Source: Cycloclasticus sp. symbiont of Poecilosclerida sp. N (GTDB taxonomy: Bacteria; Pseudomonadota; Gammaproteobacteria; Methylococcales; Cycloclasticaceae). From it: DNA of 64,000 bases. Both the position numbers and the translations under genes were made by a program. Under the pieces are notes generated by a model that did no database searches, was not told the DNA's origin, and saw nothing but the letters and a program-made list of their open reading frames with translations. Numbering within the stretch: the stretch's first letter is position 1; every line of letters starts with the position of its first letter. Of the stretch, positions 1 through 64,000 are shown one piece after another. The stretch is taken from positions 1 through 64,000 of the forward strand of contig LWTM01000075.1 of assembly GCA_002101205.1 (NCBI GenBank). The letters are read 5' to 3'.

Positions 1-2726
1 AGGGTGCGAACTGTATCACTACCCCCAGGGATCCGCCATTGGGTAACAAAGTCCGTAAGGGTAACTAGGTTGATGATCTCTATGGACAAGGTGCTGGCGT
101 TATTGGTGCCGAACAAATTTGGTCCGCTGGCAGCCACGTGCAGATTATAAGTGCCAGTTGCTTGCTCAGAGTCTTTTGGGATTAGTGTGGAGCCTCTTAG
201 GATGAACAAGCCATTGTCGGCATCCCCTGCTCCGCGAACCAGTGCGTAGGTAGGGCTCTGTCTGGTTAACGCGGCGTTTTGTGTAGTCAACATGGTGGTG
301 GTCGGCACAATGTACCAAGAACCGAGGTTTTGGATAAAGGCATCGGCGCCGTCGAACATACCGCTCATATTTGTTACCTTGGAAACATCCCAGCCACCGA
401 GGTTCTGATTAAAATCAGCGGCACCGTCGAACATACCGCGCATATTTGTTACCTTGGAAACATCCCAGCCACCGATGTCTTGGCTAAAGGCACTGGCACC
501 ATTGAACATGTTTTGCATAGTCGTTACCTGAGATACACCCCAGCCACCGATGACGCCGTTAAAGGTCGTCGCTCCTCGGAACATAACTTGCATACTGCTT
601 ACGCCAGAAAGGTCTGGTGTGTCGGTTGCACTCATCATCATATTGGAGGCACCATAAAATGCGCCCTGCATACTGACCCAAGAGGCGCTGCCCCATTGCT
701 GTACGTCTGTTAATTTCTCCTTATCCGCGCCATTATTCAAGTTAAAGCGGGTGATGTTGCTTGAGGCTATGACTTTGTAGTCGCCAGCGCTGGCGTAGGT
801 ATGCGTAGGTTTATTGCTTGTGATGTCTTCGGTAGTGCCATCGCCCCAGTTAATGGTGTAACTACCCTCACTGGGGAAGGTGAGGGTGCGAGCTGTATCA
901 CTACCCCCAGGGATCCGCCATTTGGTGACAAAGTTCGCAGAGCTAGTTAGGTTTTCGAAGTTTATGGACAGGCTGCGGGCGTTATTGGTGCCGAACAAAT
1001 CCGCCCCACTGGCTCCCACCCGTAGGTTATAAGTACCAGTTGGTTGATCAGAGTTGATTGGGTTTAGTGTAGAGCCACTTAGGATGAACAAGCCATTGTC
1101 GGCATCCCCTGCTCCGCGAACCAGTGCGTAGATAGGGCTGTGCCTGGCTAACACGGCACTTTGTGTAGCCAACATGGTGGTGGTCGGTACAATATACCAG
1201 TGCCCTAGGTTTTGATTAAAGGCATCGGCACCGTCGAACATACCGCTCATACTTGTTACCTTGGAAACATCCCAACCACCGATGTTCTGATTAAAATCAG
1301 CGGCACCGAAGAACATGTTGAACATATTTGTTACCTTGGAAACATCCCAGCCACCGATGTCTTGGCTAAAGGCACTGGCACCATTGAACATGTTTTTCAT
1401 AGTCGTTACCTGAGACACACCCCAGCCACCGATGACGCCGTTAAAGGTGGTCGCTTCTCGGAACATAGCTTGCATACTGCTTACGCCAGAAAGGTCTGGT
1501 GTGTCGGTTGCACTCATCATCATATTGGAGGCACCATAAAATGCGCCCTGCATATTGACCCAGTTGGCACTGCCCCATTGCTGTACGTCTATTAATTTCT
1601 CTTTATCCGCGCCATTATTCAAGTTAAAACGGGTGATGTTGTTTGAGGCTATGACTTTGTAGTCGCCAGTGGTGGTGTAGGTATGCGTAGGGCTATTGCT
1701 TGTAATGACTTCGGTAGTGCCATCGCCCCAGTTAATGGTGTAGTTGCCCGTGCTGGGGAAGGTGAGGGTGCGATCTGCATTACTACCCGCAGGGATTCGC
1801 CATTTGGTGACAAAGTTCGCAGAGCTAGTTAGGTTTTCAACGTTTATGGATAGGCTGCGGGCGTTATTGGTGCCGAACAAATCCGCCCCGCTGGCGGCCA
1901 CGCGCACGTCATAAGTGCCAAATGCTTGGTTCGTGTCAAGTGGGGTCAGTACGGAATCTCTTAGGCTGAATAATTTATTATGCGTACTTCCCTCTCCAGC
2001 AACCAACGCATAGGTAGGACCCTGTGCGATTAATACGTCGTTTTGTGTGCCCAGCGTAGTGGTGGTCGAGCTAGTGCTGGTGCTCGGTACAATATACCAA
2101 AGACCGAGGTTTTGGTTAAAGGCACCGGCACTAAAGAACATAGCCACCATACTCGTTACTTTAGAAACGTCCCAGCCGCTGATGTTTTGATTAAAACTGG
2201 CGGCAAAGATGAACATGCGATCCATATTTTCTACGTTGGAAACATTCCAGCCGCTGATGTTACCGTTAAAGGCATGCGCGCTTTGAAACATAGCTCGCAT
2301 ACTGCTTACGCCAGTAAGATCCGGCATATCGGTTGCAGTCATCGCCATATTGTTGGCACCAGCAAATGCGTTCTCCATGCTGGTCCAGTTGGCGCTCCCC
2401 CATTGCTGTACGTCTATTAATTTCTCTTTATCCGCGCCATTATTCAAGTTAAAGTGGGTGATGTCGTTTGAGGCTACGACTTGGTAGTCGCCAGCGGTAG
2501 TGTAGGTGTGGCTGATAGTACCGCTTGCGTTATCAGTCGCGCTGCCGTCACCCCAGTTAATGGTGTAACTGCCCACACCTGGGAAGGTGAGGGCGAGATC
2601 CGACGAAGGCATCTTCCATTTGGTAATAAATTCGTGAGGGGTTGCCTGTGAGGTGGTGCTGAATAAAAAACCCGAGACCAGTAACAAAGTAGAAACAATG
2701 AGGCGAAGAGTAATTGTTCCTAGCAT
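1..2726 (-). CDS. BspA-like (DUF285) secreted surface protein, partial at left edge
   Basis: An uninterrupted minus-strand frame of 908 codons starts at 2726 and runs off the window, so the C-terminus is missing. The first 30 or so residues are a Sec signal peptide (hydrophobic stretch followed by SQA). The rest consists of large modules of 275 and 294 residues. Each module has a PKD-like segment containing YTINWGDG, four or five BspA/DUF285 repeats of the type FNxxIGGWDVSKVTxM, and a cadherin-like segment containing GADLFGTNNA. This family is known for bacterial surface and adhesion proteins; a role in attachment here is inference. The DNA repeats are clearly visible: the stretch at 661 recurs at 1543 and, more diverged, at 2368. 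The start is the only Met before the signal peptide. The shine-dalgarno is weak (an A-rich stretch). Confidence 0.85.
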   Translation of the reverse strand, partial: MLGTITLRLIVSTLLLVSGFLFSTTSQATPHEFITKWKMPSSDLALTFPGVGSYTINWGDGSATDNASGTISHTYTTAGDYQVVASNDITHFNLNNGADKEKLIDVQQWGSANWTSMENAFAGANNMAMTATDMPDLTGVSSMRAMFQSAHAFNGNISGWNVSNVENMDRMFIFAASFNQNISGWDVSKVTSMVAMFFSAGAFNQNLGLWYIVPSTSTSSTTTTLGTQNDVLIAQGPTYALVAGEGSTHNKLFSLRDSVLTPLDTNQAFGTYDVRVAASGADLFGTNNARSLSINVENLTSSANFVTKWRIPAGSNADRTLTFPSTGNYTINWGDGTTEVITSNSPTHTYTTTGDYKVIASNNITRFNLNNGADKEKLIDVQQWGSANWVNMQGAFYGASNMMMSATDTPDLSGVSSMQAMFREATTFNGVIGGWGVSQVTTMKNMFNGASAFSQDIGGWDVSKVTNMFNMFFGAADFNQNIGGWDVSKVTSMSGMFDGADAFNQNLGHWYIVPTTTMLATQSAVLARHSPIYALVRGAGDADNGLFILSGSTLNPINSDQPTGTYNLRVGASGADLFGTNNARSLSINFENLTSSANFVTKWRIPGGSDTARTLTFPSEGSYTINWGDGTTEDITSNKPTHTYASAGDYKVIASSNITRFNLNNGADKEKLTDVQQWGSASWVSMQGAFYGASNMMMSATDTPDLSGVSSMQVMFRGATTFNGVIGGWGVSQVTTMQNMFNGASAFSQDIGGWDVSKVTNMRGMFDGAADFNQNLGGWDVSKVTNMSGMFDGADAFIQNLGSWYIVPTTTMLTTQNAALTRQSPTYALVRGAGDADNGLFILRGSTLIPKDSEQATGTYNLHVAASGPNLFGTNNASTLSIEIINLVTLTDFVTQWRIPGGSDTVRT
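661..2428 (-). repeat. Three long tandem coding modules (882 and 825 bp periods)
   Basis: Equivalent sites lie at 661, 1543 and 2368, giving spacings of 882 and 825 bp, both multiples of three. The module nearest the N-terminus is shorter and more diverged. The two inner modules are close enough for long runs of identical bases, for example around 600-660 and 1480-1540. The array is inside the BspA-like gene and may continue beyond the left edge. Confidence 0.85.
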
Positions 2727-3420
2727 CTTTTTAACTTTGTGATTGGCAAATTCAACCTAAATGCAACACTTTTGTTTAAAAAAGGCCATGACAAGTTAAG
2801 CGGTTACTTTCTAAATATTTTGAGCAAAATATTGTATATTTATTGCTCTCGATTATTAAATTTAAAGTCATAATAAGACCCTAGCATCATTTAGTGCCCA
2901 GATGCAACTTAATTTATGACTCTTTAAAAAAATATGGGTTTTCCTAGATAGCCAGCTCAGTTTCAATTCCACTTTAACCCATTAATTCAATTGCTTTAAC
3001 TGTCCCTTTGGAACACTGTTGTCAAATCGCCATTCGTATTCTTTTAAAAAAAACGGAATCATTTTTTGGCACACCGCTAAACTTTCGCGTGTGTCGTTTT
3101 GCTTGGTTCCACTCGTTTTAGCACCCCCTTGAGGGGTAGAAGTTCTCTATCCCATTAATATGATTACGCTTATTTGCAAATAATTTACTGTGGTTTATCT
3201 GGGAGCGTTTGAATTCTGACACATCTAATGCATTGTAGCTTTTCCAAGTATCTGTATAAACGATACCATCTGGTTTTACTTGTTGCCGAATAATCGGCAT
3301 TAATGTTGTCCTTGCCTCAGGGATAATCACTATAAATACCTTGCCATTACACTTTAGAATACAAATGCAGGTGCTTTCCTCGCAGTACCGCGGCCCCCCT
3401 TTCCTTTACGAGACCTCAGC

Positions 3421-3540
3421 ACGTGTACTTACAGCGGCCGCTACGCTTGCACTTACACCGCCGGCGCAGGCAGCACGCGTGCCGGCGGTACGTGCACTGG
3501 CGGTGCTAGCGCTGACAGTGCTAGTGCTGACAGCGTAACT
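3421..3540. repeat. GC-rich low-complexity stretch inside the IS remnant
   Basis: This 120-base block is strikingly richer in G and C than its surroundings. It is built from short shuffled units such as GTGCTAGCGCTGACA and its variants, with NotI-like and other palindromic hexamers. Both strands read as Ala/Ser/Thr/Val-rich sequence. I do not recognise a gene in it. It sits directly beside the left inverted repeat of the element. Confidence 0.6.
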
Positions 3541-3625
3541 CACTAAATCGGCAATGAATTTTATTAAAATATGACGTGTAAAAACCATTCTCAACACAGC
3601 CCGAATTTTCGTTTTAGGCTCTAAT

Positions 3626-4003
3626 TTAGAGCACTCTATACTTCATAGACTCGATGATACCGAAGCACTGTCGAAGTAAGCTAAAATAGAGCCATTACTG
3701 TCCTCTATTTACGCCTCTAATACAGGTCGCCCGAGCTGTCCATGATTGATCTTATTTCGAAGCTTATTACTTGATGTCTGGTATCAACTGTCAGACGTGC
3801 TGTTAGCTCAATGCTTGTATTGCGACCTATTATTTCGCAAATTTTGTCGTTTGGAGTTAGGCGGTGATGTTCCAGAGGCATCGGCCATTGTGCGTTTTCG
3901 AGCTCGTTTAGTTGAATACGAGCTGTGGGGACACTTATTGGGCGAGATTAATCGCCAGCTTGAAGCGAAAAATATAGAACATAAGACAAAAACACATGTT
4001 TAA
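3626..4003 (+). pseudogene. IS5-type transposase fragment (N-terminal/DUF772-like region)
   Basis: In one frame from 3626 the translation gives LEHSILHRLDDTEALSK, a stop, then IYASNTGRPSCP, another stop, then LLLDVWYQLSDVLLAQCLY and FRKFCRLELGGDVPEAS. This matches the N-terminal part of IS5-group transposases, where WYxLSD and RFR motifs are common. It carries in-frame stops and ends after about 125 residues, shortly before the right inverted repeat. The catalytic DDE region is absent. Confidence 0.7.
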
Positions 4004-4292
4004 CAATAAAATTGAGATGCTATGCTGGGGTCTCTTTACGTCTACCACCAAAATAACTTTCGTCTGCTTCAGCTTCCCCATCTAATATTCAAGGTGACCA
4101 CTACTATCGTAGATAACCTTACGAAGCCGCTGAAAGTAATAACTAGCGGTCATTTTTTAACACCAACTAATGTAGTAGCTATTCTTACCGTTATCCCTGC
4201 AACAAATAACTTTATTAGCCTTGATTGTTTGTACCAGCTTAATTTACTCTTTCTCACTTTGCTATCCTAGATTAATTCAGTTATCAGGATAG

Positions 4293-4316
4293 TCCCCAGA
4301 TAGAAACCTCTAAAAC
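4293..4316. repeat. Solo IS1380 end, identical to 41632-41655
   Basis: These 24 bases, starting TCCCCAGATAGAAACC, are identical to the left end of the IS1380 remnant at 41632. Here the end interrupts the second IS5-type transposase fragment and no IS1380 coding sequence follows. It looks like the scar of an insertion that was mostly deleted. Confidence 0.65.
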
Positions 4317-4547
4317 GAATAAAGAGCAGTGGATACCTTGGGCGGTCTGTCTTTGACAGCATAGATGGAATACAATAATTTTTCAATCTCCGTCCAATCC
4401 AGTAAAGATTCCACCGTATCAAGCGCCTGTAGAGTTGGATGCTCAAGATCGGCACTTGAGGTGAATGATTCAGGCTGTGTAGAGAATGTTCTTTGCATTA
4501 TTCACTTTAACAAAAAATGGGCCATGACTGGGGTTATGCTGAGGTCT
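4317..4547 (-). mobile_element. Second IS5-type element, 5' part only
   Basis: The inverted repeat TGCTGAGGTCT lies at 4537-4547 and matches the end at 3411. A transposase N-terminus then starts at 4498 (MQRTFSTQPESF, followed by LEHPTLQALDTVESLLDW) and is a homologue of the fragment at 3626. It is cut off at 4316 by the solo IS1380 end. The insertion lies in the 3' end of der, so the end of this element forms part of the der coding sequence. Confidence 0.7.
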
Positions 4548-5925
4548 CACCTAGTTGTTTAGCCGCTTTGCTTTTGGCAATATTCGTTGCTGACTTTCGA
4601 GTTTCTTTTTTATACGGGTTATCTGAGGATTTGAACTCTACCTTCACCGGCGTGCCCACTAAATTCAGCTTTTCTCTAAACACATTCATTAAGTAGCGCT
4701 TATAGCTACCCGGCACAGAAACCGTTTGGTTGCCATGAATAACAATCATAGGCGGGTTTTGCCCACCTTGATGCGCAAACTTCAGCTTAATACGGCGCCC
4801 TTTGACCAAAGGGGGCTGATGCGCTTTGAGAGCATTTTCAAGTATTTTTGTGAGCCGCGGCGTGGACATATCTATCATCGCTGAACGATATAACGCACTT
4901 ATTGACTCAAATAATTTGCCAATACCACTGCCGTGCAAGGCTGAAATGAAGTAACGCTCGGCATATTCCAAAAAACTCAGTTTTACATCGATTTGGCGTT
5001 TAACCTTGTCGCGCTGGTCTTCGGTTAGTCCATCCCATTTATTTAAACCAATCACTAAGGCGCGGCCAGTTTCAAGCACTAGACCTAACAAACTGGCATC
5101 TTGATCCGTCACGCCTTCACTGGCATCAATCAGGTAAATAACGACGTGCGTATCATCAATAGCACGCAAGGTTTGCACAATACTCAATTTTTCGATGGCT
5201 TCTGATACTTTTGAGCGACGACGAACACCTGCCGTGTCAGTCAAAGTGTATTGCGTACCATCTCGCTCAAAGGGAATAAAAACGCTATCTCGCGTTGTCC
5301 CAGGCTGGTCAAACACAACAACTCGCTCTTCGCCCAACAAGCGATTAATGAGCGTTGACTTCCCTACGTTCGGACGACCAATAACGGCAACTCGGATGCC
5401 ATCGCCGGCCAATGTATCGTCAAATGATTCAATGGTCGGCAAAACATCAAACACATGCTTTAAAAGCTCTAACACTCCTCGGCCATGCGTAGCGGCAATT
5501 GGCCAAGGCTTTTCAAAACCCATTTTATGAAATTCTGCGATGTGCGTATTAGCGTCTAAACCGTCTATTTTGTTGGCCGCTAAGATAACTTGCTTGCCCA
5601 ACTTACGTAGGTTCTTAGCAATTTCTTCGTCTATAGGATGAATGCCATGCCTGGTGTCCACCATGAATAAGACCACATCGGCTTCTTCAAGCGCTCGTTC
5701 AACTTGTTCAACGGCAACTCCATCAATACCCTCTAATGTAGCTGTAATACCGCCAGTATCGACAACCAAGGAACGTACACCGCCTCGCTTTACAAGCCCA
5801 TACTGGCGATCGCGCGTTAAACCTGGGTAGTCCGCAACAAGCGCATCACGCGTACGTGTTAAGTAGTTAAATAGCGTAGATTTCCCAACATTAGGTCGGC
5901 CGACAAGGGCAATGACGGGTAACAT
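4534..5925 (-). CDS. der: Ribosome-assembly GTPase Der (EngA)
   Basis: The 463-residue protein has two consecutive GTPase domains, each with GRPNVGKS (near residues 9 and 181), a DTxG G3 motif, and NKxD motifs (NKID, NKWD). A KH-like domain follows. Der is an essential GTPase for maturation of the large ribosomal subunit. It is the last gene of a compact minus-strand run after hisS, yfgM and bamB, starting 3 bases after bamB, so translational coupling is likely. Oddity: the last codons (ETSA) and the TAA stop come from the inverted repeat of an IS5-type remnant, so the native C-terminal tail has been replaced. The E. coli protein is slightly longer, about 490 residues. Confidence 0.97.
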
Positions 5926-5928
5926 GCT

Positions 5929-7161
5929 TTAATCTTCAATATCCGTTTTTGTTGGTAAGACTAAACGCAGGGCTGTCACCTCACCATTAACATCTTGTAC
6001 GTATATCAAGTCACCATCAATAATTGGAGCCGCTACGATGGCCGCATTGCCTATACTGACACGTCCCATAAGGTGTCCATCAAAAGCAGATAATACGTGT
6101 AAATACCCTTCGTAATCCGCCGTTAATAAGTATTCGCGTAGTTTTGTTAACGGCGTTAACTGTCTATTTTCCAATTGATTTAATTGCCAATTTATCGAAC
6201 CATCATTTTGGTCCGCTGACCAAACATGGTTTTTTACGTCGACAACATAAATAGACGCCCAATCGGCCGCCATCTTTTTATACGATGACATTTCTGAGCG
6301 ACGCCAAGCGATTTGACCAGACTTCACATCTACAGCCACCACGCCGCCATGAAACGTTGCCGCATAAATATACCTTTCGCCCGCTAATGGATCCGAATCC
6401 ACATCCACCATGCGTGATAAAGCGCCACGACCCCTAGGAACAGCAACACTGGTTTCCCAAATTTGCATGCCATCTTTTAAGCGCAAAATCACCAATTTAC
6501 CATTCGCATAGCCACTGATAACACCGCCGCTTTTAATAACCGGCGAACCGGTTCCACGTAAGCTTAGTGCAGGAACGTCTCTTATATGTGACCAAAGCTC
6601 ATCACCCGTTGAAGCGTCTAACGTACTAACAGCGCCGTCTATACTACGCACCACTAAAAGCCCATCTGAAAAACGCGGGATCGATAAAACTTCGCTCGAC
6701 ACTTGACTAGTCCATGATGTATCACCATCATCAAGCTTTAGCGCGACAACATCAGCATTCGTTGTACCAAAAAATAGGTTTTCATAACCCGCCTCTAGAC
6801 CCCCTGATATGGGTAAATCTGTTTGAACTTCCCACAAAGTTTTCCCCGTCCTTTGGTCTAAAGCTGTCACCCTACCTTCTCTATCAGCAACAAAAATCTT
6901 ACCATCAAACAGCACCATCTCAAGCTTTAAAAAATGCTCTCCTTGACCAACACCGACCTCACGTTGCCACACTTGAGTAATCGTGACTTCTTTCGTGATT
7001 TCTTCTAACTTGCGCGGCGACCCATTTTCGTCTTCTTCTGAGTACGTCATCATTTCAATGATGCTGTTGCCTAAGCTTTCACCCGTAGATTTAGTTGACT
7101 CGGTCACGCCCGAGCAACCCGACAGTGCGAACAACATTAAGAATAAAATTACTCGGCTCAT
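5929..7161 (-). CDS. bamB: Outer-membrane assembly lipoprotein BamB
   Basis: The 410-residue protein begins with a lipoprotein signal (MSRVILFLMLFALSGC, lipobox LSGC). PQQ/WD-like beta-propeller blades follow, visible as repeated segments like VTALDQRTGKTLWEV, VSTLDASTGDELWS and VAVDVKSGQIAWR. BamB is the propeller lipoprotein of the BAM complex that folds beta-barrels into the outer membrane. Its ATG overlaps the TGA of yfgM by four bases and der follows 3 bases downstream, the usual order in gammaproteobacteria. Length is close to E. coli BamB (392). Confidence 0.95.
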   Translation of the reverse strand: MSRVILFLMLFALSGCSGVTESTKSTGESLGNSIIEMMTYSEEDENGSPRKLEEITKEVTITQVWQREVGVGQGEHFLKLEMVLFDGKIFVADREGRVTALDQRTGKTLWEVQTDLPISGGLEAGYENLFFGTTNADVVALKLDDGDTSWTSQVSSEVLSIPRFSDGLLVVRSIDGAVSTLDASTGDELWSHIRDVPALSLRGTGSPVIKSGGVISGYANGKLVILRLKDGMQIWETSVAVPRGRGALSRMVDVDSDPLAGERYIYAATFHGGVVAVDVKSGQIAWRRSEMSSYKKMAADWASIYVVDVKNHVWSADQNDGSINWQLNQLENRQLTPLTKLREYLLTADYEGYLHVLSAFDGHLMGRVSIGNAAIVAAPIIDGDLIYVQDVNGEVTALRLVLPTKTDIED

Positions 7162-7856
7162 TTTGCACTCTCTGCATTCATTGATGCCGTTTTTTCATCG
7201 CCAAAATCAACCGGCGGCGGCCCTAAGTCATCAAGCTTCAACTGAATAATGCGACGATCTAAGGTTGCATTCCTTAAGGCTGTAATATAACCATAACGCG
7301 CTTTTTCAACGTCGCCTAACAAGCGATAAGCATCACCTTTTATTGCTTCATATTGACCAATGAACTCACCTGGGTTTAGGCCATTTTCTTCCGCTATTAA
7401 TGAATCGATATCAGCAATAACCGCTTTCGTTTCACCATCACCAACGCGGATTCTAAACGCACGTACACGAGCAACATGCTGAATTGAGTTATTCGTTGCC
7501 GTTACCGCTACATTTTCTAATGTAGCCGTCGCGCCTTTGCGATCACCTTGCTCTATTTGCACTTTAGCTTTTTGCATACCTGCTAAAGCGGCGTACGGCG
7601 TATCGCTATAAGTTCTCTCAATTTCATCTGCAAATAATATAGCCGCATCAAATTTTGAGTCTTTAACTGATTTAGCTAACTGCTGATACACATCAGAAGC
7701 CTCTAATGTGTGCGTTAGCGTTTTATCTTTCCATACTTGCCAACCGGCAATGGAAAACAAACCCAGGCCAACGCCAAGAATAATGACCCGTGAATTTTGC
7801 GACCACCACTTTTTGAGACTTGCGACTTGCTCTTCTTCTGTTTGATATGCGTCCAT
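7158..7856 (-). CDS. yfgM: YfgM-like membrane-anchored TPR protein
   Basis: The 232-residue protein has a short cytoplasmic N-terminus, one membrane segment (about residues 24-42, VIILGVGLGLFSIAGW) and a periplasmic helical repeat domain. This is the YfgM (DUF2133, TPR-like) architecture. YfgM works with the PpiD chaperone at the Sec translocon in E. coli. The gene lies between hisS and bamB, as in other gammaproteobacteria. It starts 14 bases after hisS and overlaps bamB by four bases, so it is clearly part of the operon. Confidence 0.9.
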   Translation of the reverse strand: MDAYQTEEEQVASLKKWWSQNSRVIILGVGLGLFSIAGWQVWKDKTLTHTLEASDVYQQLAKSVKDSKFDAAILFADEIERTYSDTPYAALAGMQKAKVQIEQGDRKGATATLENVAVTATNNSIQHVARVRAFRIRVGDGETKAVIADIDSLIAEENGLNPGEFIGQYEAIKGDAYRLLGDVEKARYGYITALRNATLDRRIIQLKLDDLGPPPVDFGDEKTASMNAESAK

Positions 7857-7870
7857 CGTACTTTCCTATC

Positions 7871-9136
7871 TTAATCGTTATTTTGTAACAATCTTTCTAA
7901 TTCGTTTCTCGGTATATTTTGCTGTTCTATTCGTTCACGTAAAAACTTTATACCAACCCTGTTTTCTTCTACTTCTCTCTCACCTAAGACTAGCGCTAAT
8001 TTCGCTCCGGTCTTATCTGCCTTTTTAAATTGGCTCTTTAAGCTACCGCCACCACAGTGTAAGACAAAACAAGACTCTGGCAACTGATTGCGCAATGTTT
8101 CCACCATTTTTATCGCTGCCCGCCTCGCCATATCGCCCTGATACACGATATAAGCCAATGGCTTTTCTGCTTCCCATTGATCTTGCTCTAATAATAGAAC
8201 AAGCCTTTCTATTCCCATTGCCAGACCAACCGCAGGTGTTTGTTTGCCTCCTAATTGGTCAATCAAACCATCGTATCGCCCACCCGCACAAACCGTTCCT
8301 TGCGCGCCAAGCGATGCTGTTGTCCATTCAAACACTGTGTGCGAGTAATAATCTACACCGCGTACTAAACGTGAATTATGCGTAAAGCTAACGCCCGCAT
8401 CCGACAAGTAATCTTGCAGTTGCTTGAAGTGTTCTTTAGATTCATCGCCTAAGCAATCAGCCAAACGCGGTGCTTTTTCGATGATGCTTTGCATCCCTAG
8501 GTTTTTACTGTCCAGAATCCGCAGAGGATTTGTTTGTAGGCGTCGCGTACTGTCTTCGTCTAATTCGTCTGCGTGTTGTTCAAAATATCCAACTAACACG
8601 TCCTTATATACAGCACGTTCCTCACTTGTACCCAGAAAATTAATTTCTAACGAGAACTGTTCCTCCAAACCCAGCTTTTTCCACAAGCGGTACGACATAA
8701 GAATGATTTCCGCCTCAATCTCTGCGCCTAACATACCGAAACATTCAATGCCTATTTGATGGAATTGTCTATAGCGACCTTTTTGAGGGCGCTCGTGACG
8801 AAACATAGGGCCTTGATACCATAACCGTTGGGTTTGGTTGTAAAACAAGCTGTGCTCAAGCCCAGCCCTAACACAGCCTGCCGTGCCTTCAGGCCGCAAA
8901 CTTAATGAATCACCATTTCGGTCTTCAAAGGTGTACATCTCCTTACCAACAATATCGGTTTCTTCGCCAATAGAACGGCAAAAAAGGTCGGTACTTTCAA
9001 CCAGTGGCGTGCGTATTTCTGAATAGCCGTATTGCTGAAAAACTTCAGCCATTGCCTTTTCTAAGCGCTGCCAGAGCGGTGTTTTATCCGGCAATATATC
9101 GTTCATGCCGCGAATGGCTTGTAGCTTCTTACTCAT
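7871..9136 (-). CDS. hisS: Histidyl-tRNA synthetase
   Basis: The 421-residue class II aminoacyl-tRNA synthetase attaches histidine to tRNA-His. Visible signatures are RGMNDILP near the start, the motif 2 region MFRHERPQKGRYRQF, and the histidine-specific LVRGVDYYSHTVFEW and CAGGRYDGL. An anticodon-binding domain forms the last 100 residues. Length matches the family (E. coli 424). The gene follows rlmN after only 5 bases. In many gammaproteobacteria pilF, rodZ and ispG lie between these two genes; here they are missing. Confidence 0.97.
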   Translation of the reverse strand: MSKKLQAIRGMNDILPDKTPLWQRLEKAMAEVFQQYGYSEIRTPLVESTDLFCRSIGEETDIVGKEMYTFEDRNGDSLSLRPEGTAGCVRAGLEHSLFYNQTQRLWYQGPMFRHERPQKGRYRQFHQIGIECFGMLGAEIEAEIILMSYRLWKKLGLEEQFSLEINFLGTSEERAVYKDVLVGYFEQHADELDEDSTRRLQTNPLRILDSKNLGMQSIIEKAPRLADCLGDESKEHFKQLQDYLSDAGVSFTHNSRLVRGVDYYSHTVFEWTTASLGAQGTVCAGGRYDGLIDQLGGKQTPAVGLAMGIERLVLLLEQDQWEAEKPLAYIVYQGDMARRAAIKMVETLRNQLPESCFVLHCGGGSLKSQFKKADKTGAKLALVLGEREVEENRVGIKFLRERIEQQNIPRNELERLLQNND

Positions 9137-9141
9137 AGCGA

Positions 9142-10218
9142 CTAAAGCTGAGCCTGTTGTCTTTTTAATTGTCGCTTTGTTCTATCCTCCACTTTCCCCA
9201 CTAATTGACCACATGCCGCATCAATATCATCACCACGTGTTTTACGCGTTGTGGTTACCAAACCCGCTTCTTTCAGCACTGCGGTAAAGCGATGAATCGC
9301 GCTATTACTTGAACGCTTATAGTTCGTATTAGGAAACGGGTTGAACGGAATTAAGTTTACTTTTGATGGCACATCAACGAGCAAGCGCTTTAATTCATGT
9401 GCATGCTCAAGCGAATCGTTGATACCACTGAGCATCACATATTCGAAGGTTATCTTGCGGCGTTTTTCACCCTTAACATAGTGCTTACAGGCTTCTAATA
9501 ATTCCGCTATCGGATATTTTTTATTTAACGGAACTAATTCGCTTCGTAATTCATCATTCGGCGCGTGTAACGAAACGGCTAAACTCGCATCGCTCACCTC
9601 CGCTAGACGATACATGGCAGGCACAACACCTGACGTGCTCACCGTTACACGGCGCTTTGCTAAGCCATAGGCAAAATCATCCATCATAAGATGCAGCGAG
9701 GTAACCGTATTATTGAAATTCAGCAATGGCTCGCCCATCCCCATCATCACCACATTGCTTAGGTTTGCCTTACCTTCAAGCGCTCTTACTGCTACCCATA
9801 CTTGACCAATAATTTCAGCGGCGGATAGATTGCGGTTGAAGCCTTGTTGTGCCGTTGAGCAAAACGTACATTCCAACGCGCAACCTACTTGCGATGAAAC
9901 GCATAAGGTGCCGCGACCATTTTCAGGAATAAAAACCGTTTCAATCCGGTTTTGTCCATCTAATTCAAGCACCCATTTATAGGTTCCATCTTCTGACTTC
10001 TCCTCATAAACAATTTCTGGCACACATACTTCAGCAACCTCAACGAGACGTAATCGCAAGGCCTTGCTGAGATTAGTCATTAGCTCAAAGTCGGACACGC
10101 CCATTTGGTGAATCCACTTTAAAACCTGCGTTGCACGAAAAGGCTGCTCGCCCATTTCAGTAAAAAACGTTTCAAGACCTTCACGATCAAGATTCAGCAG
10201 GTTTTGTTTTTGAGTCAT
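9142..10218 (-). CDS. rlmN: Dual-specificity RNA methyltransferase RlmN
   Basis: This 358-residue radical SAM enzyme methylates C2 of adenine 2503 in 23S rRNA and of adenine 37 in some tRNAs. The iron-sulfur cluster motif is CALECTFC near residue 112. The GEPLLN SAM-binding stretch and the C-terminal catalytic Cys in [10 protein letters not shown] are present. The gene starts 6 bases after the ndk stop and ends 5 bases before hisS, which shows a tight operon. Confidence 0.97.
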
Positions 10219-10224
10219 AAATAA

Positions 10225-10656
10225 TTAACGCAGGCGCTCGCAAAGTTCTGCATCGCTGAAGAAGAATTTGATTTCTTCCGATGCTGTCTCAGGCGCATCA
10301 GAACCATGAACCGCATTTTTATCAATGCTCTCAGCAAAATCTTTACGAATCGTACCCGCATCTGCTTCTGCTGGGTTAGTTGCACCCATTACTTCACGGT
10401 TTTTAAGAATGGCATTTTCGCCTTCAAGCACTTGAACCATCACTGGGCCCGACTGCATGAAGTCAACCAAATCTTTATAAAAAGGACGTTCGCTATGAAC
10501 TGCGTAAAAACCTTCTGCTTGCTCACGTGAAAGTTGCAACATTTTAGACGCCACAATTTTTAAGCCCGCTGATTCAAAACGAGCATAAATTTGCCCAATA
10601 ACATTTTTTGCAACTGCATCTGGTTTTACGATAGAAAAAGTACGCTCAAGCGCCAT
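10225..10656 (-). CDS. ndk: Nucleoside diphosphate kinase
   Basis: The 143-residue enzyme transfers the terminal phosphate between nucleoside triphosphates and diphosphates. The catalytic histidine lies in [12 protein letters not shown] and the N-terminus [12 protein letters not shown] is characteristic. Length equals E. coli Ndk. It leads the rlmN-hisS-yfgM-bamB-der run. Upstream are a terminator for iscA (10688-10710) and an imperfect palindrome (10723-10738), so ndk probably has its own promoter. Confidence 0.97.
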
Positions 10657-10687
10657 AGTATTACCCCAACATTTAAATTAATTTTAG

Positions 10688-10710
10688 AAAAAAACCGTGT
10701 AAATTCACGG
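10688..10710 (-). terminator. Rho-independent terminator after iscA
   Basis: Read on the minus strand, CCGTG, a six-base loop, CACGG and then seven T residues form a compact intrinsic terminator. It lies about 100 bases downstream of iscA and just ahead of ndk, which separates the two transcription units. Confidence 0.65.
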
Positions 10711-10722
10711 CATTAGCTTATT

Positions 10723-10738
10723 TGACAGCAAGCTGTCA
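10723..10738. promoter_or_regulatory. Inverted repeat TGACAGC-AA-GCTGTCA upstream of ndk
   Basis: Two perfect 7-base arms are separated by two bases. It lies between iscA and ndk with no T-run next to it, so it looks more like a protein-binding site than a terminator. I cannot assign the regulator. Confidence 0.4.
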
Positions 10739-10812
10739 CAAAGTCTGTAGTTTACAGATTAGCGTTACCAGTAGCAATCTTGCTGGGTTACCAAGTAGCC
10801 TTTATTTAATCA

Positions 10813-11142
10813 TTACGGTTCAATGGTAAAACTTTCGCCACAACCACACGCATCTTTTACATTCGGGTTATTAAATTTGAAGGCGGAATTAATTCCTTCG
10901 CGAGCAAAATCCAGCTCTAAACCATCTAAAAAACTCAACGAATCTTGATTGATAATCACCTTCACACCGTACGCCTCGAATACTGTATCTTCAGTTTCAA
11001 CCTCGTCAGCAAAATCAATCACATAGGCATAACCCGAGCAGCCAGACTCACGCACACCTAGGCGTAAGCCTAAGCCTTTACCACGTTTGTTTAATTGATC
11101 TTGCACTTGCCCTGCGGCGCTTTGCGTTAATGTGACCGACAT
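10813..11142 (-). CDS. iscA: Iron-sulfur cluster assembly protein IscA
   Basis: This 109-residue A-type carrier has the three conserved cysteines in SGCSG (near residue 35) and CGCGESF at the C-terminus. The stretch [18 protein letters not shown] is closer to IscA than to ErpA or SufA. IscA carries iron or Fe-S clusters to client proteins. The usual isc partners (iscS, iscU, hscB, hscA, fdx) are not beside it. The position next to ndk, where the isc operon often ends, suggests that the operon was dismantled around it. The RBS (GGGGGAAA) precedes the ATG well. Confidence 0.92.
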
Positions 11143-11207
11143 AATATTTCCCCCTGCTGATGCATGCTTAGAGCCTGTCTAAACACATAAATTCATTTTC
11201 AGTTTAA

Positions 11208-11663
11208 CTACGTTGCAACACTCGCCAACTCGATAAGCGCAAAATACAACACACCGCCCGTTATCACCCCAACGGTGACATGGGCATACACAAGCATCAC
11301 TGGTCTACTTTGGCTCAGTCGCGCTTTCCAGATGAAGCCACCTAAAACCAACATAAGGCTGGCCAATAAAAGTGCACTGGGCAATATGCCAGACTCTTCA
11401 GGACTCATTGGGTCGCCACTGGCACTACCCGCTATTAATTGCATTACCAGCATCATAAACACGGTTGCACCAGCAACAAAGTGCAACAATGTGATAAACA
11501 TGTCGTTTTCTTTTTTCTGCAAGACACGTGTCAACATATACACACCAAGAATCGCTGCTATCACAAAAAACACGCCAGCTGCATTGCCCATAAAAGAGTT
11601 AACACCCGCCAATTCGTTGGTGGTGATCCTCATGTTATTGCCCCAGTCTAGCCAATCGAACAT
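11208..11663 (-). CDS. Four-helix membrane protein of unknown function
   Basis: The 151-residue protein has four hydrophobic segments (roughly residues 27-46, 57-77, 92-110 and 122-142). These contain AAGVFFVIAAILGVYMLTRV and LHFVAGATVFMMLVMQLIAG. The start at 11663 is backed by GAGGGTG six bases upstream of the ATG; a second Met at residue 11 is possible. I do not recognise the family. It is divergent from tatB and upstream of iscA on the same strand (65-base gap), so it may be co-transcribed with iscA. Confidence 0.75.
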   Translation of the reverse strand: MFDWLDWGNNMRITTNELAGVNSFMGNAAGVFFVIAAILGVYMLTRVLQKKENDMFITLLHFVAGATVFMMLVMQLIAGSASGDPMSPEESGILPSALLLASLMLVLGGFIWKARLSQSRPVMLVYAHVTVGVITGGVLYFALIELASVAT

Positions 11664-11806
11664 AGCACCCTCGTCTTACTTATTCTTAATTTGAATGCAC
11701 TATTTTAACTGATAGTTTTTAATGAAGGTGTTTTATCCTCAATAAGGCTCACTACATTTTGTCCACCCACCCTATTTCACTTATACTTCACGGTAACTCT
11801 TTTTTA

Positions 11807-11812
11807 TATAAT
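11807..11812 (+). promoter_or_regulatory. Candidate -10 box directly before tatB
   Basis: A perfect TATAAT ends only 8 bases before the tatB ATG, and no Shine-Dalgarno sequence is visible between them. The predicted transcript start would be almost at the ATG. The -35 region is poor. Confidence 0.4.
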
Positions 11813-11820
11813 GCCTCTTT

Positions 11821-12189
11821 ATGTTTGACATTGGTTTTTTTGAAATCTGCTTAATTGGCGTCATCGCTCTATTGCTTATTGGCCCAGAAAAGCTTCCTCG
11901 CGCCGCAAGGACTGCTGGGCTTTTGCTTGGAAAAGCACGCGGCATGGTCAAAAATGTCAAATATGAAATTGACGAACAAATTCGCGCAGAAGAACTAAAA
12001 GAATCCTTAGCGCAGGCTAAAGAAACCTTACAAAATGAAGTGTCCGAATCATTCGAAGATGTGGAAACATCCTTTGAAAACCTACGCGATGAAGTTCAAG
12101 ACAAGCCGAAAGCGGACAGCGATGAACTTAATATAGAAACATCCGAAGCTAACAACAAAGCAGAAACACCTCCCCAAAAAACAACCTAA
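11821..12189 (+). CDS. tatB: Sec-independent translocase protein TatB
   Basis: The 122-residue protein has the N-terminal membrane helix MFDIGFFEICLIGVIALLLI, GPEKLP at the hinge, then an amphipathic helix and a long acidic charged tail. The MFDIGF start, Glu8 and the VKYEIDEQIRAEELKE helix point to TatB rather than TatA. TatB forms the twin-arginine signal receptor with TatC. No tatA or tatC is adjacent: a terminator follows, then a cold-shock gene on the other strand. It is shorter than E. coli TatB (171). It may be translated from a leaderless mRNA. Confidence 0.88.
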   Translation: MFDIGFFEICLIGVIALLLIGPEKLPRAARTAGLLLGKARGMVKNVKYEIDEQIRAEELKESLAQAKETLQNEVSESFEDVETSFENLRDEVQDKPKADSDELNIETSEANNKAETPPQKTT

Positions 12190-12210
12190 AGCACTACTTT
12201 TTCAACAGAC

Positions 12211-12241
12211 AAAAAAAACCCCGCAAATGCGAGGGTTTTTT
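12211..12241. terminator. Bidirectional terminator between tatB and the csp gene
   Basis: An A-run, a stem of CCCCGC with GCGAGGG (one bulged base) and a T-run form an intrinsic terminator readable on both strands. It lies exactly between the convergent tatB and cold-shock genes. Confidence 0.85.
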
Positions 12242-12257
12242 CATCGTCTTGTAGAAC

Positions 12258-12458
12258 TTAAGCTGTTACGTTAATCGCTTGCGGCCCTTTAGGTCCGTTT
12301 TCTACGTCGAAGTTCACTTGTTGACCTTCGTTTAATGTGCGAAAACCTTCGCTTGAGATAGCTGAAAAATGTACGAATACATCTTTTGAGCCATCTTCTG
12401 GAGTGATAAAGCCGAAGCCTTTAGATTCATTGAACCACTTAACTGTTCCTGTTGCCAT
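12258..12458 (-). CDS. CspA-family cold-shock protein
   Basis: The 66-residue single cold-shock domain starts [18 protein letters not shown] and has both RNA-binding motifs (KGFGFI and DVFVHFSAI). It binds single-stranded RNA and DNA as an RNA chaperone. A longer frame opens upstream, but the start at 12458 is right: it has GAGG seven bases before the ATG and begins the conserved domain. The upstream 250 bases are AT-rich with an AAAATT repeat at 12472-12496, in keeping with the long structured leaders of csp genes. Confidence 0.95.
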
Positions 12459-12801
12459 GATAATTACCTCAAAATTAAAATTAAAATTAAAAAATGTTAC
12501 AAATCTTACAAGGAAATTAACAAGAGCAAATCTTACAAAGACCAGTAGAGAATGTAGCGAAGCAAATTCTAACCCACTTCTCACAAAAATACACGCCTTT
12601 ATACGCTTTTAAAGCAGTTATCTCACCACCTGAGAAAAGTTTGCTATATAATGCGTTGCACAATTCGCAGTGTACATCGGTCTACACTTACAATTTACGT
12701 GGCTAATCTACAAGACTCACCCCGTAACAAAAACATATTGCCTTGACCGCACCTTATGTCTAAAACATGAGGGAAGGCAAATATTTTAGAGATCATAAAA
12801 T

Positions 12802-14169
12802 ATGTCATTTGAATCCCTCGGCTTACATGCCGACATACTTCGTGCTATATCCGAAAAAGGTTACACAACACCCACCCCTATACAACTACAAGCCATTCCT
12901 ACTATCCTTGCAGGTAAAGATGTTATGGGCGCCGCTCAAACAGGTACTGGCAAAACAGCAGGCTTCACCCTGCCGTTGCTGAACCGTTTAATGGAAACGC
13001 GTAACAGTCATGGCGGCAAACGCCAAATTCGTGCACTGGTGCTTACTCCGACCCGTGAATTAGCTGCGCAAGTAGGCGAAAGCATCGCCCTGTACGGCAA
13101 ACATTTACCCTTACGCTCCACAGTTATTTTTGGCGGCGTGAAAATCAACCCTCAAATTCAAAAGCTTCGCCAAGGCGTAGATATTCTTATTGCAACACCT
13201 GGGCGCTTACTTGACCATGTCGGCCAAAAAACTATTGATTTAACTCAAATTGATATATTAGTTTTAGATGAAGCTGACCGCATGCTCGACATGGGCTTCA
13301 TTCACGATATTCGTCAAGTTCTGGCGATTGTGCCAAAAGAAAAACAGACTTTACTGTTTTCGGCCACTTTTTCGGCTGATATCAAAACGCTAGCAAATGG
13401 TTTGCTCAAGTCACCTATGTTGGTAGAAGTAGCTCGCCAAAACACCACGGCTGAAAACATTTCCCAAGTGGTTCACCCTGTCGATAAAAAACGTAAACGC
13501 GAATTGCTATCGTTTTTAATTGGCTCAAATAACTGGCGCCAAGTGTTGGTATTTACCCGTACAAAACACTGTGCAAATAAGCTGACTGAGCAGTTGAATA
13601 AAGATGGCATTACCGCTGCCGCTATTCATGGCAACAAAAGCCAAGGCGCACGAACAAAAGCTCTTGCTAATTTCAAATCTAACACCATCCAAGTATTAGT
13701 TGCGACTGATATTGCCGCTCGCGGCATTGATATTGACCAACTTCCTCACGTCGTGAACTTTGAACTCCCGAATGTGCCAGAAGACTACGTCCATCGAATT
13801 GGCCGTACCGGTCGCGCCGGTAGCGAAGGCGAAGCGATGTCATTAGTTTGTGTTGATGAATTGAAACTATTGAAGGGTATTGAACGGCTTATCAAAATCG
13901 ATATACCGTCGATGATTATCGACGGCTATACGCCAGATCCAACCATTAAAGCCGAGCCGATTAAAAATGGTCGTGGCGGCCCGCGCCCACAAAGAAAGAA
14001 CAACGGACAAAGAACAGGCGGTCAAAAGCAAAATGGTCACAAACCTCAAGGACAGCCGGTCGCTAATGGCAAGCGTAAAAACCAATCATCGACAAACGCA
14101 CGTACAGCCAAACCAAAACAACGCCAAAGCAATAACGTCAATCGCCCTGATAACTTTGGCAATTGTTAA
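12802..14169 (+). CDS. rhlE: DEAD-box RNA helicase, RhlE type
   Basis: The 455-residue protein shows all helicase motifs: Q motif (TPTPIQ), Walker [22 protein letters not shown], and the C-terminal HRIGRTGR. A Gly/Lys/Asn/Gln-rich basic tail of about 80 residues ends the protein, as in RhlE. It remodels RNA, probably in ribosome assembly or RNA decay at low temperature. It lies beside a cold-shock gene transcribed away from it. A TATAAT at 12647-12652 may be its promoter. Confidence 0.93.
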
Positions 14170-14206
14170 AAAAAAGCAAACCCATCAATACGACGGAAGA
14201 TAACTT

Positions 14207-15820
14207 ATGCTAATTAGCGCAAACATCACCATGCAATTTGGCGCCAAGCCATTATTCGAGAACGTTTCAGCCAAGTTTGGTAACGGCAACCGTTACGGCC
14301 TAATTGGCGCAAATGGCTGCGGTAAATCAACCTATATGAAAATATTAGGTGGTGATTTAGAACCCTCTTCTGGCAATGTGTCTAAAGGTCCCAGCGAACG
14401 CATCGGCAAACTGGGGCAAGATCAATTTGCCTTTGAAGAATATAGCGTTGTCGATACCGTCATCATGGGGCACACTGAGTTATGGACAGTCAAACAAGAA
14501 CGCGAACGCCTTTATTCCTTGCCAGAAATGAGCGAAGAAGAAGGCATGAAAGTCGCCGATCTAGAAGTTGAATTTGCCGAAATGGATGGCTACAGCGCAG
14601 AAAGCCGCGCCGAAGAGTTACTGATGAGCGCAGGTATTGAACAAGACCTTCATTACGGCCTAATGAGCAACGTCGCGCCCGGCTGGAAACTACGTGTCCT
14701 GCTTGCCCAAGCTTTGTTTTCTGAACCGGATATTTTGTTGCTTGATGAGCCAACCAACAACTTGGACATCAGCACCATTCGCTGGCTAGAAGGTATTATC
14801 AAACAATCGAAAAGCACCATGATTATCGTCTCGCATGACCGTCATTTCTTAAACGCTGTATGCACTCATATGGCGGATATTGACTACGGTGAGCTACGCA
14901 TTTACCCAGGCAACTACGATGCCTTTATGACGGCATCGACTCAAGCACGCGAACTACTACAGTCTGAAAATGCTAAAAAGAAAACTCAAATTGCCGAGCT
15001 ACAACAATTTGTTAGCCGCTTCTCTGCCAACGCGTCTAAATCCAAACAAGCCACATCACGCGCTAAAAAATTAGAAAAAATCGAACTTGCCGACATCAAA
15101 CCATCATCACGCGTTAGCCCGTTCATCCGTTTCCAACAAGCTAAAAAGCTTCACCGTGAAGCCGTCACATTGAAAAACGTAGGTCATGGCTTTGAAGATG
15201 GCCCCTTATTCGAAGGCTCATCCATGATTGTTGAAGCCGGAACACGGATGGCCGTCATTGGTGAAAACGGCGCGGGTAAAACCACTTTTTTACGCTGCTT
15301 AATTAACGAAATAACACCGGATAGCGGCAGTATAAAATGGGCCGAAAACGCCACAAAAGGCTATTGCCCACAAGATTCAAATGCTGACTTTAATGTAGAC
15401 ATGACCTTGTTCGACTGGATGAGCCAGTGGCGCAAACCAAATCATGATGACCAAGTCGTACGCATGACATTAGGCCGTATGTTGTTTTCATCTGAAGACT
15501 TCAATAAAAAAGTAGCCGTGTGTTCAGGTGGAGAAAGAAACCGCCTATTATTCGGCAAACTCACCTTAGGCGAAACCAATGTGTTGCTGATGGACGAGCC
15601 GACCAATCACTTGGATATGGAATCCATCGAATCGCTTAACTTAGCACTAGAAAACTACGACGGCACCTTAATATTCGTTAGCCATGACCGTGAATTTGTA
15701 TCGTCCATCGCTAATCGTATTGTTGAGATTACGCCAACGGGCGTTGTTGATTATCATGGGACATATGAAGAGTATTTGAATAGTCAAGATATTAATGATT
15801 TGAAAACAGGGACGAATTAA
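14207..15820 (+). CDS. ybiT: ABC-F ATPase, YbiT type
   Basis: The 537-residue protein has two ABC ATPase domains with Walker A motifs GANGCGKS and GENGAGKT. The second domain has the signature SGGERNR, the first has a degenerate one (VAPGWKLR), and each has LLxDEPTN. There are no membrane segments. ABC-F proteins act on ribosomes at the E site. The length, the start [20 protein letters not shown] and the linker fit the YbiT branch. It follows rhlE after 37 bases with GGAAG ahead of the ATG. Confidence 0.92.
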
Positions 15821-15845
15821 ACGTTTTTTTATACTTTGGGAAAGC

Positions 15846-15869
15846 CTGCTTTGTTTGAAGCGGTTTTTT
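15846..15869 (+). terminator. Rho-independent terminator after ybiT
   Basis: CTGCTT, a six-base loop and AAGCGG (one G-T pair) are followed by six T residues, 26 bases after the ybiT stop. The 250 bases beyond it, up to the next gene at 16118, hold nothing I can support. Confidence 0.55.
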
Positions 15870-16117
15870 ATGATGGCTTGCTTTCGCTTGGTAAGCGCCT
15901 GTTTTATATTCGCTGTCGCACGGGCATTCATTTCTTTTGCTTCAATGAAACTTACAAGGTAAATTGGTGTGAAGTGCCAAGAGAGGGTTCCCTTGGGTGT
16001 TGAGCCTATGCTTTAAGACGAGTTCCAGAATGGTTTTGAAAATTATTTTTCTGAGGGAACAGTAGGTGAGGCCTCAAGGTGGCATTTTTTGGGTTACTTT
16101 TCTGCACTTAACAGCAA

Positions 16118-16669
16118 CTACCCCTTACATAACCCTAGCAACGCCTTCATTTCCTCCAAGCCCTTCTCCCTAGCAACCTTCTCATTTCTAGCAGGTATTT
16201 TTTCAGGGTTAGACACACTATTTAGCGCACGCTCAACACTCTTTTCACGCAAAATATGTAATATCGGATAAGGCGAGCGATTGGTGTAGTTCGCCGCATC
16301 ATCTTGTTTTAAACCATCAAAACAATAGTCAGGGTGAAAGCTCGCCAGTTGAAAAACCCCTTCGTAGCCTTCATCAAGCAATAAGGAATTGGCGACAGCT
16401 AGAAGGTCAAGATAATCATCGAACGACTCAAATCCATGCGGGCATATTAATAAGCTTGTTTCAATCTGATTGTTCTCGGTAAGGCGTTTAAACTCACCAC
16501 TCAACGCCATTAAACACTGTTCAAGCGAACGCTCGTTGATAACCTTATAGTCAACGTCACCAGACTCAATAACGGGTTTAGCGAACGGGCAAAAGTTTAA
16601 ACCCACCACAACGCTAGAAACCCAACGGCGGCTTTGCTCAATAAGCGTTTCGTCAGATAGTGTTACCAC
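16118..16669 (-). CDS. DUF1415 family protein
   Basis: The 183-residue protein has the family features GLNFCPFAKPV near residue 24, LLICPHG, and LASFHPDYCF with NRSPYPILHILRE. The conserved Cys and His residues suggest a metal- or substrate-binding site, but the biochemical function is not established for this family. Its ATG overlaps the end of the DUF2058 gene by seven bases, so the two are probably co-expressed. Confidence 0.85.
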   Translation of the reverse strand: MVTLSDETLIEQSRRWVSSVVVGLNFCPFAKPVIESGDVDYKVINERSLEQCLMALSGEFKRLTENNQIETSLLICPHGFESFDDYLDLLAVANSLLLDEGYEGVFQLASFHPDYCFDGLKQDDAANYTNRSPYPILHILREKSVERALNSVSNPEKIPARNEKVAREKGLEEMKALLGLCKG

Positions 16670-17202
16670 ATCAAATCATCTGGTACGGCATAATCTGCGT
16701 ATTCATCTTCTACCAATACGGACTCGACATTATCTAAATAAATCACTCTGGCTTTATCCCGTTGAGCGATTTTTTCTGCCACCGCCACAGGCACTACTTC
16801 GTAGCTTTTACCCAAGTTAACAATTTGAATGCGGCCCTTTACCAAAAGGGCACGCAGGTATTCACTCACGTAAATAACTTTTACTTTATTGCCGTCAGTG
16901 AAATTAAACGCCTCCCCTTCGTCGTCTTTGTTTAATTTATTCATCTGAATCAACTGCGTTATTTGCGCGGCAATCTGTTTCTTTTCCGCCTCTTGATTGC
17001 GCTTAGCATTTAGTGCACGGTCTTTTTCTACTTGCTTCGCTCTTGCCGCTTCCGCCAAGATAGCCGCCTCATTTTTCACATCAATCTTATTCTTTTGTTT
17101 TTGCTGAATCTGCTTACGCTTTTGTTTTTTCGCTTGGTTCGCTTTTGACTTGCTGGATAAGCCTGCTTGCAATAGCTGATCTTGTAAGGACGCTTTTTTC
17201 AT
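16663..17202 (-). CDS. DUF2058 (YaiL-type) protein
   Basis: The 179-residue protein starts MKKASLQDQLLQAGLSSKSKANQAKKQKR. It then has a long Lys/Gln/Glu/Ala-rich coiled-coil-like segment (about 20-90) and a compact C-terminal domain (FNFTDGNKVKVIYVSE ... GRIQIVNLGKSYEVVP). This is the layout of DUF2058/YaiL proteins, sometimes described as nucleic-acid-associated; the function is unproven. It is the first gene of a two-gene unit with the DUF1415 gene. Confidence 0.87.
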   Translation of the reverse strand: MKKASLQDQLLQAGLSSKSKANQAKKQKRKQIQQKQKNKIDVKNEAAILAEAARAKQVEKDRALNAKRNQEAEKKQIAAQITQLIQMNKLNKDDEGEAFNFTDGNKVKVIYVSEYLRALLVKGRIQIVNLGKSYEVVPVAVAEKIAQRDKARVIYLDNVESVLVEDEYADYAVPDDLMW

Positions 17203-17410
17203 TTTTTATACCTGTGTTAATAAGGGTAAATTATTCAGCCGTATAGGCTTCGCGTAAAACATGTATCGGCGGCTTATTCACACCACCTTTAACGCACCAA
17301 AAACATTAAAACAAAACACTATTGCAATGCCTAAAAATTAACCCAACAAATTTTTACCTAATCGAGCAAAGAAGGTGCTTTCTGCAGAACCCGTTCGTTA
17401 TTTATTTTAA

Positions 17411-17468
17411 TGTCTGGGTTCAGATAGAAGTGAGACTTTTTTGAGATGTAAAACTCGGGTAGCCTGTG
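17411..17468. repeat. Solo IS481-type end, matching 59911-59968 inverted
   Basis: This block, starting TGTCTGGGTTCAGATAGAAG, matches the reverse complement of the right end of the IS481 remnant at 58845-59968 over about 58 bases with very few differences. No transposase is attached here. It is either a deletion scar or a target that kept one IS end. Confidence 0.7.
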
Positions 17469-17549
17469 AATTCTTGACGAAGGCGCTCCGATAAAACCAC
17501 CTAAAACTCAAACAGTTGAACTTGACCGTAGGATACACGCATTTTTTAG

Positions 17550-17569
17550 ATAACCAATATATTGGTTAT
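17550..17569. promoter_or_regulatory. 20-base perfect palindrome before a toxin remnant
   Basis: The sequence ATAACCAATATATTGGTTAT is a perfect palindrome 39 bases upstream of a ParE-like start codon. Palindromes of this size are typical operators of toxin-antitoxin operons, but no intact antitoxin is visible, so the assignment is inference. Confidence 0.5.
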
Positions 17570-17607
17570 TCATGGTTAGAAGTCAAAGGGCGGATTACTA
17601 GCAAAGT

Positions 17608-17718
17608 ATGAACTATTCTCCCTCGGTTCGTAAAGAAGCTGAGTTGGACATCAACACTGCTTTTGAATATTACGAAAACCAAAGGATAGGGCCCGGGTAT
17701 AATTTACAAAAAACTTAG
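17608..17718 (+). pseudogene. ParE/RelE-family toxin, N-terminal remnant
   Basis: The 36-residue frame MNYSPSVRKEAELDINTAFEYY, then ENQRIGPGYNLQKT and a stop, resembles the first helix-strand unit of ParE/RelE toxins (xEAxxDIxxAxxYYExQRxGLG). A full toxin would be about 95-100 residues, so this one is truncated. A palindromic operator-like site precedes it. No antitoxin gene is intact upstream. Confidence 0.55.
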
Positions 17719-18059
17719 GCGAATTGCTGTTCGCTTGCATGACTTGCTCAGCGTTAATTTCTATGCCTGACTTAATGAGGATTTTCCGCAGTTGTTCAGC
17801 TACACCTGATACTCGAATATAATGATGTTTCGAGATGTGTTCAGTCTTGAGATTAAAAGACCAACTTGCTCACTTATTAGATGGCGTCCATGTTTCTATA
17901 ACCCTCTCCTTTTTTAGCCAGCCTTTGAACCTTTGCACAACATCCCGAAGCTGGTTTAGTCCAAGCATTTTTTATATTTTATCTTAAAGACCTACTCTGA
18001 CCCAGCTTATTATGGAGTGTGGTTATGGTTGAAAGTGGGGCTCACATTGTTCAGGTGGG
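17719..18059. other. Gene-free stretch with a possible decayed reading frame
   Basis: Between the toxin remnant and dctM there is no intact gene. On the minus strand from about 17970 the frame MLGLNQLRDVVQRFKGWLKK stops soon after. A second segment (VSGVAEQLRKILIKSGIEIN, about 17740-17840) reads like protein but is interrupted. I cannot name the family; it is probably a degraded gene. Confidence 0.3.
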
Positions 18060-19415
18060 CTAAATAACGATTTCAGAGCCTAATACCATATTAGGTAACC
18101 AAGTAGAAATGTTGGGGATATAGGTGATAATCATTAAAAATAAGAACAATACCATCAGCAAAGGCAAGGCTGCTTTAACAACATTGAGAACAGGCATTTT
18201 CGCCACACCTGCACTGACAAATAGATTGAGCCCAACTGGCGGGGTTACTAGGCCAATTTCCATATTAACAACCATCATAATGCCAAGATGAATGGGGTCA
18301 ATACCTAATTGTATCGCAATCGGAAAAACCAGTGGGGCAACGATTAGCAACAAGCCAGAAGGTTCCATAAATTGCCCACCTATCAGCAATAATATATTGA
18401 CCATAATTAAAAACCCGATGACGCCAAAGCCCGCATTAAGTATTAGCTCGGTCATTAATTGCGGCACGCGCTCTTCGGTTAGTATATGTTTTAGCAATAT
18501 TGCGTTGGCGACAACAAATAGCAGCATAATGGATAGTTTTCCTGCTTTGTATAATGCTTTTTGATTATCTTCATGCCAAAAAGAATGGATGATTTTATAA
18601 AACAAATTGGCGCAGTTTTTCTGAGCAAAAGGACCAATATCTTTATAAATAAAATTAGTCACAATAAAAGCATAAACAGCAGCAACAGCTGCGGCCTCTG
18701 TTGGGGTAAATATACCGCCGTAAATGCCACCTAAAATAATAACAATCAGCAATAAGCCCCAAAAAGCATCTTTGGCTGCGTCAAATATTTCCATAAAACC
18801 CGTAAACGGTAAGGCAGGAATATTCTTAATGCGTGCAAGAATATAAATCACCACCATCAGCATAAACCCAATTAACAATCCTGGTATCACCCCACCTAAA
18901 AACATTCTGCCGACTGAAACTTCAGTGGCTGCTGCATAAACAACCATGACAATAGACGGTGGAATTAAGATGCCCAATGTGCCGGCGTTGCAAATAACAC
19001 CTGTGGCAAAATCTTTGCTATAGCCTGCTTTAACCATGCCTGCTATGGCTAAGGATCCAATAGCGACAACAGTTGCAGGTGATGAGCCAGATAAGGCGGC
19101 AAAAATCATACAGGCACAAATGCTTGCCATTGCTAAACCACCACGAAGAGAACCAAATAAAGCGATTGAAAGCCGAATAATACGCCGAGCAATGCCACTG
19201 GTTGTCATAAAACTAGAGGCGAGGATGAAAAAAGGAATGGCAAGTAGCGTGTAATGCTCTTCAAAAGCTGAAAATAATGCTTGTGCAAACGAAGCAAAAG
19301 AGCTGTCTGAATATAATAAAGCAAATAAAATACTAGACAGCCCTAATGCAATCGCAATAGGCACGCCAATCAGTATCAATACAATTATCGATAAAAATAA
19401 TAGACCAATACTCAT
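18060..19415 (-). CDS. dctM: TRAP transporter large membrane subunit DctM
   Basis: The 451-residue protein is almost entirely hydrophobic, with about 12 membrane segments. It has family motifs such as SGSSPATVVAIGSLAIAGM, NAGTLGILIPPSI, GIFTPTEAAA and MVVNMEIGLVTPPVGLNLF. DctM forms the substrate path of tripartite ATP-independent periplasmic transporters and works with DctQ and DctP, driven by a sodium or proton gradient. It is somewhat longer than usual (about 425) owing to a loop near residues 255-290. It overlaps dctQ by four bases. Confidence 0.95.
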   Translation of the reverse strand: MSIGLLFLSIIVLILIGVPIAIALGLSSILFALLYSDSSFASFAQALFSAFEEHYTLLAIPFFILASSFMTTSGIARRIIRLSIALFGSLRGGLAMASICACMIFAALSGSSPATVVAIGSLAIAGMVKAGYSKDFATGVICNAGTLGILIPPSIVMVVYAAATEVSVGRMFLGGVIPGLLIGFMLMVVIYILARIKNIPALPFTGFMEIFDAAKDAFWGLLLIVIILGGIYGGIFTPTEAAAVAAVYAFIVTNFIYKDIGPFAQKNCANLFYKIIHSFWHEDNQKALYKAGKLSIMLLFVVANAILLKHILTEERVPQLMTELILNAGFGVIGFLIMVNILLLIGGQFMEPSGLLLIVAPLVFPIAIQLGIDPIHLGIMMVVNMEIGLVTPPVGLNLFVSAGVAKMPVLNVVKAALPLLMVLFLFLMIITYIPNISTWLPNMVLGSEIVI

Positions 19416-19993
19416 TCTTTTTCTGCTATAAACGAAGAAATAACACCATCAGCTTTATTTTGTAAAATTAAAATAAACTGCTGAACTAAGCGATAAATCA
19501 ATAATAAAGCACCCAATGGCAAAGCGGCATAAGGAATAAACAGCGGTAATTTTGTGTATCGTTCTGAGTCGTTAAATAAATAAGATAAAAACTGTAACAT
19601 CTCTGGCATGGGAATATCATCTGCCTCTAAAAAAGCACGACTACTAATAAATGGATACCAATATTGCCAAGCACTAATTAGGAGGATAATTGCAAATATT
19701 AAACAGATGACAACTACTGTTAAGGCTAATATCTTTTTAAAACGCGCAGAGGCAATATTAACAATGACATCAACGCCAATATGGATGTTTTTTTTAATAC
19801 CATAGGACATGCCCATTAAAACCAGCCAGGCGAACAAAAAAACCGTCAATTCTAATGCCCAAACAATATTGTCATTAAAAATATATCTAGCAATAACATT
19901 AGCAAAAGTCAGTAAAGTCATCGTCGCTAAGCACAAGGCAATAGCGACCTCTTCAAAGTCGTTAGTTTTTTTGATTGGTTTAATGGTTTTCAT
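19412..19993 (-). CDS. dctQ: TRAP transporter small membrane subunit DctQ
   Basis: The 193-residue protein has four membrane segments. Typical stretches are IARYIFNDNIVWALELTVFLFAW and LMGMSYGIKKNIHIGVDV, which match DctQ. It forms the membrane complex with DctM. In the usual order dctP-dctQ-dctM it should follow dctP closely, but here a 445-base IS256-type remnant separates them. Transcription from the dctP promoter may still pass through. Confidence 0.93.
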   Translation of the reverse strand: MKTIKPIKKTNDFEEVAIALCLATMTLLTFANVIARYIFNDNIVWALELTVFLFAWLVLMGMSYGIKKNIHIGVDVIVNIASARFKKILALTVVVICLIFAIILLISAWQYWYPFISSRAFLEADDIPMPEMLQFLSYLFNDSERYTKLPLFIPYAALPLGALLLIYRLVQQFILILQNKADGVISSFIAEKE

Positions 19994-20021
19994 TTAAAAA
20001 TGCTTGATAGGTGATTTTTAA

Positions 20022-20466
20022 GGGTCTGTAAACTGAAACGTGTAAACGCTTATATTTTATAATCCCCTAAACGGAGAATAATATGAGCACGATAACACAA
20101 ACAAAACTAAAGTCTTTTGCCACTGAGTTGGCACAAGGGATTAGAACACAGGGATACTTGGCAAACGTGCCTGCATCGTTATTAAAGATGCCGGTAAAAG
20201 CGGCTTTAGGCGCATAAATAGGCACTCATTTAGGCTAGAGCAAGCTAGAATTATATGACACGCTGACATCACAAGGACTTAACGCTGCCTAATGTCTAAA
20301 AGCGAAAGACTAGTCTAAAGACAGGCCGCCTAAATGTCCTCAATGTAGTGAACCAGATCAGGCAATGGTCAAAACGCCATGAATCAGCTTATCATCCTTC
20401 ACGAATAGAGGCTGAAAGGCTATCTTTAAACAAATGAGCGTTTACACGGAATTATTGACAGGCTCG
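20022..20466 (+). mobile_element. Internally deleted IS256-family element between dctP and dctQ
   Basis: The left end (GGGTCTGTAAACTG and CGTGTAAACGCT, 20022-20050) and the right end (inverse of AGCCTGTCAATAATT and CGTGTAAACGCTC, 20437-20466) form imperfect inverted repeats. At 20083 a 44-residue frame MSTITQTKLKSFATELAQGI, with LLKMPVKAALGA before a stop, matches the N-terminus of IS256-family (mutator-type) transposases. About 900 bases of the transposase are missing. At 445 bases it resembles a miniature element. Confidence 0.7.
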
Positions 20467-20475
20467 CTTTCTTAA

Positions 20476-21465
20476 CTAATTATTTGAATCAATCGCAGCT
20501 TTTAATGTTTCTTTGCCAATATTTTTTTCAAACTTTTTCCAAACCGGTTTTAATGCATCAACCCATTCTTGCCGCTGTGCATCATTCAATAAACGAATTT
20601 TTGAGCCAGTTGCAATAATTTTATCTCTATTTTTTCTATTAACCAAACCCGCCTCTGAATTACGAAAATGAGTAACTTCTTGCAATATAGAGGTTAATTT
20701 ATTGCGAATATCTGCATCTAATTCTTGCCACCATTTTGTCGAAGTAACGACCAGATAATCCAATATGCCATGGTTACTTTGTGTAATACCATCTTGGACT
20801 TCAAAGAATTTTTTACCATAAATATTAGACCAAGTATTTTCTTGCCCATCCACAACACCTGTTTGTAATGCCCCGTAAACTTCTTTAAACGCCATTTTTT
20901 GTGGTGATGCACCAAGTTGTTTAAATTGCGCGGTTAAGACGTCAGAAGACTGAATGCGGAATTTTAATCCTTTGGCATCACTAGGTTTAATTAACGGCTT
21001 GTTAGCGGAGAGTTGTTTCATGCCATTATGCCAATAAGTCAAGCCTGTTAAGCCTTTTTCATTCATAGAATTAAGAAGTTTTATGCCCTGTTTTGATTTT
21101 TGAAACCGTTCAACAGCCTCAACATCCTTAAATAAGAAGGGTAAATCAAAAATTCTAAATTTCTTGGTAAATCTTTCAAACTTAGACAATGAGGGTGCGG
21201 CAAAATGAAGGTCACCATTCAATAATGCCTCTAAGGCTTTTTTGTCACTAAATAAAATAGAGTTTGGATAAACCACCATACAGGCAATCCCGTTCATTTC
21301 AGCATTCACTCTTTTTGCAAACAAATCAGCGGCGATACCTTTTGGATGTTTGTTAGTATTAGTAACATGACTAAATTTAAGCACCATTTCGCCTTCATCA
21401 CAATTTGCCAATACGCTTTTTTGCCAAATGATTAAAGATAATGATATTAGTAATATGTGTTTCAT
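20476..21465 (-). CDS. dctP: TRAP transporter periplasmic solute-binding protein DctP
   Basis: The 329-residue protein has a signal peptide (MKHILLISLSLIIWQKSVLA) and the DctP fold. It has KFSHV near the start, GLKFRIQ with the Arg that binds the substrate carboxylate, and GVVDGQENTWSNI. It captures an organic acid in the periplasm for DctQM. The exact ligand cannot be read from sequence, though the group often binds C4-dicarboxylates. The stop lies only 10 bases from the IS256 remnant. Confidence 0.95.
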   Translation of the reverse strand: MKHILLISLSLIIWQKSVLANCDEGEMVLKFSHVTNTNKHPKGIAADLFAKRVNAEMNGIACMVVYPNSILFSDKKALEALLNGDLHFAAPSLSKFERFTKKFRIFDLPFLFKDVEAVERFQKSKQGIKLLNSMNEKGLTGLTYWHNGMKQLSANKPLIKPSDAKGLKFRIQSSDVLTAQFKQLGASPQKMAFKEVYGALQTGVVDGQENTWSNIYGKKFFEVQDGITQSNHGILDYLVVTSTKWWQELDADIRNKLTSILQEVTHFRNSEAGLVNRKNRDKIIATGSKIRLLNDAQRQEWVDALKPVWKKFEKNIGKETLKAAIDSNN

Positions 21466-21588
21466 GATATTCCCTTTTAATATGTAAATCCCACTTCAAA
21501 TTACACCACCTAGAACCTCAGCTAGCGTCCGATAGTATAAGCATTTTCTGGGTTGATTATTAATCTTGTTTGCAATCTCTTGAGCCAT

Positions 21589-21617
21589 TTTATAACAAAC
21601 CAGCAAGAAAACCTCAA
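21589..21617 (-). promoter_or_regulatory. Candidate sigma-70 promoter for dctP
   Basis: On the minus strand, TTGAGG, a 17-base spacer and TATAAA lie about 125 bases upstream of the dctP start. The spacing is ideal and both boxes are close to consensus. Confidence 0.5.
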
Positions 21618-21641
21618 TTTTTTTAAAATGGGAATGAATTG

Positions 21642-21815
21642 CTAGTCTTGCTCTTTAATATATCTTTCTATTGTTTTTCTTGAAGCGTCCCCAACTGAGC
21701 AGGCAAAGTATCCTCCTGCTCACAAAACCTTTCTTTTCCAGAAACTCTTTTTAAGTTTCTCAGGATGTTTTCTCCATAACATAGACGTTGTGTACCCCTT
21801 GATAGATTTAGCTAC
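21642..21815 (-). pseudogene. IS200/IS605 TnpA, C-terminal remnant
   Basis: On the minus strand the reading VAKSIKGYTTSM, HPEKLKKSFWKRK, then GYFACSVGDASRKTIERYI and KEQD followed by a stop is the C-terminal end of a Y1 transposase of the IS200/IS605 group. In these proteins the tyrosine helix is followed by a YF(A/V)xSVGD(A/V) motif. The frame shifts once near 21715. The catalytic HUH motif region is missing. Confidence 0.65.
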
Positions 21816-21946
21816 ACAAGCATCGCCGGCGCTGACAGTATATCCGCCTGATAGACAAGGCAGGCAATTAAGCGAATAGAGTCGCCTCGCATACCTCGAT
21901 AGAATATTGTGGTTCTCTCAATCAAGGTAAGATGATTATAGGGCAT
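21812..21946 (-). pseudogene. IS30-like transposase, N-terminal fragment
   Basis: A frame of 44 residues, MPYNHLTLIERTTIFYRGMR continuing to a stop, has a good RBS (CAGGAG). It resembles the start of IS30-family transposases (M-x-Y-x-H-L-T-x-x-E-R). The rest of the gene is missing and the frame runs straight into the IS200 remnant. A small unrelated peptide cannot be excluded. Confidence 0.4.
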
Positions 21947-22029
21947 AGTTTTCTCCTGTTAGTTAAAGTATTTGCGTGCTTTTAACTAAACTGAGCTGCC
22001 CTGCCCTGCGCATACCTGAACAGCTAATT

Positions 22030-22794
22030 TCACTTCACAAGCTCTTTATACAAGCTCTTAAATTCTTCGGTTACTTTGTGCGTCGGTGCAAACTGTATCA
22101 TCGGTAGTGAAGCGCTGTGTGATTCGCGGATTTTCACAGAGGCTGAGATCTTTGTTTTAAATACCGTCAGCCCATCGGCGAGTAATTCATTCACAAGCTG
22201 GATTGGTAGCTTAGCTCTTTTTTGGAAATGATTAACGACAATGCCTTCGATAAGTAAATCAGGGTTGTGATCGGCGTTTACTTCATCAATAGTATCAAGA
22301 AGTGAATACAAAGCTTGTTTTGAGAACACGTCGCAATCAAACGGAATAATGCAGTTATTTGCAGCAATTAGTGCCGACCTTGTGTAAAAATTTAATGCGG
22401 GAGGTGTGTCGATAAAAATATTGTCAAACCCATCCATTGCCTCAATAGCTTCTTTTAATTTGTAGATTTTGTAACGCGATTCAAGTTTGGCGTGCAAATT
22501 ATCCATATCTGGATGAGATGGCATAACGTATAAGTTTGGCACTTCCGTTTCATAAATAAATTCACTGAAGTCCTTTGGGAACAAGCTGATGCTGAGAGTT
22601 CCGGCATAAAAGTCCGCTAATGTTGATTCGAGCTCTTCGGTTCTGTGGCCGAGTAAGTAATGTGTTGAGTTGCCTTGTGTATCCAAGTCAATCAGCAAGG
22701 TTTTTTTGCCTTTCGATGCGCTAATAGCCGCCAAATTACAGCTAATGGTTGATTTTCCAACACCGCCTTTTTGATTAAAAATAACTCGATTCAT
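22030..22794 (-). CDS. Orphan ParA-family ATPase
   Basis: The 254-residue protein has the deviant Walker A motif KGGVGKS with the signature lysine, DLDTQGNSTHYLLG, and FIDTPPALNFYTRSAL. This is a MinD/ParA-type ATPase that positions cargo such as DNA or protein clusters. No parB gene or parS-like repeat is beside it. Its start overlaps the stop of the zinc-ribbon gene by four bases (ATGA), so the two are translationally coupled. The cargo is unknown. Confidence 0.9.
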   Translation of the reverse strand: MNRVIFNQKGGVGKSTISCNLAAISASKGKKTLLIDLDTQGNSTHYLLGHRTEELESTLADFYAGTLSISLFPKDFSEFIYETEVPNLYVMPSHPDMDNLHAKLESRYKIYKLKEAIEAMDGFDNIFIDTPPALNFYTRSALIAANNCIIPFDCDVFSKQALYSLLDTIDEVNADHNPDLLIEGIVVNHFQKRAKLPIQLVNELLADGLTVFKTKISASVKIRESHSASLPMIQFAPTHKVTEEFKSLYKELVK

Positions 22795-23315
22795 TGTTTT
22801 TCTGCCTTTTTACTGTGACGTTTGAATTCTGTTTTATGACATTTTGGGCAGGATGGGATACGCCCTGTTTTTTTAAAGTTTAAGGTTTCCTCACAACAAA
22901 TACACTCTAGTGTACCTGGGCCCGCAACTTCGCCTGAGTGATAAAGCTGTGCCTTTACCGCATCTATACTGAGCTTATCCCACTCCAGTTTTGTTTTGTC
23001 GGCCACTAAATTCAGCCAGTCACCAATTTTACCTTCTATTAACGTAGATTCAAATGCCAACCACTGTGAAAACTCTTCTTGGGTTTCTTGTAAATACGCA
23101 GAAACGTCTTCCAAGTCTCTTTTGAGATAATTGGCTACTTTGTTGGCCTCCTCACGCGTTAATTCTCCCAACTTAATGGCTTTCTCTTGAGCCTGTTTCA
23201 GATTATCATCAATGGTTGGAATGGCCAGCTTTTCAGCCGTCTCAATTGCGTCGTGAAGGCGCTTAACCATAACATCGTATGCGTGTGATAGTTTGTCTTG
23301 CATAAGGTTGTTCAT
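22791..23315 (-). CDS. YbeL-like (DUF1451) zinc-ribbon protein
   Basis: The 174-residue protein is mostly helical with a long charged coiled-coil region (about 1-125). It ends in a zinc ribbon with CICCEETLNF and PSCPKCHKTEF. This matches DUF1451/YbeL proteins, whose gene neighbours leuS in E. coli as it does here, in divergent orientation. The function is not established. Coupling to a downstream ParA gene is not the E. coli arrangement. Confidence 0.85.
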   Translation of the reverse strand: MNNLMQDKLSHAYDVMVKRLHDAIETAEKLAIPTIDDNLKQAQEKAIKLGELTREEANKVANYLKRDLEDVSAYLQETQEEFSQWLAFESTLIEGKIGDWLNLVADKTKLEWDKLSIDAVKAQLYHSGEVAGPGTLECICCEETLNFKKTGRIPSCPKCHKTEFKRHSKKAEKQ

Positions 23316-23403
23316 AATGCCTGCTTGCGTAATATCGCTTTCGGTTTAAGGGTAGCTAAGGTATTCTACCTAGCTTATTAATAGTGTGTCCGACGGTAGA
23401 AAA

Positions 23404-25848
23404 ATGCAAGAAGAATATCAACCCTCTCTTATCGAAAAGAGTGTTCAAGATAGGTGGCAAGAAACAAGCGCTTTTGAAGTAAGCGAAGACTCTGAGAAGG
23501 AAAAATACTATTGTTTATCGATGTTTCCTTACCCTAGTGGACGCATGCACATGGGGCACGTGCGTAATTACACCATTGGAGATGTGATTAGTCGTTATCA
23601 ACGCATGAATGGCAAAAACGTGATGCAGCCGATGGGCTGGGATGCGTTTGGTTTGCCTGCTGAAAACGCAGCGATAAAGCACGGTGTGCATCCAGGTGAT
23701 TGGACAGCAGATAATATCGCCTATATGCGTGATCAGTTGAAGCAACTGGGCTTTGCTTACGACTGGAAGCGCGAACTTGCGACTTGTAATGATGATTATT
23801 ATCGCTGGGAACAATGGTTTTTTACGCGCTTATTAGAAAAAGATTTAGTGTACAAAAAAACGGCACCGCTAAATTGGTGCCCAGATTGCAATACGGTATT
23901 AGCGAACGAGCAAGTGATTGATGGCTGTTGTTGGCGCTGTGATAACGAAGTAGAAAAACGTGAGATTTCGCAATGGTTTATGCGTATTACAAATTATGCG
24001 GATGAATTACTGGCCTCACTGAAAGAACTTGAAGGTTGGCCAGAGCAAGTACGAACTATGCAAAAGAACTGGATTGGCCGTTCAGAAGGTGTTGAGCTAT
24101 CTTTTAGCATCGAAGGCGGCGAGCCTTTGTCGGTTTATACCACACGCCCCGACACCTTGATGGGTGTGACGTATGTGGCGGTTGCCGTAGAACACCCATT
24201 GGCGGTTAAAGCCGCAAAAAATAGCACATCGATTACAGCTTTCTTAGACGAGTGTAAAACGATGGAAACATCGGAAGCCGCGATGGAGACCATGAAAAAA
24301 AAAGGCATTGACTCAGGTATCAAAGCGACACACCCTTTAACAGGCGAAGAAATACCTGTTTGGATTGCTAACTTTGTGTTGATGCATTACGGCACGGGCT
24401 CGGTGATGTCTGTGCCGGCACATGATCAACGCGATTTTGAATTTGCGACAAAATACGGTCTGAATATTAAACAGGTTATTACGTCGCCTGAGGCTGAAAT
24501 TGATATGAGAGCGCAGGCGTATACGGGCAAAGGTACGCTAATTAATTCTCAGCAATTTGATGGTCTTGATTTTCAACAGGCATTTGATGCAATAGCAGAC
24601 GAGTTAAGCACTAAAGGCATGGGTGAGAAAAAAGTTAACTATCGCTTGCGTGACTGGGGTATTTCGCGTCAACGCTATTGGGGCACACCTGTGCCGGTTG
24701 TTTATTGTAACAGCTGTGGCACCGTACCTGTGCCAGATGATCAATTGCCGGTTAAGCTGCCGCAAGATGTTTCGCTAGAAGGTGTGGGGTCGCCGCTGGC
24801 ACGCCTAGAATCATTTGTTGAAACCACGTGCCCACGTTGTAACGGCAAGGCGAAAAGAGAAACTGATACCTTCGATACGTTTATGGAATCCTCTTGGTAT
24901 TTTGCACGTTATTGTTGTGCGGACAACGGGCAAGCAATGCTCGATGAACGAGCTAATTATTGGTTACCCGTGGACCAATATATTGGCGGCATTGAACACG
25001 CTATCTTGCATTTGTTGTATTCGCGTTTTTATACAAAATTATTGCGTGATATGGGATTGTTGGTGTGTGATGAACCATTTAAAAACCTATTAACGCAAGG
25101 TATGGTGCTTAAAGATGGCACTAAAATGTCAAAGTCAAAAGGCAACACCGTTGATCCGCAAGCACTGATTGAAAAATATGGCGCGGACACAGTGCGGTTA
25201 TTCACCATGTTTGCCGCACCTCCTGAGCAATCATTGGAGTGGTCTGATAGTGCCGTAGAAGGATCTTTTAGGTTTATTCGTCGCTTATGGAAGCAAGTAA
25301 GAACTCACCTGAGTGCCGGCATTACTACAGGTTATTCAGTCAGTGATTTATCCAGTGAGGAGAAAAAATTTCGCCGTCAAATCCACGAAACGTTGAGTAA
25401 AGTGAGCGATGATTTTGCTCGTCGCTTAACATTTAATACCGCGATTGCAGCCAATATGGAATTACTAAACGCGGTGTCTAAAGTCAATGCTCAAACAGAA
25501 ACCACACGTGCGCTACGTCAAGAAGCATTAGACAGTATTGTGTTGATGTTGTCGCCGGTTATTCCGCACGTTTGTGACGAGTTATGGAAAGCGCTTGGGC
25601 ATGAAGATAACCTTATTGATGCGAAATGGCCAGAATTTGATGCGACAGCGTTGGTGTTGGATGAAGTGCAGATGGCTGTGCAGGTCAATGGCAAACTAAG
25701 GGCCAAAATTACTGTTGCCGCGGATGTGGATAAAGAAACCATAGAAAAGTTGGCACTATCGGAGGATAATGTCGATAAATATATTGACGGCAAGCCCATT
25801 CAAAAGGTTATTATTGTGCCTAAGAGATTAGTTAATATCGTTATTTAA
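23404..25848 (+). CDS. leuS: Leucyl-tRNA synthetase
   Basis: This class I synthetase of about 814 residues has the HIGH-type motif HMGH near residue 50, the editing-domain threonine-rich stretch ([12 protein letters not shown]) and the KMSKS motif ([14 protein letters not shown]). A Zn-like C4 cluster (CPDCNTVL ... CWRC) is present. A GTG at 23386 would add six residues, but the ATG at 23404 ([12 protein letters not shown]) aligns with the E. coli start. It begins a block running through lptE, holA, proA, nadD, rsfS and rlmH. Confidence 0.97.
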
Positions 25849-25860
25849 CGGATAAACATT

Positions 25861-26391
25861 ATGCAAAAACACACCAGCTTCTTTGTTTTGTTGCGCTCGG
25901 TTGTCATTTTATGCTTGCTGACGGCGACGTTAACAGCGTGTGGCTTCAAATCACGCGGTTCTTTTCAGTTGCCAGTTGAACTGCAAAAAATATATGTTGC
26001 GGGCTCTCAAAGCAGTGATTTAGTAAAGAATTTGAATGAAATGTTAGCGTATTCAGCAAAAGTGGCTGCTAACCGTTCAGACGCAGACGTTGTGCTAATA
26101 ATCAATAAAGAAGAGACAGCGAACAGAACGCTGAGTGTTGATTCCAGGGGTAAAGTGCGTGAGTCTGAAATGCAGTTTTCAGTTATCTACAGTTTAGTCT
26201 TGACTAATGGCGATGCTTTGTTGGACAAAGAAGAGTTGTTATTAGTGCGTGATTATATTAATGATGAAAATGACATCATTGGGCGTACAAACGAATCGAT
26301 GGTCATAACCGGTGATTTAAAACGCGATGCCGCACAACAAATACTAAGACGAATCCATGCATTAAAATTCACTTCTGCTAACTTGATTTAA
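25861..26391 (+). CDS. lptE: LPS-assembly lipoprotein LptE
   Basis: The 176-residue lipoprotein has a signal sequence and lipobox LTAC (about residues 24-27), followed by GFKSRGSFQLPVELQKIYV, typical of LptE/RlpB. LptE plugs the LptD barrel that inserts LPS into the outer membrane. The position between leuS and holA is the conserved gammaproteobacterial order. LptD is encoded elsewhere in this window (42374). Confidence 0.93.
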   Translation: MQKHTSFFVLLRSVVILCLLTATLTACGFKSRGSFQLPVELQKIYVAGSQSSDLVKNLNEMLAYSAKVAANRSDADVVLIINKEETANRTLSVDSRGKVRESEMQFSVIYSLVLTNGDALLDKEELLLVRDYINDENDIIGRTNESMVITGDLKRDAAQQILRRIHALKFTSANLI

Positions 26392-26418
26392 TATTACTGG
26401 CTCATCAAGTTAGAAACC

Positions 26419-27465
26419 ATGCAATTAAATGACGTTAATCAATTAGCTTTTGCAATCGATAAAGGACTCGCTTCAGTTTATTTAGTGGCCGGCGATGAAC
26501 CTTTGCAGCAAGGTGAAGCAGTCGATTTGATTCGTAAAAAAGCACGAGCAGAAGGTTTTCTTAATCGCGAAGTGTTGCATGTGGAAGGCCGTTTTGACTG
26601 GGGTCAATTACTCGGCGCAAGCCTTACGCAATCTTTACTCGCAGAGAAAAACTTAATTGAGCTAAATTTACCAACAGGTAAGCCTGGTAGAGATGGCTCA
26701 CAGGCGATAGAAAAGGTCGTCAGTGATTCATCAGGCGATAACTTACTGATTATTATTGCGGGGAAATTAGACAAATCATCTAAAAAAACAAAATGGTTTA
26801 AGGCGATTGATAAACACGGTTTGGTGCTGTCAGTTTGGCCACTAAAGTATAACGAGTTGTTATCTTGGTTAAAACAAAGGCTGCAGCGCAAGGGTCTTTC
26901 AGTTGACCGGCAAGGCGTTCAATTGTTAGCAAACAGCGTTGAGGGTAACCTTTTAGCGGCGGCGCAAGAAGTTGAAAAGCTCCATGCTTTGCACGGTTCG
27001 GCTAACTTGTCGGTCGACGACATAGCCGATGCCGTGGCGGACAATGCCCGTTACGACGTGTTTAAACTGATGGACAGTGTGCTGGCTGGACATTCACAAA
27101 GAGCGGTGCAGATTTTAAAGAGTCTGCGTGGTGAAAAGCTTGCCGTACCGATTCTTATATGGGCATTAACGCGCGACTTGCGTATTGTGGCAGGCTTGAG
27201 TTTTGAGAAATCTACAACGGGCCGAATGCTTGCAACGTTTAACAGACAAAAACCACCTATATCATGGGATAGCAAAAAAAAACAGTATATTCAGGCGCTT
27301 TCTAGGGGGAGTCTGAGTCAATGGCACAGCTTACTTCGAGCTTGTGTGAAAGTGGAGAGAATGACTAAAGGCGTTGAAGTGGGTAATGAATGGTTACTGA
27401 TCGAGCAAATTTGTTTGGCGTTTTGTGAGCCTAAACGGCTAAGAAAAAATGCTTTAGTTGGCTAA
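26419..27465 (+). CDS. holA: DNA polymerase III subunit delta
   Basis: The 348-residue protein starts with the typical [20 protein letters not shown]. It continues with AAA+-like and helical domains, including [16 protein letters not shown] and [14 protein letters not shown]. The delta subunit opens the beta clamp in the clamp-loader complex. Length is close to E. coli HolA (343). It lies 27 bases after lptE in the same transcription block. Confidence 0.93.
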
Positions 27466-27491
27466 ATTTAGAAATAGATAAAGGTTATAAA

Positions 27492-28751
27492 ATGAATGAG
27501 TTAATTGAATATATGCAACAACTTGGTCAACGCGCGAAAAGCGCTGCGCGGGTGATTGCGAATGCCGATACAGGAGTTAAAAACGGCGCGTTAACCGCTA
27601 TTGCTGATGAAATTGAAGCGCGGCAAGCGGAGATTCTTAATGCGAATAAATTGGATATGCAAGCAGGTAAAAAAAATGGCCTTGACGCAGCTTTTCTTGA
27701 CCGTTTGGCGCTTAATGAAGAGCGTGTAGCTGCAATGGCTGAAGGGCTTAGACAAATTGTTAGCTTAGCTGACCCTGTTGGCGAGATTAGTCAGATTAAT
27801 TCGCGCCCATCAGGTATTAAAGTAGGGCAAATGCGAGTGCCTCTTGGTGTTATCGGTATTATTTATGAGTCACGCCCTAACGTAACGGCGGATGCGGCTG
27901 CGTTGTGTTTAAAGTCAGGTAATGCCAGTATTTTACGTGGCGGTTCTGAAGCAAAACATTCAAATTTAGCAATCGCGGCGTGCATAAGCAAAGGCTTAAA
28001 AACTGCGGGCTTACCTGGCGATGTTGTGCAAGTGATTGAGACAACCGATCGTAATGCAGTCGGCGAGCTTATTCGTATGCAAGGCAGCGTCGATGTGATT
28101 ATTCCAAGAGGTGGCAAGGGCTTGATCAAAAGAGTCGCAAGAGAAGCGCTCGTGCCAGTGATAAAACATTTACACGGTGTTTGTCATGTTTATATTGATG
28201 ACAAAGCGGATAGCGAGATGGCGAAGTCAATTGCATTTAATGCCAAAACGCAGCGTTATGGTACCTGTAACACAATGGAGACACTGCTTGTTGCTGAAGG
28301 TGTTGCGGCTGAATTGTTGCCTGAGTTGGCGGCGCTATATGCCTCTGAGAACGTAGAGCTTCGTGGCTGTGAGAAAACCCGTGAGATTTTGCCAACGTGT
28401 GTGAAAGCTGTTGAAGCAGACTGGGACGAAGAGTACTTGGCTCCTATCTTGTCTATTCGCGTTGTCAGCGATATGGAAGCGGCGATAGACCATATTCATC
28501 ACCATGGTTCTGGGCATACAGAGTCCATTGTGACAGACGATTACGCGAGGGCGATGCGTTTCTTGCGCGAAGTAGATTCTAGTTCAGTTATGGTGAATGC
28601 CTCTACTCGATTTGCCGATGGTTTTGAATATGGCCTAGGCGGGGAAATAGGGATTAGTACGAATAAATTGCACGCACGCGGGCCAGTTGGTTTGGTTGGC
28701 TTAACGACGCAAAAATACATTGTGTTAGGTGCAGGGCATATACGCCAGTAA
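27492..28751 (+). CDS. proA: Gamma-glutamyl phosphate reductase
   Basis: The 419-residue aldehyde-dehydrogenase-like enzyme makes glutamate-5-semialdehyde, the second step of proline synthesis. The catalytic cysteine is in [12 protein letters not shown]. The substrate-binding stretch [20 protein letters not shown] and the C-terminal [11 protein letters not shown]-like [20 protein letters not shown] are present. Length is family-typical (E. coli 417). proB is not adjacent. Confidence 0.97.
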
Positions 28752-28763
28752 AAGACCATTAAG

Positions 28764-29405
28764 ATGAAAGCAGAGTTTATAGGTCTGTATGGCGGCACGT
28801 TTGACCCCATACACTTAGGTCACCTAACGGCGGCGAGCGATGTTCAAAAAAGTATTGACTTAGACGAAGTAAGAATGATTTTGTCTTCCATTCCACCGCA
28901 TCGAGATCAGCCCGTTTTATCTACAAAAGATCGATTTTCATTACTAACGATGGCGCTTAAAAACGAGCCGAAGCTATGTGCTGATAGCGGTGAGATGGAA
29001 CGCGAGGGCCCCAGTTACATGGTTGATACCTTGAAGGGTTATCGAAAAGAGAAACCAGATTGTTCGTTGGTATTGATCCTAGGGATGGAAGCATTCAATG
29101 GTTTGATGTCTTGGCGCTGTTGGGAAAAACTGATTGATCTAGCACATATCGTAGTAACAGATCGTGCGGGTTTCCATAACGAAATGGAAAAAACGTTAGC
29201 CGGTTACTTTCAGCCTCACCTGACTAAGGAGAAGTCGCAACTTAAACAATTAACACATGGTAAAATTTACGTTCAGTCCGTGTCGCCAGTGGCTGTTTCA
29301 GCAACAGACATCAGGCGGCGAATAGCCAATAAAGAACCCGTAAGACATATGCTTACCAACGGTTGTTGGGAAATGATGCAGGAAAACGGTTTTTATACGC
29401 ATTAA
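28764..29405 (+). CDS. nadD: Nicotinate-nucleotide adenylyltransferase
   Basis: The 213-residue enzyme forms deamido-NAD from nicotinate mononucleotide and ATP. It has GGTFDPIHLGHL near the start and VSATDIRRRI near the end (the ISSTxIR nucleotide-binding motif of the superfamily). It follows proA after 12 bases and precedes rsfS, the standard order. Confidence 0.96.
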   Translation: MKAEFIGLYGGTFDPIHLGHLTAASDVQKSIDLDEVRMILSSIPPHRDQPVLSTKDRFSLLTMALKNEPKLCADSGEMEREGPSYMVDTLKGYRKEKPDCSLVLILGMEAFNGLMSWRCWEKLIDLAHIVVTDRAGFHNEMEKTLAGYFQPHLTKEKSQLKQLTHGKIYVQSVSPVAVSATDIRRRIANKEPVRHMLTNGCWEMMQENGFYTH

Positions 29406-29428
29406 CTATGGAGAATAAGGTAAAAATT

Positions 29429-29764
29429 ATGAGTGAGCAATTGTTAACAATTGTCACAGAGGCGCTTGACGATAAGAAGGGTAAACAAATAGAAGTGATC
29501 GATGTGCGAGGTAAGTGCTCGTTCGCAAACGATATCGTGATTGTGACAGGCTCGTCGAGCCGCCATGTGAAGTCGCTGGCTAATGAGGTCTCGATGGAGT
29601 CAAAAAAAACTGGTTTAATACCCTTGGGTGTAGAGGGTATGGATGCTGGTGAATGGGTTCTGGTTGATTTGGGTGATACGATTGTTCACATTATGCAGCC
29701 GAAAACTCGGGAGTTCTACCAACTCGAGAAGTTGTGGTCAGTTGAAGCGGAGCTTAACGTGTGA
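29429..29764 (+). CDS. rsfS: Ribosomal silencing factor RsfS
   Basis: The 111-residue protein is a member of the RsfS/Iojap family. These bind L14 on the large subunit and block subunit joining during starvation. Key stretches are VIDVRGKCSFANDIVIVTGSS and WVLVDLGDTIVHIMQPKTREFYQLEKLW. An upstream in-frame ATG at 29408 exists. I prefer 29429 because AAGG lies at the right distance and the length matches E. coli RsfS (105). Confidence 0.94.
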   Translation: MSEQLLTIVTEALDDKKGKQIEVIDVRGKCSFANDIVIVTGSSSRHVKSLANEVSMESKKTGLIPLGVEGMDAGEWVLVDLGDTIVHIMQPKTREFYQLEKLWSVEAELNV

Positions 29765-29830
29765 AGCAGCTCATTTTTTGTTCATCTAAGTGCTTAGGAT
29801 AATAAGCACAATGTAATAGTAGGGAGACTA

Positions 29831-30028
29831 TGATGTGTAAAAGCGGAACAACGGGTATTGCAGCGAGCTTGATCTTTACATTAGCAGGATGTACGACGAG
29901 CAACCCCTAGCGAAGAGCAACAAACCGGCAATGTGGAAAAAGGCGATGCACCGTATAATCAAGACTTGTCAGAACAACGTGCGCAAAATAGGCGTGTTGA
30001 AATCATATCGACACCGCTTGATGCGTAA
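29831..30028 (+). pseudogene. OmpA-family lipoprotein, internally deleted
   Basis: A start with MMCKSGTTGIAASLIFTLAGC gives a lipoprotein signal with lipobox LAGC. After CTTSNP there is a stop that a one-base shift removes (giving PSEEQQTGNVEKGD). The frame then jumps straight into YNQDLSEQRAQ and NRRVEIISTPLDA with a stop. Both last segments are from the C-terminal OmpA peptidoglycan-binding domain, where about 20 residues normally separate RAQ from NRR. Most of the protein is gone. Confidence 0.6.
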
Positions 30029-30100
30029 CAAATGTGAAATCTAGTTGACAAAAAAGGCGGCCTTTGTGAAGCACCTTTTCCATATGCTTAAAGCACCAAA

Positions 30101-30571
30101 ATGAAGCTTAAAATACTCGCAGTCGGACAAAAGATGCCAGCTTGGATCATGGCGGGATACCAGGAGTATGCTAAACGTATGCCTCGGGAATGTTCGTTGG
30201 AACTGGTGGAGATTGCAACGGCGAAAAGAACCAAGCAAAGCAATTTAGCGAAGGCGGTGGAAGACGAAGGCAAGAGAATACTTGCGGTTATTAAAGAGTC
30301 AGATTATGTCGTGGCACTTGAGGTGGAAGGGAGGCAATGGTCAACGCAGAAACTAGCCAGCAAACTATCTGGCTGGCAAAGCGTGCAGAGGCATATTGTT
30401 TTTATAATTGGTGGGCCGGACGGCTTGTCTGATAGTTGTTTAAAGCGTGCAAACGAAAAATGGTGTTTATCTCAACTGACGTTCCCTCATCCCTTAGTAA
30501 GAGTTGTGTTGGCAGAACAATTGTACAGGGGGTGGAGTTTAATGAATAATCATCCTTATCATCGAAAATAA
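30101..30571 (+). CDS. rlmH: 23S rRNA pseudouridine-1915 N3-methyltransferase RlmH
   Basis: The 156-residue SPOUT methyltransferase starts MKLKILAVGQKMPAWI. It has IIGGPDGLSDSC and the C-terminal SAM-binding knot LTFPHPLVRVVLAEQLYRGW, followed by NNHPYHRK. It acts on m3-pseudouridine 1915 of the large subunit rRNA. Length matches E. coli (155). It closes the leuS block, although the OmpA scrap now lies between rsfS and rlmH. Confidence 0.97.
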   Translation: MKLKILAVGQKMPAWIMAGYQEYAKRMPRECSLELVEIATAKRTKQSNLAKAVEDEGKRILAVIKESDYVVALEVEGRQWSTQKLASKLSGWQSVQRHIVFIIGGPDGLSDSCLKRANEKWCLSQLTFPHPLVRVVLAEQLYRGWSLMNNHPYHRK

Positions 30572-31001
30572 AATGGAGCTTGTATTAGCATCTGCACCAC
30601 CTAGGTGGTGCAACTACTTCAACAAATAGGCGTTGAGTTTGAAACAAAAGTGATTGATATTGACAAAACATATTTGGCGAATGAGATGCCCGAAGGTTAT
30701 GTAAAACCTCTTGCCATAGGAAAAGCACCGCAGCGAGTGTTGTCTACCCAGGGGGTACGGTTTTATAGGGTCAGATACGACGGTTGTTGATGGTCAGTTC
30801 AAGTTGCAAGTGCAACAATCGTGGTTTTAAAAACAACCTCATAAGGTATTCCGAAGTTTAAACATTTTCTAGGTCTGTTGTCGCGTTTTGCAACAACATC
30901 AGCAATAACTATTAGACGACAATTAGCTTGCCCGATTCGCGACAACTAGCATGGCTGGTTCGGGTAAACTTCAGGCGTGTTTAATCATCAAGAAATTTTT
31001 T

Positions 31002-31136
31002 ATGGCTGGAACCCTCATAACCCCAGAACAGGTTAATTTACATATGTCTTATCGTAAGAACCCTAAACAATCACAAGCAAGCTCAGCCGCTAGCGCCGGT
31101 TTTGCAGAGCGTACCGTAAGGCGCATCGACAAAGGT
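31002..31136 (+). pseudogene. IS21-family IstA, N-terminal fragment
   Basis: A 45-codon stretch reads MAGTLITPEQVNLHMSYRKN, then SAASAGFAERTVRRIDKG. This is the HTH region of one IstA subtype. It is cut off at 31136, where the reading changes to a second istA on the opposite strand. Sequence resembling an IS end (TGTTGTCGCG at 30878 and its inverse CGCGACAA at 30939-30946) lies upstream. Confidence 0.5.
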
Positions 31137-31673
31137 ATAGTTCAACGCGCCCATCACGGCAACAAATATCTCAGCAAACCGCACTTTCCCCGTTGCCTGC
31201 CAAACAATGGGCATCGTTTTACCCGCATAATCGACAAAGAGTTTTTCACCCGCTTTATGCTGCCGCCTCATTGAGCACTTCTGCTTTTTAAGCCAATGTA
31301 AATAACGGTGGCAATATTGGGAGTAGCTATAACAACGGTTGGGATATTGTTGGGTGTACTCTTGCCACAGCAGGTTTTTAGTCATTCCCTTAGGTTTCAA
31401 TTCACGGTGGACTGCAGCCCAATCAGGAACTTCAAAACGGTTTGAGCTGCGTGTATCTGCACGTGGATAGAACATTTTAGCAAGCTGACCGCCGTCTAAC
31501 TCGTCGGGTAACGGCCAACTCAATGATAAGTTATTGGCTTTGGTGAGTAACTTTTGAATGCCACCGACGCTAATTTTTGTACTGGCACTGATTTTTCTAA
31601 CGGAAAGTTGGGCAGCAAAACGCAGCCTCAACACTTCTTTAATTTTACGCATTGTGATCCTCTGGTTTGCCAT
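31083..31673 (-). pseudogene. IS21-family transposase IstA, truncated
   Basis: The 196-residue frame starts MANQRITMRKIKEVLRLRFA, with the HTH typical of IstA, then WQEYTQQYPNRCYSYSQYCH and the start of the rve/DDE core (KLFVDYAGKTMPIV). Homology stops near residue 180, at about 31136, and the last residues are read-through into the opposing fragment. A full IstA is about 500 residues, and the istB partner is missing. Confidence 0.8.
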
Positions 31674-31783
31674 TTGCCTTCCTCAATAAAAAGGCAACAG
31701 CATATCAAGTTGATGTTATTAATCAATGCGTTGAGTCGTACTGGTTAGGTGTGAACGCTCATTCTGGAAATAAACAGAAATCG

Positions 31784-31848
31784 TTCACGGTAAAACCAGA
31801 ATCGGTGTTCACACTAGTCCAGAATAGGTGTTCACTTTGAACCAGAAT
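31784..31848. repeat. Three direct repeats of an IS21-type end
   Basis: Three units of the form GTTCAC, seven bases, CCAGAAT start near 31783, 31807 and 31830, spaced by about 23 bases. Multiple terminal repeats upstream of istA are a known feature of IS21-family ends and are thought to bind the transposase. They lie on the istA start side, as expected. Confidence 0.6.
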
Positions 31849-31895
31849 ATGCATATAGGCTAACTCAAGCTACTCATCTAGGGTTAAATAGGTAT

Positions 31896-31961
31896 AAGAC
31901 ATCGTCGGTTCCTAAATTTAGATTGTGATAATTTAAATTTAACAGGTTCTTACGATGTCTT
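31896..31961. repeat. Inverted repeat at the right junction of the maf insertion
   Basis: AAGACATCGT at 31896-31905 is perfectly inverted at 31952-31961, with AT-rich sequence between. It lies between the IS21 ends and the resumption of maf. It may be the end of another small element; I cannot assign it. Confidence 0.4.
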
Positions 31962-32328
31962 TTTATTGAGGGCTTGAACTCACTGGTGAAATTTCAGGGA
32001 AACCAAAAAACAAACAGCATGGTTTACCTCTGTTGAATAAGTTGTTGGGTGATACACATACGGTGCTGACAGCAGTAGCCGTATTAGGCGAATTTAATTG
32101 TTGTGTTGTTAATGCGAATGTCGTGACATTTTTGGCACTCAGGAAGGATGATTTAGAGAGATATTGGAGTATTAGTGCGCCTCTTGGTAAGGCAGAACCT
32201 TATGCAATACAAGGAAAAGCGGCTGTGTTCATGCGGTCTAGAGGAAAGTTTCTCTGGCGTAATGGAGCTTCCGCCTTATGAAACGACTCAGCTACTAACA
32301 ATAACAAAACGCGTGCGTAAAATAACCG

Positions 32329-32571
32329 CTACTTCTTTAAGTTATTGGCTTCATTAGAGATGGACAGGTCTTTTGCAATAGGCGAAAAGCTTTGTGTAAT
32401 GCCATTTTTACATTTAACAGCTGTACTCACGCCAGCATAAATAGTGATGGATTTTACTCCATTGTTGTTTTGACACCTTTCATTAGCAAGTTTGATATCA
32501 ACATCGTCGACAGATTGATAAAAACAGCCCTGTAATAAGAGTAAAATTGCAGCCATAAAAAAAGTTTTCAT
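32329..32571 (-). CDS. Small predicted lipoprotein
   Basis: The 80-residue frame starts MKTFFMAAILLLLQGCFYQS, a convincing lipoprotein signal (lipobox LLQGC). A mature part of about 64 residues has three further Cys-containing or polar stretches (ANERCQNNNGV, TAVKCKNG). I recognise no family. It is divergent from rng and overlaps the decayed end of maf. Coding status rests on the signal peptide alone. Confidence 0.5.
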   Translation of the reverse strand: MKTFFMAAILLLLQGCFYQSVDDVDIKLANERCQNNNGVKSITIYAGVSTAVKCKNGITQSFSPIAKDLSISNEANNLKK

Positions 32572-32637
32572 AGTAGAGTGATGTGAGTGTTTAATAAGCC
32601 AACATCATAACGAAATAACGCAAGATTTGGAAATGGA

Positions 32638-34089
32638 ATGAGTGACGAAATTCTGATTAATATTACACCACCAGAGACTAGGGTGGCTGTTCTTGAAAAC
32701 GGTGTATTGCAAGACCTGATTGTGGAGCGGCAACACAAACAGGATATTGTTGGTAACCTGTATCGTGGGGAAATATGCCGCGTGATGCCTGGTATTCAGG
32801 CTGCATTTGTTGAAATCGGCTTGGACAGAGCGGGATTTTTACATGCATCCGATGTGCTGGTTAATGGCGAAGCCCCTTATGATGGAAAAGGAATAGAGAA
32901 AATTTTGCAACAAGGGCAAAAAGTCATTGTGCAAATTTTAAAAGCACATATTGGCACGAAAGGCCCGCGTTTAACGATGAGCATTTCCATCCCTTCACGA
33001 TACCAAGTTTTTTTACCCTATTCAGAAAAACTGGCGATATCTCAGCAGATTGAAAACGAACCAGAACGAGATCGACTGCTTGCTTGTATGAAAGTGTTTA
33101 AAGAACAAGGCTATCCAGGAGGTTATATCGCAAGAACGGCAGCAGAAACTGTAGAAGGTGAAAGTATTCGCGCAGACATGCTGTTTTTAAATAAACTTTG
33201 GGGCCTAATTGAGTTGCAAACAAAGCAAGTGGAGCTAGGCCTCATATATGAAGACCTGCCATTGGCGTTAAAGATACTCCGCGATTGGTATCGGCCTTCG
33301 GTTACTAAGATAGTGATTGATTCGAAAAGAAATTTTGATCGAATGGCGGACTTTTCCGTTAAATTCATGCCAGAGGTGGAGCGATTGCTCGGTCTGTATA
33401 AAGGCGAACGGCCTTTATTCAATATTTATAACATTGAAAATGAAATCAAAGCGGCATTAGAGAGAAAGGTCGCTTTAAAGTCAGGCGGTCATTTAGTGTT
33501 TGATCAGACAGAAGCAATGACAACAATTGACGTAAACACAGGGAGTTATTTGGGCTGTGTTAATCAAGAGAAAACTGTTTTTAAAACAAACCTAGAAGCA
33601 GCCCAAGCAACGGCTCGTCAATTGAGGCTTAGGAACTTAGGTGGCATCATCATTGTGGATTTCATTGATATGCATAACGAAGAGCATAAAGTGTCGGTAT
33701 TAAGTGCGCTTGAAAAAGCGATGAGTGACGATCACGCAAAGCATACGATTAGCAATGTCTCTGAATTAGGTTTGGTGGAAATAACGCGAAAGCGCACCAG
33801 AGAAAGCTTAAAACACGTGATGTGTGAACCGTGCGAAATGTGTAATGGGACGGGTACGGTGCAAACACCAGAGACGACGTGCTATGAGATTTTTCGAGAA
33901 ATTATGCGAGATGCTCGGCAGTACGAAGCAAGAGAACTATTGGTTTTAGCCTCGAATGAGGTAGTTGAAAGGTTATTGGACGAAGAGTCGACGACATTGG
34001 CAGATTTAGAGGCATTTGTCGGTATACGCATTAATTTTCGGGTGGAAAACCGATACAGTCAAGAACAGTATGATGTGGTACTGGCTTGA
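32638..34089 (+). CDS. rng: Ribonuclease G
   Basis: The 483-residue endonuclease matures 16S rRNA 5' ends and takes part in mRNA decay. It has the S1 domain near the start (GNLYRGEICRVMPGIQAAFV), the catalytic region DQTEAMTTIDVNTGSYLG with the metal-binding aspartates, and the zinc-link C(x2)C motif in CEPCEMCNGTGT. Its length is that of RNase G (489), without the long C-terminal scaffold of RNase E. It is followed by yhdP after 16 bases. Confidence 0.96.
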   Translation: MSDEILINITPPETRVAVLENGVLQDLIVERQHKQDIVGNLYRGEICRVMPGIQAAFVEIGLDRAGFLHASDVLVNGEAPYDGKGIEKILQQGQKVIVQILKAHIGTKGPRLTMSISIPSRYQVFLPYSEKLAISQQIENEPERDRLLACMKVFKEQGYPGGYIARTAAETVEGESIRADMLFLNKLWGLIELQTKQVELGLIYEDLPLALKILRDWYRPSVTKIVIDSKRNFDRMADFSVKFMPEVERLLGLYKGERPLFNIYNIENEIKAALERKVALKSGGHLVFDQTEAMTTIDVNTGSYLGCVNQEKTVFKTNLEAAQATARQLRLRNLGGIIIVDFIDMHNEEHKVSVLSALEKAMSDDHAKHTISNVSELGLVEITRKRTRESLKHVMCEPCEMCNGTGTVQTPETTCYEIFREIMRDARQYEARELLVLASNEVVERLLDEESTTLADLEAFVGIRINFRVENRYSQEQYDVVLA

Positions 34090-34105
34090 TTATTGAGAAA
34101 AACAC

Positions 34106-37100
34106 GTGAGTAAGTTTAAGCAGTCTGCTTTATGGGTTTTCACTGTGAGTATAGTACTGCTTGCTGTATTGCTTCTTGTTGCACGATTTATTGTGACTCA
34201 GGTGCCAAGTTATAAAAGCAATTTAGAGCGGTATTTAAGCGAGGAAATTGGTGCCCAAGTCGTGATTTCGGATATATCCGCTTCTATCATAGGGTTCCAA
34301 CCGCAGATAAGTTTAGCGGGGGTTACTTTAGACGAATTCAAAAAAAAAACACACACACTAAGTATCGACGAAATTCGTTTGTCATTTAACCCGATGAGCT
34401 TTCTTATGGAAGGAATAAATCCGAATAAAATCATCATTACAGGTGTTGATATATCGTTTAAACGTTTTGCGGATGGGCATTTATCCATTGTTGGTTTATC
34501 GAATAATAAGAAAGGTTCGTCGGGCGATTTTTCTTGGTTGTTGGGTGATGGGCGTTTTGAAATTATTGATAGCCGAATTACTTGGCAAGATGAAATGCAG
34601 GGGATGCCAAATATTACGCTAAGCCAAGCAAATATTTTATTTCAAAACAGTGCTGGGGCACAGGAATTAAAAATGCGAGCTAACCTGCCTAAAGATACAG
34701 GAGGCTCCATTGTGCTTTATTTAAAAGCAAAAGGTGATGTTTTATCAGACACGGATTGGGCTGCGAAGGGCTACTTCAGCGCAAAGAATATTAACGTGTC
34801 GAGCCATTTATCTCGTTTGAAATTAGATGGTTTTTCTATTATTGAAGGCGTTGGTGATGTGGAACTTTGGAGCACATGGACGAACGCGAAGTTAGTTCAG
34901 GTTAAAGGTAATGTGCAGGTAGCTGAAGCGGGTCTGATTAAAAGCGAAAATGAGCTTAAGGTGGAGAGCCTTACGGCCCAGTTTGATTGGGAAAGTATAC
35001 GTGATGGTTGGCGTTTTCAAACACAAGACTTTTCGTTTAAAGCCGAAGGTGTCATACAAAAAAAGAGTGCGTTTGGTTTGCAATATCAAACAAAAAATAG
35101 CGGTTCATACGAACTACAAGCGACGGCGGACAGGTTGAATTTAAACGCCATTTCAAAGGTGTTGCAACATTCAGATATGTTAGACAATGATGTAATAGGT
35201 CTATTGTCAGATGTGCAAGCAAAAGGGATTTTAAACAAGGCAAACCTATCTGTTAGTCGTGACGGAAAACAAGTGGAGTGGACAGCTTGCGGTGAGTTAA
35301 ATGATTTTTCAAGCCAGTCATTTTGGCGAGTTCCAAAGATGAAAAATATTTCTGCTACTGGGTGTTCAACGCAAGACAATGGGTGGGCAAACCTTAAAGC
35401 AGATAACGGTTCGGTGTACTTCAAAACGTTGTTTCGTGACCCTATCGTCATCAGTAAACTGGAAGGTTTATTAACGTGGGAACACAAGCCAACAGGCTGG
35501 TCAGTAAACGCTGAGCATATCAGCTTGGATTCACCGCATATTACATCTCAAACACGGTTAAACATCCAATTACCAGCAGATGGCGCATCGCCCATTATTG
35601 ATATGCAGTCGAACTTTGGTAGAGCAGAAGGTCGGTTCATGCCACTTTACTTACCAGCTGGAGTTATGAGTGATGAGCTCGTTAATTGGCTAGATAATGC
35701 ATTTATTGAAGGAGATATAAAAAGCTGTTCTTTGTTGTTGAAAGGGACGTTATCTGATTTTCCCTATAGCCAAGGACAGGGTACTTTTCAAGTTTTATTT
35801 GGTACAGAGAACGCTATTTTACATTACGCAGATAGCTGGCCCAATGTGTTGGGCGCGTCAGCGGATGTTGAATTTAAAAATGGAAGAGTGAATATTATTG
35901 GTCATACAGGACTTATTTCGGGTAATAAAATTGAAACAATATTGATTGAATCGGCGAGCTTAGAAAAAGGCAGCTATTTGAATCTAGATGGTAAAATAGA
36001 AGGAGATATTAAAGGACTGTATACCTTTTTTAACCAGTCACCAATTAAGGAACGGGTCAGTTCATTATTAGATTACAGTACTGTTTCTGGTCAAGCTGTT
36101 ATTGATTTGAATATTCAAATTCCGTTGACAACTGAGCTTGATACGCGAGTTGCGGCTCGGGTAACATTAAACTCTGTATCATTAGACTTTCCTGATTTAG
36201 ACCTAGGCATTGATCAAATACAAGGCGTTATTAACTACGACGAACTGGGCTTACGTGGGCAATCTTTAAAGGGACGTGTCTTAGGGGAACAAATAAGCGT
36301 TGATATTAGCCCAAAGAGTGATAGTACGGTTATTTTTGGTAAAGGCCGTTTGCAGATAACCAACCTTGCAAATAAATATCCGTCTGACTTCTGGGAAAAG
36401 ATAAAGGGGAACAGCGCGGCTCATATCACGGTGGAACTTCCACACAGTGGGTTGACGGGCAAAGGGAAATCGACGGTTACGCTGGAAAGTAATTTGGACG
36501 GTATTGCTGTTGAGTTGCCAAGTCCTATCGGGAAAGCTGAAAAGAGCCATTTGCCTTTAAATATGATGGTCACATTAGGTGGTGGCACATTACCTGTGCA
36601 GGCATCGTATGGCGATTTTCTGAAAGGTTCTATGGTGTTCGTTGAGAACGAATCAAAAAAGTTGGTCTTGGAAAAGGGTGATATTTATTTAGGAAAAGCG
36701 GCATCATCTTTACCGGAAAGCAAAGGTGTGAGACTGTTCGCTAAGGTTGATGAGCTAGATGTGAGTGCTTGGCAAGACGCTTTAAATTTCGAACAAAATA
36801 ATTCGATGAGATCGTTATTAGTTAATCAATTTAATGTAGACATTGGCCGCTTGAAATGGGGTGATTCAGCATTTAGTAACGTTCATTTAACGGGTAAAAA
36901 TGAAGAGTCTTTTTGGTCTGGCGAAATCAACAGTTCGATAGTTTTAGGTAGATATAAAGTGCCCTCTAATCTGGAATTGGGTGGAAAAATAGATTTAGAT
37001 TTAGAAACACTAACGTTGCCTTCGTACGGTGATCTAGAGTTGGGTGGTAAGAAATCACCGCTTAGTCCGAATGATATTCCGAACATAGATGTTAAGAGTA

Positions 37101-37972
37101 AAGTTCTGTTTATTGGTGAAACTAAACTGGGAGCGTTAGAGCTTAAGTTACGTCAAAAAGACAATGGGGTGGCTATTAAAGCGTTTACCGTAATGTCGAA
37201 ACGTGATGAGTTTAAGGCAAGTGGTGCGTGGGAAATAAAAGAAGGTCAAAATAGAACGGCGTTAAACGGCTCATTGAGGAGTAAATCGCTGGGTTCGTTA
37301 CTCAAAGGTACTGGGATTTCGTCAAAATTAAAAGGCACCTCATCCGACATTCGTTTCGATTTATATTGGCCTGGCGAGCCGCAGGCTTTTTCTAAGAATC
37401 GTCTTAGTGGGTCTGTCGATATAAAATCAAAACAAGGACGTTTATTAGATGTTGAGCCTGGCATCGGTCGCATTTTTGGTTTGCTCAGTTTGAGTACATT
37501 ACAAAGGCGCTTACAACTCGACTTCAGCGATTTAGTACAGAAAGGCCTGAGTTTCGACAAAATTAAAGGACACTTCTTGATGACTAATGGTGAAGCACAA
37601 ACTGACCAGTTTTATTTAGAAAGCCCATCTGCTCGTTTGGACTTTCAGGGGCGAATAGGCTTAGCTAACGAGGATATAGACCAATTAATCACAGTCACGC
37701 CGAATACAACAGAAAGCCTACCTATTGCGGGCGCTCTCGCAGGGGGGCCATTGGTAGGCGCTGCGATATTCATTGTGCAAAAAATAGCCGGTAAAACGGT
37801 GAATAAATTAGTGGGTTATCAGTACAAAGTGAGTGGCTCTTGGAGTGACCCAAAAGTAAAACAAATCAGTAAACCAGGGGGCAAAGTATTTGGCATGGTC
37901 GATGATATATTGAGTCCTTTTTTTGGTGTGAAAACAGATCATTTGCCATCGAAAGATGCCATTTCAAAGTAA
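34106..37972 (+). CDS. yhdP: YhdP-family AsmA-like phospholipid transport protein
   Basis: The 1288-residue protein has a single N-terminal membrane anchor (about residues 8-30) and a very long periplasmic region rich in beta strands, with the AsmA-like/DUF3971 character. The C-terminus is well conserved (LTVTPNTTESLPIAGALAGG-like, AAIFIVQKIAG, GSWSDP). In E. coli YhdP, TamB and YdbH bridge the envelope and move phospholipids to the outer membrane. Start is GTG at 34106. Length agrees with E. coli YhdP (1266). The order rng-yhdP-nit-tldD is standard. Confidence 0.95.
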   Translation: MSKFKQSALWVFTVSIVLLAVLLLVARFIVTQVPSYKSNLERYLSEEIGAQVVISDISASIIGFQPQISLAGVTLDEFKKKTHTLSIDEIRLSFNPMSFLMEGINPNKIIITGVDISFKRFADGHLSIVGLSNNKKGSSGDFSWLLGDGRFEIIDSRITWQDEMQGMPNITLSQANILFQNSAGAQELKMRANLPKDTGGSIVLYLKAKGDVLSDTDWAAKGYFSAKNINVSSHLSRLKLDGFSIIEGVGDVELWSTWTNAKLVQVKGNVQVAEAGLIKSENELKVESLTAQFDWESIRDGWRFQTQDFSFKAEGVIQKKSAFGLQYQTKNSGSYELQATADRLNLNAISKVLQHSDMLDNDVIGLLSDVQAKGILNKANLSVSRDGKQVEWTACGELNDFSSQSFWRVPKMKNISATGCSTQDNGWANLKADNGSVYFKTLFRDPIVISKLEGLLTWEHKPTGWSVNAEHISLDSPHITSQTRLNIQLPADGASPIIDMQSNFGRAEGRFMPLYLPAGVMSDELVNWLDNAFIEGDIKSCSLLLKGTLSDFPYSQGQGTFQVLFGTENAILHYADSWPNVLGASADVEFKNGRVNIIGHTGLISGNKIETILIESASLEKGSYLNLDGKIEGDIKGLYTFFNQSPIKERVSSLLDYSTVSGQAVIDLNIQIPLTTELDTRVAARVTLNSVSLDFPDLDLGIDQIQGVINYDELGLRGQSLKGRVLGEQISVDISPKSDSTVIFGKGRLQITNLANKYPSDFWEKIKGNSAAHITVELPHSGLTGKGKSTVTLESNLDGIAVELPSPIGKAEKSHLPLNMMVTLGGGTLPVQASYGDFLKGSMVFVENESKKLVLEKGDIYLGKAASSLPESKGVRLFAKVDELDVSAWQDALNFEQNNSMRSLLVNQFNVDIGRLKWGDSAFSNVHLTGKNEESFWSGEINSSIVLGRYKVPSNLELGGKIDLDLETLTLPSYGDLELGGKKSPLSPNDIPNIDVKSKVLFIGETKLGALELKLRQKDNGVAIKAFTVMSKRDEFKASGAWEIKEGQNRTALNGSLRSKSLGSLLKGTGISSKLKGTSSDIRFDLYWPGEPQAFSKNRLSGSVDIKSKQGRLLDVEPGIGRIFGLLSLSTLQRRLQLDFSDLVQKGLSFDKIKGHFLMTNGEAQTDQFYLESPSARLDFQGRIGLANEDIDQLITVTPNTTESLPIAGALAGGPLVGAAIFIVQKIAGKTVNKLVGYQYKVSGSWSDPKVKQISKPGGKVFGMVDDILSPFFGVKTDHLPSKDAISK

Positions 37973-37983
37973 GCTATAAACAA

Positions 37984-38817
37984 ATGTTTAGTGCGAGTGA
38001 ATTGCGGGTTGCGGCTGTACAGATGGTTTCATCTGACCGGTTGGCGAATAACTTAGTTGCCATTGAAGAGCAATTATTTGAGGCAGTCTCGTCGGGTGCT
38101 AAAATGGTTGTATTACCTGAAAACTTTGCCTTGATGCCTAAACACCCCGAGCAGCTTTTGTCACTTGCTGAAAGGTTAGGTGAAGGTGTTGTGCAGGATT
38201 TCCTAAGTAAATTATCTGCCAAGCACCAATGCTGGATTGTGGCTGGCTCGTTACCCATCAAGTCTTACGAGGAAAATAAGGCTTATGCAACGTGCCTTGT
38301 GTACAACGATATGGGCGAGCAGCTCGCCCATTACCATAAAATACACTTGTTTGATGCTGACATAGCCGATAGCCATGGAGAGTATCGAGAGTCGGCTACT
38401 TTTGTCGCGGGTTCTGAAACGGTTGTTGTGGACACGCCTTTTGGAACGATGGGTTTGTCAATTTGTTATGACTTGCGTTTTCCAGAGTTGTATCGCCAGT
38501 TATTAGATAAAGGTGCGGATTTTATTGTGGCACCTTCAGCGTTCACTAAACTAACAGGGCGGGCACACTGGGCGCTATTGTGTCGAACACGAGCCGTTGA
38601 AAACACGTGTTATTTGATTGCGGCGAACCAAGGTGGCATACATACTAGTGGCCGCACAACTTACGGGCATAGTATGATTATCGACCCTTTGGGCACTGTG
38701 TTATCGGAGTTGGATACAGGCGTAGGTTTTGCGACAGCGACGCTCAAAAGAGCCGTTCTTAATAAAGTAAGAACGAATTTACCAGCTATTCAACATAGAC
38801 GGTTATTAAACAAATAG
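37984..38817 (+). CDS. Carbon-nitrogen hydrolase, NIT-type (deaminated glutathione amidase-like)
   Basis: The 277-residue nitrilase-superfamily enzyme has the catalytic triad Glu (LPENFALMP), Lys (YHKIHLFD) and Cys ([15 protein letters not shown]). The CYDLRFPE context and length fit the Nit1/Nit2 group that hydrolyses deaminated glutathione or omega-amides. The gene is 11 bases after yhdP and 7 before tldD, in a conserved neighbourhood. Confidence 0.92.
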
Positions 38818-38824
38818 GGGAAGT

Positions 38825-40267
38825 ATGAGCGATTTAATTCTACAGGCAGAACACCTGATTCTTCAGCCTGCTGGCCTAGGTATTAATGACATAGATCAAG
38901 TGATGGGCGGTTTGTTGTCCAACAAAATTGATCAGGCTGACGTTTATTTTCAAATGTCACGAAGTGAGTCGTGGGTGCTTGAAGACGGTATTATAAAAGA
39001 GGCTAGTTACAACATAGAACAAGGCGTTGGTCTACGCGCCATTAGCGGCGATAAAACAGGATTTGCATACAGTGAAGAGTTGACGCTACCTAATCTATTG
39101 AATGCAGCAAAAAGTGTTAAGTCCATTGCTAGTAAAGGTCAATCTGGGATTATAAAACCCGTTTCTTATATGCAATCGCCAGCTTTATATGCACCATTGG
39201 ATCCGCTTGACAGCATGAGCCGTGAAGATAAAGTGATATTACTCAAACGCATTGATCAGCAAACAAGAGGTCTTGATACGCGTATTGACCAGGTTATTGT
39301 GAGCTTGATTGGCGCGTATGACGTGATATTGGTTGCCGCACAGGATGGCAGTTTAAGCGCAGATATTCGTCCGTTGGTGAGAATGAATGTGTCCGTAATT
39401 GTTGAAGAAAATGGTCGCCGCGAGCAGGGTAGCTCAGGCGGTGGTGCGCGACGCGGTTACGAGCACTTTTTAGAAGAAGACCGTGCAATGGGTTATGCCC
39501 GTGAAGCAGTTCGCCTTGCATTGGTTAATTTAGAAGCAGTTGATGCGCCCGCTGGTAATATGACGGTTGTACTGGGCTGCGGATGGCCAGGTATTCTATT
39601 GCACGAGGCGATAGGTCATGGGTTGGAAGGTGATTTTAATCGTAAAGGCAGTTCAGCATTTAGTGGGCGGCTAGGTGAAAAAGTAGCTTCTCCGTTATGC
39701 ACGATTGTGGACGATGGCACCTTAGAAAATAGGCGTGGCTCGTTATCTATTGATGATGAGGGCGTTCGAAGCCAATGTACAACGTTAATCGAAAATGGCA
39801 TTTTAAAAGGCTATATGCAGGACAAAATGAATGCGCGTTTAATGGGACAAACGTCTACAGGTAATGGCAGACGTGAATCGTATGCACACTTACCCATGCC
39901 GCGCATGACCAATACCTATATGTTAGCTGGACACAGCGACCCTGCTGATATATTAGCCTCAGTAGACAATGGGCTTTATGCAGTCAATTTCGCGGGTGGG
40001 CAGGTTGATATTACATCCGGTAAATTTGTGTTTTCAGCGAGCGAGGCGTACTGGATAAAAAATGGCAAAATAACAAGGCCAGTGAAAGGCGCAACTATTA
40101 TTGGTAATGGTCCTGATGTGCTAACCAAGGTGAGCATGGTGGGCAATGACCTGGAACTAGATAGTGGTGTTGGAATATGTGGAAAAGAAGGGCAAAGCGT
40201 ACCTGTTGGCGTTGGACAGCCTACGCTAAAGATTGACGGAATGACCGTTGGAGGAACGCATGACTAA
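38825..40267 (+). CDS. tldD: Metalloprotease TldD
   Basis: The 480-residue protein carries the zinc protease motif [11 protein letters not shown] (HExxxH) with a downstream Cys, and the characteristic [18 protein letters not shown]. TldD and TldE (PmbA) form a heterodimeric protease that processes small peptides such as microcins and degrades CcdA. The gene overlaps pmbA by eight bases; the two are neighbours here, whereas they are apart in E. coli. Confidence 0.97.
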
Positions 40268-41621
40268 TTCAGTCGTCATGGATCAAATGGGTGAACAAAA
40301 AACGGATCGCTTGAAAAACATTGCCGCTGATATTGTATTAGAGGCGAAAAAACAGGGCGCTGATCAGGTAGAAACCTCGGTTAGTGTTGGACAAGGCTTG
40401 TCGGTTAATGTCAGATTAGGTGAGGTTGAAACTGTCGAGCATCACCGCGATCAAGGTGTTGGCGTCACAGTATATAAGGGGAAAAAGAAGGGTTTTGCAA
40501 GTTCCACTAAGCTTGATTCTTCAGCCATTAAAGAAATGGTGTCTGCGGCTTATGTAATCGCTCAATATGCCGAAGAGGACCCCTTTGCAGGATTACCAGA
40601 AAAAGATAGCTTGGCGACCATCTTTCCTGATTTATCATTGCACCACCCATGGAGTGTTAGCGCAGAGCAAGCGATTAAAATGGCGGTAATATGCGAAAAT
40701 GCGGCGCGATGCTACGACAAGAAAATCACTAATTCTGAAGGTGCTAGCGTTCAAACATTTGAAGGGACACATGTGTTTGCAAATAGTCTTGGCTTTAACC
40801 ACGGTTACTCATCTAGTCGCCACAGTTTAAGCTGTTCTGTTATTGGAAGTTCGGACGACAGTGACAGTATGCAACGTGATTATTGGTATACCACAGCACG
40901 CAAAGCATCAGACATGGAGGCGGCAGAAAAGGTAGGCGAAGTTGCCGCTGATAGAACGATTAAACGTCTAGGTGCAAAGTCTATCAGCACGAGAAAGTGC
41001 CCTGTTATGTTTGCTGCGGAAGTCAGCAGCGGCCTAATTGGTCACTTTATCTGTGCAATTAGAGGGGGGAACTTATACCGGAAGTCGTCGTTTTTAGTGG
41101 ATAGCTTAGGGCAACAAATATTTCCTTCTTTTTTGAACATATACGAGCAACCTTTATTACCCCAAGCAATGGGTAGTGCCGCTTATGATTCAGAAGGTGT
41201 TGCGACCAAACAAAGGCATATTGTTGAGTCAGGCGTTGTACAGGGCTACGTGTTGGACAGCTATTCTGCGCGAAAACTGGGCATGAAAAGTACAGCGAAT
41301 GCCAGTGGTGTTCATAATTTAACAGTGGCACCCGGTGGTTTAGATTTTAATCAAATGTTAAAACAAATGGACACGGGCTTTCTTGTAACAGAGCTTATTG
41401 GGCAAGGTGTTAATACCCTAACGGGTGACTATTCCAGAGGTGCGGCAGGTTATTGGGTAGAAGGCGGCGTGATTCAGTTTGCCGTTGAAGAAGTGACGAT
41501 TGCAGGAAATTTAAAAGATATTTACCAATTCATCGTTGCGGTGGGCAATGACGTGGATTTAAGAGGGAATACGCGTACGGGATCAATTCTTATCGAAGAG
41601 ATGACGTTGGCCGGCAGTTAG
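40260..41621 (+). CDS. pmbA: Metalloprotease subunit TldE (PmbA)
   Basis: The protein of about 453 residues belongs to the TldE half of the TldD/TldE protease and lacks the zinc motif. Features are [34 protein letters not shown] and [19 protein letters not shown] at 40248 would extend it, but the ATG at 40260 sits seven bases after GGAGG and is clearly preferable. The start overlaps the tldD stop, so translation is coupled. Confidence 0.95.
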
Positions 41622-41631
41622 TTTTCCCCAA

Positions 41632-42236
41632 TCCCCAGATAGAAACCTCTAAAACTATGCCGATGGTGTGGCATATTGCAAAAGTCGGGCAGATTGTGGT
41701 GGTTGACTTTCGCAAAGGCAATATCTCACCGGCGACCGATAGTCCCCGTTTTATCAAGCAATGCGAATAGTCTTTGCCAGCAGGTTTCTCACTTAAAGCC
41801 TTGCGGATTGATACGGCTAGCTAGCAGACAAAAAATATTCAGTCCGGTGATGACAAAGGCATCGAATATGCCATTCGAGCCAAAAGTAGCGCCGTCATGC
41901 GGGCGTTGATAGACGCTGCAAGCAATAGCGACTGGCAGCCTTTGCTTGATAAGCAAGGCAAATCGATAAAGGGGCAAGACACTTACCGTACAAGTTTTTA
42001 TATTGGATGATGGTGAGAAAGCCTTTAGCTTGGTACCGAGACACGCTCAATGATAGCCAGCTTATTCATCGGTATAACCAACGAGCGAGGATAGCGAAAA
42101 CCACATCAAAGAGCTAAAATTAGCTTTTGGTAGCGATAACCTTGCCATGCTCAGACTTTAACGCCAACGCACTGTACTTTTTAATCAGTTCACTTTCTTT
42201 TAGCTTATGAAATGCTGATCTAGCCCTATCTGGGGA
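41632..42236 (+). mobile_element. IS1380-family element, internally deleted and frameshifted
   Basis: It is bounded by TCCCCAGATAG at 41632-41642 and its inverse CTATCTGGGGA at 42226-42236. Inside, in shifting frames, are VVVDFRKGNISPATDSPRFI, LRIDTAS, KGIEYAIRAKSSAVM and, near the end, YNQRAR followed by HIKELKLAFGSDNLPC and DFNANALYFLISSLSF. These are typical of IS1380 transposases. About 1 kb is missing compared with a complete copy. It lies between pmbA and lptD, next to the lptD leader. Confidence 0.75.
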
Positions 42237-42373
42237 TTTTGGTGCTTTATCCTAATTCACTCACAGCTAAAGCCGTGTTAACATAGTAAATGCTGTTAAA
42301 GTATCTTTGAATAATTCATCATTTTATGCGACTTTATACAACCTACGTTAGACACAAATAAAAAGGCATCGCC

Positions 42374-44941
42374 ATTAACTGCTCGTACAAATACTTTCTT
42401 GCTGGATTAGCTCTATTGCTCATCACATCTCAATCGTTTGCCGACTCCGATTCACAATGGGACTGCAAACTGGCGACTGATGGTAAAATGTGGGATTGTT
42501 CTGCATCGACTAAGCCGATAACAGAAACCCAAAATCCAGAAAACACAAATAACGAATCTAACGACGAAACGCAAGTGGCTAACACGGTTGAAAGAAAACC
42601 GACAAAACCACGAGCGCAACTAACACCCCAACCAGTCGCTCAACAAAAACAAGACAGCAAAGCACCCGTCAAAGTTCCCAGCATCACTTATAACGAACCA
42701 CTCGATCAGCACAGTGTTGACCGCATTAGAAGCAACGCTTTATTCCTTCAAATGGTCAAGCAATTAAGATCTGACCCTTGGGATACATGCGGGGTTACGA
42801 CCAATGGCCTGCTCAATAGCAGAAAGACGATACAAGAAAATCGTTTAGATGCGAACGTCAACATTCAATCTGATTATGCTGAAGTCTTAAACAAAAGTGA
42901 CTCACACTTTTCTGGCAATGTTCTTGTGAAACGTGCCGATCAGTCCATTGCGGCGGAGCATGTGATATTTAACAATAATGATAAAACAGCTTCTGCAACC
43001 GCTGGTGTTTTTTACCAAGAAGCAGGCTTAGCCTTACACAGCGACCAAGCTACTATTCAACTGGGCAAAGACACAGGGCAGTTCAAAAACAACCAATTTA
43101 TTTTAGAAGCGATACACGCACGCGGCACAACACATGTAACCAAACTCCTTAACCGCAATATTACTCAATCAACAAACATCACCTACACAACATGCGCTCC
43201 TAGCGTTAACGACTGGGAACTCCAAGCGCGAACATTAGAGCTTAACAAAGAAACAGGCCGCGGCACAGGCCGCGATGTATGGGTGGAAATATTTGACATT
43301 CCATTACTCTATACGCCGTACATCAGCTTCCCGATTGATGACCGTCGTCAGTCAGGCATATTGACACCCACCATTGGCACCTCAGACACTACTGGATTTG
43401 ATCTTTCTATACCGTATTACTGGAACATTGCACCTAATTATGACGCTACTATTACCCCCCGTATTATGAGCGACCGCGGGCTTATGCTTGGTAGTGAGTT
43501 CCGTTATTTAACAGAAAGTGGTGAAGGGCAAATTGCCGCTGAAATTTTAAACGATACCGAAACAAATGATTTCAGAGGTCAATTCAGCATCCAGGACAAA
43601 ACCAAGCTCTCTTCAAGACTAACATCCGATGTTGACCTTAATTACATCTCAGACAAAGATTACTTCGAAGACTTTGGCGCTAGCTTAAGTACTGCAAGTG
43701 ACCGCTATCTAAAAAGCCAAGCAACCCTTAATTACCGCGCAGATAATTGGAGTTTATTGACTCATATAGACAATTACGACCCTATTGATGATTCCATATC
43801 TAGTTCAAGCAAACCTCACCGCCGTTTGCCACAGGTGCTTTTCACCCTTCGTGAAACAGAAGCCTTTGATATTGCAAAAATCAACCTGCATAATGAATTC
43901 GTTTATTTTAAACATAGCAACAATGTTAGCGCCAAACGCCTTGACCTTCACCCAAGCATTAGCGCTCCTTTTAGAACGCCAGGTAGTTTCATTACGCCAA
44001 GATTAAGTTTAAGACATACTCAATATCGCCTTAGCGACCAAGCAAGTGACGTCAGCAGCCGCCAAAGTAGAACTCTGCCCATCTTGTCTATTGACTCAGG
44101 ACTATTCTTTGAAAGAGATTTAGCCTTCGCAGGCGGTCTGATTCAAACACTGGAACCACGCGCTTATTACTTATACGTTCCACATAAAAATCAAGATGAC
44201 ATCCCGCTTTTAGATACGTCTGAATACAGCTTTAGCTTCAATCAATTATTCAGAGAAAACCGCTTCTCTGGAGCAGACAGGGTTGCTGATGCTAACCAAC
44301 TCACTTTAGCCGTCACCACTAGGGTTCTTGAGTCAGAAACAGCGAGCGAGCTGTTAAGAGCAAGCGTAGGCATGGTCGTTTATTTTGATGACCTTGATGT
44401 TGGACTGACCTCGAACAGTACTCCAATTACTCGCAACACATCTGATTTAGTCTCAGAACTATCCGCAAAGGTTTTCGACCATTGGACTGTTCGTTCAGCA
44501 TTGCAATACGACCCGCACGCTGGCAGAACTGAAAAGGCAACGCTCGGCTTCCATTACCGCGATAGTGCTAATCGCCTGTTCAATGCAACATACCGCTCAC
44601 GCTACGCAGGAACCGTTGATAGCAGCGGAAATTCTAATGATATCGAACAAACAGATTTATCCTTCAAGTGGCCTATCAGCAAAGAATGGAGCACCGTAGG
44701 CCGCTGGAACTACTCAGAAGAACAAAACCTCTCTTTAGATACATTTATTGGTTTAGAAAAAGACACTTGCTGTTGGCGCTTACGCGTTATCGCAAGACGC
44801 TATGTAAACGATGCTTTTGATGAAGAACCCAAAGAAGGAATCTTTTTCCAATTTGAGTTAAAAGGTTTAACTGGCTTCGGTGAAAAGCTAGATTCCTTCC
44901 TAGAAGAAGGCATTTTGGGCTACCAAATACCAGAGCAATAA
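42374..44941 (+). CDS. lptD: LPS-assembly outer-membrane protein LptD
   Basis: The protein has an OstA/LptA-like domain (about 120-290) followed by the LptD barrel. The barrel carries LYTPYISFPIDDRRQSGILTP-like sequence, FQFELKGLTGFG at the end, and a Cys pair (DTCCWRLRV) that disulfide-bonds with the N-terminal cysteines. It inserts LPS into the outer membrane with LptE. The start is unusual. No ATG or GTG precedes the signal peptide in frame, and a stop lies at 42359. With ATT at 42374 (AAGG seven bases upstream) a good signal peptide appears (NCSYKYFLAGLALLLITSQS, then FA). A TTG at 42416 would destroy it. Confidence 0.9.
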   Translation: MNCSYKYFLAGLALLLITSQSFADSDSQWDCKLATDGKMWDCSASTKPITETQNPENTNNESNDETQVANTVERKPTKPRAQLTPQPVAQQKQDSKAPVKVPSITYNEPLDQHSVDRIRSNALFLQMVKQLRSDPWDTCGVTTNGLLNSRKTIQENRLDANVNIQSDYAEVLNKSDSHFSGNVLVKRADQSIAAEHVIFNNNDKTASATAGVFYQEAGLALHSDQATIQLGKDTGQFKNNQFILEAIHARGTTHVTKLLNRNITQSTNITYTTCAPSVNDWELQARTLELNKETGRGTGRDVWVEIFDIPLLYTPYISFPIDDRRQSGILTPTIGTSDTTGFDLSIPYYWNIAPNYDATITPRIMSDRGLMLGSEFRYLTESGEGQIAAEILNDTETNDFRGQFSIQDKTKLSSRLTSDVDLNYISDKDYFEDFGASLSTASDRYLKSQATLNYRADNWSLLTHIDNYDPIDDSISSSSKPHRRLPQVLFTLRETEAFDIAKINLHNEFVYFKHSNNVSAKRLDLHPSISAPFRTPGSFITPRLSLRHTQYRLSDQASDVSSRQSRTLPILSIDSGLFFERDLAFAGGLIQTLEPRAYYLYVPHKNQDDIPLLDTSEYSFSFNQLFRENRFSGADRVADANQLTLAVTTRVLESETASELLRASVGMVVYFDDLDVGLTSNSTPITRNTSDLVSELSAKVFDHWTVRSALQYDPHAGRTEKATLGFHYRDSANRLFNATYRSRYAGTVDSSGNSNDIEQTDLSFKWPISKEWSTVGRWNYSEEQNLSLDTFIGLEKDTCCWRLRVIARRYVNDAFDEEPKEGIFFQFELKGLTGFGEKLDSFLEEGILGYQIPEQ

Positions 44942-45007
44942 AAGATCACTCTCCACAATATTTTTGATACACGGCCATTCCTATCAACTTCTTAACGCTC
45001 GTTAAAT

Positions 45008-46306
45008 ATGAAAAAAATAGCTCTCTCTACATTAACGCTTAGTCTTGTTTTTCTAATTTTTACCTCTGCACAAGCTCTTGGACAACAACCTGTCAATAAA
45101 ATTGTCGCGATCGTGGATAGAGGCGTAATTTTACAAAGCCAGCTCGATGAACAAGTTAAACAAATGTATCAACGTTTACCCCTTGAACAACGCTTATCTA
45201 TCGCTAGAGAAGATATTGAAAAACGTGTTCTTGATAGAATGATAATCACCGAGCTCCAACTACAGATAGCTAGACGCAGCTCTCTACAAATCACTGAAGT
45301 CGAAATTCAAGCCTCAATTGATCGTATCGCCAAAGCCAACAAACTAAGCACTAAAGAATTTTTAAAGGCACTTGACAAAGATGGCGTTACTCTCAAGTCA
45401 TTTAAAAAATCTATTACAGACCAAATGCTCATTAGGCGTGTTCAATCTAGCTTTATACACCACGAAGTTAAAGTGTCTGAACAAGAAGTCAGTAGCTTTC
45501 TAAAACTCTTAGAGCAAAACCAAGGCGACCAGTCAGAAGAATATCATTTAGGCCATATTCTTATCTCTACGCCTGAAAATGCAACGCCTCAACAAATAGA
45601 CAGAGCCAGGGAAAAAGCAAATAACATTACCGCAGCATTAAGTAAGGGTGAGAAATTCTCGACTTTATCTATTTCTCAATCAGATGCCAATAATGCGCTT
45701 GAAGGCGGCGATCTTGGATGGATGAAGCTGGCGCAAATGCCTACTTTACTGACTCCTTACGTTGGAAAAATGCAACCTGACGAGTTTTCGAATGCAATTC
45801 AAAGCCCTAGCGGCTTCCATATCGTAAAATTATTTGAAACTCGTGGGCAGCAAAAGGTCTTGGTAACAAAAACGCACGTTCGCCACATTCTTATTAAAAT
45901 TAACGCTCTCGTTAGCGACAAAATAGCCCAAGAACGTTTACTCAATATCAAACAACGTCTTGAGAATGGGGAGGATTTCTCTGCATTAGCGAGGGCTAAC
46001 TCAGAAGACAGGGGTTCAGCCATTAGCGGCGGTGATCTCAATTGGGTTCAACCAGGAGCGCTGGTCCCTGCTTTTGAATCTGCCATGGATAAATTAAACA
46101 CCAATGAGATAAGCCAGCCTATTCAAACTCAGTTTGGTTGGCACTTAATACAAGTGCTCGAGCGCAAACAGCAAGATAACACTCAGTTAATGCGTAAAGT
46201 TCAAGCACGTTCACAACTTCGAAAACGCAAATCCGATGCAGCCATCGAGATATGGCTTACAAAACTTCGAGATGAGGCTTATGTTGAATACCGCCTAAAC
46301 GATTAG
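45008..46306 (+). CDS. surA: Periplasmic chaperone and peptidyl-prolyl isomerase SurA
   Basis: The 432-residue protein has a signal peptide (MKKIALSTLTLSLVFLIFTS), a SurA N-terminal domain (VNKIVAIVDRGVILQSQLDEQ) and two parvulin PpiC domains (EYHLGHILI ... EGGDLGWMKLAQMP; THVRHILIKI ... ISGGDLNWVQPGALVP). It carries unfolded outer-membrane proteins to the BAM complex. The order lptD-surA-pdxA-rsmA is the conserved operon. Confidence 0.97.
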   Translation: MKKIALSTLTLSLVFLIFTSAQALGQQPVNKIVAIVDRGVILQSQLDEQVKQMYQRLPLEQRLSIAREDIEKRVLDRMIITELQLQIARRSSLQITEVEIQASIDRIAKANKLSTKEFLKALDKDGVTLKSFKKSITDQMLIRRVQSSFIHHEVKVSEQEVSSFLKLLEQNQGDQSEEYHLGHILISTPENATPQQIDRAREKANNITAALSKGEKFSTLSISQSDANNALEGGDLGWMKLAQMPTLLTPYVGKMQPDEFSNAIQSPSGFHIVKLFETRGQQKVLVTKTHVRHILIKINALVSDKIAQERLLNIKQRLENGEDFSALARANSEDRGSAISGGDLNWVQPGALVPAFESAMDKLNTNEISQPIQTQFGWHLIQVLERKQQDNTQLMRKVQARSQLRKRKSDAAIEIWLTKLRDEAYVEYRLND

Positions 46307-46333
46307 ACACTACCTCTTTCTTCAACACGTAGC

Positions 46334-47323
46334 ATGCAGCTCCCGAGAATAGCTATCACACCAGGCGAACCGGCCGGCATTGGTCCGGACATTTGCCTGC
46401 AAATTATTCAACAAGAATGGCCTTGCGAGCTTATTTTCATCGCTGACCCAAAGTTACTCATTCGTAGAGCAAAAAAACTCGACATTGATATAGTCATTAA
46501 AACCGCTGACCTTACAAATAAGTCACGTGAACACACACCAGGCATCATGGCTGTTATCCCTGTTGAGCTAAGAAAACAAGAAAACTGCGGCACGTTAGAC
46601 GTATCCAATGCTAACTATGTTATCCAAACACTCACGATGGCCGCCCAGTTATGTAAAGATCAAACCTGTCAATCTATCGTTACAGGACCCGTTCAAAAGA
46701 GCATCATTAACGATGCTAATATCCCCTTTTCTGGCCACACAGAATTCTTTGCCGACTTTTTCGACAGCGAGTCGGTCATGATGCTTGCAACAGAGAAATT
46801 GAAAGTAGCACTAGCGACAACTCATTTGCCAATCAAAGATGTTAGCAAGGCGATCACTCGCCCCTTGCTTGAAAAGACTATTCAAATATTGCACGATGCT
46901 TTGCAAACAAAGTTTGACATTAAAGCCCCTCGCATTGCTGTTTGCGGGCTTAACCCTCATGCTGGTGAGGGCGGCTACTTAGGCAAAGAAGAAGTTGAAA
47001 TCATCGAACCTACCTTAGACTCATTACGCAAAAAAGGTATGCGGCTAACAGGGCCTTTGCCAGCAGATACAGCCTTCACCCCATCCATACTCAAACAACA
47101 TGATGTTATCTTAGCCATGTACCATGACCAAGGCTTGCCCACGCTTAAGTATGCTGGTTTTGGCACTGCGATTAATATCACCCTTGGCTTGCCTATTACG
47201 CGAACATCCGTTGATCACGGAACGGCGCTTGATTTAGCGGGAAGTGGAAAAGCCGACGCCCGCAGTTTAGAGTCTGCCCTCAATATGGCGATACAACTTT
47301 CATCTACACAATTCAATGAATAA
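46334..47323 (+). CDS. pdxA: 4-hydroxythreonine-4-phosphate dehydrogenase
   Basis: The 329-residue enzyme of pyridoxal-5'-phosphate synthesis has ITPGEPAGIGPDI at the start, FSGHTEFFADF with a metal-binding His, and AMYHDQGLPTLKYAGFG with a second His. RTSVDHGTALDLAGSGKAD is near the end. Length agrees with E. coli PdxA (329). Its end overlaps rsmA by eight bases. Confidence 0.97.
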   Translation: MQLPRIAITPGEPAGIGPDICLQIIQQEWPCELIFIADPKLLIRRAKKLDIDIVIKTADLTNKSREHTPGIMAVIPVELRKQENCGTLDVSNANYVIQTLTMAAQLCKDQTCQSIVTGPVQKSIINDANIPFSGHTEFFADFFDSESVMMLATEKLKVALATTHLPIKDVSKAITRPLLEKTIQILHDALQTKFDIKAPRIAVCGLNPHAGEGGYLGKEEVEIIEPTLDSLRKKGMRLTGPLPADTAFTPSILKQHDVILAMYHDQGLPTLKYAGFGTAINITLGLPITRTSVDHGTALDLAGSGKADARSLESALNMAIQLSSTQFNE

Positions 47324-48101
47324 GCCACATAAAGCCCGTAAACGTTTCGGCCAGAACTTCTTACAAGATAGCCACATTATTCATCAAATAGTGATGTCTA
47401 TTGACCCAATGCCAGATGACCACCTAGTAGAGATTGGCCCTGGACAAGGTGCTATCACCCAACCGCTATTGGACTCACAATGCCGGCTCGACGTTGTTGA
47501 GTTGGATCGCGATCTTGTCGATCGATTAAATACACAGTTTTCACACCTTGATCGCTTTACCTTGCATAGCGCAGATGCCTTGAGCTTTGATTTCGCCGCT
47601 TTGAAAAAAGATAAACCACTGCGCATCATCGGCAACTTACCCTACAATATTTCAACACCTTTATTATTCCACTTGCTGAGCCAAGCGGCTCATATTCAAG
47701 ACATGCATTTCATGCTTCAAAAAGAAATAGTGAATCGCTTAGAAGCCCAACTAGGTAGTAAACAGTTTGGCCGCTTAAGTATTATGATTCAACTGCATTG
47801 CCAAGTAGAGGCGCTTTTTGATGTTGAACCTGAGTGTTTCAACCCGCAGCCAAAAGTAATGTCGAGTATTGTACGCTTAACACCTCATGCCGCACCACCT
47901 TATGCAATTGACAATATGCCGCTATTTGAAAGGATTGTCAGATCCGCTTTTTCCCAGCGGCGTAAAACTATTAGAAACACCTTAAAAGGCATCTGCAATG
48001 ATGAGGTATTCCAAGCGACTCAAATAGACCCAACTTCACGCGCTGAAGCATTAAGCATTAACGATTTTGTGAATTTAAGCAATCATCTAAAGTACGAATG
48101 A
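47316..48101 (+). CDS. rsmA: 16S rRNA dimethyladenosine transferase RsmA (KsgA)
   Basis: The 261-residue enzyme dimethylates two adenines near the 3' end of 16S rRNA. Motifs are KRFGQNFLQD, VEIGPGQGAIT (SAM binding), NLPYNIS (catalytic NLPY) and the C-terminal FSQRRKTIRNTLKG. It is the last gene of the lptD-surA-pdxA-rsmA run. Confidence 0.97.
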   Translation: MNKPHKARKRFGQNFLQDSHIIHQIVMSIDPMPDDHLVEIGPGQGAITQPLLDSQCRLDVVELDRDLVDRLNTQFSHLDRFTLHSADALSFDFAALKKDKPLRIIGNLPYNISTPLLFHLLSQAAHIQDMHFMLQKEIVNRLEAQLGSKQFGRLSIMIQLHCQVEALFDVEPECFNPQPKVMSSIVRLTPHAAPPYAIDNMPLFERIVRSAFSQRRKTIRNTLKGICNDEVFQATQIDPTSRAEALSINDFVNLSNHLKYE

Positions 48102-48208
48102 ATTCGTACTCTACTTGCCTTAATTTGCAGGTGAGGACTCATCCTTACCTTTACCTTGGTGCTGTCCGTACAAAAGAAATGAACGCCCTCACGGCCGTAG
48201 AAACTACT

Positions 48209-48238
48209 TTGACACAGGGGCATACTGTACTATATAGA
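48209..48238 (+). promoter_or_regulatory. Sigma-70 promoter before the DUF465 gene
   Basis: A perfect TTGACA at 48209-48214 is followed, after 16 to 18 bases, by TATATA/TATAGA at 48231-48238. It lies about 30 bases upstream of the ATG at 48269. It marks a new transcription unit after rsmA. Confidence 0.6.
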
Positions 48239-48268
48239 ATCTTATTCAAAGAGCCCATGTAAATTCAG

Positions 48269-48475
48269 ATGATATTAAGTGAAAACGACCAGATAGAGCT
48301 TAAAATCATTGAACTCAATCAAGAGCATCAAGATTTGCACTACATCATCGATCATCTATCTGAAGAAATCCAACCTGACCAATTACGCATACGCCGGCTC
48401 AAAAAACGCCGATTACTGATTAAAGACCAAGTAGCGCATCTAAAAAGCACTCTAATTCCAGACATTGACGCTTAA
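48269..48475 (+). CDS. DUF465 (YdcH-type) small helical protein
   Basis: The 68-residue protein is nearly all helix with heptad-like spacing. It matches the DUF465 pattern (LNQEHQDLHYIIDHL ... DQLRIRRLKKRRLLIKDQV). These small coiled-coil proteins are widespread and their function is unclear. The stop overlaps the ATG of the next gene (TAATG), so the kinase-like gene depends on this reading frame for translation. Confidence 0.8.
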   Translation: MILSENDQIELKIIELNQEHQDLHYIIDHLSEEIQPDQLRIRRLKKRRLLIKDQVAHLKSTLIPDIDA

Positions 48476-49128
48476 TGGAAGAAATTAGTCTCAAAGAATA
48501 TCAACGGCTCATCAAAAATGTCGAAGTTATCGAAAAGGATGGTTTTGGCTTAAAGGTACTTGACACTAAAAAAGGCGAAATGATTAAATTATTTCGCCGA
48601 AAACGCGTTTTCTCTACCGCTTTTCTAAAACCCTACGCCGCCCGGTTTGCAGACAATGCGAAACGGCTTACCTCGCTCAATATTCCTACCGTTGCTGTTA
48701 ATCGACTTGTTTGGTGTCCGAGCATAAAACGGCACCTCGTTATTTATAAACGATTAGAAGGTGCGTTATTACGGGACGTTTTAACAAAAGAAATTAATAA
48801 AGAAGAAGTATTCAAGAATACTGGCACTTTTATCGCCGAATTACACGAGAAAGGCGTTTATTTTCGCTCAGCACATTTTAAAAATATTTTAGTTTTGCCT
48901 AACGGCCAATTGGGATTAATCGACGTCTCTGATATGCAAATTAAACGTAGTTCATTAGGCATCGACTTACGAAAAAGAAACTTCCAGCATATCCTTCGTT
49001 ACGAAAAAGACAAAACGTTGGTTCGCAACCACTTTAAAGACTTCTTTTCAAGTTACCTTACAGCAAGTCAGCTTGACGAAAATAATGCGCATAAAGTCGA
49101 ACAAACGATTCGATCTATTCTGGCTTAA
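48475..49128 (+). CDS. Kdo/WaaP-family kinase-like protein
   Basis: The 217-residue protein looks like a small protein-kinase-like fold of the Kdo/WaaP (toluene-tolerance, BUD32-like) group. It has VIYKRLEGALLRDVL in the hinge region, FIAELHEKGVYFRSAHFKNILVL where the catalytic loop lies, and LGLIDVSDMQ in the place of the DFG motif. The catalytic Asp of the HxD motif appears replaced (RSAHFKNIL), so activity is uncertain. It is coupled to the DUF465 gene and converges on the carbamoyltransferase gene with a 14-base overlap. Confidence 0.75.
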   Translation: MEEISLKEYQRLIKNVEVIEKDGFGLKVLDTKKGEMIKLFRRKRVFSTAFLKPYAARFADNAKRLTSLNIPTVAVNRLVWCPSIKRHLVIYKRLEGALLRDVLTKEINKEEVFKNTGTFIAELHEKGVYFRSAHFKNILVLPNGQLGLIDVSDMQIKRSSLGIDLRKRNFQHILRYEKDKTLVRNHFKDFFSSYLTASQLDENNAHKVEQTIRSILA

Positions 49129-50848
49129 TTTTCCTCACCAAAATATCTTCCATCACTAAATATTCCAAATCTGATCCATAGAACATATTTAGTGCATCTG
49201 CCGGAGAGCAAACCATCGGCTCACCACGGCGATTCAGGGATGTATTCAAAACCACCGCATTACCCGTCAGTTTTTCAACTTCGCTAATCAACGAGTAATA
49301 ACGCGGATTTGTTTTTTCAGTCACAATCTGCGCACGCGCTGTGCCATCTTCATGCACAACTTCTGGTATGCGTTCTTTCCAGCTTTCAGCCACATCGAAG
49401 GTAAACGTCATATAGGGGCTGGGATGATCAGTTTGCAAGATATCTTTTGCCACCGTATCTAAAATACTCGGGCAAAATGGTCGCCAACGCTCACGGTATT
49501 TAATTTGCGCGTTAATCCTGTCGGCAACACCTTTACTGCTAGGATTCCCAATAATACTGCGGTTGCCTAATGCACGTGGTCCAAATTCCATACGGCCTTG
49601 AAACCATGAAATAGGGTTACCATCGGCCAATAGCTTGGCGGTATATTCTGTTGTGTTTTCTAACACCTCATATTCAGGCTTATTCGGATGGTCTAAACAC
49701 GATTGAATACACTCGTCATTGCTATATTTAGGGCCTAAGTATACGTGCTCCATTTTTTCGATGCTGTCACCCAAATCGTTCGCGGCATAACTGGCTGCAC
49801 CTATCGCTGTCCCCGCATCGCTCGCAGCTGGCTGAACAAACAGTTCTTTAACATCTGGGCGAGCAATAATACGCTGATTTAATTTCACATTTAGCGCGAC
49901 ACCACCTGCATAACAAAGTTTGCCTGTTTCTTTAAGCGTGTCGCCTAAGTAAGTATCAATTAAGCCTAATGCGACCTTCTCAAGTAACGCTTGAATACTC
50001 GCTGCGTAGTCAATATAAGGATCGTCTATTTCATCTCCTGAACGTTTCGGGCCTAACCAATCAATCAATTTAGGGCTAAAGAAATAACCTTTGCCATCTT
50101 CTTTATAGCGGCGAAGTCCTAAGCAATTTACGAGCTGAGTGTTGACATGGAAATCTTTGCCATCGGTGTCAATCAGTCTTGAAAAATCAAAACGTTTTGG
50201 ATCGCCATAGGGTGCCATCCCCATCACTTTGAATTCCCCATCAAGCATTTCAAAGCCTAAAAACTCGGTCATTGCACCGTAAACGCCACCTAATGAATCT
50301 GGGTCATAAAATTCCTTTATCTTATGGATTTTGCCGTTCTCGCCGTAGCCAAAGAAAGTCGTTGCGTATTCACCCTTGCCATCAATACCAAGAATAGCGG
50401 TTTTTTCTTTAAAGCCGCTCAAATGATAGGCGCTGCTAGCGTGTGCTAAATGGTGTTCAACTGGTACAAATTTAACACGTTGTGAATCAATACCTAAATC
50501 ATCCAGCATTTTCATAACACTTTGGAAGTTTCTTTCATAACGGCGGTTGCCGTTGAATAATGCCATCAATGCTCGATCAGGTGCATACCAATGTCTTTTT
50601 GCATAGTGCCAGCGCGCTGGGCTTTGCAAGCCTATTTTTGCATAGGGAAAAGCAACAACATCAATTTCATCTGGCCGAATACCCGCTGTTTCTAAACAGA
50701 ACTTAGTCGACTCATATGGGAACTTACCTTTCGCGTGTTTATCACGTAAGAAGCGTTCCTCTTCTACCGCTGCGATTAATTTCCCATCAATATATAACGC
50801 AGCAGACGCATCATGGCTTACCGCACCAGAGAGACCCAAAACTTTCAT
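49115..50848 (-). CDS. NodU/CmcH-family carbamoyltransferase
   Basis: The 577-residue enzyme has the N-terminal Kae1-like domain with VEHHLAHASSAYHLSG (metal-binding histidines) and LGIDGKGEYATTF, a CYAGGVALNVKLN stretch, and the C-terminal YrdC-like hallmark QGRMEFGPRALGNRSI. It transfers a carbamoyl group from carbamoyl phosphate to a sugar hydroxyl. In Pseudomonas aeruginosa a family member (WapO) carbamoylates the inner-core heptose of LPS and lies among core kinases, much like the context here. The LPS role is therefore inference. Confidence 0.92.
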   Translation of the reverse strand: MKVLGLSGAVSHDASAALYIDGKLIAAVEEERFLRDKHAKGKFPYESTKFCLETAGIRPDEIDVVAFPYAKIGLQSPARWHYAKRHWYAPDRALMALFNGNRRYERNFQSVMKMLDDLGIDSQRVKFVPVEHHLAHASSAYHLSGFKEKTAILGIDGKGEYATTFFGYGENGKIHKIKEFYDPDSLGGVYGAMTEFLGFEMLDGEFKVMGMAPYGDPKRFDFSRLIDTDGKDFHVNTQLVNCLGLRRYKEDGKGYFFSPKLIDWLGPKRSGDEIDDPYIDYAASIQALLEKVALGLIDTYLGDTLKETGKLCYAGGVALNVKLNQRIIARPDVKELFVQPAASDAGTAIGAASYAANDLGDSIEKMEHVYLGPKYSNDECIQSCLDHPNKPEYEVLENTTEYTAKLLADGNPISWFQGRMEFGPRALGNRSIIGNPSSKGVADRINAQIKYRERWRPFCPSILDTVAKDILQTDHPSPYMTFTFDVAESWKERIPEVVHEDGTARAQIVTEKTNPRYYSLISEVEKLTGNAVVLNTSLNRRGEPMVCSPADALNMFYGSDLEYLVMEDILVRKIKPE

Positions 50849-51017
50849 AAATATCCTATGACAAACTTTACTACGCTATTCAAGGCGTAAATTTATTGAT
50901 GTATTTTACAAGGTTCAACAAACTCTAATGATAATTTTATCCCAGCACACAATCATTTTGGCCTAGCGCAACTACTTTTTCCTATTATTCAGCTTGCCCC
51001 ATAATCGCTTAGAACGC

Positions 51018-51669
51018 TTACTTAGAATTTATTCCTTTTGGTGTGTTTTGAAAAAAAACCAATTTATCATCATCACTCCAGCTATTTGAATGACGCAAAA
51101 GTGTGTCTAAGTCTCTAAAAACTGCCCGTTTCTTACAAACTAGCTTTTTAGCTTTTTTCAAATCTATAACACGCAAGTGAACATCATTATTAGGTAAACT
51201 TTTGGAAAATATGTGTTCCAGATAAAAGCAATCATGTTGAAAATTATGTTGATGCATCGCTTGTATCAAAGATGCTATTTTCTTAAAAAGTACCACCTTT
51301 TGTTGTGTGTTCGCAAGTAACTTCCCGCCTATTTGATAGTCACCCGATGACAGCGGCATATAGCCCACTAGTTCTTCCGTCATAATGCAGGCACGCTGAT
51401 GTCCACCCGCTTTCCATTGATTGAAAGCCATCAGATCCAATGATGAAATATCGCGCTCTTGAAACGCCCGAATAACCTCAAACTCTCTCGAAAAAGTAGG
51501 TGTCCCTTGTATTGGGTGACAAAGCGTTCTCGTTACATGACTTTCTTGACGTTTAAGAAATACGCCAACTTTTCCTCCTAGTGGTAACCCTAATTCAATT
51601 CGAGAAACACCACTCCAACCGCCACGACAGTAATTAGGCTCTTCAAACCATTCTGCTTCAAGTGCTCAT
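51018..51669 (-). pseudogene. InaA/WaaP-type LPS kinase with an N-terminal frameshift
   Basis: From about 51659 to 51018 one frame gives a full kinase of the InaA type. It begins AEWFEEPNYCRGGWSGVSRI, has VGVFLKRQESH (ATP-binding Lys) and CHPIQGTPTFSREF, then HNFQHDCFYLEHIF and VRVIDLKKAKK. The natural ATG is at 51669 (MST), but the frame hits TGA at once. Removing one T restores MSTEAEWFEEP. As sequenced, only a shortened protein from 51440 (140 residues) could be made. It is either a recent frameshift or an assembly error. Confidence 0.75.
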
Positions 51670-51764
51670 ATTTTCTCATGCGAATCTAAGTTATTAAAAA
51701 CGAGTATGTCTCACCCTTTTTCCTAATATATAATGCATTACTCACTCATTAGTCTGTGCATTGA

Positions 51765-52582
51765 ATGTCGTCTAAAAACCCATTATATCGGTATATATTT
51801 CACGGTACTCGATTAAATATTGCGCCTGAGGCACAACGGCCCTTACAAGCTGTGGGGCTAAATAACGCCAGTCTATGGGGTTCATTTAAAGAAGGCGTGG
51901 TCTTATCTCAGGGAACAACCACTTGTCTAAGAGTACCCCTTCCAAACAGTGACAAATGTATTTACTTTAAGCGTTACCACTATACAAAGAACCTTTGGGA
52001 GTTCTTCCTCCGGCGTAGCAAAGCCGCTAACGAGCTAGTCAATTACCAACGTTTTAAGGCTATAGGCATCCCTACCTTGGATACCTTAGCTTTATACGAA
52101 GAACGTTTTTTGGGACGGCTGAACATCGCCTGCATTGTGACGAAGGAGCTAAAAAACACTACCCGAGTTGACCATTTCTATACTGATGTTCTTCTAAAAA
52201 TGCCCCTGATGAATACCAAACTACTCTCAATCAAATTAAAGAAAAGCTTTTCGAACAAATAAGGCACGCACACCGTTCTGGTGTTTTTCACTTAGATCTA
52301 AAGTGGCGAAATATTTTAATTCAGCAAAAAGACAACGAATACACACCTATTTGGATAGACTGCCCTCGCGGGGTTCAACGGCATTTCTTTAATTACCGAT
52401 TAAAAGTTGCCGATTTAAGCGGCTTAACCCGCACAGCACTTAACTTTTTTTCAACTCAACAACTCTATCGAATGCTGCATTTGTACCTTGGCGAATCCGT
52501 AACTAAGAAGGAGGCAAGGAAATTATTCTTTGAGATAAAAAAACACCTAGAGCGAAGGCCACCTAAAGCCTGGCGCAACTAA
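51765..52582 (+). pseudogene. WaaP-type LPS core kinase with a mid-gene frameshift
   Basis: The first 145 residues from 51765 have the kinase N-lobe (IYFKRYHYTKNLWEFF, NELVNYQRFKAIGIPTLDTL). Near 52196-52200 an A-run has five A where six would keep the frame (LLKNAPDEYQTTL). After that shift the second half reads RHAHRSGVFHLDLKWRNILI (catalytic HLD and N) and WIDCPRG, ending PPKAWRN at 52582. Both halves are well conserved, so the loss is recent or an assembly error. The family phosphorylates inner-core heptose. Confidence 0.75.
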
Positions 52583-52887
52583 CCCTTTATTGGTTTTGAG
52601 CTAAGTTGCTGTCCTTTAGTAACAAAGGTGCCACAGCGAACGGCATGGCACTTAAGCACTGCACTTAAACTTCCACCCGAATAAGCTTTAATAAAATGAT
52701 TGGTATGACTCATGCCTCTAACAAACTTATTTTGGCCATGATGCACTCTAAAACACTTCTTATAACCAAAATCTACAAGTCCGTTATAACCGTGCCTACC
52801 ATCAAAATGAATAACGCTATTGATGTCGGTCTTTCCCCATATAATCCGCTGTAACGTTGATACTGAGCAGTTTGGGGAAATAGACAA
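52579..52887 (-). pseudogene. IS1595-family transposase fragment
   Basis: The 102-residue frame contains STLQRIIWGKTDINSVIHFD, GRHGYNGLVDFGYKKCFRVH and FVRGMSHTNHF, which match the DDE core of IS1595 transposases (SVIHSDGWRGYNGLVD). The INGIE-FW part has been lost and the tail is unrelated. It lies between the frameshifted WaaP gene and the CsgG-type operon and differs from the IS1595 copy at 2982. Confidence 0.65.
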
Positions 52888-52930
52888 TATTAGATCAACT
52901 AAAAACCTACGCCCCTACATCTGTCAGGGT

Positions 52931-53671
52931 TTATTGTCCAACATGATTGAGGATTATCGTAGGAAATTCATTACCGTCAACTTCGAGTCCACGTATTTTT
53001 ACAGTTTGAATGATATTATCGGCATTGGTAGTATCCCCATTTATACTATTGATACGCATATCACTGCGGTTGGAAGACCCGTTTTCTACAGACAAGCGAC
53101 CACTCAAATCTAACGTTTGAGTGATGACTCCGCTATAACGATCCGCCTTCATGTAATTAACTGCCTGGATATTACCCGCAGGCGTAGTTGCCGATTTCAT
53201 CAAGCTTACGGACACCCCTGTAACGGCTTGCGTTGCATCGCTAATGATGCCACCTGCCTCCGCATAGTTAAGAGCCTGAACATTGCCGCTACCCGTTACA
53301 TTTTGAGTCAGCTTCGCGCTGCTGAAATCCTCAACGGTTTGTTCTAACTGAATTATTGATGGGGCAGAAGCGAGATTGACGGTCTGCACAGTGGAATTTG
53401 TTGAACCGCTTTGCGTTAAAGTGACACTAGTCGCGGCAAAGGTGGCTTTTTGGGTGACAGAGGATAACGAATCGCCTTGCCCAATTACGTCAACCACTTG
53501 ACGGCTAAGTACGCTACCGTTAACCGCTTGACGGGAAGAGGTTGTATTTTCTTGCTTCATGTCAAATTTCGGAGAGGCTATGCTGACGGTTTGCATAACC
53601 TGCCAGTCGGCAGCAAGTACGCTTTGAGATGCGGGAATTAAAATAAACAATAAAGCAACTATTTTACGCAT
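52931..53671 (-). CDS. Secreted NxQAxN-repeat protein, third paralogue
   Basis: The 246-residue protein has a signal peptide ending SVLA and then ADWQVMQTVSIASPK. It shares with the two larger paralogues the N-terminal cap (ADWxxxQ, then SRQAVNGSVL). Repeat-like units follow: STVQTVNLA, GNVQALNYAEAGG, GNIQAVNYMKADR. It has fewer repeats than the paralogues and no QFGxFAG ending. I infer a minor subunit, nucleator or cap of a secreted fibre. It lies 18 bases after the CsgG-type gene, at the end of the operon. Confidence 0.8.
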   Translation of the reverse strand: MRKIVALLFILIPASQSVLAADWQVMQTVSIASPKFDMKQENTTSSRQAVNGSVLSRQVVDVIGQGDSLSSVTQKATFAATSVTLTQSGSTNSTVQTVNLASAPSIIQLEQTVEDFSSAKLTQNVTGSGNVQALNYAEAGGIISDATQAVTGVSVSLMKSATTPAGNIQAVNYMKADRYSGVITQTLDLSGRLSVENGSSNRSDMRINSINGDTTNADNIIQTVKIRGLEVDGNEFPTIILNHVGQ

Positions 53672-53689
53672 GTCTATATTCGTTTCTAT

Positions 53690-55429
53690 TTAAAAAGTTT
53701 GTTTGCTGACGTAACCTTTTTCGCCAGTAATTCTCTCCAGATTTACACTTGTTTCTTTAGCCGTCTCTTTTTTGGTATAAGGGCCTAGCCAGATTTGGGT
53801 GGCTTTTCCTAAGCCGCTTGGCACTATCGAATAGTTCGGCTTGTACCCAGCGGCATTCAGCTGTTTTGACACAGCCGCAACACTTTTGCTGTTGACGAAT
53901 ATACCGACGGCAACTTGCCACTGCGCAGCGTCATCAGCATTGGCTTGCGTTTCCTCTTGCTCGGTCTGCGCAATGCGCGTTGCATCTTCATTTTGTTCAG
54001 GCGCTTGCGTTGCTACTTGCTCGGCCTGCGCAATGCGCGTTGCATCTTCGTTTTGTTCAGGTGCTTGCGTTGCTACTTGCTCGGCTTGCGCAATGCGCGT
54101 TGCATCTTCGTTTTGTTCAGGCGCTTGCGTTGCTGCTTGCTCGGCCTGCGCAATGCGCGTTGCATCTTCGTTTTGTTCAGGCGCTTGCGTTGCTACTTGC
54201 TCGGCCTGCGCAATGCGCGTTGCATCTTCGTTTTGTTCAGGTGCTTGCGTTGCTGCTTGCTCGGCCTGCGCAATGCGCGTTGCATCTTCGTTTTGTTCAG
54301 GTGCTTGCGTTGCTACTTGCTCGGCCTGCGCAATGCGCGTTGCATCTTCGTTTTGTTCGGGTAAAGCCTTTAAAAGAGATGCGGGTGCTGCTACGGATGT
54401 TGGCTCTTGGGTTGGCACTCCTGCTGGCAAGGGCTCAGGTGCTTTCAGTTGCTGTACGGCAACAGCGCTTGGCAGTGATTTTTTAGCTTGTTGATTACGA
54501 GAATCACGACCCAACGCTTGTTTTTCATTGGTATCAAAACAGGGAGAAAAATCCACCATGCTACCAAAAGCATTATCTAAAATCCAAATCGCCCCTGCTT
54601 CCAACAATATTTGTTGGGCGGCGTGCACCGTTTCCACTCTAACATCAGTGTTGGAAAATCCATAGTAAAAATCACTGATAGCAACCCGGAAACGCGCCGT
54701 TTTACTATTGCTATAAAATTTCAAATCAAACCCTTCGGTGCCCACTACGGTATTCGTTTTGGGATCAATAATATTCACCACCAGAGTTATCGATCTTTCC
54801 GATCCCGACTTGCCGCGGTCAATAGAAGCCGATTGCTCCTCTTCAGAGCTACCCCGATAACCAGCATTTTGTCCATAACCTTTTGAACGGATATGTGAGC
54901 TATCGTAACGCGTGAATGCGCCATCAATAATCAATGGCATAACCGTCTTGACTGCCGGCATTCCCTTTGACTGCCGGTTGGCGTTAGTAAAAGCCGTCAA
55001 CATTGACAGGTAGGTGTTTAGATCTTTTGTGGAAGGCAGACCAAAACGGTTTATGCCGATTTGCTCATTATTAGTCTGTTCAAACAAGAGAGGAAATCGA
55101 TCCATTACTAGACCGTAACGCGGTTTGGTATGTGCGGTTAGTATGCTAATCATTTGAACCCGACCGGCATCCGCTAATGGACCATCATAGTCGCTGTTAA
55201 CCGTGCCATCGGCAATATCGCGCACCAGAAAAGCATAGGCGCCTAGATTATTTGCCATGTTTTTCTCCAACTCGCTACCAAGGCATTGCAAGGCTTCGGT
55301 CATGTTTGTTTTGGTTTTGGTGGGGGATGAATCGAAGTCAGTATCAAGGCTAAAGCGCGAGTAACTGGAGCAACTGGACACCGCTAGGGCGACACCAATG
55401 ATAAACAGGCTGGTCAGGAACTTGTTCAT
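53690..55429 (-). CDS. CsgG/HfaB-type export lipoprotein with repeat region and SPOR domain
   Basis: The start at 55429 (MNKFLTSLFIIGVALAVSSC) gives a lipoprotein of 579 residues; an upstream Met would add 52 residues overlapping the previous gene. Residues about 40-320 resemble the CsgG/HfaB curli-secretin family (MTEALQCLGSELEKN, VMPLIIDGAFTRYDSSHI, SITLVVNIIDPKTNTVVGTE). Residues about 357-490 are seven near-identical 20-residue repeats (APEQNEDATRIAQAEQ). Residues about 497-577 are a SPOR domain (WQVAVGIFVNSKSVAAVSKQ), known to bind denuded peptidoglycan. CsgG forms the outer-membrane channel for curli subunits; the SPOR fusion is unusual. Confidence 0.85.
   Translation of the reverse strand: MNKFLTSLFIIGVALAVSSCSSYSRFSLDTDFDSSPTKTKTNMTEALQCLGSELEKNMANNLGAYAFLVRDIADGTVNSDYDGPLADAGRVQMISILTAHTKPRYGLVMDRFPLLFEQTNNEQIGINRFGLPSTKDLNTYLSMLTAFTNANRQSKGMPAVKTVMPLIIDGAFTRYDSSHIRSKGYGQNAGYRGSSEEEQSASIDRGKSGSERSITLVVNIIDPKTNTVVGTEGFDLKFYSNSKTARFRVAISDFYYGFSNTDVRVETVHAAQQILLEAGAIWILDNAFGSMVDFSPCFDTNEKQALGRDSRNQQAKKSLPSAVAVQQLKAPEPLPAGVPTQEPTSVAAPASLLKALPEQNEDATRIAQAEQVATQAPEQNEDATRIAQAEQAATQAPEQNEDATRIAQAEQVATQAPEQNEDATRIAQAEQAATQAPEQNEDATRIAQAEQVATQAPEQNEDATRIAQAEQVATQAPEQNEDATRIAQTEQEETQANADDAAQWQVAVGIFVNSKSVAAVSKQLNAAGYKPNYSIVPSGLGKATQIWLGPYTKKETAKETSVNLERITGEKGYVSKQTF
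53958..54360 (-). repeat. Seven tandem 60-bp coding repeats
   Basis: The unit begins GCTTGCGTTGCTACTTGCTC on the plus strand and encodes 20 residues on the minus strand. Six units (54001-54360) are nearly identical, differing at two or three positions, and the seventh at the 53958 side is diverged. Because the unit has no stop in any frame, all plus-strand frames are also open here; they are shadows. Confidence 0.95.
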
Positions 55430-55433
55430 GAAA

Positions 55434-55910
55434 CTAATTGCAGTTGCGAAAATCGACTTGTTCAATAAATACATAGCTATCTCCCGGTCCTTGGTTAGCA
55501 AAAACCGCACATTTGGGGTTCTTGATATTGTCCACATAAAAAGTCTGGCCTCTGGAATCAATGACTTGAAAGCCACCCTTTCCATAGACTCTGTCGCTGC
55601 TTTCGGCTATAGCGGCACTAGTGCCACTGTCTGGGGTGACCTCGGATACTGCGCGTCGCCGTCCAAGGACACTGCCTACAATCAAATTATCAGTAGATAA
55701 AAAATCTAAACTTTCACCTGCTTCTGAAATTAACTTGGAATTTTGCACTTGACCGTAACTAAAAGACGGTCGTTTTACTGATGGAATGTTGCTCCAGCCA
55801 GGCCTGTATTCTCGAAATTCAAGTTCTTGTGCAACAGAAAACGAAGCATAACCCACCAGCAGCGTGGCAATCAACAAGTTCGTGGTCAATAATTTCGTGT
55901 CTGACAACAT
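55434..55910 (-). CDS. Small secreted protein, possible HfaA- or CsgF-like partner
   Basis: The 158-residue protein has a signal peptide (LLTTNLLIATLLVGYASFSV, then AQ). The mature part contains PSFSYGQVQNSKLISEAGES, VYGKGGFQVIDSRGQTFYVD and a C-terminal Cys pair (PKCAVF ... FRNCN) that could form a disulfide. I do not recognise a named family. It ends four bases before the CsgG-type gene, like HfaA before HfaB in Caulobacter or the accessory factors beside CsgG, so I infer a periplasmic or surface partner of the channel. Confidence 0.8.
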   Translation of the reverse strand: MLSDTKLLTTNLLIATLLVGYASFSVAQELEFREYRPGWSNIPSVKRPSFSYGQVQNSKLISEAGESLDFLSTDNLIVGSVLGRRRAVSEVTPDSGTSAAIAESSDRVYGKGGFQVIDSRGQTFYVDNIKNPKCAVFANQGPGDSYVFIEQVDFRNCN

Positions 55911-55965
55911 TCTAAGTCTCTGTTTTATAAGTTAAAATAGCGGGATAGCAAGGATATTAGGCTCA

Positions 55966-57153
55966 CTACCGCCGCAGACCGGCAAAATTACCAAACTGAC
56001 CCGATGTGGTAGCTACTCTTTGATCCATGCTAAACGCTCCTGAGGCAGTCAACGATTGACGAGCTTGCGTAGCAGCCGAACCGCCTGTCTTATCTGTTAT
56101 TGCGTTGAGTGCTTGCAGGCTGTCAACCACCCCCCCCGTCTGGGTCATAGTCATAGTTCCTTCGGTGCTGAACACTTGATGGTCTGTTAGATCAGTTATG
56201 GCACCTTGGCCAATATCAATCAAGTTGCCTGCTTGAACCAGTTCACTGACGGTGGGGCCTGCGAAGGGGCTCATGGTAAACACATTATCCCTCGATGAGC
56301 CAGTAAATGTTTGGCTAATTTCAACTATGACTGATCCTGTTCCATCGGTCCTAGCCATATTGCCCGCTTGGATATTGCTAGAGCCGGTGCCAACCAGGTT
56401 AAAAAAGCCTAAACTAGAGTTAAGGAAGGAAAATGTTTGCCTCAAATCAGTAATACTACCAAGAGAATCAACCATATTGCCAGCCTGGACATTACCACTG
56501 GCGGCGTTTCTACTGCTCAACGTAAGCCCATTCGCCCCCGTATGGTCGAAACTTTGAACTAACGTGTCAACAGTCCCGGACGAGTTGGCAGTGGTATCCG
56601 CCAAGTTCAGTGCTTGAACATTGTTAGTGTTCGAGCCTATCTCTTGCCCTAAATTGATTTCATTAGTTATGGTCAATTCTTGTGCTGCATTTACTATATT
56701 CCCAGTTGAACTGGTTACCATGACGTTGCCACCTTGAACATTATTGCCAGCGCCCGCTTTTTGAGTCATCAGAAGTACGCCAGTCATCACGCCTGTTTGC
56801 CTTACTAAGCCAGTAGCACCAGTAGCACCAATATTCCTGGCGGCGATGTGGTTGATCGCTTGACTAGACCCGACTGTCGTTTGACCATCCTGGTTCATGT
56901 CAAGCGCTCTTGCCAATATGGGAGCAGTCTGCGAGCCGGATACTAAGTCATCCTCAGCACCGTTAAGCACAACGCCGTTAATCGCCTGTCTGCTGTTTGA
57001 TACGGCAGTCGTTACGCCTTGGTCAAGACTCAACTGCGTTAGATTGGTAGTGGTTATGTCCGCACTTTGCGTAATCGTCCAATCAGCCGCCAGCGAGTTG
57101 AAAGAGGCGGTTACGAATCCTGCGACAATAATTATTTTCAATAAGTTTTTCAT
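55966..57153 (-). CDS. Secreted NxQAxN-repeat protein, second paralogue
   Basis: The 395-residue protein has a signal peptide (MKNLLKIIIVAGFVTASFNS, LAA) and begins ADWTITQSADI. It then has SRQAINGVVLN and eight or so units of about 35-40 residues centred on N(V/I)QA(L/G)N, each with a second Gln further on (for example NVQALNLADTTANSSG ... LVQSF; NIQAGNMARTDG ... ISQTF). The C-terminus is QFGNFAGLRR. The regular Gln/Asn ladder resembles curlin repeats and suggests a beta-solenoid or amyloid-like fold; this is inference. It lies 56 bases before the small secreted gene. Confidence 0.85.
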   Translation of the reverse strand: MKNLLKIIIVAGFVTASFNSLAADWTITQSADITTTNLTQLSLDQGVTTAVSNSRQAINGVVLNGAEDDLVSGSQTAPILARALDMNQDGQTTVGSSQAINHIAARNIGATGATGLVRQTGVMTGVLLMTQKAGAGNNVQGGNVMVTSSTGNIVNAAQELTITNEINLGQEIGSNTNNVQALNLADTTANSSGTVDTLVQSFDHTGANGLTLSSRNAASGNVQAGNMVDSLGSITDLRQTFSFLNSSLGFFNLVGTGSSNIQAGNMARTDGTGSVIVEISQTFTGSSRDNVFTMSPFAGPTVSELVQAGNLIDIGQGAITDLTDHQVFSTEGTMTMTQTGGVVDSLQALNAITDKTGGSAATQARQSLTASGAFSMDQRVATTSGQFGNFAGLRR

Positions 57154-57227
57154 TTTTGCTAGTATCCCCTTGACGTGGAAGCTTAGATTATTTGTTTTAT
57201 AAGTTTAAATATCGGATGATCAGTGTA

Positions 57228-58657
57228 TTACTTCAATTCACCTGCAAAACTACCAAACTGACGCGAGCTAGTCATTGCATTTTGCGACATCGCAAACGGT
57301 CCTGTGGTAGAAATCGTCTGGTGAGCTTGCGTAGCAAGCGTACCGTTCACCTTATCTACTATTGCGTTGAGTGTTTGCAAGTTGTTAGTACCGCTTCCCA
57401 GTTGGGTCATAGTGATACTGCCTACTCCGGTGGCGAACACTTGATGAGGGCCTGATGTATCGGTTAGGGCACCTGTGCCAAGAGCAATCAAGTTGCCAGA
57501 TTGAACCAGGTTATAGCCTGACCACTTTTGGTTAAAATCATTCACAGTCCCTGAGCCAGTAAATGTTTGGGTGATTGCCTCTATGACTGATGCTGGCCAT
57601 CGGTCCTAGCCATATTGCCCGCTTGAATATTGGTGTTGCCGCCCCCAGTCATGTCAAAGTCTACTAGCGCGCTGTTGGTTGCGGTAAAGGTTTGCTCCAA
57701 ATCAGTAATGCTACCGAGAGTATCAACCAGATTAGCCGCCTGGACATTGGTCGTGCTACCAGCGTCACTGGTGAAAGTAGTGCTGCCCGCCGCATTGGTG
57801 AATGTTTGAACTACCGCACCAACAGTGCCCGCATTGGCAGTGGTATCTACTTGGTTCAGTGCTTGAACATTGTCATTACTACCCACTATCATATTCTGCG
57901 TTAAACTGATTTCAACACTTGCAGTAAACGCTTGTGAAGCCGCTGCTACGCGGGTCCCACTGTCACTGGTTACCGCGACGTTGCCGCCTTGTCTGTTATC
58001 ACCACCGGTCGCCGCTTGACTAAAAGTGGTGCTGCCGGTCACCGATGTAGCCTGTTCAAGTTTGTTTGCATCATCGACACCTATGGTCTGTCCGAAAGCA
58101 TAGTTCACCGCCTGCACGTTCTCTGCTGAGACTACGGCATTTTGAATCAATGATAACGTGCCGCTCTCGGTGATAACTTGATTCAAATTATTAATGGTGC
58201 CCGTACCAGATGCCTTACCTATGTTCAGCGCTTGCACGTTCCCAACTCCGCCGCCACTACCGACCTCTTGAGTAAGGGTTGTCGCTGTTGACTCACTGGT
58301 TACTGTTTGCGTTACCGTAGTACCACCAGAACCTGTGCCAACATTCTGGGCTTCAAGGTAGTTGATTGCTTGACTAGACCCGTCCACATTCGGCCCTTGT
58401 GTCAGATTCAAACTGGTTATTGAGGTTAAGGTCGCGAGCTGCGATGAACCACTTGCCAGGCTATCCTCATCAGTATTAAGCGCAATACCGTTAATCGCTT
58501 GTTCGCTATTGCTTACATTAGTGGCGTTACCCTGTTTAAGATCTGGCGCAGCGGTCTCTATAGTCGCGGTTTGAGTAACCGTCCAATCAGCCGCTAACGC
58601 GCCGAAAGAAACGGTTGCGAATATCGCAATAAAAATTAGTTTGAACGTGCTTTTCAT
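57228..58657 (-). pseudogene. Secreted NxQAxN-repeat protein, first paralogue, one-base frameshift
   Basis: The start at 58657 (MKSTFKLIFIAIFATVSFGA) has AAGGGG seven bases upstream and a signal peptide, then ADWTVTQTATIET and SEQAINGIALN. About eight units follow (NVQALNIGKASG, NVQAVNYAFG, NVQALNQVD, NVQAANLVD, NIQAGNMARTDG). Near 57588-57600 one base is missing compared with the paralogue (DGTGSVI there), giving a stop at 57581. The other frame resumes with IEAITQTFTGSG and ends RQFGSFAGELK at 57228. Joined length would be about 475 residues. It is the first gene of the operon and looks like the main subunit. Confidence 0.8.
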
Positions 58658-58747
58658 ATCGAGCCCCTTTGTTTTAGTTAGCATTTCACAGCCTAGAAAT
58701 TTATGATTGAGTGTTTGTTAATTCAAGCAATTTAGTCATTGTGGAGC

Positions 58748-58776
58748 AATTTAACACCTGCGCAAGACAAAAGCAA
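58748..58776 (-). promoter_or_regulatory. Candidate sigma-70 promoter of the repeat-protein operon
   Basis: On the minus strand, TTGCTT, 17 bases and TAAATT lie about 90 bases upstream of the first ATG. The segment is AT-rich, and the IS481 remnant begins 69 bases further upstream. Confidence 0.5.
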
Positions 58777-58844
58777 GAACTAAAAAATAATTATTTAATA
58801 TTTACGGGGTAAGTTAACACAGTGTCGAGAATAAGTGTAGTGGT

Positions 58845-59968
58845 TGTCTGAGTTCAGTACCTGTGAGACAAGTCAGGCGACCTGCATGCGTTGTTGATAA
58901 TAACGCATGGGTATTTCTAATCTCACACCATCAGGCGGTCGGTAATGGTGCCGCCACCCGCTACGCTTGTATTAGTCGTACGGGTATTGTTCGAGCTTCT
59001 GATTCACTGAGGCTATCGTTAATGCGCCCTCGTAAACCGGATAAAACTCATAACGAGTCGTACCTTTGGCGCGCTCCACACACCCATTCCATTTTGGCTT
59101 TCTTGGCGGCAAGACAAATAGAGATATGTTCAACGCTTCGCAGGCGCGCTCAAATTTATCCCTAAACTGACTGCCGCCATCCATCTGAATGGAGATCAAG
59201 TCGAAGGGTAGTTGCTCCATCAGGTATTCAAGCAAGCGTTTGGCATTGCGGCTAATGCGCATAATGGTTGTCCCTGTCACACAGTTGGTGGCTTTAAACT
59301 CTTTGAGGACAAAGCCTTCTGGAAAGCTCACGCTCATGTGACCAACCTATATTAACTGTCTAGGCTGCTTGGCCTTCATGCCATAGCACCAGCGTTTGGC
59401 GTGACGCTTGAATTGACGCTGGCGTTTGGGCTTATCCCCTCCCGTAGTAAAAAGCCGCTGGGGGAACGCGACCACGCCCAATCAATCGTTTAAGGATTCG
59501 TCCAACGGTGCTGACGCTGAGTGTAAAACCATCGCCGCGATGCAGCCCCTTCCATATCTTGCGTTTACCCCGACAAAGGGTAGCACTTGCGCAAATGAAA
59601 AGCGGCTTGTTGCTTTGTCCGTTGTTGTTAGCGGGTTGTCCTAGGGCGACAACTTTGCGCTTCCAGGCCTAACCTACCCACTTGGCGGTAACGCTTTAGC
59701 CAGCGGTAGTAGGTGCCTTTTGACCAGCGGGTGGCTTGTAGGCGAAGAACCGGCGAGCAATCTTCTGATTTTAACTGCTCGTGAGTTCAAGCTTCTTTAT
59801 CCGAACAATAGCTTCTGCGCCCACCGTGTCGGCAACAGATCAACTTCTGTATGATTTCATTCACAGGTTGTTGATCTGCATCGGCTTGTCTCCTGTGTTT
59901 AGTTAACAACTCACAGGCTACCCAAGTTTTACATCTCAAAAAGTCTCACTTCTATCTGAACCCAGACA
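58845..59968 (-). mobile_element. IS481-family element, degraded
   Basis: It is bounded by TGTCTGAGTTCAG ... GTGAGAC at 58845 and the inverse TGTCTGGGTTCAG ... GTGAGAC at 59943-59968, an imperfect inverted repeat of 26 bases, giving 1124 bases overall. The C-terminal half of the DDE transposase is open from 59337 (LISIQMDGGSQFRDKFERAC, LPPRKPKWNGCVERAKGTTR). The N-terminal half (59340-59900) is broken into several frames with stops. A detached copy of its right end lies at 17411. Confidence 0.8.
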
Positions 59969-59975
59969 CCCATGT

Positions 59976-60124
59976 TTAACTTGTCATGGCTCTAAGTCTT
60001 TTTACGCTTTCTTGTTTCAATTTGCCCATTAACGCGAACTTTGCTTCACCGCCACTCGTCACAAGACTTTCAACTTTGAGCGGCGCAGCAATCTCTTTGT
60101 TCAACTTCACTTCAAGCATTAAAA
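59976..60124 (-). pseudogene. S4-domain RNA-binding protein (YbcJ-like) remnant
   Basis: On the minus strand the reading LEVKLNKEIAAPLKVESLVT, SGGEAK, then after a deletion VRVNGQIETRKRKK matches the small S4 RNA-binding proteins of the YbcJ type (LKxxGLVxSGGEAKxxIxxGxVxVNGExETRKRKK). About seven residues between the two parts are missing and the frame is shifted. Confidence 0.5.
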
Positions 60125-60573
60125 ACAAGCTCTGCTTTAGTTATTTGGGAGGCTTCTTATATTGCGCTTAGGTAAGCTCTTCGCGCCCTTAACTGAAAAA
60201 TCAACCCCTGCTAAAGAATTCCCAACAGAGCGAGATAAACTATTCCCAATTTTTTACGTTAACTCTCGCATCCTTTATTCAGTGATCAGGCAAAATTTAT
60301 TGCCCCTCCGCCGTAGGTAATCCACTGCCGTTTCCTTGTTTCACGTTCTATATTTGTATTTAGGAGAGGGCATCCATCTTGATTTAGACGCTCCAAGAGA
60401 AACAGTCTAAAAGGGAGGCAATCTGAACTGCACAAGATAGAATAGCTTGAGCATCAAAAAGCCCAACTTAGACAGGATAATGCACTCCTAAAAAGTGGCA
60501 ACGGTTTCTCGCGCGGGTACATCAGAACGATATTAGTTCGCCGAGAGAAACCGACCATTACAACCCACGCTGT
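60125..60573. other. Gene-free stretch before the end of htpG
   Basis: No intact gene is visible. Around 60450-60530 on the plus strand a short coiled-coil-like reading (LEHQKAQLRQDNALL, then in the next frame LKKWQRFLARVHQNDI) looks like a transposase fragment that I cannot classify. GGTTTCTC at 60503-60510 and GAGAAACC at 60545-60552 are inverted copies. Confidence 0.3.
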
Positions 60574-62478
60574 CTATAACAAAGACTGTAGCAATTTATT
60601 TAAACGATGCACAAATGTAGCAGGGTCTTCAAGCTGTCCACCCTCGCTCAATAGTGCTTGCTCAAACAATAAGTTCGACAAATCTACAAAACGTTCGTCA
60701 TCAGTCTCATCTTTTAAACGCTGAATTAAGGCGTGCTCCGCATTAATTTCAAAGGTAGGCAAGCGTGCAGGCATATCTTGACCTGCAGCTTTCATGATGC
60801 GCTCCATATGTGCGCCCATTTCATGCTCATCTGCCACTAAGCAAGCGGGGGAATCTGTTAACCGAGAGCTAATTCGTACCTCTTTAACTTTGCCATCGAG
60901 CGTTTTTCTAATTTGCTCAATCACATTGTTCAATGAATCATCCTCTTTTTTATCTTCTCCCTTATCCTCTTCACCGTCCGCTTTATCGCCTTCAAGGTTA
61001 AGGTCGCCTTTCGCAACAGACTGCAACGATTTACCATCAAACTCTGGCATATGCTGCACTAACCATTCATCTACGTGGTCCGTTAGTAACAATACCTCAA
61101 TATCTTTCTTTTTAAACACTTCAAGATGTGGACTATTTTTAACCGTTTCGTACGCGCCACCCGTTAAGTAATAGATTTTATCTTGGCCTTCTTGCATATT
61201 TTCAATATACGAAGCCAATGTAAGCGTTTGTTTGCCGTCTGTTTTGGTTGATGCGAAACGAAGTAGTTTTGCAATGCGGTCTTTGTTTTTGAAGTCTTCA
61301 ATCGGCCCTTCTTTTAGAACCGCACCAAACTCTTCCCATAACGCTTCAAATTTCTTAGGTTGTTTTTTAGACAAGCTTTCAATCAACGATAAAATCTTCT
61401 TAACTGCACCTGATTTAAGCACATCAATCTGCTTACTTTGTTGCAGTAATTCACGAGAAACATTGAGAGGCAAGCTATCCGAATCAATAACACCTTTAAT
61501 GAAACGTAAGTAACGCGGCATTAACTCACCACCTTCCATAATAAAGGTACGCTTGACATAGAGCTTAACGCCGCTTGTCGCCTCTCTATCCCACATATCG
61601 AATGGCGCTTTTGATGGCACGTAGAGTAATAGTGTATATTCGTTCGTGCCTTCTACTTTACTGTGTATATGCGCTAGAGGGTCTTGGTAATCATTTGATG
61701 TTTGTTTGTAAAAATCGTTATAATCTCCTTTTTTTAACTCCTTCTTAGCTTTCGCCCATAAAGCCATCGAACTGTTAACGGTTATATCGTCTGGTTCATC
61801 TTCTTTTTCTTCGTCTTTGTTCTCATTTTTCATCACAATAGGAATATTGAGATGCTCAGAGAATTTACGAATAATGGCTTGTAAGCGATGGCTTTCTAAA
61901 AACTCGCCTTCGCTTTCTTTCAAATGCAGGATAACGTCTGTGCCACGCGTCGCTTTCTTAACCGTTTCCATGGTATATTCACCGTCACCAGAGGATTCCC
62001 ACTTTATGGCGGAAGCGGCTCTCTCACCGGCTTTACGTGTTACCAATGTGACTCTATCTGCAACGATAAAACTTGAATAAAAACCCACGCCAAATTGACC
62101 AATCATTTGGCTGTCTTTAGTTTCGTCACCGGTTAATGATTCAAAGAACTTTTTAGTGCCCGAATGAGCAATCGTGCCGATGTTTTTCTTAACCTCATCA
62201 GACACCATGCCAATGCCATTATCTGAAATTGTTAACGTGCGTGCGTCTTTATCAATACTTAAACGGATTTTTAAGTCTCCATCGCCTTCGTAAAGTGCTT
62301 CGTCTGAAAGCGCTGAAAAACGTAATTTATCGGCAGCATCTGATGCATTTGAAATCAACTCACGTAGAAAAATTTCTTTGTTGCTATACAGCGAGTGGAT
62401 CATCAAGTCTAAGACTTGTTTTGTTTCCGCTTCAAACGCTAATGTTTCTTTGTTGCTTTTTGCTTTCTTTTTGCGCAT
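60574..62478 (-). CDS. htpG: Chaperone HtpG (Hsp90)
   Basis: The 634-residue Hsp90-family ATPase has the N-terminal GHKL ATP-binding site (LRELISNASDAADKLR, DNGIGM, GQFGVGFYSSF), a middle domain (LNVSRELLQQSKQI) and a C-terminal dimerisation domain. It helps fold and remodel client proteins under stress. Length agrees with E. coli HtpG (624). A strong Shine-Dalgarno (GAGAGGG) and a typical sigma-32 promoter lie upstream. Confidence 0.97.
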   Translation of the reverse strand: MRKKKAKSNKETLAFEAETKQVLDLMIHSLYSNKEIFLRELISNASDAADKLRFSALSDEALYEGDGDLKIRLSIDKDARTLTISDNGIGMVSDEVKKNIGTIAHSGTKKFFESLTGDETKDSQMIGQFGVGFYSSFIVADRVTLVTRKAGERAASAIKWESSGDGEYTMETVKKATRGTDVILHLKESEGEFLESHRLQAIIRKFSEHLNIPIVMKNENKDEEKEDEPDDITVNSSMALWAKAKKELKKGDYNDFYKQTSNDYQDPLAHIHSKVEGTNEYTLLLYVPSKAPFDMWDREATSGVKLYVKRTFIMEGGELMPRYLRFIKGVIDSDSLPLNVSRELLQQSKQIDVLKSGAVKKILSLIESLSKKQPKKFEALWEEFGAVLKEGPIEDFKNKDRIAKLLRFASTKTDGKQTLTLASYIENMQEGQDKIYYLTGGAYETVKNSPHLEVFKKKDIEVLLLTDHVDEWLVQHMPEFDGKSLQSVAKGDLNLEGDKADGEEDKGEDKKEDDSLNNVIEQIRKTLDGKVKEVRISSRLTDSPACLVADEHEMGAHMERIMKAAGQDMPARLPTFEINAEHALIQRLKDETDDERFVDLSNLLFEQALLSEGGQLEDPATFVHRLNKLLQSLL

Positions 62479-62524
62479 TACAAGTTACCCTCTCTTAAAT
62501 CCTATTTAAAATAACAAATAGTAT

Positions 62525-62553
62525 AGATGGGGGCTCATTGAATACAATTCAAG
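62525..62553 (-). promoter_or_regulatory. Sigma-32 heat-shock promoter of htpG
   Basis: On the minus strand CTTGAAT, a 14-base spacer and CCCCATCT match the sigma-32 consensus (CTTGAAA, 11-16 bases, CCCCATNT) almost perfectly. The distance to the htpG ATG is about 47 bases. No CIRCE element is seen. Confidence 0.85.
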
Positions 62554-62728
62554 AGTGTTGTTTACCGATATTTTTTGACGTCTAGACTAACCTTAATTTA
62601 CTAGACTCTTTCTAGGGTTATAATTTAACTTAACAAAGAATATGAATAATTATTCATAAAGAAGCCCATCGAGAAGGATTGAGCCCCCTTATTCCAAGAC
62701 GTTATGAGGTGTTAAGGAACGGGTAAAA

Positions 62729-62816
62729 TGGTGGAGAGAGAGGGATTCGAACCCTCGGTACCTTTCGGTACACACGCTTTCCAAGCGTGCTCATTCGGCC
62801 ACTCTGACATCTCTCC
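62729..62816 (-). tRNA. tRNA-Ser (anticodon GGA)
   Basis: The 88-base gene folds as a class II tRNA. Its acceptor arms are GGAGAGA and TCTCTCC, the anticodon stem CACGC/GCGTG encloses a loop with GGA, the variable arm is long (TACC, GAAA, GGTA), and the T arm is GAGGG-TTCGAAT-CCCTC. The CCA end is encoded. The GGA anticodon reads UCC and UCU serine codons. The discriminator base is A rather than the G of E. coli tRNA-Ser. Confidence 0.96.
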
Positions 62817-62886
62817 TAAATAATAGCTAAAACGAATTAAATTAGGGTGATAAATTATACCCAATCATGCATCTATTTAAGTGACT

Positions 62887-64000
62887 TTATTCAGTCATTG
62901 ATTCTAACTCATCCCAACGTTGATACTTGTTTTCTAGTTGCTCATTGAGCTTCTTCATTCCATCCATTTTTCGACGTATTGCCTCATGCTCAGCTGAATG
63001 AAACTCGGCTGAACTTGCCATTTCTTGTAACGCTGCTAGGCTTTCTTCCAATAACTCTATTTCTAATGGCAGTTGCTCTAACTCTTTTTTAAACTTGAAA
63101 CTCAACTTTGACTTTTTTTGCTGTGCTTTTATTGGCTGGCCCGTGACAGCTTTGTTTTTAGCCTGTTCGCCACTCGCTTTGTCTTTAAGCACTTGCGACC
63201 AATCTGGTAAACCACCAACATATTCTGTAATAACGCCATCACCTTCAAAAAACCAAAAACTGGTGACGACGTTTTCTAAAAATTGGCGGTCATGGCTGAT
63301 CAAAATAAGCGTTCCATCGTATTCAACGAGTAATTCCTCTAGTAGTTCCAATGTTTCAATGTCCAAATCATTGGTTGGCTCGTCCATCACAATAAAGTTA
63401 GTCGATTGACTGAACAGTTTTGCTAGTAATATTCGGTTTCGTTCCCCGCCTGACAAGACTTTCGCAGGCGACCTTGCTCGTTCTGGTGCGAATAAAAAAT
63501 CGCCTAAGTAGCTGATAATATGTCTACCACGTCCATTAATAGTAACGCTATCTGTTCCATCTGAAACCAAATCAATCACTGTCTTTTCTAGATCAAGCAC
63601 ATCACGGTGCTGATCGAAATACGCCACCTTCAGTTTTGTGCCGTGTTTAACGCTGCCCGTATCTGACTCTATTTCTTCTAAAAGCACTTTAACCAGTGTG
63701 CTTTTGCCGATACCGTTTGGCCCCACTAGCCCCACTCTATCGCCGCGCATTAAGCGACAAGAAAAGTCATGAACCATGCGTCGACCCTCATACGTCACAG
63801 AAATATTTTCCGCCTCTATCACTAGCTTTCCTGACCTCTCACCTCGCTCAACTTCGAGCTTTGCGGAACCTACAAGACCTCTACGCTGTGCGCGCTCACT
63901 TCGTAGCTTTTCTAATGCTCGAACGCGCCCTTCGTTGCGTGTTCGTCTCGCTTTAATGCCTTGCCTAATCCATACCTCTTCTTGTGCTAGTTTTTTGTCA
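62887..64000 (-). CDS. uup: ABC-F ATPase Uup, partial at right edge
   Basis: The visible C-terminal 371 codons contain the inter-domain linker (LAQEEVWIRQGIKARRTRNE). The second ABC domain has Walker A GPNGIGKS, signature LSGGERNR and Walker B FIVMDEPTNDLD. A C-terminal coiled coil (about the last 70 residues) is the Uup-specific DNA- or ribosome-binding domain. Uup affects transposon precise excision and ribosome function in E. coli. The frame is open to the window edge; the internal Met at 63822 is not the start. Confidence 0.92.
   Translation of the reverse strand, partial: DKKLAQEEVWIRQGIKARRTRNEGRVRALEKLRSERAQRRGLVGSAKLEVERGERSGKLVIEAENISVTYEGRRMVHDFSCRLMRGDRVGLVGPNGIGKSTLVKVLLEEIESDTGSVKHGTKLKVAYFDQHRDVLDLEKTVIDLVSDGTDSVTINGRGRHIISYLGDFLFAPERARSPAKVLSGGERNRILLAKLFSQSTNFIVMDEPTNDLDIETLELLEELLVEYDGTLILISHDRQFLENVVTSFWFFEGDGVITEYVGGLPDWSQVLKDKASGEQAKNKAVTGQPIKAQQKKSKLSFKFKKELEQLPLEIELLEESLAALQEMASSAEFHSAEHEAIRRKMDGMKKLNEQLENKYQRWDELESMTE

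Follow-up and report, generated by a model that had tools for sequence, protein, structure and literature searches.

The stretch analyzed here, a window of 64,000 nucleotides from contig LWTM01000075.1 of a Cycloclasticus symbiont of a sponge, contains on its minus strand a compact operon of five genes (open reading frame coordinates 52931 to 58684). In operon order, these are a first and a second repeat gene, a gene for a small secreted protein, a lipoprotein gene, and a third repeat gene. The initial annotation had described a tight minus-strand operon, and we found the genes at that position and closely spaced. The intergenic distances calculated from the coordinates are 74, 55, 4, and 18 bases, so that the last two gaps had been given correctly but the first two, reported as 75 and 56, were each one base too high. 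By eye, all of the operon products carry an N-terminal signal sequence or lipoprotein signal sequence, with an AxA cleavage pattern directly before ADW in the repeat proteins and a lipobox in the lipoprotein. Genes for an LPS kinase and a carbamoyltransferase are located near the operon.

Repeat gene 1 (57228 to 58684) codes for a large secreted protein predicted to be a solenoid. Its reading frame breaks off near 57590, and the coding sequence resumes in a different frame that runs to 57228, leaving open reading frame pieces at 57581 to 58684 and 57228 to 57545, and an in-frame ATG at 58657 suits the signal peptide. The second piece is 53% identical to residues 271 to 392 of repeat protein 2 and, as both pieces are homologous to repeat gene 2, we treat them as one gene with a frameshift. 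Phase variation was rejected as the cause because the junction lacks a homopolymer, and the frameshift may be either a real mutation or an error in the draft sequence. Repeat gene 2 (55966 to 57153) codes for 395 amino acids with eight repeats of ~41 residues and a signal peptide that ends in SLA, followed by ADW. Repeat gene 3 (52931 to 53671) codes for a short paralogue of 246 amino acids that shares the ADW N terminus and the repeats. The three secreted paralogues with NxQAxN repeats described previously are therefore borne out in their repeats and secretion signals, but the first of them is not a single open frame.

The repeats are marked by QxxN motifs (consensus N-x-Q-A-x-N), which recur every 39 to 45 residues in repeat protein 2; its 395 residues contain 8 of them, whereas 2,000 shuffles averaged 1.1 and never exceeded 6. 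The mature N terminus, [AN][DE]W-x-[VI]-x-Q, is common to all 10 repeat proteins of the window and its relatives. An AlphaFold (AF2) model of repeat protein 2, built from five sequences, consists of beta strands throughout, three to each ~41-residue repeat (pLDDT 75, pTM 0.82), and from this model the repeat proteins are predicted to be beta-solenoids with three strands per turn, not two-sheet curlin. A turn of curlin takes ~23 residues, and its solenoid has two sheets (PMC10192328), so the geometry predicted here is a different one. Foldseek gave no significant match for the model (best E value, 0.02), and with VIA-align 2 it aligned to SRRP with a Z score of 19.1 (rmsd 4.1, 264 residues), to PfbA with 15.6, and to UpaB with 15.2. 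The curli protein CsgA reached a Z score equal to that of PfbA, but at an rmsd of 9.3. Since repeat proteins generically score high in structure comparisons of this kind, we claim only the solenoid shape. The likeness to SRRP, PfbA, and UpaB, which are three-sided beta-helix adhesins, lies in the predicted overall shape; sequence identity to the repeat protein is only about 9%, and solenoid matches are generic. These adhesins are exported by autotransporter or Gram-positive secretion, unlike the route proposed below for the operon. The idea of a secreted repeat-protein system thus holds up, while the "amyloid-like" label attached to it is a guess, since the predicted solenoid has three sides and the repeats differ from those of curlin.

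The small secreted protein (55434 to 55910) has 158 amino acids, of which two cysteines toward the C terminus are conserved, and its gene immediately precedes that of the lipoprotein in each of the four operons that were read through this region (genomes G256, G352, G375, and G401). It had no family match in Pfam or NCBIfam, and hhalign comparisons with CsgF and HfaA did not rise above shuffles. For CsgF, an early score above the shuffles vanished once the signal peptide had been trimmed, and scores for HfaA did not exceed those of reversed or shuffled controls.

The lipoprotein (53690 to 55429) has 579 amino acids, and its conserved core (residues 1 to 312; 54494 to 55429) is 56 to 71% identical to the other copies. 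The lipobox cysteine, Cys20 (lipobox assigned by eye), and also Cys49 and Cys297 are invariant in the alignment of six sequences. The initial annotation considered it a CsgG/HfaB-type lipoprotein, which stands for the fold but not for the sequence. No CsgG domain was found in the 579-residue protein with Pfam or NCBIfam, and PF03783 had no match over the whole genome; the four control genomes matched. In hhalign, the full-length lipoprotein scored 35.5 against HfaB (E value, 3.8e-4; reversed control, 15.2), with the AL.C motif aligned. This score was discarded as proof of kinship with HfaB, as most of it came from the signal peptide and lipobox: the mature sequences scored 23.5, inside the range of column shuffles (15.5 +/- 2.9, maximum 27.2) and not significant. 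Against CsgG, the mature-only score was 21.1, also inside the shuffled range (column shuffles 15.4 +/- 2.4, maximum 26.2). Structure comparison gave a different picture. An AlphaFold model of the core, built from the six sequences of the lipoprotein's own family only and of low confidence (mean pLDDT 54.8, pTM 0.62), retrieved CsgG first in both aligners: in Foldseek, CsgG occupied ranks 1 to 8 (E value, 4.8e-6; probability 1.00; model weak, at pLDDT ~55), and in VIA, it had a Z score of 11.5 over 179 residues, higher than FlgT (9.0), PelC (8.3), and TolB (8.0). We can predict from this model that the core has a CsgG-type fold that is divergent in sequence. Of the two matches on which the initial annotation had staked its lipoprotein call, that to the profile failed and that to the predicted structure passed. 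As the segments matching the membrane hairpins of CsgG (about 176 to 210 and 240 to 264) have a pLDDT below 50, we only infer that the lipoprotein forms an outer membrane pore.

After the core comes a repetitive linker (53943 to 54358), made of 6.9 copies of a 60-bp unit, about 20 amino acids each, with 96% matches. It is followed by a putative SPOR domain at the C terminus (53690 to 53932), which, when the last 80 residues were searched alone, had an E value of 7.6e-4 and 20.2 bits, just under the cutoff of 21. This C-terminal domain had been missed in the initial annotation. The homologue on contig L004 has a SPOR match (PF05036; E value, 1.9e-12; 47.7 bits, with the same cutoff of 21), and that of the same-genus genome G401 carries an SH3_3-like domain in the SPOR position (E value, 2.9e-5, just under the cutoff). 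A domain search of the G352 copy found no SPOR or SH3 domain, and the C-terminal ends of the G256 and G375 lipoproteins resemble that of G352 by eye, so tethering to peptidoglycan would not be universal. SPOR domains bind the denuded peptidoglycan of the division septum (PMC6895207), and the SPOR or SH3-like tail would tether a ring of the lipoprotein to the cell wall. Our literature search found no paper on CsgG with a SPOR domain or on CsgG with peptidoglycan binding and SH3.

A peptidoglycan-binding tail would also suit a periplasmic ring or scaffold like PelC or FlgT, in which case the lipoprotein would not be a membrane pore and the repeat proteins would reach the surface otherwise or act in the periplasm. 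The fold group does include FlgT and PelC, at the Z scores given above, and of the two poorly modeled putative transmembrane hairpins, the first is rich in charged residues. However, CsgG is the top match in both aligners, the operon has no PelB-like or flagellum-like partner gene, and secreted repeat substrates in the same operon as the lipoprotein suit an exporter better. We consider the scaffold rather unlikely, and that the operon works like the CsgG/HfaB systems most likely.

The operon has a rare distribution. Apart from its own genome, 2 of 369 genomes at class level had the lipoprotein core, as did 3 of the 21 genomes of family f145 (G256, G352, and G375, counting full-length matches only) and one genome of the same genus, G401, most same-genus genomes lacking the operon. 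None of the 298 other genomes of the phylum sample had it. The core alone was used for this phylum search; the C-terminal part of the full alignment matched ordinary SPOR proteins in many genomes. The order large repeat gene, small secreted protein gene, lipoprotein gene, short repeat gene recurs in four other genomes, G256, G352, G375, and G401, and L004, a MAG contig cut at its start, retains the last two (lipoprotein and short repeat gene). The neighbors, named by eye, are rsmI upstream and an IS3-type transposase and then mraZ downstream in G401, a phosphoesterase gene in G256 and G375, and a glutamine synthetase-like gene after the operon in L004.

The divergence of the lipoprotein does not follow that of HtpG, coded on the same contig as the operon. 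The lipoprotein core is 71% identical to its homologue in L004, 63 to 66% in f145, and 56% in the same-genus G401, while for HtpG the values are 53%, 54 to 55%, and 74%. The lipoprotein is thus closer to copies in other families than to the copy in its own genus, the reverse of HtpG. Horizontal transfer, whether of one copy or of both, is difficult to avoid as an explanation, and the comparison supports an operon that has moved horizontally, as a mobile cassette would be expected to do. Homologues of this HtpG in most of the other same-genus genomes are 83 to 87% identical to it, which assigns the contig to the source organism. A plasmid search gave no match. Five genomes of the genus were compared at htpG for an empty site; of the window proteins used as queries, none besides htpG was found in those flanks, so no insertion site could be defined. 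The remnants of IS1595 and IS481 reported on both sides of the operon are weakly supported: a transposase/integrase-core remnant upstream (58972 to 59337, minus strand) matched rve_3 with an E value of 8.7e-4, below the cutoff, and the IS1595 piece had no Pfam match. Acquisition as an island, which they had been taken to suggest, is nevertheless supported by the discordant divergence and the unrelated genomic settings.

Compared with curli, the operon shares the CsgG fold of the lipoprotein core, as seen by structure search, secreted Gln/Asn-rich repeat proteins, and a small secreted protein gene directly before the channel gene, as is csgF in the loci compared. In contrast, none of its products matches PF03783, curlin (PF07012), CsgE, or CsgF, the predicted repeat has ~41 residues and three strands where that of curlin has ~23 and two (PMC10192328), and the lipoprotein has a putative C-terminal SPOR or SH3-like domain. 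The absence of standard curlin repeats noted at the outset was confirmed, as PF07012 has no match in the repeat proteins or in the whole genome; no CsgE or CsgF partner was detected in the operon either, the small protein lacking a Pfam or NCBIfam match and aligning to CsgF within the range of shuffles. The alphaproteobacterial CsgG loci G507, G566, G570, and G578 have curlin-like partners, with a CsgF-like one in three of them (by eye and motif).

The HfaABD holdfast anchor of Caulobacter (PMC6707917) has, in the same order, a small secreted protein, a CsgG-like lipoprotein, and a secreted repeat protein. HfaD was found in eleven genomes, and the order was HfaA-HfaB-HfaD where all three genes were read. 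The operon could thus be a divergent HfaABD system that anchors an exopolysaccharide, the small protein being HfaA, the lipoprotein HfaB, and the short repeat protein HfaD, a proposal to which the full-length hhalign score and the nearby LPS-kinase and carbamoyltransferase genes also lend themselves. Against this, the HfaB score falls to the chance range without the signal peptides, and the HfaD model NF037936, which matched the Caulobacter control, finds nothing in the source genome. The small protein and the repeat proteins show no similarity to HfaA and HfaD beyond controls; HfaD as a relative of the repeat proteins did no better than reversed or shuffled sequences. By eye, the HfaB sequences compared also lack a SPOR/SH3 tail. 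We regard a divergent HfaABD system as improbable. Lacking curlin repeats, the operon falls outside the curli systems, and the HfaD test speaks against membership in HfaABD; it is probably neither curli nor the known holdfast anchor of Caulobacter, and is likely to export a surface adhesin and anchor it.

That the operon is a decaying, nonfunctional remnant in the source genome, as the frameshift in repeat gene 1, the adjoining transposase remnant, and its absence from most same-genus genomes could indicate, is very improbable, since the other four genes are intact and keep their conserved motifs, repeat gene 2 could supply the function of repeat gene 1, and the frameshift may come from the draft assembly.

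On balance, we favor a system dedicated to exporting and anchoring a surface adhesin, with reasonable though far from full confidence. The repeat proteins would reach the periplasm via Sec, presenting their common mature N terminus, whose ADW motif may have a role in targeting, and would cross, unfolded, an outer membrane ring made of the CsgG-fold lipoprotein. Outside the cell, they would fold into beta-solenoids of roughly 8 to 11 turns that act in adhesion and remain at the surface or stack into fibers, which might be amyloid in character. At the ring, the small secreted protein would serve as an accessory factor; its gene is placed like that of CsgF or HfaA, but no homology to these proteins was detected. 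Through the SPOR or SH3-like domain on its linker of ~190 residues, the ring would be attached to peptidoglycan, a SPOR domain favoring denuded glycan at the septum or poles. More tentatively, and with somewhat less than even confidence, we propose that this is a separate CsgG-fold secretion system, in which divergent SPOR/SH3-tethered rings, perhaps septal or polar, export three-sided solenoid adhesins that assemble independently of curli and holdfast components.

The main export known for pores of the CsgG type is curlin, which has a nearly uniform two-sheet solenoid. If our reading is true, solenoid substrates of another geometry would widen what these pores export, and the peptidoglycan-binding tails would suggest how a pore of this type gets positioned in the envelope. 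The operon appears to be a rarely distributed variant of CsgG-fold secretion missed by profile searches, which suggests that other CsgG-fold systems may lie beyond the reach of PF03783 and so remain unannotated.

The lipoprotein gene's 60-bp tandem repeat has three long, overlapping open frames on its antisense strand (53841-54494, +); they are not genes but a by-product to be expected from that repeat. Beside the operon, the product of 52579-52887 (-), initially annotated as a remnant of IS1595, looks by eye like the transposase of such an element, but a Pfam search with the central part of the product gave no family match, even at an E value of 10. In G401, a genome of the same genus, an IS3-type transposase gene, also recognized by eye, lies downstream of the operon copy (L063, 13648-14472).

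Two fragments of Kdo/WaaP-type LPS kinases, at 51018-51440 (-; Pfam Kdo, E value of 2.1e-18) and 51765-52262 (+; Pfam Kdo, E value of 4.2e-5), have in common a 24-bp inverted repeat (83%) and are possibly a broken, inverted duplication. The island is adjoined by an intact carbamoyltransferase gene (49115-50848, -; Carbam_trans_N and Carbam_trans_C), which is perhaps a member of a surface-polysaccharide cluster.

Follow-up and report, generated by a model that had tools for sequence, protein, structure and literature searches.

A single gene in the 64,000 nt stretch analyzed here (contig LWTM01000075.1 of the Cycloclasticus sp. symbiont of Poecilosclerida sp. N, hereafter the window) encodes a lipoprotein of 579 aa in which a CsgG-like domain is followed by a long repetitive linker and a SPOR-type domain. 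It lies in an operon with genes for curlin-like repeat proteins that share a motif at their mature N-terminus, and an ortholog from the same genus ends in a different wall-type domain. We propose, with a probability of around 0.6, that the protein is an outer-membrane CsgG-like export pore for tagged repeat proteins, tethered to peptidoglycan by the linker and the terminal domain. The relevant features of the window are as follows:

52491: colinearity with two other genomes of the genus breaks off here, close to a truncated WaaP-type kinase gene
52931..53671, minus strand: curlin-like repeat protein of 246 aa with DWQVMQ at its mature N-terminus (from the sequence)
53690..55429, minus strand: lipoprotein of 579 aa combining a CsgG-like domain, a repeat linker and a SPOR-type domain (translation; single place in its own genome)
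53693..53920, minus strand: SPOR-type domain, DedD-like, residues 504–579 (profiles, model, PDB match)
53942..54361, minus strand: seven 20-residue repeats, consensus PEQNEDATRIAQAEQVATQA, residues 357–496 (TRF, unit alignment)
54362..54493, minus strand: Pro/Ala-rich start of the linker, residues 313–356 (translation)
54494..55372, minus strand: predicted CsgG-like domain, residues 20–312 (AlphaFold2 model, Foldseek, VIA)
55370..55429, minus strand: signal peptide and lipobox AVSSC, with Cys20 and Ser at +2 (from the sequence)
55434..55910, minus strand: small exported partner of 158 aa, with a conserved end (VDNI..P.CA ... VDF..C) and separated from the channel gene by 4 bases
55966..57153, minus strand: curlin-like repeat protein of 395 aa with DWTITQ at its mature N-terminus and seven copies of the repeat motif (from the sequence)
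57228..58684, minus strand: second large repeat-protein gene, interrupted (frames 57581–58684 and 57228–57545), mature N-terminus DWTVTQ (from the sequence)
58972..59337, minus strand: integrase/transposase remnant beside the operon (Pfam rve_3, E 8.7e-4)

The frame of the channel gene is continuous and intact over its 579 codons. A longer alternative frame, beginning at 55585, overlaps the gene upstream, whereas translation from 55429 yields a proper lipoprotein signal. The residue at +2 is not Asp, which points to probable sorting of the lipoprotein to the outer membrane. An assembly join, which had been named as a possible origin of the fusion, is unlikely: besides the continuous frame, the gene has a single place in its genome, and an independent genome shows the same layout with another linker and another end domain. 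A search of the PDB with the whole protein gave nothing beyond a chance coiled-coil match, and a scan for promoters and terminators gave no reliable signal.

The sequence-only reading had assigned the C-terminus to the SPOR family and had made this depend on a profile match in the last 80 residues. Searched with the whole protein, the Pfam SPOR profile (PF05036) gave E 0.059 and 14.2 bits; with the last 86 residues alone it gave E 8.9e-4 and 20.0 bits, just under the gathering cut-off of 21, and the channel protein was not among the SPOR matches of its own genome at E ≤ 1e-3. Independent checks agree with a SPOR-type domain, and the similarity is beyond chance: a custom HMM built from four other SPOR domains scored the tail at 23.9 bits, whereas the highest score among 2000 shuffled tails was 10.9, and the top sequence match of the tail in the PDB was the SPOR domain of DedD, gapless across 74 aa (E 0.015). 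The whole-protein search also picked up a DedD-type protein ending in a SPOR domain in another genome, G026 (named DedD by eye). A single-sequence AlphaFold2 model of the tail (pLDDT 78.6) has the beta-alpha-beta-beta-alpha-beta order of elements of SPOR domains, and in a Foldseek search DedD came third, its identity of 28% exceeding that of every other entry among the 50 rows listed; however, generic ferredoxin-like proteins (PII) scored level with or above DedD. Because this fold is common to PII and other proteins, it is not diagnostic and we did not use it as proof.

The SPOR core pattern is intact in the tail, which keeps GPY as well as the GxF Phe. With columns matched by eye, the position of RlpA Q270 is occupied by Ala in the window (WQVAVGIF), vs. 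Gln in all four aligned SPOR domains, and that of RlpA R309 by Gln; the two clear SPOR proteins of the same genome also retain the Q270-type Gln. According to Alcorlo et al. (PMC6895207), SPOR domains of known structure have a single highly conserved contact to the glycan, Q270 in RlpA. We take this Gln as a preference of the SPOR family, not as a strict rule.

The relationship of the N-terminal domain to CsgG is seen in the predicted fold but not in sequence profiles. The CsgG family (PF03783) was absent from the Pfam scan of the 579 aa protein at E ≤ 1, from six N-domains at E ≤ 10, and from the whole genome; alignment of the N-domain with three true CsgG proteins using hhalign gave a probability of 4.4, and neither NCBIfam nor an hmmsearch of the PDB revealed a link to CsgG. 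The AlphaFold2 model of the domain, built from a two-sequence input over 301 residues, is weak (mean pLDDT 50.2, pTM 0.56). Even so, the top 12 Foldseek rows were all CsgG (E 3.0e-6 to 1.9e-4), the best being 4uv2 (E 3.0e-6, probability 1.00). VIA alignments were also led by a CsgG structure, 7brm_A (Z 9.8, rmsd 7.1, 159 aligned residues), with 4uv2_P at Z 9.1 (rmsd 4.9, 158 aligned); a DUF330 protein (Z 9.2) and FlgT (Z 9.0) are so close that the VIA Z score alone does not single out CsgG. We provisionally call the N-domain CsgG-like by fold and place it outside the Pfam CsgG family, in keeping with a low-confidence model. Thus, of the architecture read from the sequence, the fusion, the lipid anchor and a reach back to peptidoglycan are supported, whereas the designation as a CsgG-type channel stands by fold and finds no counterpart in sequence profiles.

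The linker spans residues 313–503 (191 residues) and has a net charge of −23. Tandem repeats were confirmed by TRF (period 60 bp, 6.9 copies, 96% match, score 755), with seven units beginning every 20 residues at positions 358, 378 and so on to 478, although the array covers about 140 residues instead of the 130 first described and is near-perfect, not perfect. The copies differ by a few silent and V/A changes, and a 21-base piece of the unit occurs seven times in the window, vs. 0.01 expected; this near-identity of the DNA suggests a recent expansion of the array. An alpha-helix rises about 1.5 Å per residue. The linker would thus be far longer than the distance from the outer membrane to the wall, even with its 140 repeat residues in helical form (around 210 Å, using general constants).

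The order of genes in the window is interrupted large repeat protein, large repeat protein, small protein, channel and repeat protein, with gaps of only 4 and 18 bases on either side of the channel gene; the interrupted gene adjoins its intact tandem paralog. The succession of one large repeat protein, small protein, channel and repeat protein is found in G016, the genome of the Cycloclasticus sp. symbiont of Poecilosclerida sp. M (contig LWTN01000236.1), and in three genomes of genus g192 (G564, G659, and G682), so that the operon occurs in five genomes, those of the window and of four of the six others bearing the channel. In these five operons, all the repeat proteins (11/11) start with [DE]Wx[VI]xQ right after the signal peptide, a motif absent from the counterpart repeat proteins of the two remaining genomes, G296 and G088. 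CsgG recognizes the curli subunit CsgA through N-terminal residues Val3, Gln5, and Tyr6, within the first six residues (PMC6957492); by analogy, [DE]Wx[VI]xQ is a fair candidate for an export tag of the repeat proteins. Within the large repeat proteins, [NQS]x[QR][AG]xN is present in 7–8 copies in five of the seven proteins or pieces (shuffled means, 0.10–0.24), in three copies in the protein from G016 and in none in a fragment of 105 aa. The repeat proteins of the window matched no Pfam family above cut-off and no curlin-repeat model at E ≤ 1. Similarly, neither the small partner nor other neighbors matched CsgF in Pfam at E ≤ 1, and the small partner agrees with CsgF in position and size only. 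Whole-genome searches with the window sequence found this partner in four of the seven operon genomes, and it was placed in G016, G088, and G296 by gene order and alignment. CsgE was not found in six of the seven operon genomes, that of the window among them; the seventh, G296, has it beside a separate, true CsgG.

The channel domain is rare: it is present in 4/311 genomes of the order of Cycloclasticus and in 2/18 of the genus (both counts including the genome of the window), in 3/369 across the sampled class (this genome, G564, and G659), in 1/398 across the sampled phylum (this genome), in 3/18 of genus g192 and in 3/21 of the family of G564. One of 52 pattern-matched genome stretches contained a relative, and none was found in the plasmids or viral contigs searched. 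The ortholog from G016 (L002) has an N-domain 55% identical to that of the window, its own PEAA linker, with no sequence in common with the EQNEDATRIAQ linker of the window, and an SH3_3 domain at its end (E 2.9e-5, 24.6 bits, cut-off 27). The presence of two different wall-type domains at the same place of two orthologs points to a pore attached to the cell wall. The channels of G564, G659, and G682, whose N-domains are 63–66% identical to that of the window, have only short tails, with no Pfam domain in the two that were scanned (the third was inspected by reading), and the distant channels of G296 and G088 have no tail. A wall domain is therefore not needed for the core function. Downstream of the tailless channels there is a separate repeat lipoprotein or coiled-coil protein (L009 6986–7654 and L010 5506–6018); the former, on the plus strand and directly after the channel gene, is a lipoprotein with tandem repeats of about 30 residues.

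The identity of 63–66% to a genus from another family and order, vs. 55% to G016, can be set against the 74% identity between the HtpG proteins of the window and G016. Additionally, the GC content of the operon is 0.45–0.50 vs. 0.38–0.45 in the flanking kilobases (59000–59999 excepted). Colinearity with two other genomes of the genus, G015 and G008, ends at around 52491–52695, adjacent to the truncated WaaP-type kinase gene, which is longer in G015; htpG is about 10 kb away in the window, but in G015 and G008 over 1 Mb separates it from the kinase-side genes. Next to the operon there is an integrase remnant in the window and a fuller integrase in G016. The operon was likely acquired through transfer. 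Two WaaP-type kinase genes near this point (51018–51440, minus strand, and 51765–52262, plus strand) are shorter than their counterparts in G015 (L096). At the far end of the window, positions 3–2726 (minus strand) encode a large exported protein that is cut off by the window edge; its 75-bp repeats read WDVSKVTNMxxMF and resemble those of BspA/DUF285 by eye, and it may be a surface or host-contact protein.

The sequence-only reading contrasted the fusion with CsgG proteins ending soon after the channel domain, but this is not a rule. Among the best-scoring 59 loci of the CsgG-domain matches listed, 15 had tails of at least 40 residues after the domain. A Pfam scan of all 15, covering the search for the same fusion elsewhere, gave no SPOR and no SH3 domain, two PG_binding_1 domains and six FlgT_C matches, one of them above the family cut-off. 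The fusion itself was thus not found in these tails, whereas other wall-binding ends were: two CsgG-family lipoproteins, L070 (1354–2358, plus strand) and L073 (1339–2331, plus strand), terminate in PG_binding_1 (E 2.9e-16 and 8.3e-18, respectively). As in the window, a CsgG-type domain is followed in them by a wall-binding domain, although they show true CsgG profile matches, a short linker and PG_binding_1 instead of SPOR or SH3. Also, in three true CsgG proteins from the same order the repeat tails are long, charged or rich in Pro/Ala, and free of Pfam domains (L018 1357–3048, plus strand; L019 1247–2653, plus strand; L015 913–2292, minus strand). The idea of a wall-bound CsgG-family lipoprotein is hence not unique; what is new is a proposed CsgG-like pore whose wall arm ends in SPOR or SH3, together with a four-part operon sharing a candidate export tag. 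No CsgG–SPOR fusion was found in the parts of the literature searched.

The curli channel CsgG (type VIII secretion, PF03783) is, like the window protein, a lipoprotein, and it is the best structural match; in both systems the operon combines the channel gene with genes for curlin-like repeat proteins and, adjacent to the channel, for a small exported protein. Unlike curli, the window system has no Pfam CsgG match, no CsgE in its genome, no match of the partner to CsgF or of the repeats to curlin-repeat models (E ≤ 1), and a long tail ending in SPOR. C-terminal SPOR domains on long linkers are found in RlpA and DedD, the latter having the nearest SPOR domain, but the SPOR domains aligned here retain the conserved Gln, and we know of no channel-type domain in them. 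Outer-membrane pores or adhesins are fastened to the wall by binding domains in PilQ, with AMIN domains, and in intimin, with LysM; they share the wall fastening with the window protein, while the pore folds and binding domains are unrelated. To our knowledge, no wall domain occurs in HfaB, the CsgG-like protein of the Caulobacter holdfast anchor HfaA-HfaB-HfaD. This protein, compared here by description, resembles that of the window in serving surface proteins, two anchor proteins depending on it for their surface placement (PMC6707917). No model named Hfa appeared among the NCBIfam matches at E ≤ 1, if NCBIfam has such models.

From the predicted fold and the neighboring genes, we propose that the lipoprotein would form a ring-shaped, CsgG-like pore in the outer membrane, which would export the curlin-like repeat proteins of its own operon through their N-terminal tag. 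The C-terminus of CsgG is on the periplasmic side, and so the linker and SPOR domain would hang into the periplasm. From the periplasmic face of the ring, each subunit would extend its long acidic linker to peptidoglycan, where the terminal domain (SPOR in the window, SH3 in G016) would bind the wall. A ring of about nine subunits, as in CsgG, would make about nine wall contacts, which would immobilize the pore and enable it to carry the load of a surface fiber or adhesin. Against this proposal count the weak fold model and the lack of a CsgG profile, a SPOR score under cut-off with the conserved Gln lost, relatives without wall domain, the missing CsgE, and the absence of the tag in G296 and G088. 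We hold more tentatively, at somewhat short of even odds, that this is a CsgG-like export system whose pore doubles as a load-bearing tether joining the outer membrane to peptidoglycan, each subunit contributing one arm with an exchangeable binding end (SPOR or SH3 here, PG_binding_1 in other CsgG-family lipoproteins), and that it exports repeat proteins with the new tag.

Three other explanations were considered. The sequence-only reading suggested a position at septa or poles: SPOR would place the channel at septa or new poles by way of denuded glycans, and an adhesin would be laid down at the pole, as is the HfaB anchor in Caulobacter. Indeed, SPOR domains bind denuded glycans, which are enriched at the septum (PMC6895207), HfaA, HfaB, and HfaD are located at the stalk tip (PMC6707917), and the tail keeps the GxF Phe and the GPY motif. 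However, the positions of Q270 and R309 are changed in it, even though both clear SPOR proteins of this genome retain the Gln; the ortholog from G016 has SH3 in place of SPOR, and three close relatives do without a wall domain. The loss of the conserved Gln and the SH3 domain of the same-genus ortholog favor general wall tethering, and we consider septal or polar placement possible but rather unlikely. The strongest argument is that two orthologs end in different wall-type domains, which would make wall binding, and not septal placement, the selected property.

Alternatively, the acidic linker might be what matters, as a periplasmic gate or holdase that keeps repeat proteins unfolded and replaces CsgE, the terminal domain being secondary. 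This would agree with the absence of CsgE from six of the seven operon genomes, the charge of the linker, the separate repeat or coiled-coil proteins encoded after tailless channels, and the repeat tails of L015, L018, and L019; yet the linkers of the window and G016 have no common sequence and lead to two unrelated wall-type domains, and relatives with 63–66% identity manage with a short tail, making a gate or holdase quite improbable. The tail could also be a decayed or neutral addition to an operon transferred beside an insertion element, with one fiber gene broken and the SPOR ligand residue lost. The broken repeat gene, the integrase remnant, the location at a rearrangement breakpoint with raised GC and the change of Gln to Ala all fit this explanation and, with one of its two large repeat-protein genes interrupted, the system may be decaying in this genome. 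Nonetheless, neither the channel frame nor the SPOR core pattern is damaged, the small protein, the final repeat protein and the remaining large repeat protein are likewise intact, and G016 keeps a different wall domain at the same place, so we deem a neutral or decayed tail very improbable.

Export pores for amyloid-like fibers and adhesins must hold under pull, and the literature consulted says little on how the envelope keeps hold of them. A pore equipped with wall arms, together with a sister protein carrying another wall domain on the same arm, makes pore anchoring testable, and the shared N-terminal tag is a direct handle on the cargo of this pore. Since its neighbor in the genus, G016, is a sponge symbiont, the fiber may be a host-contact structure.
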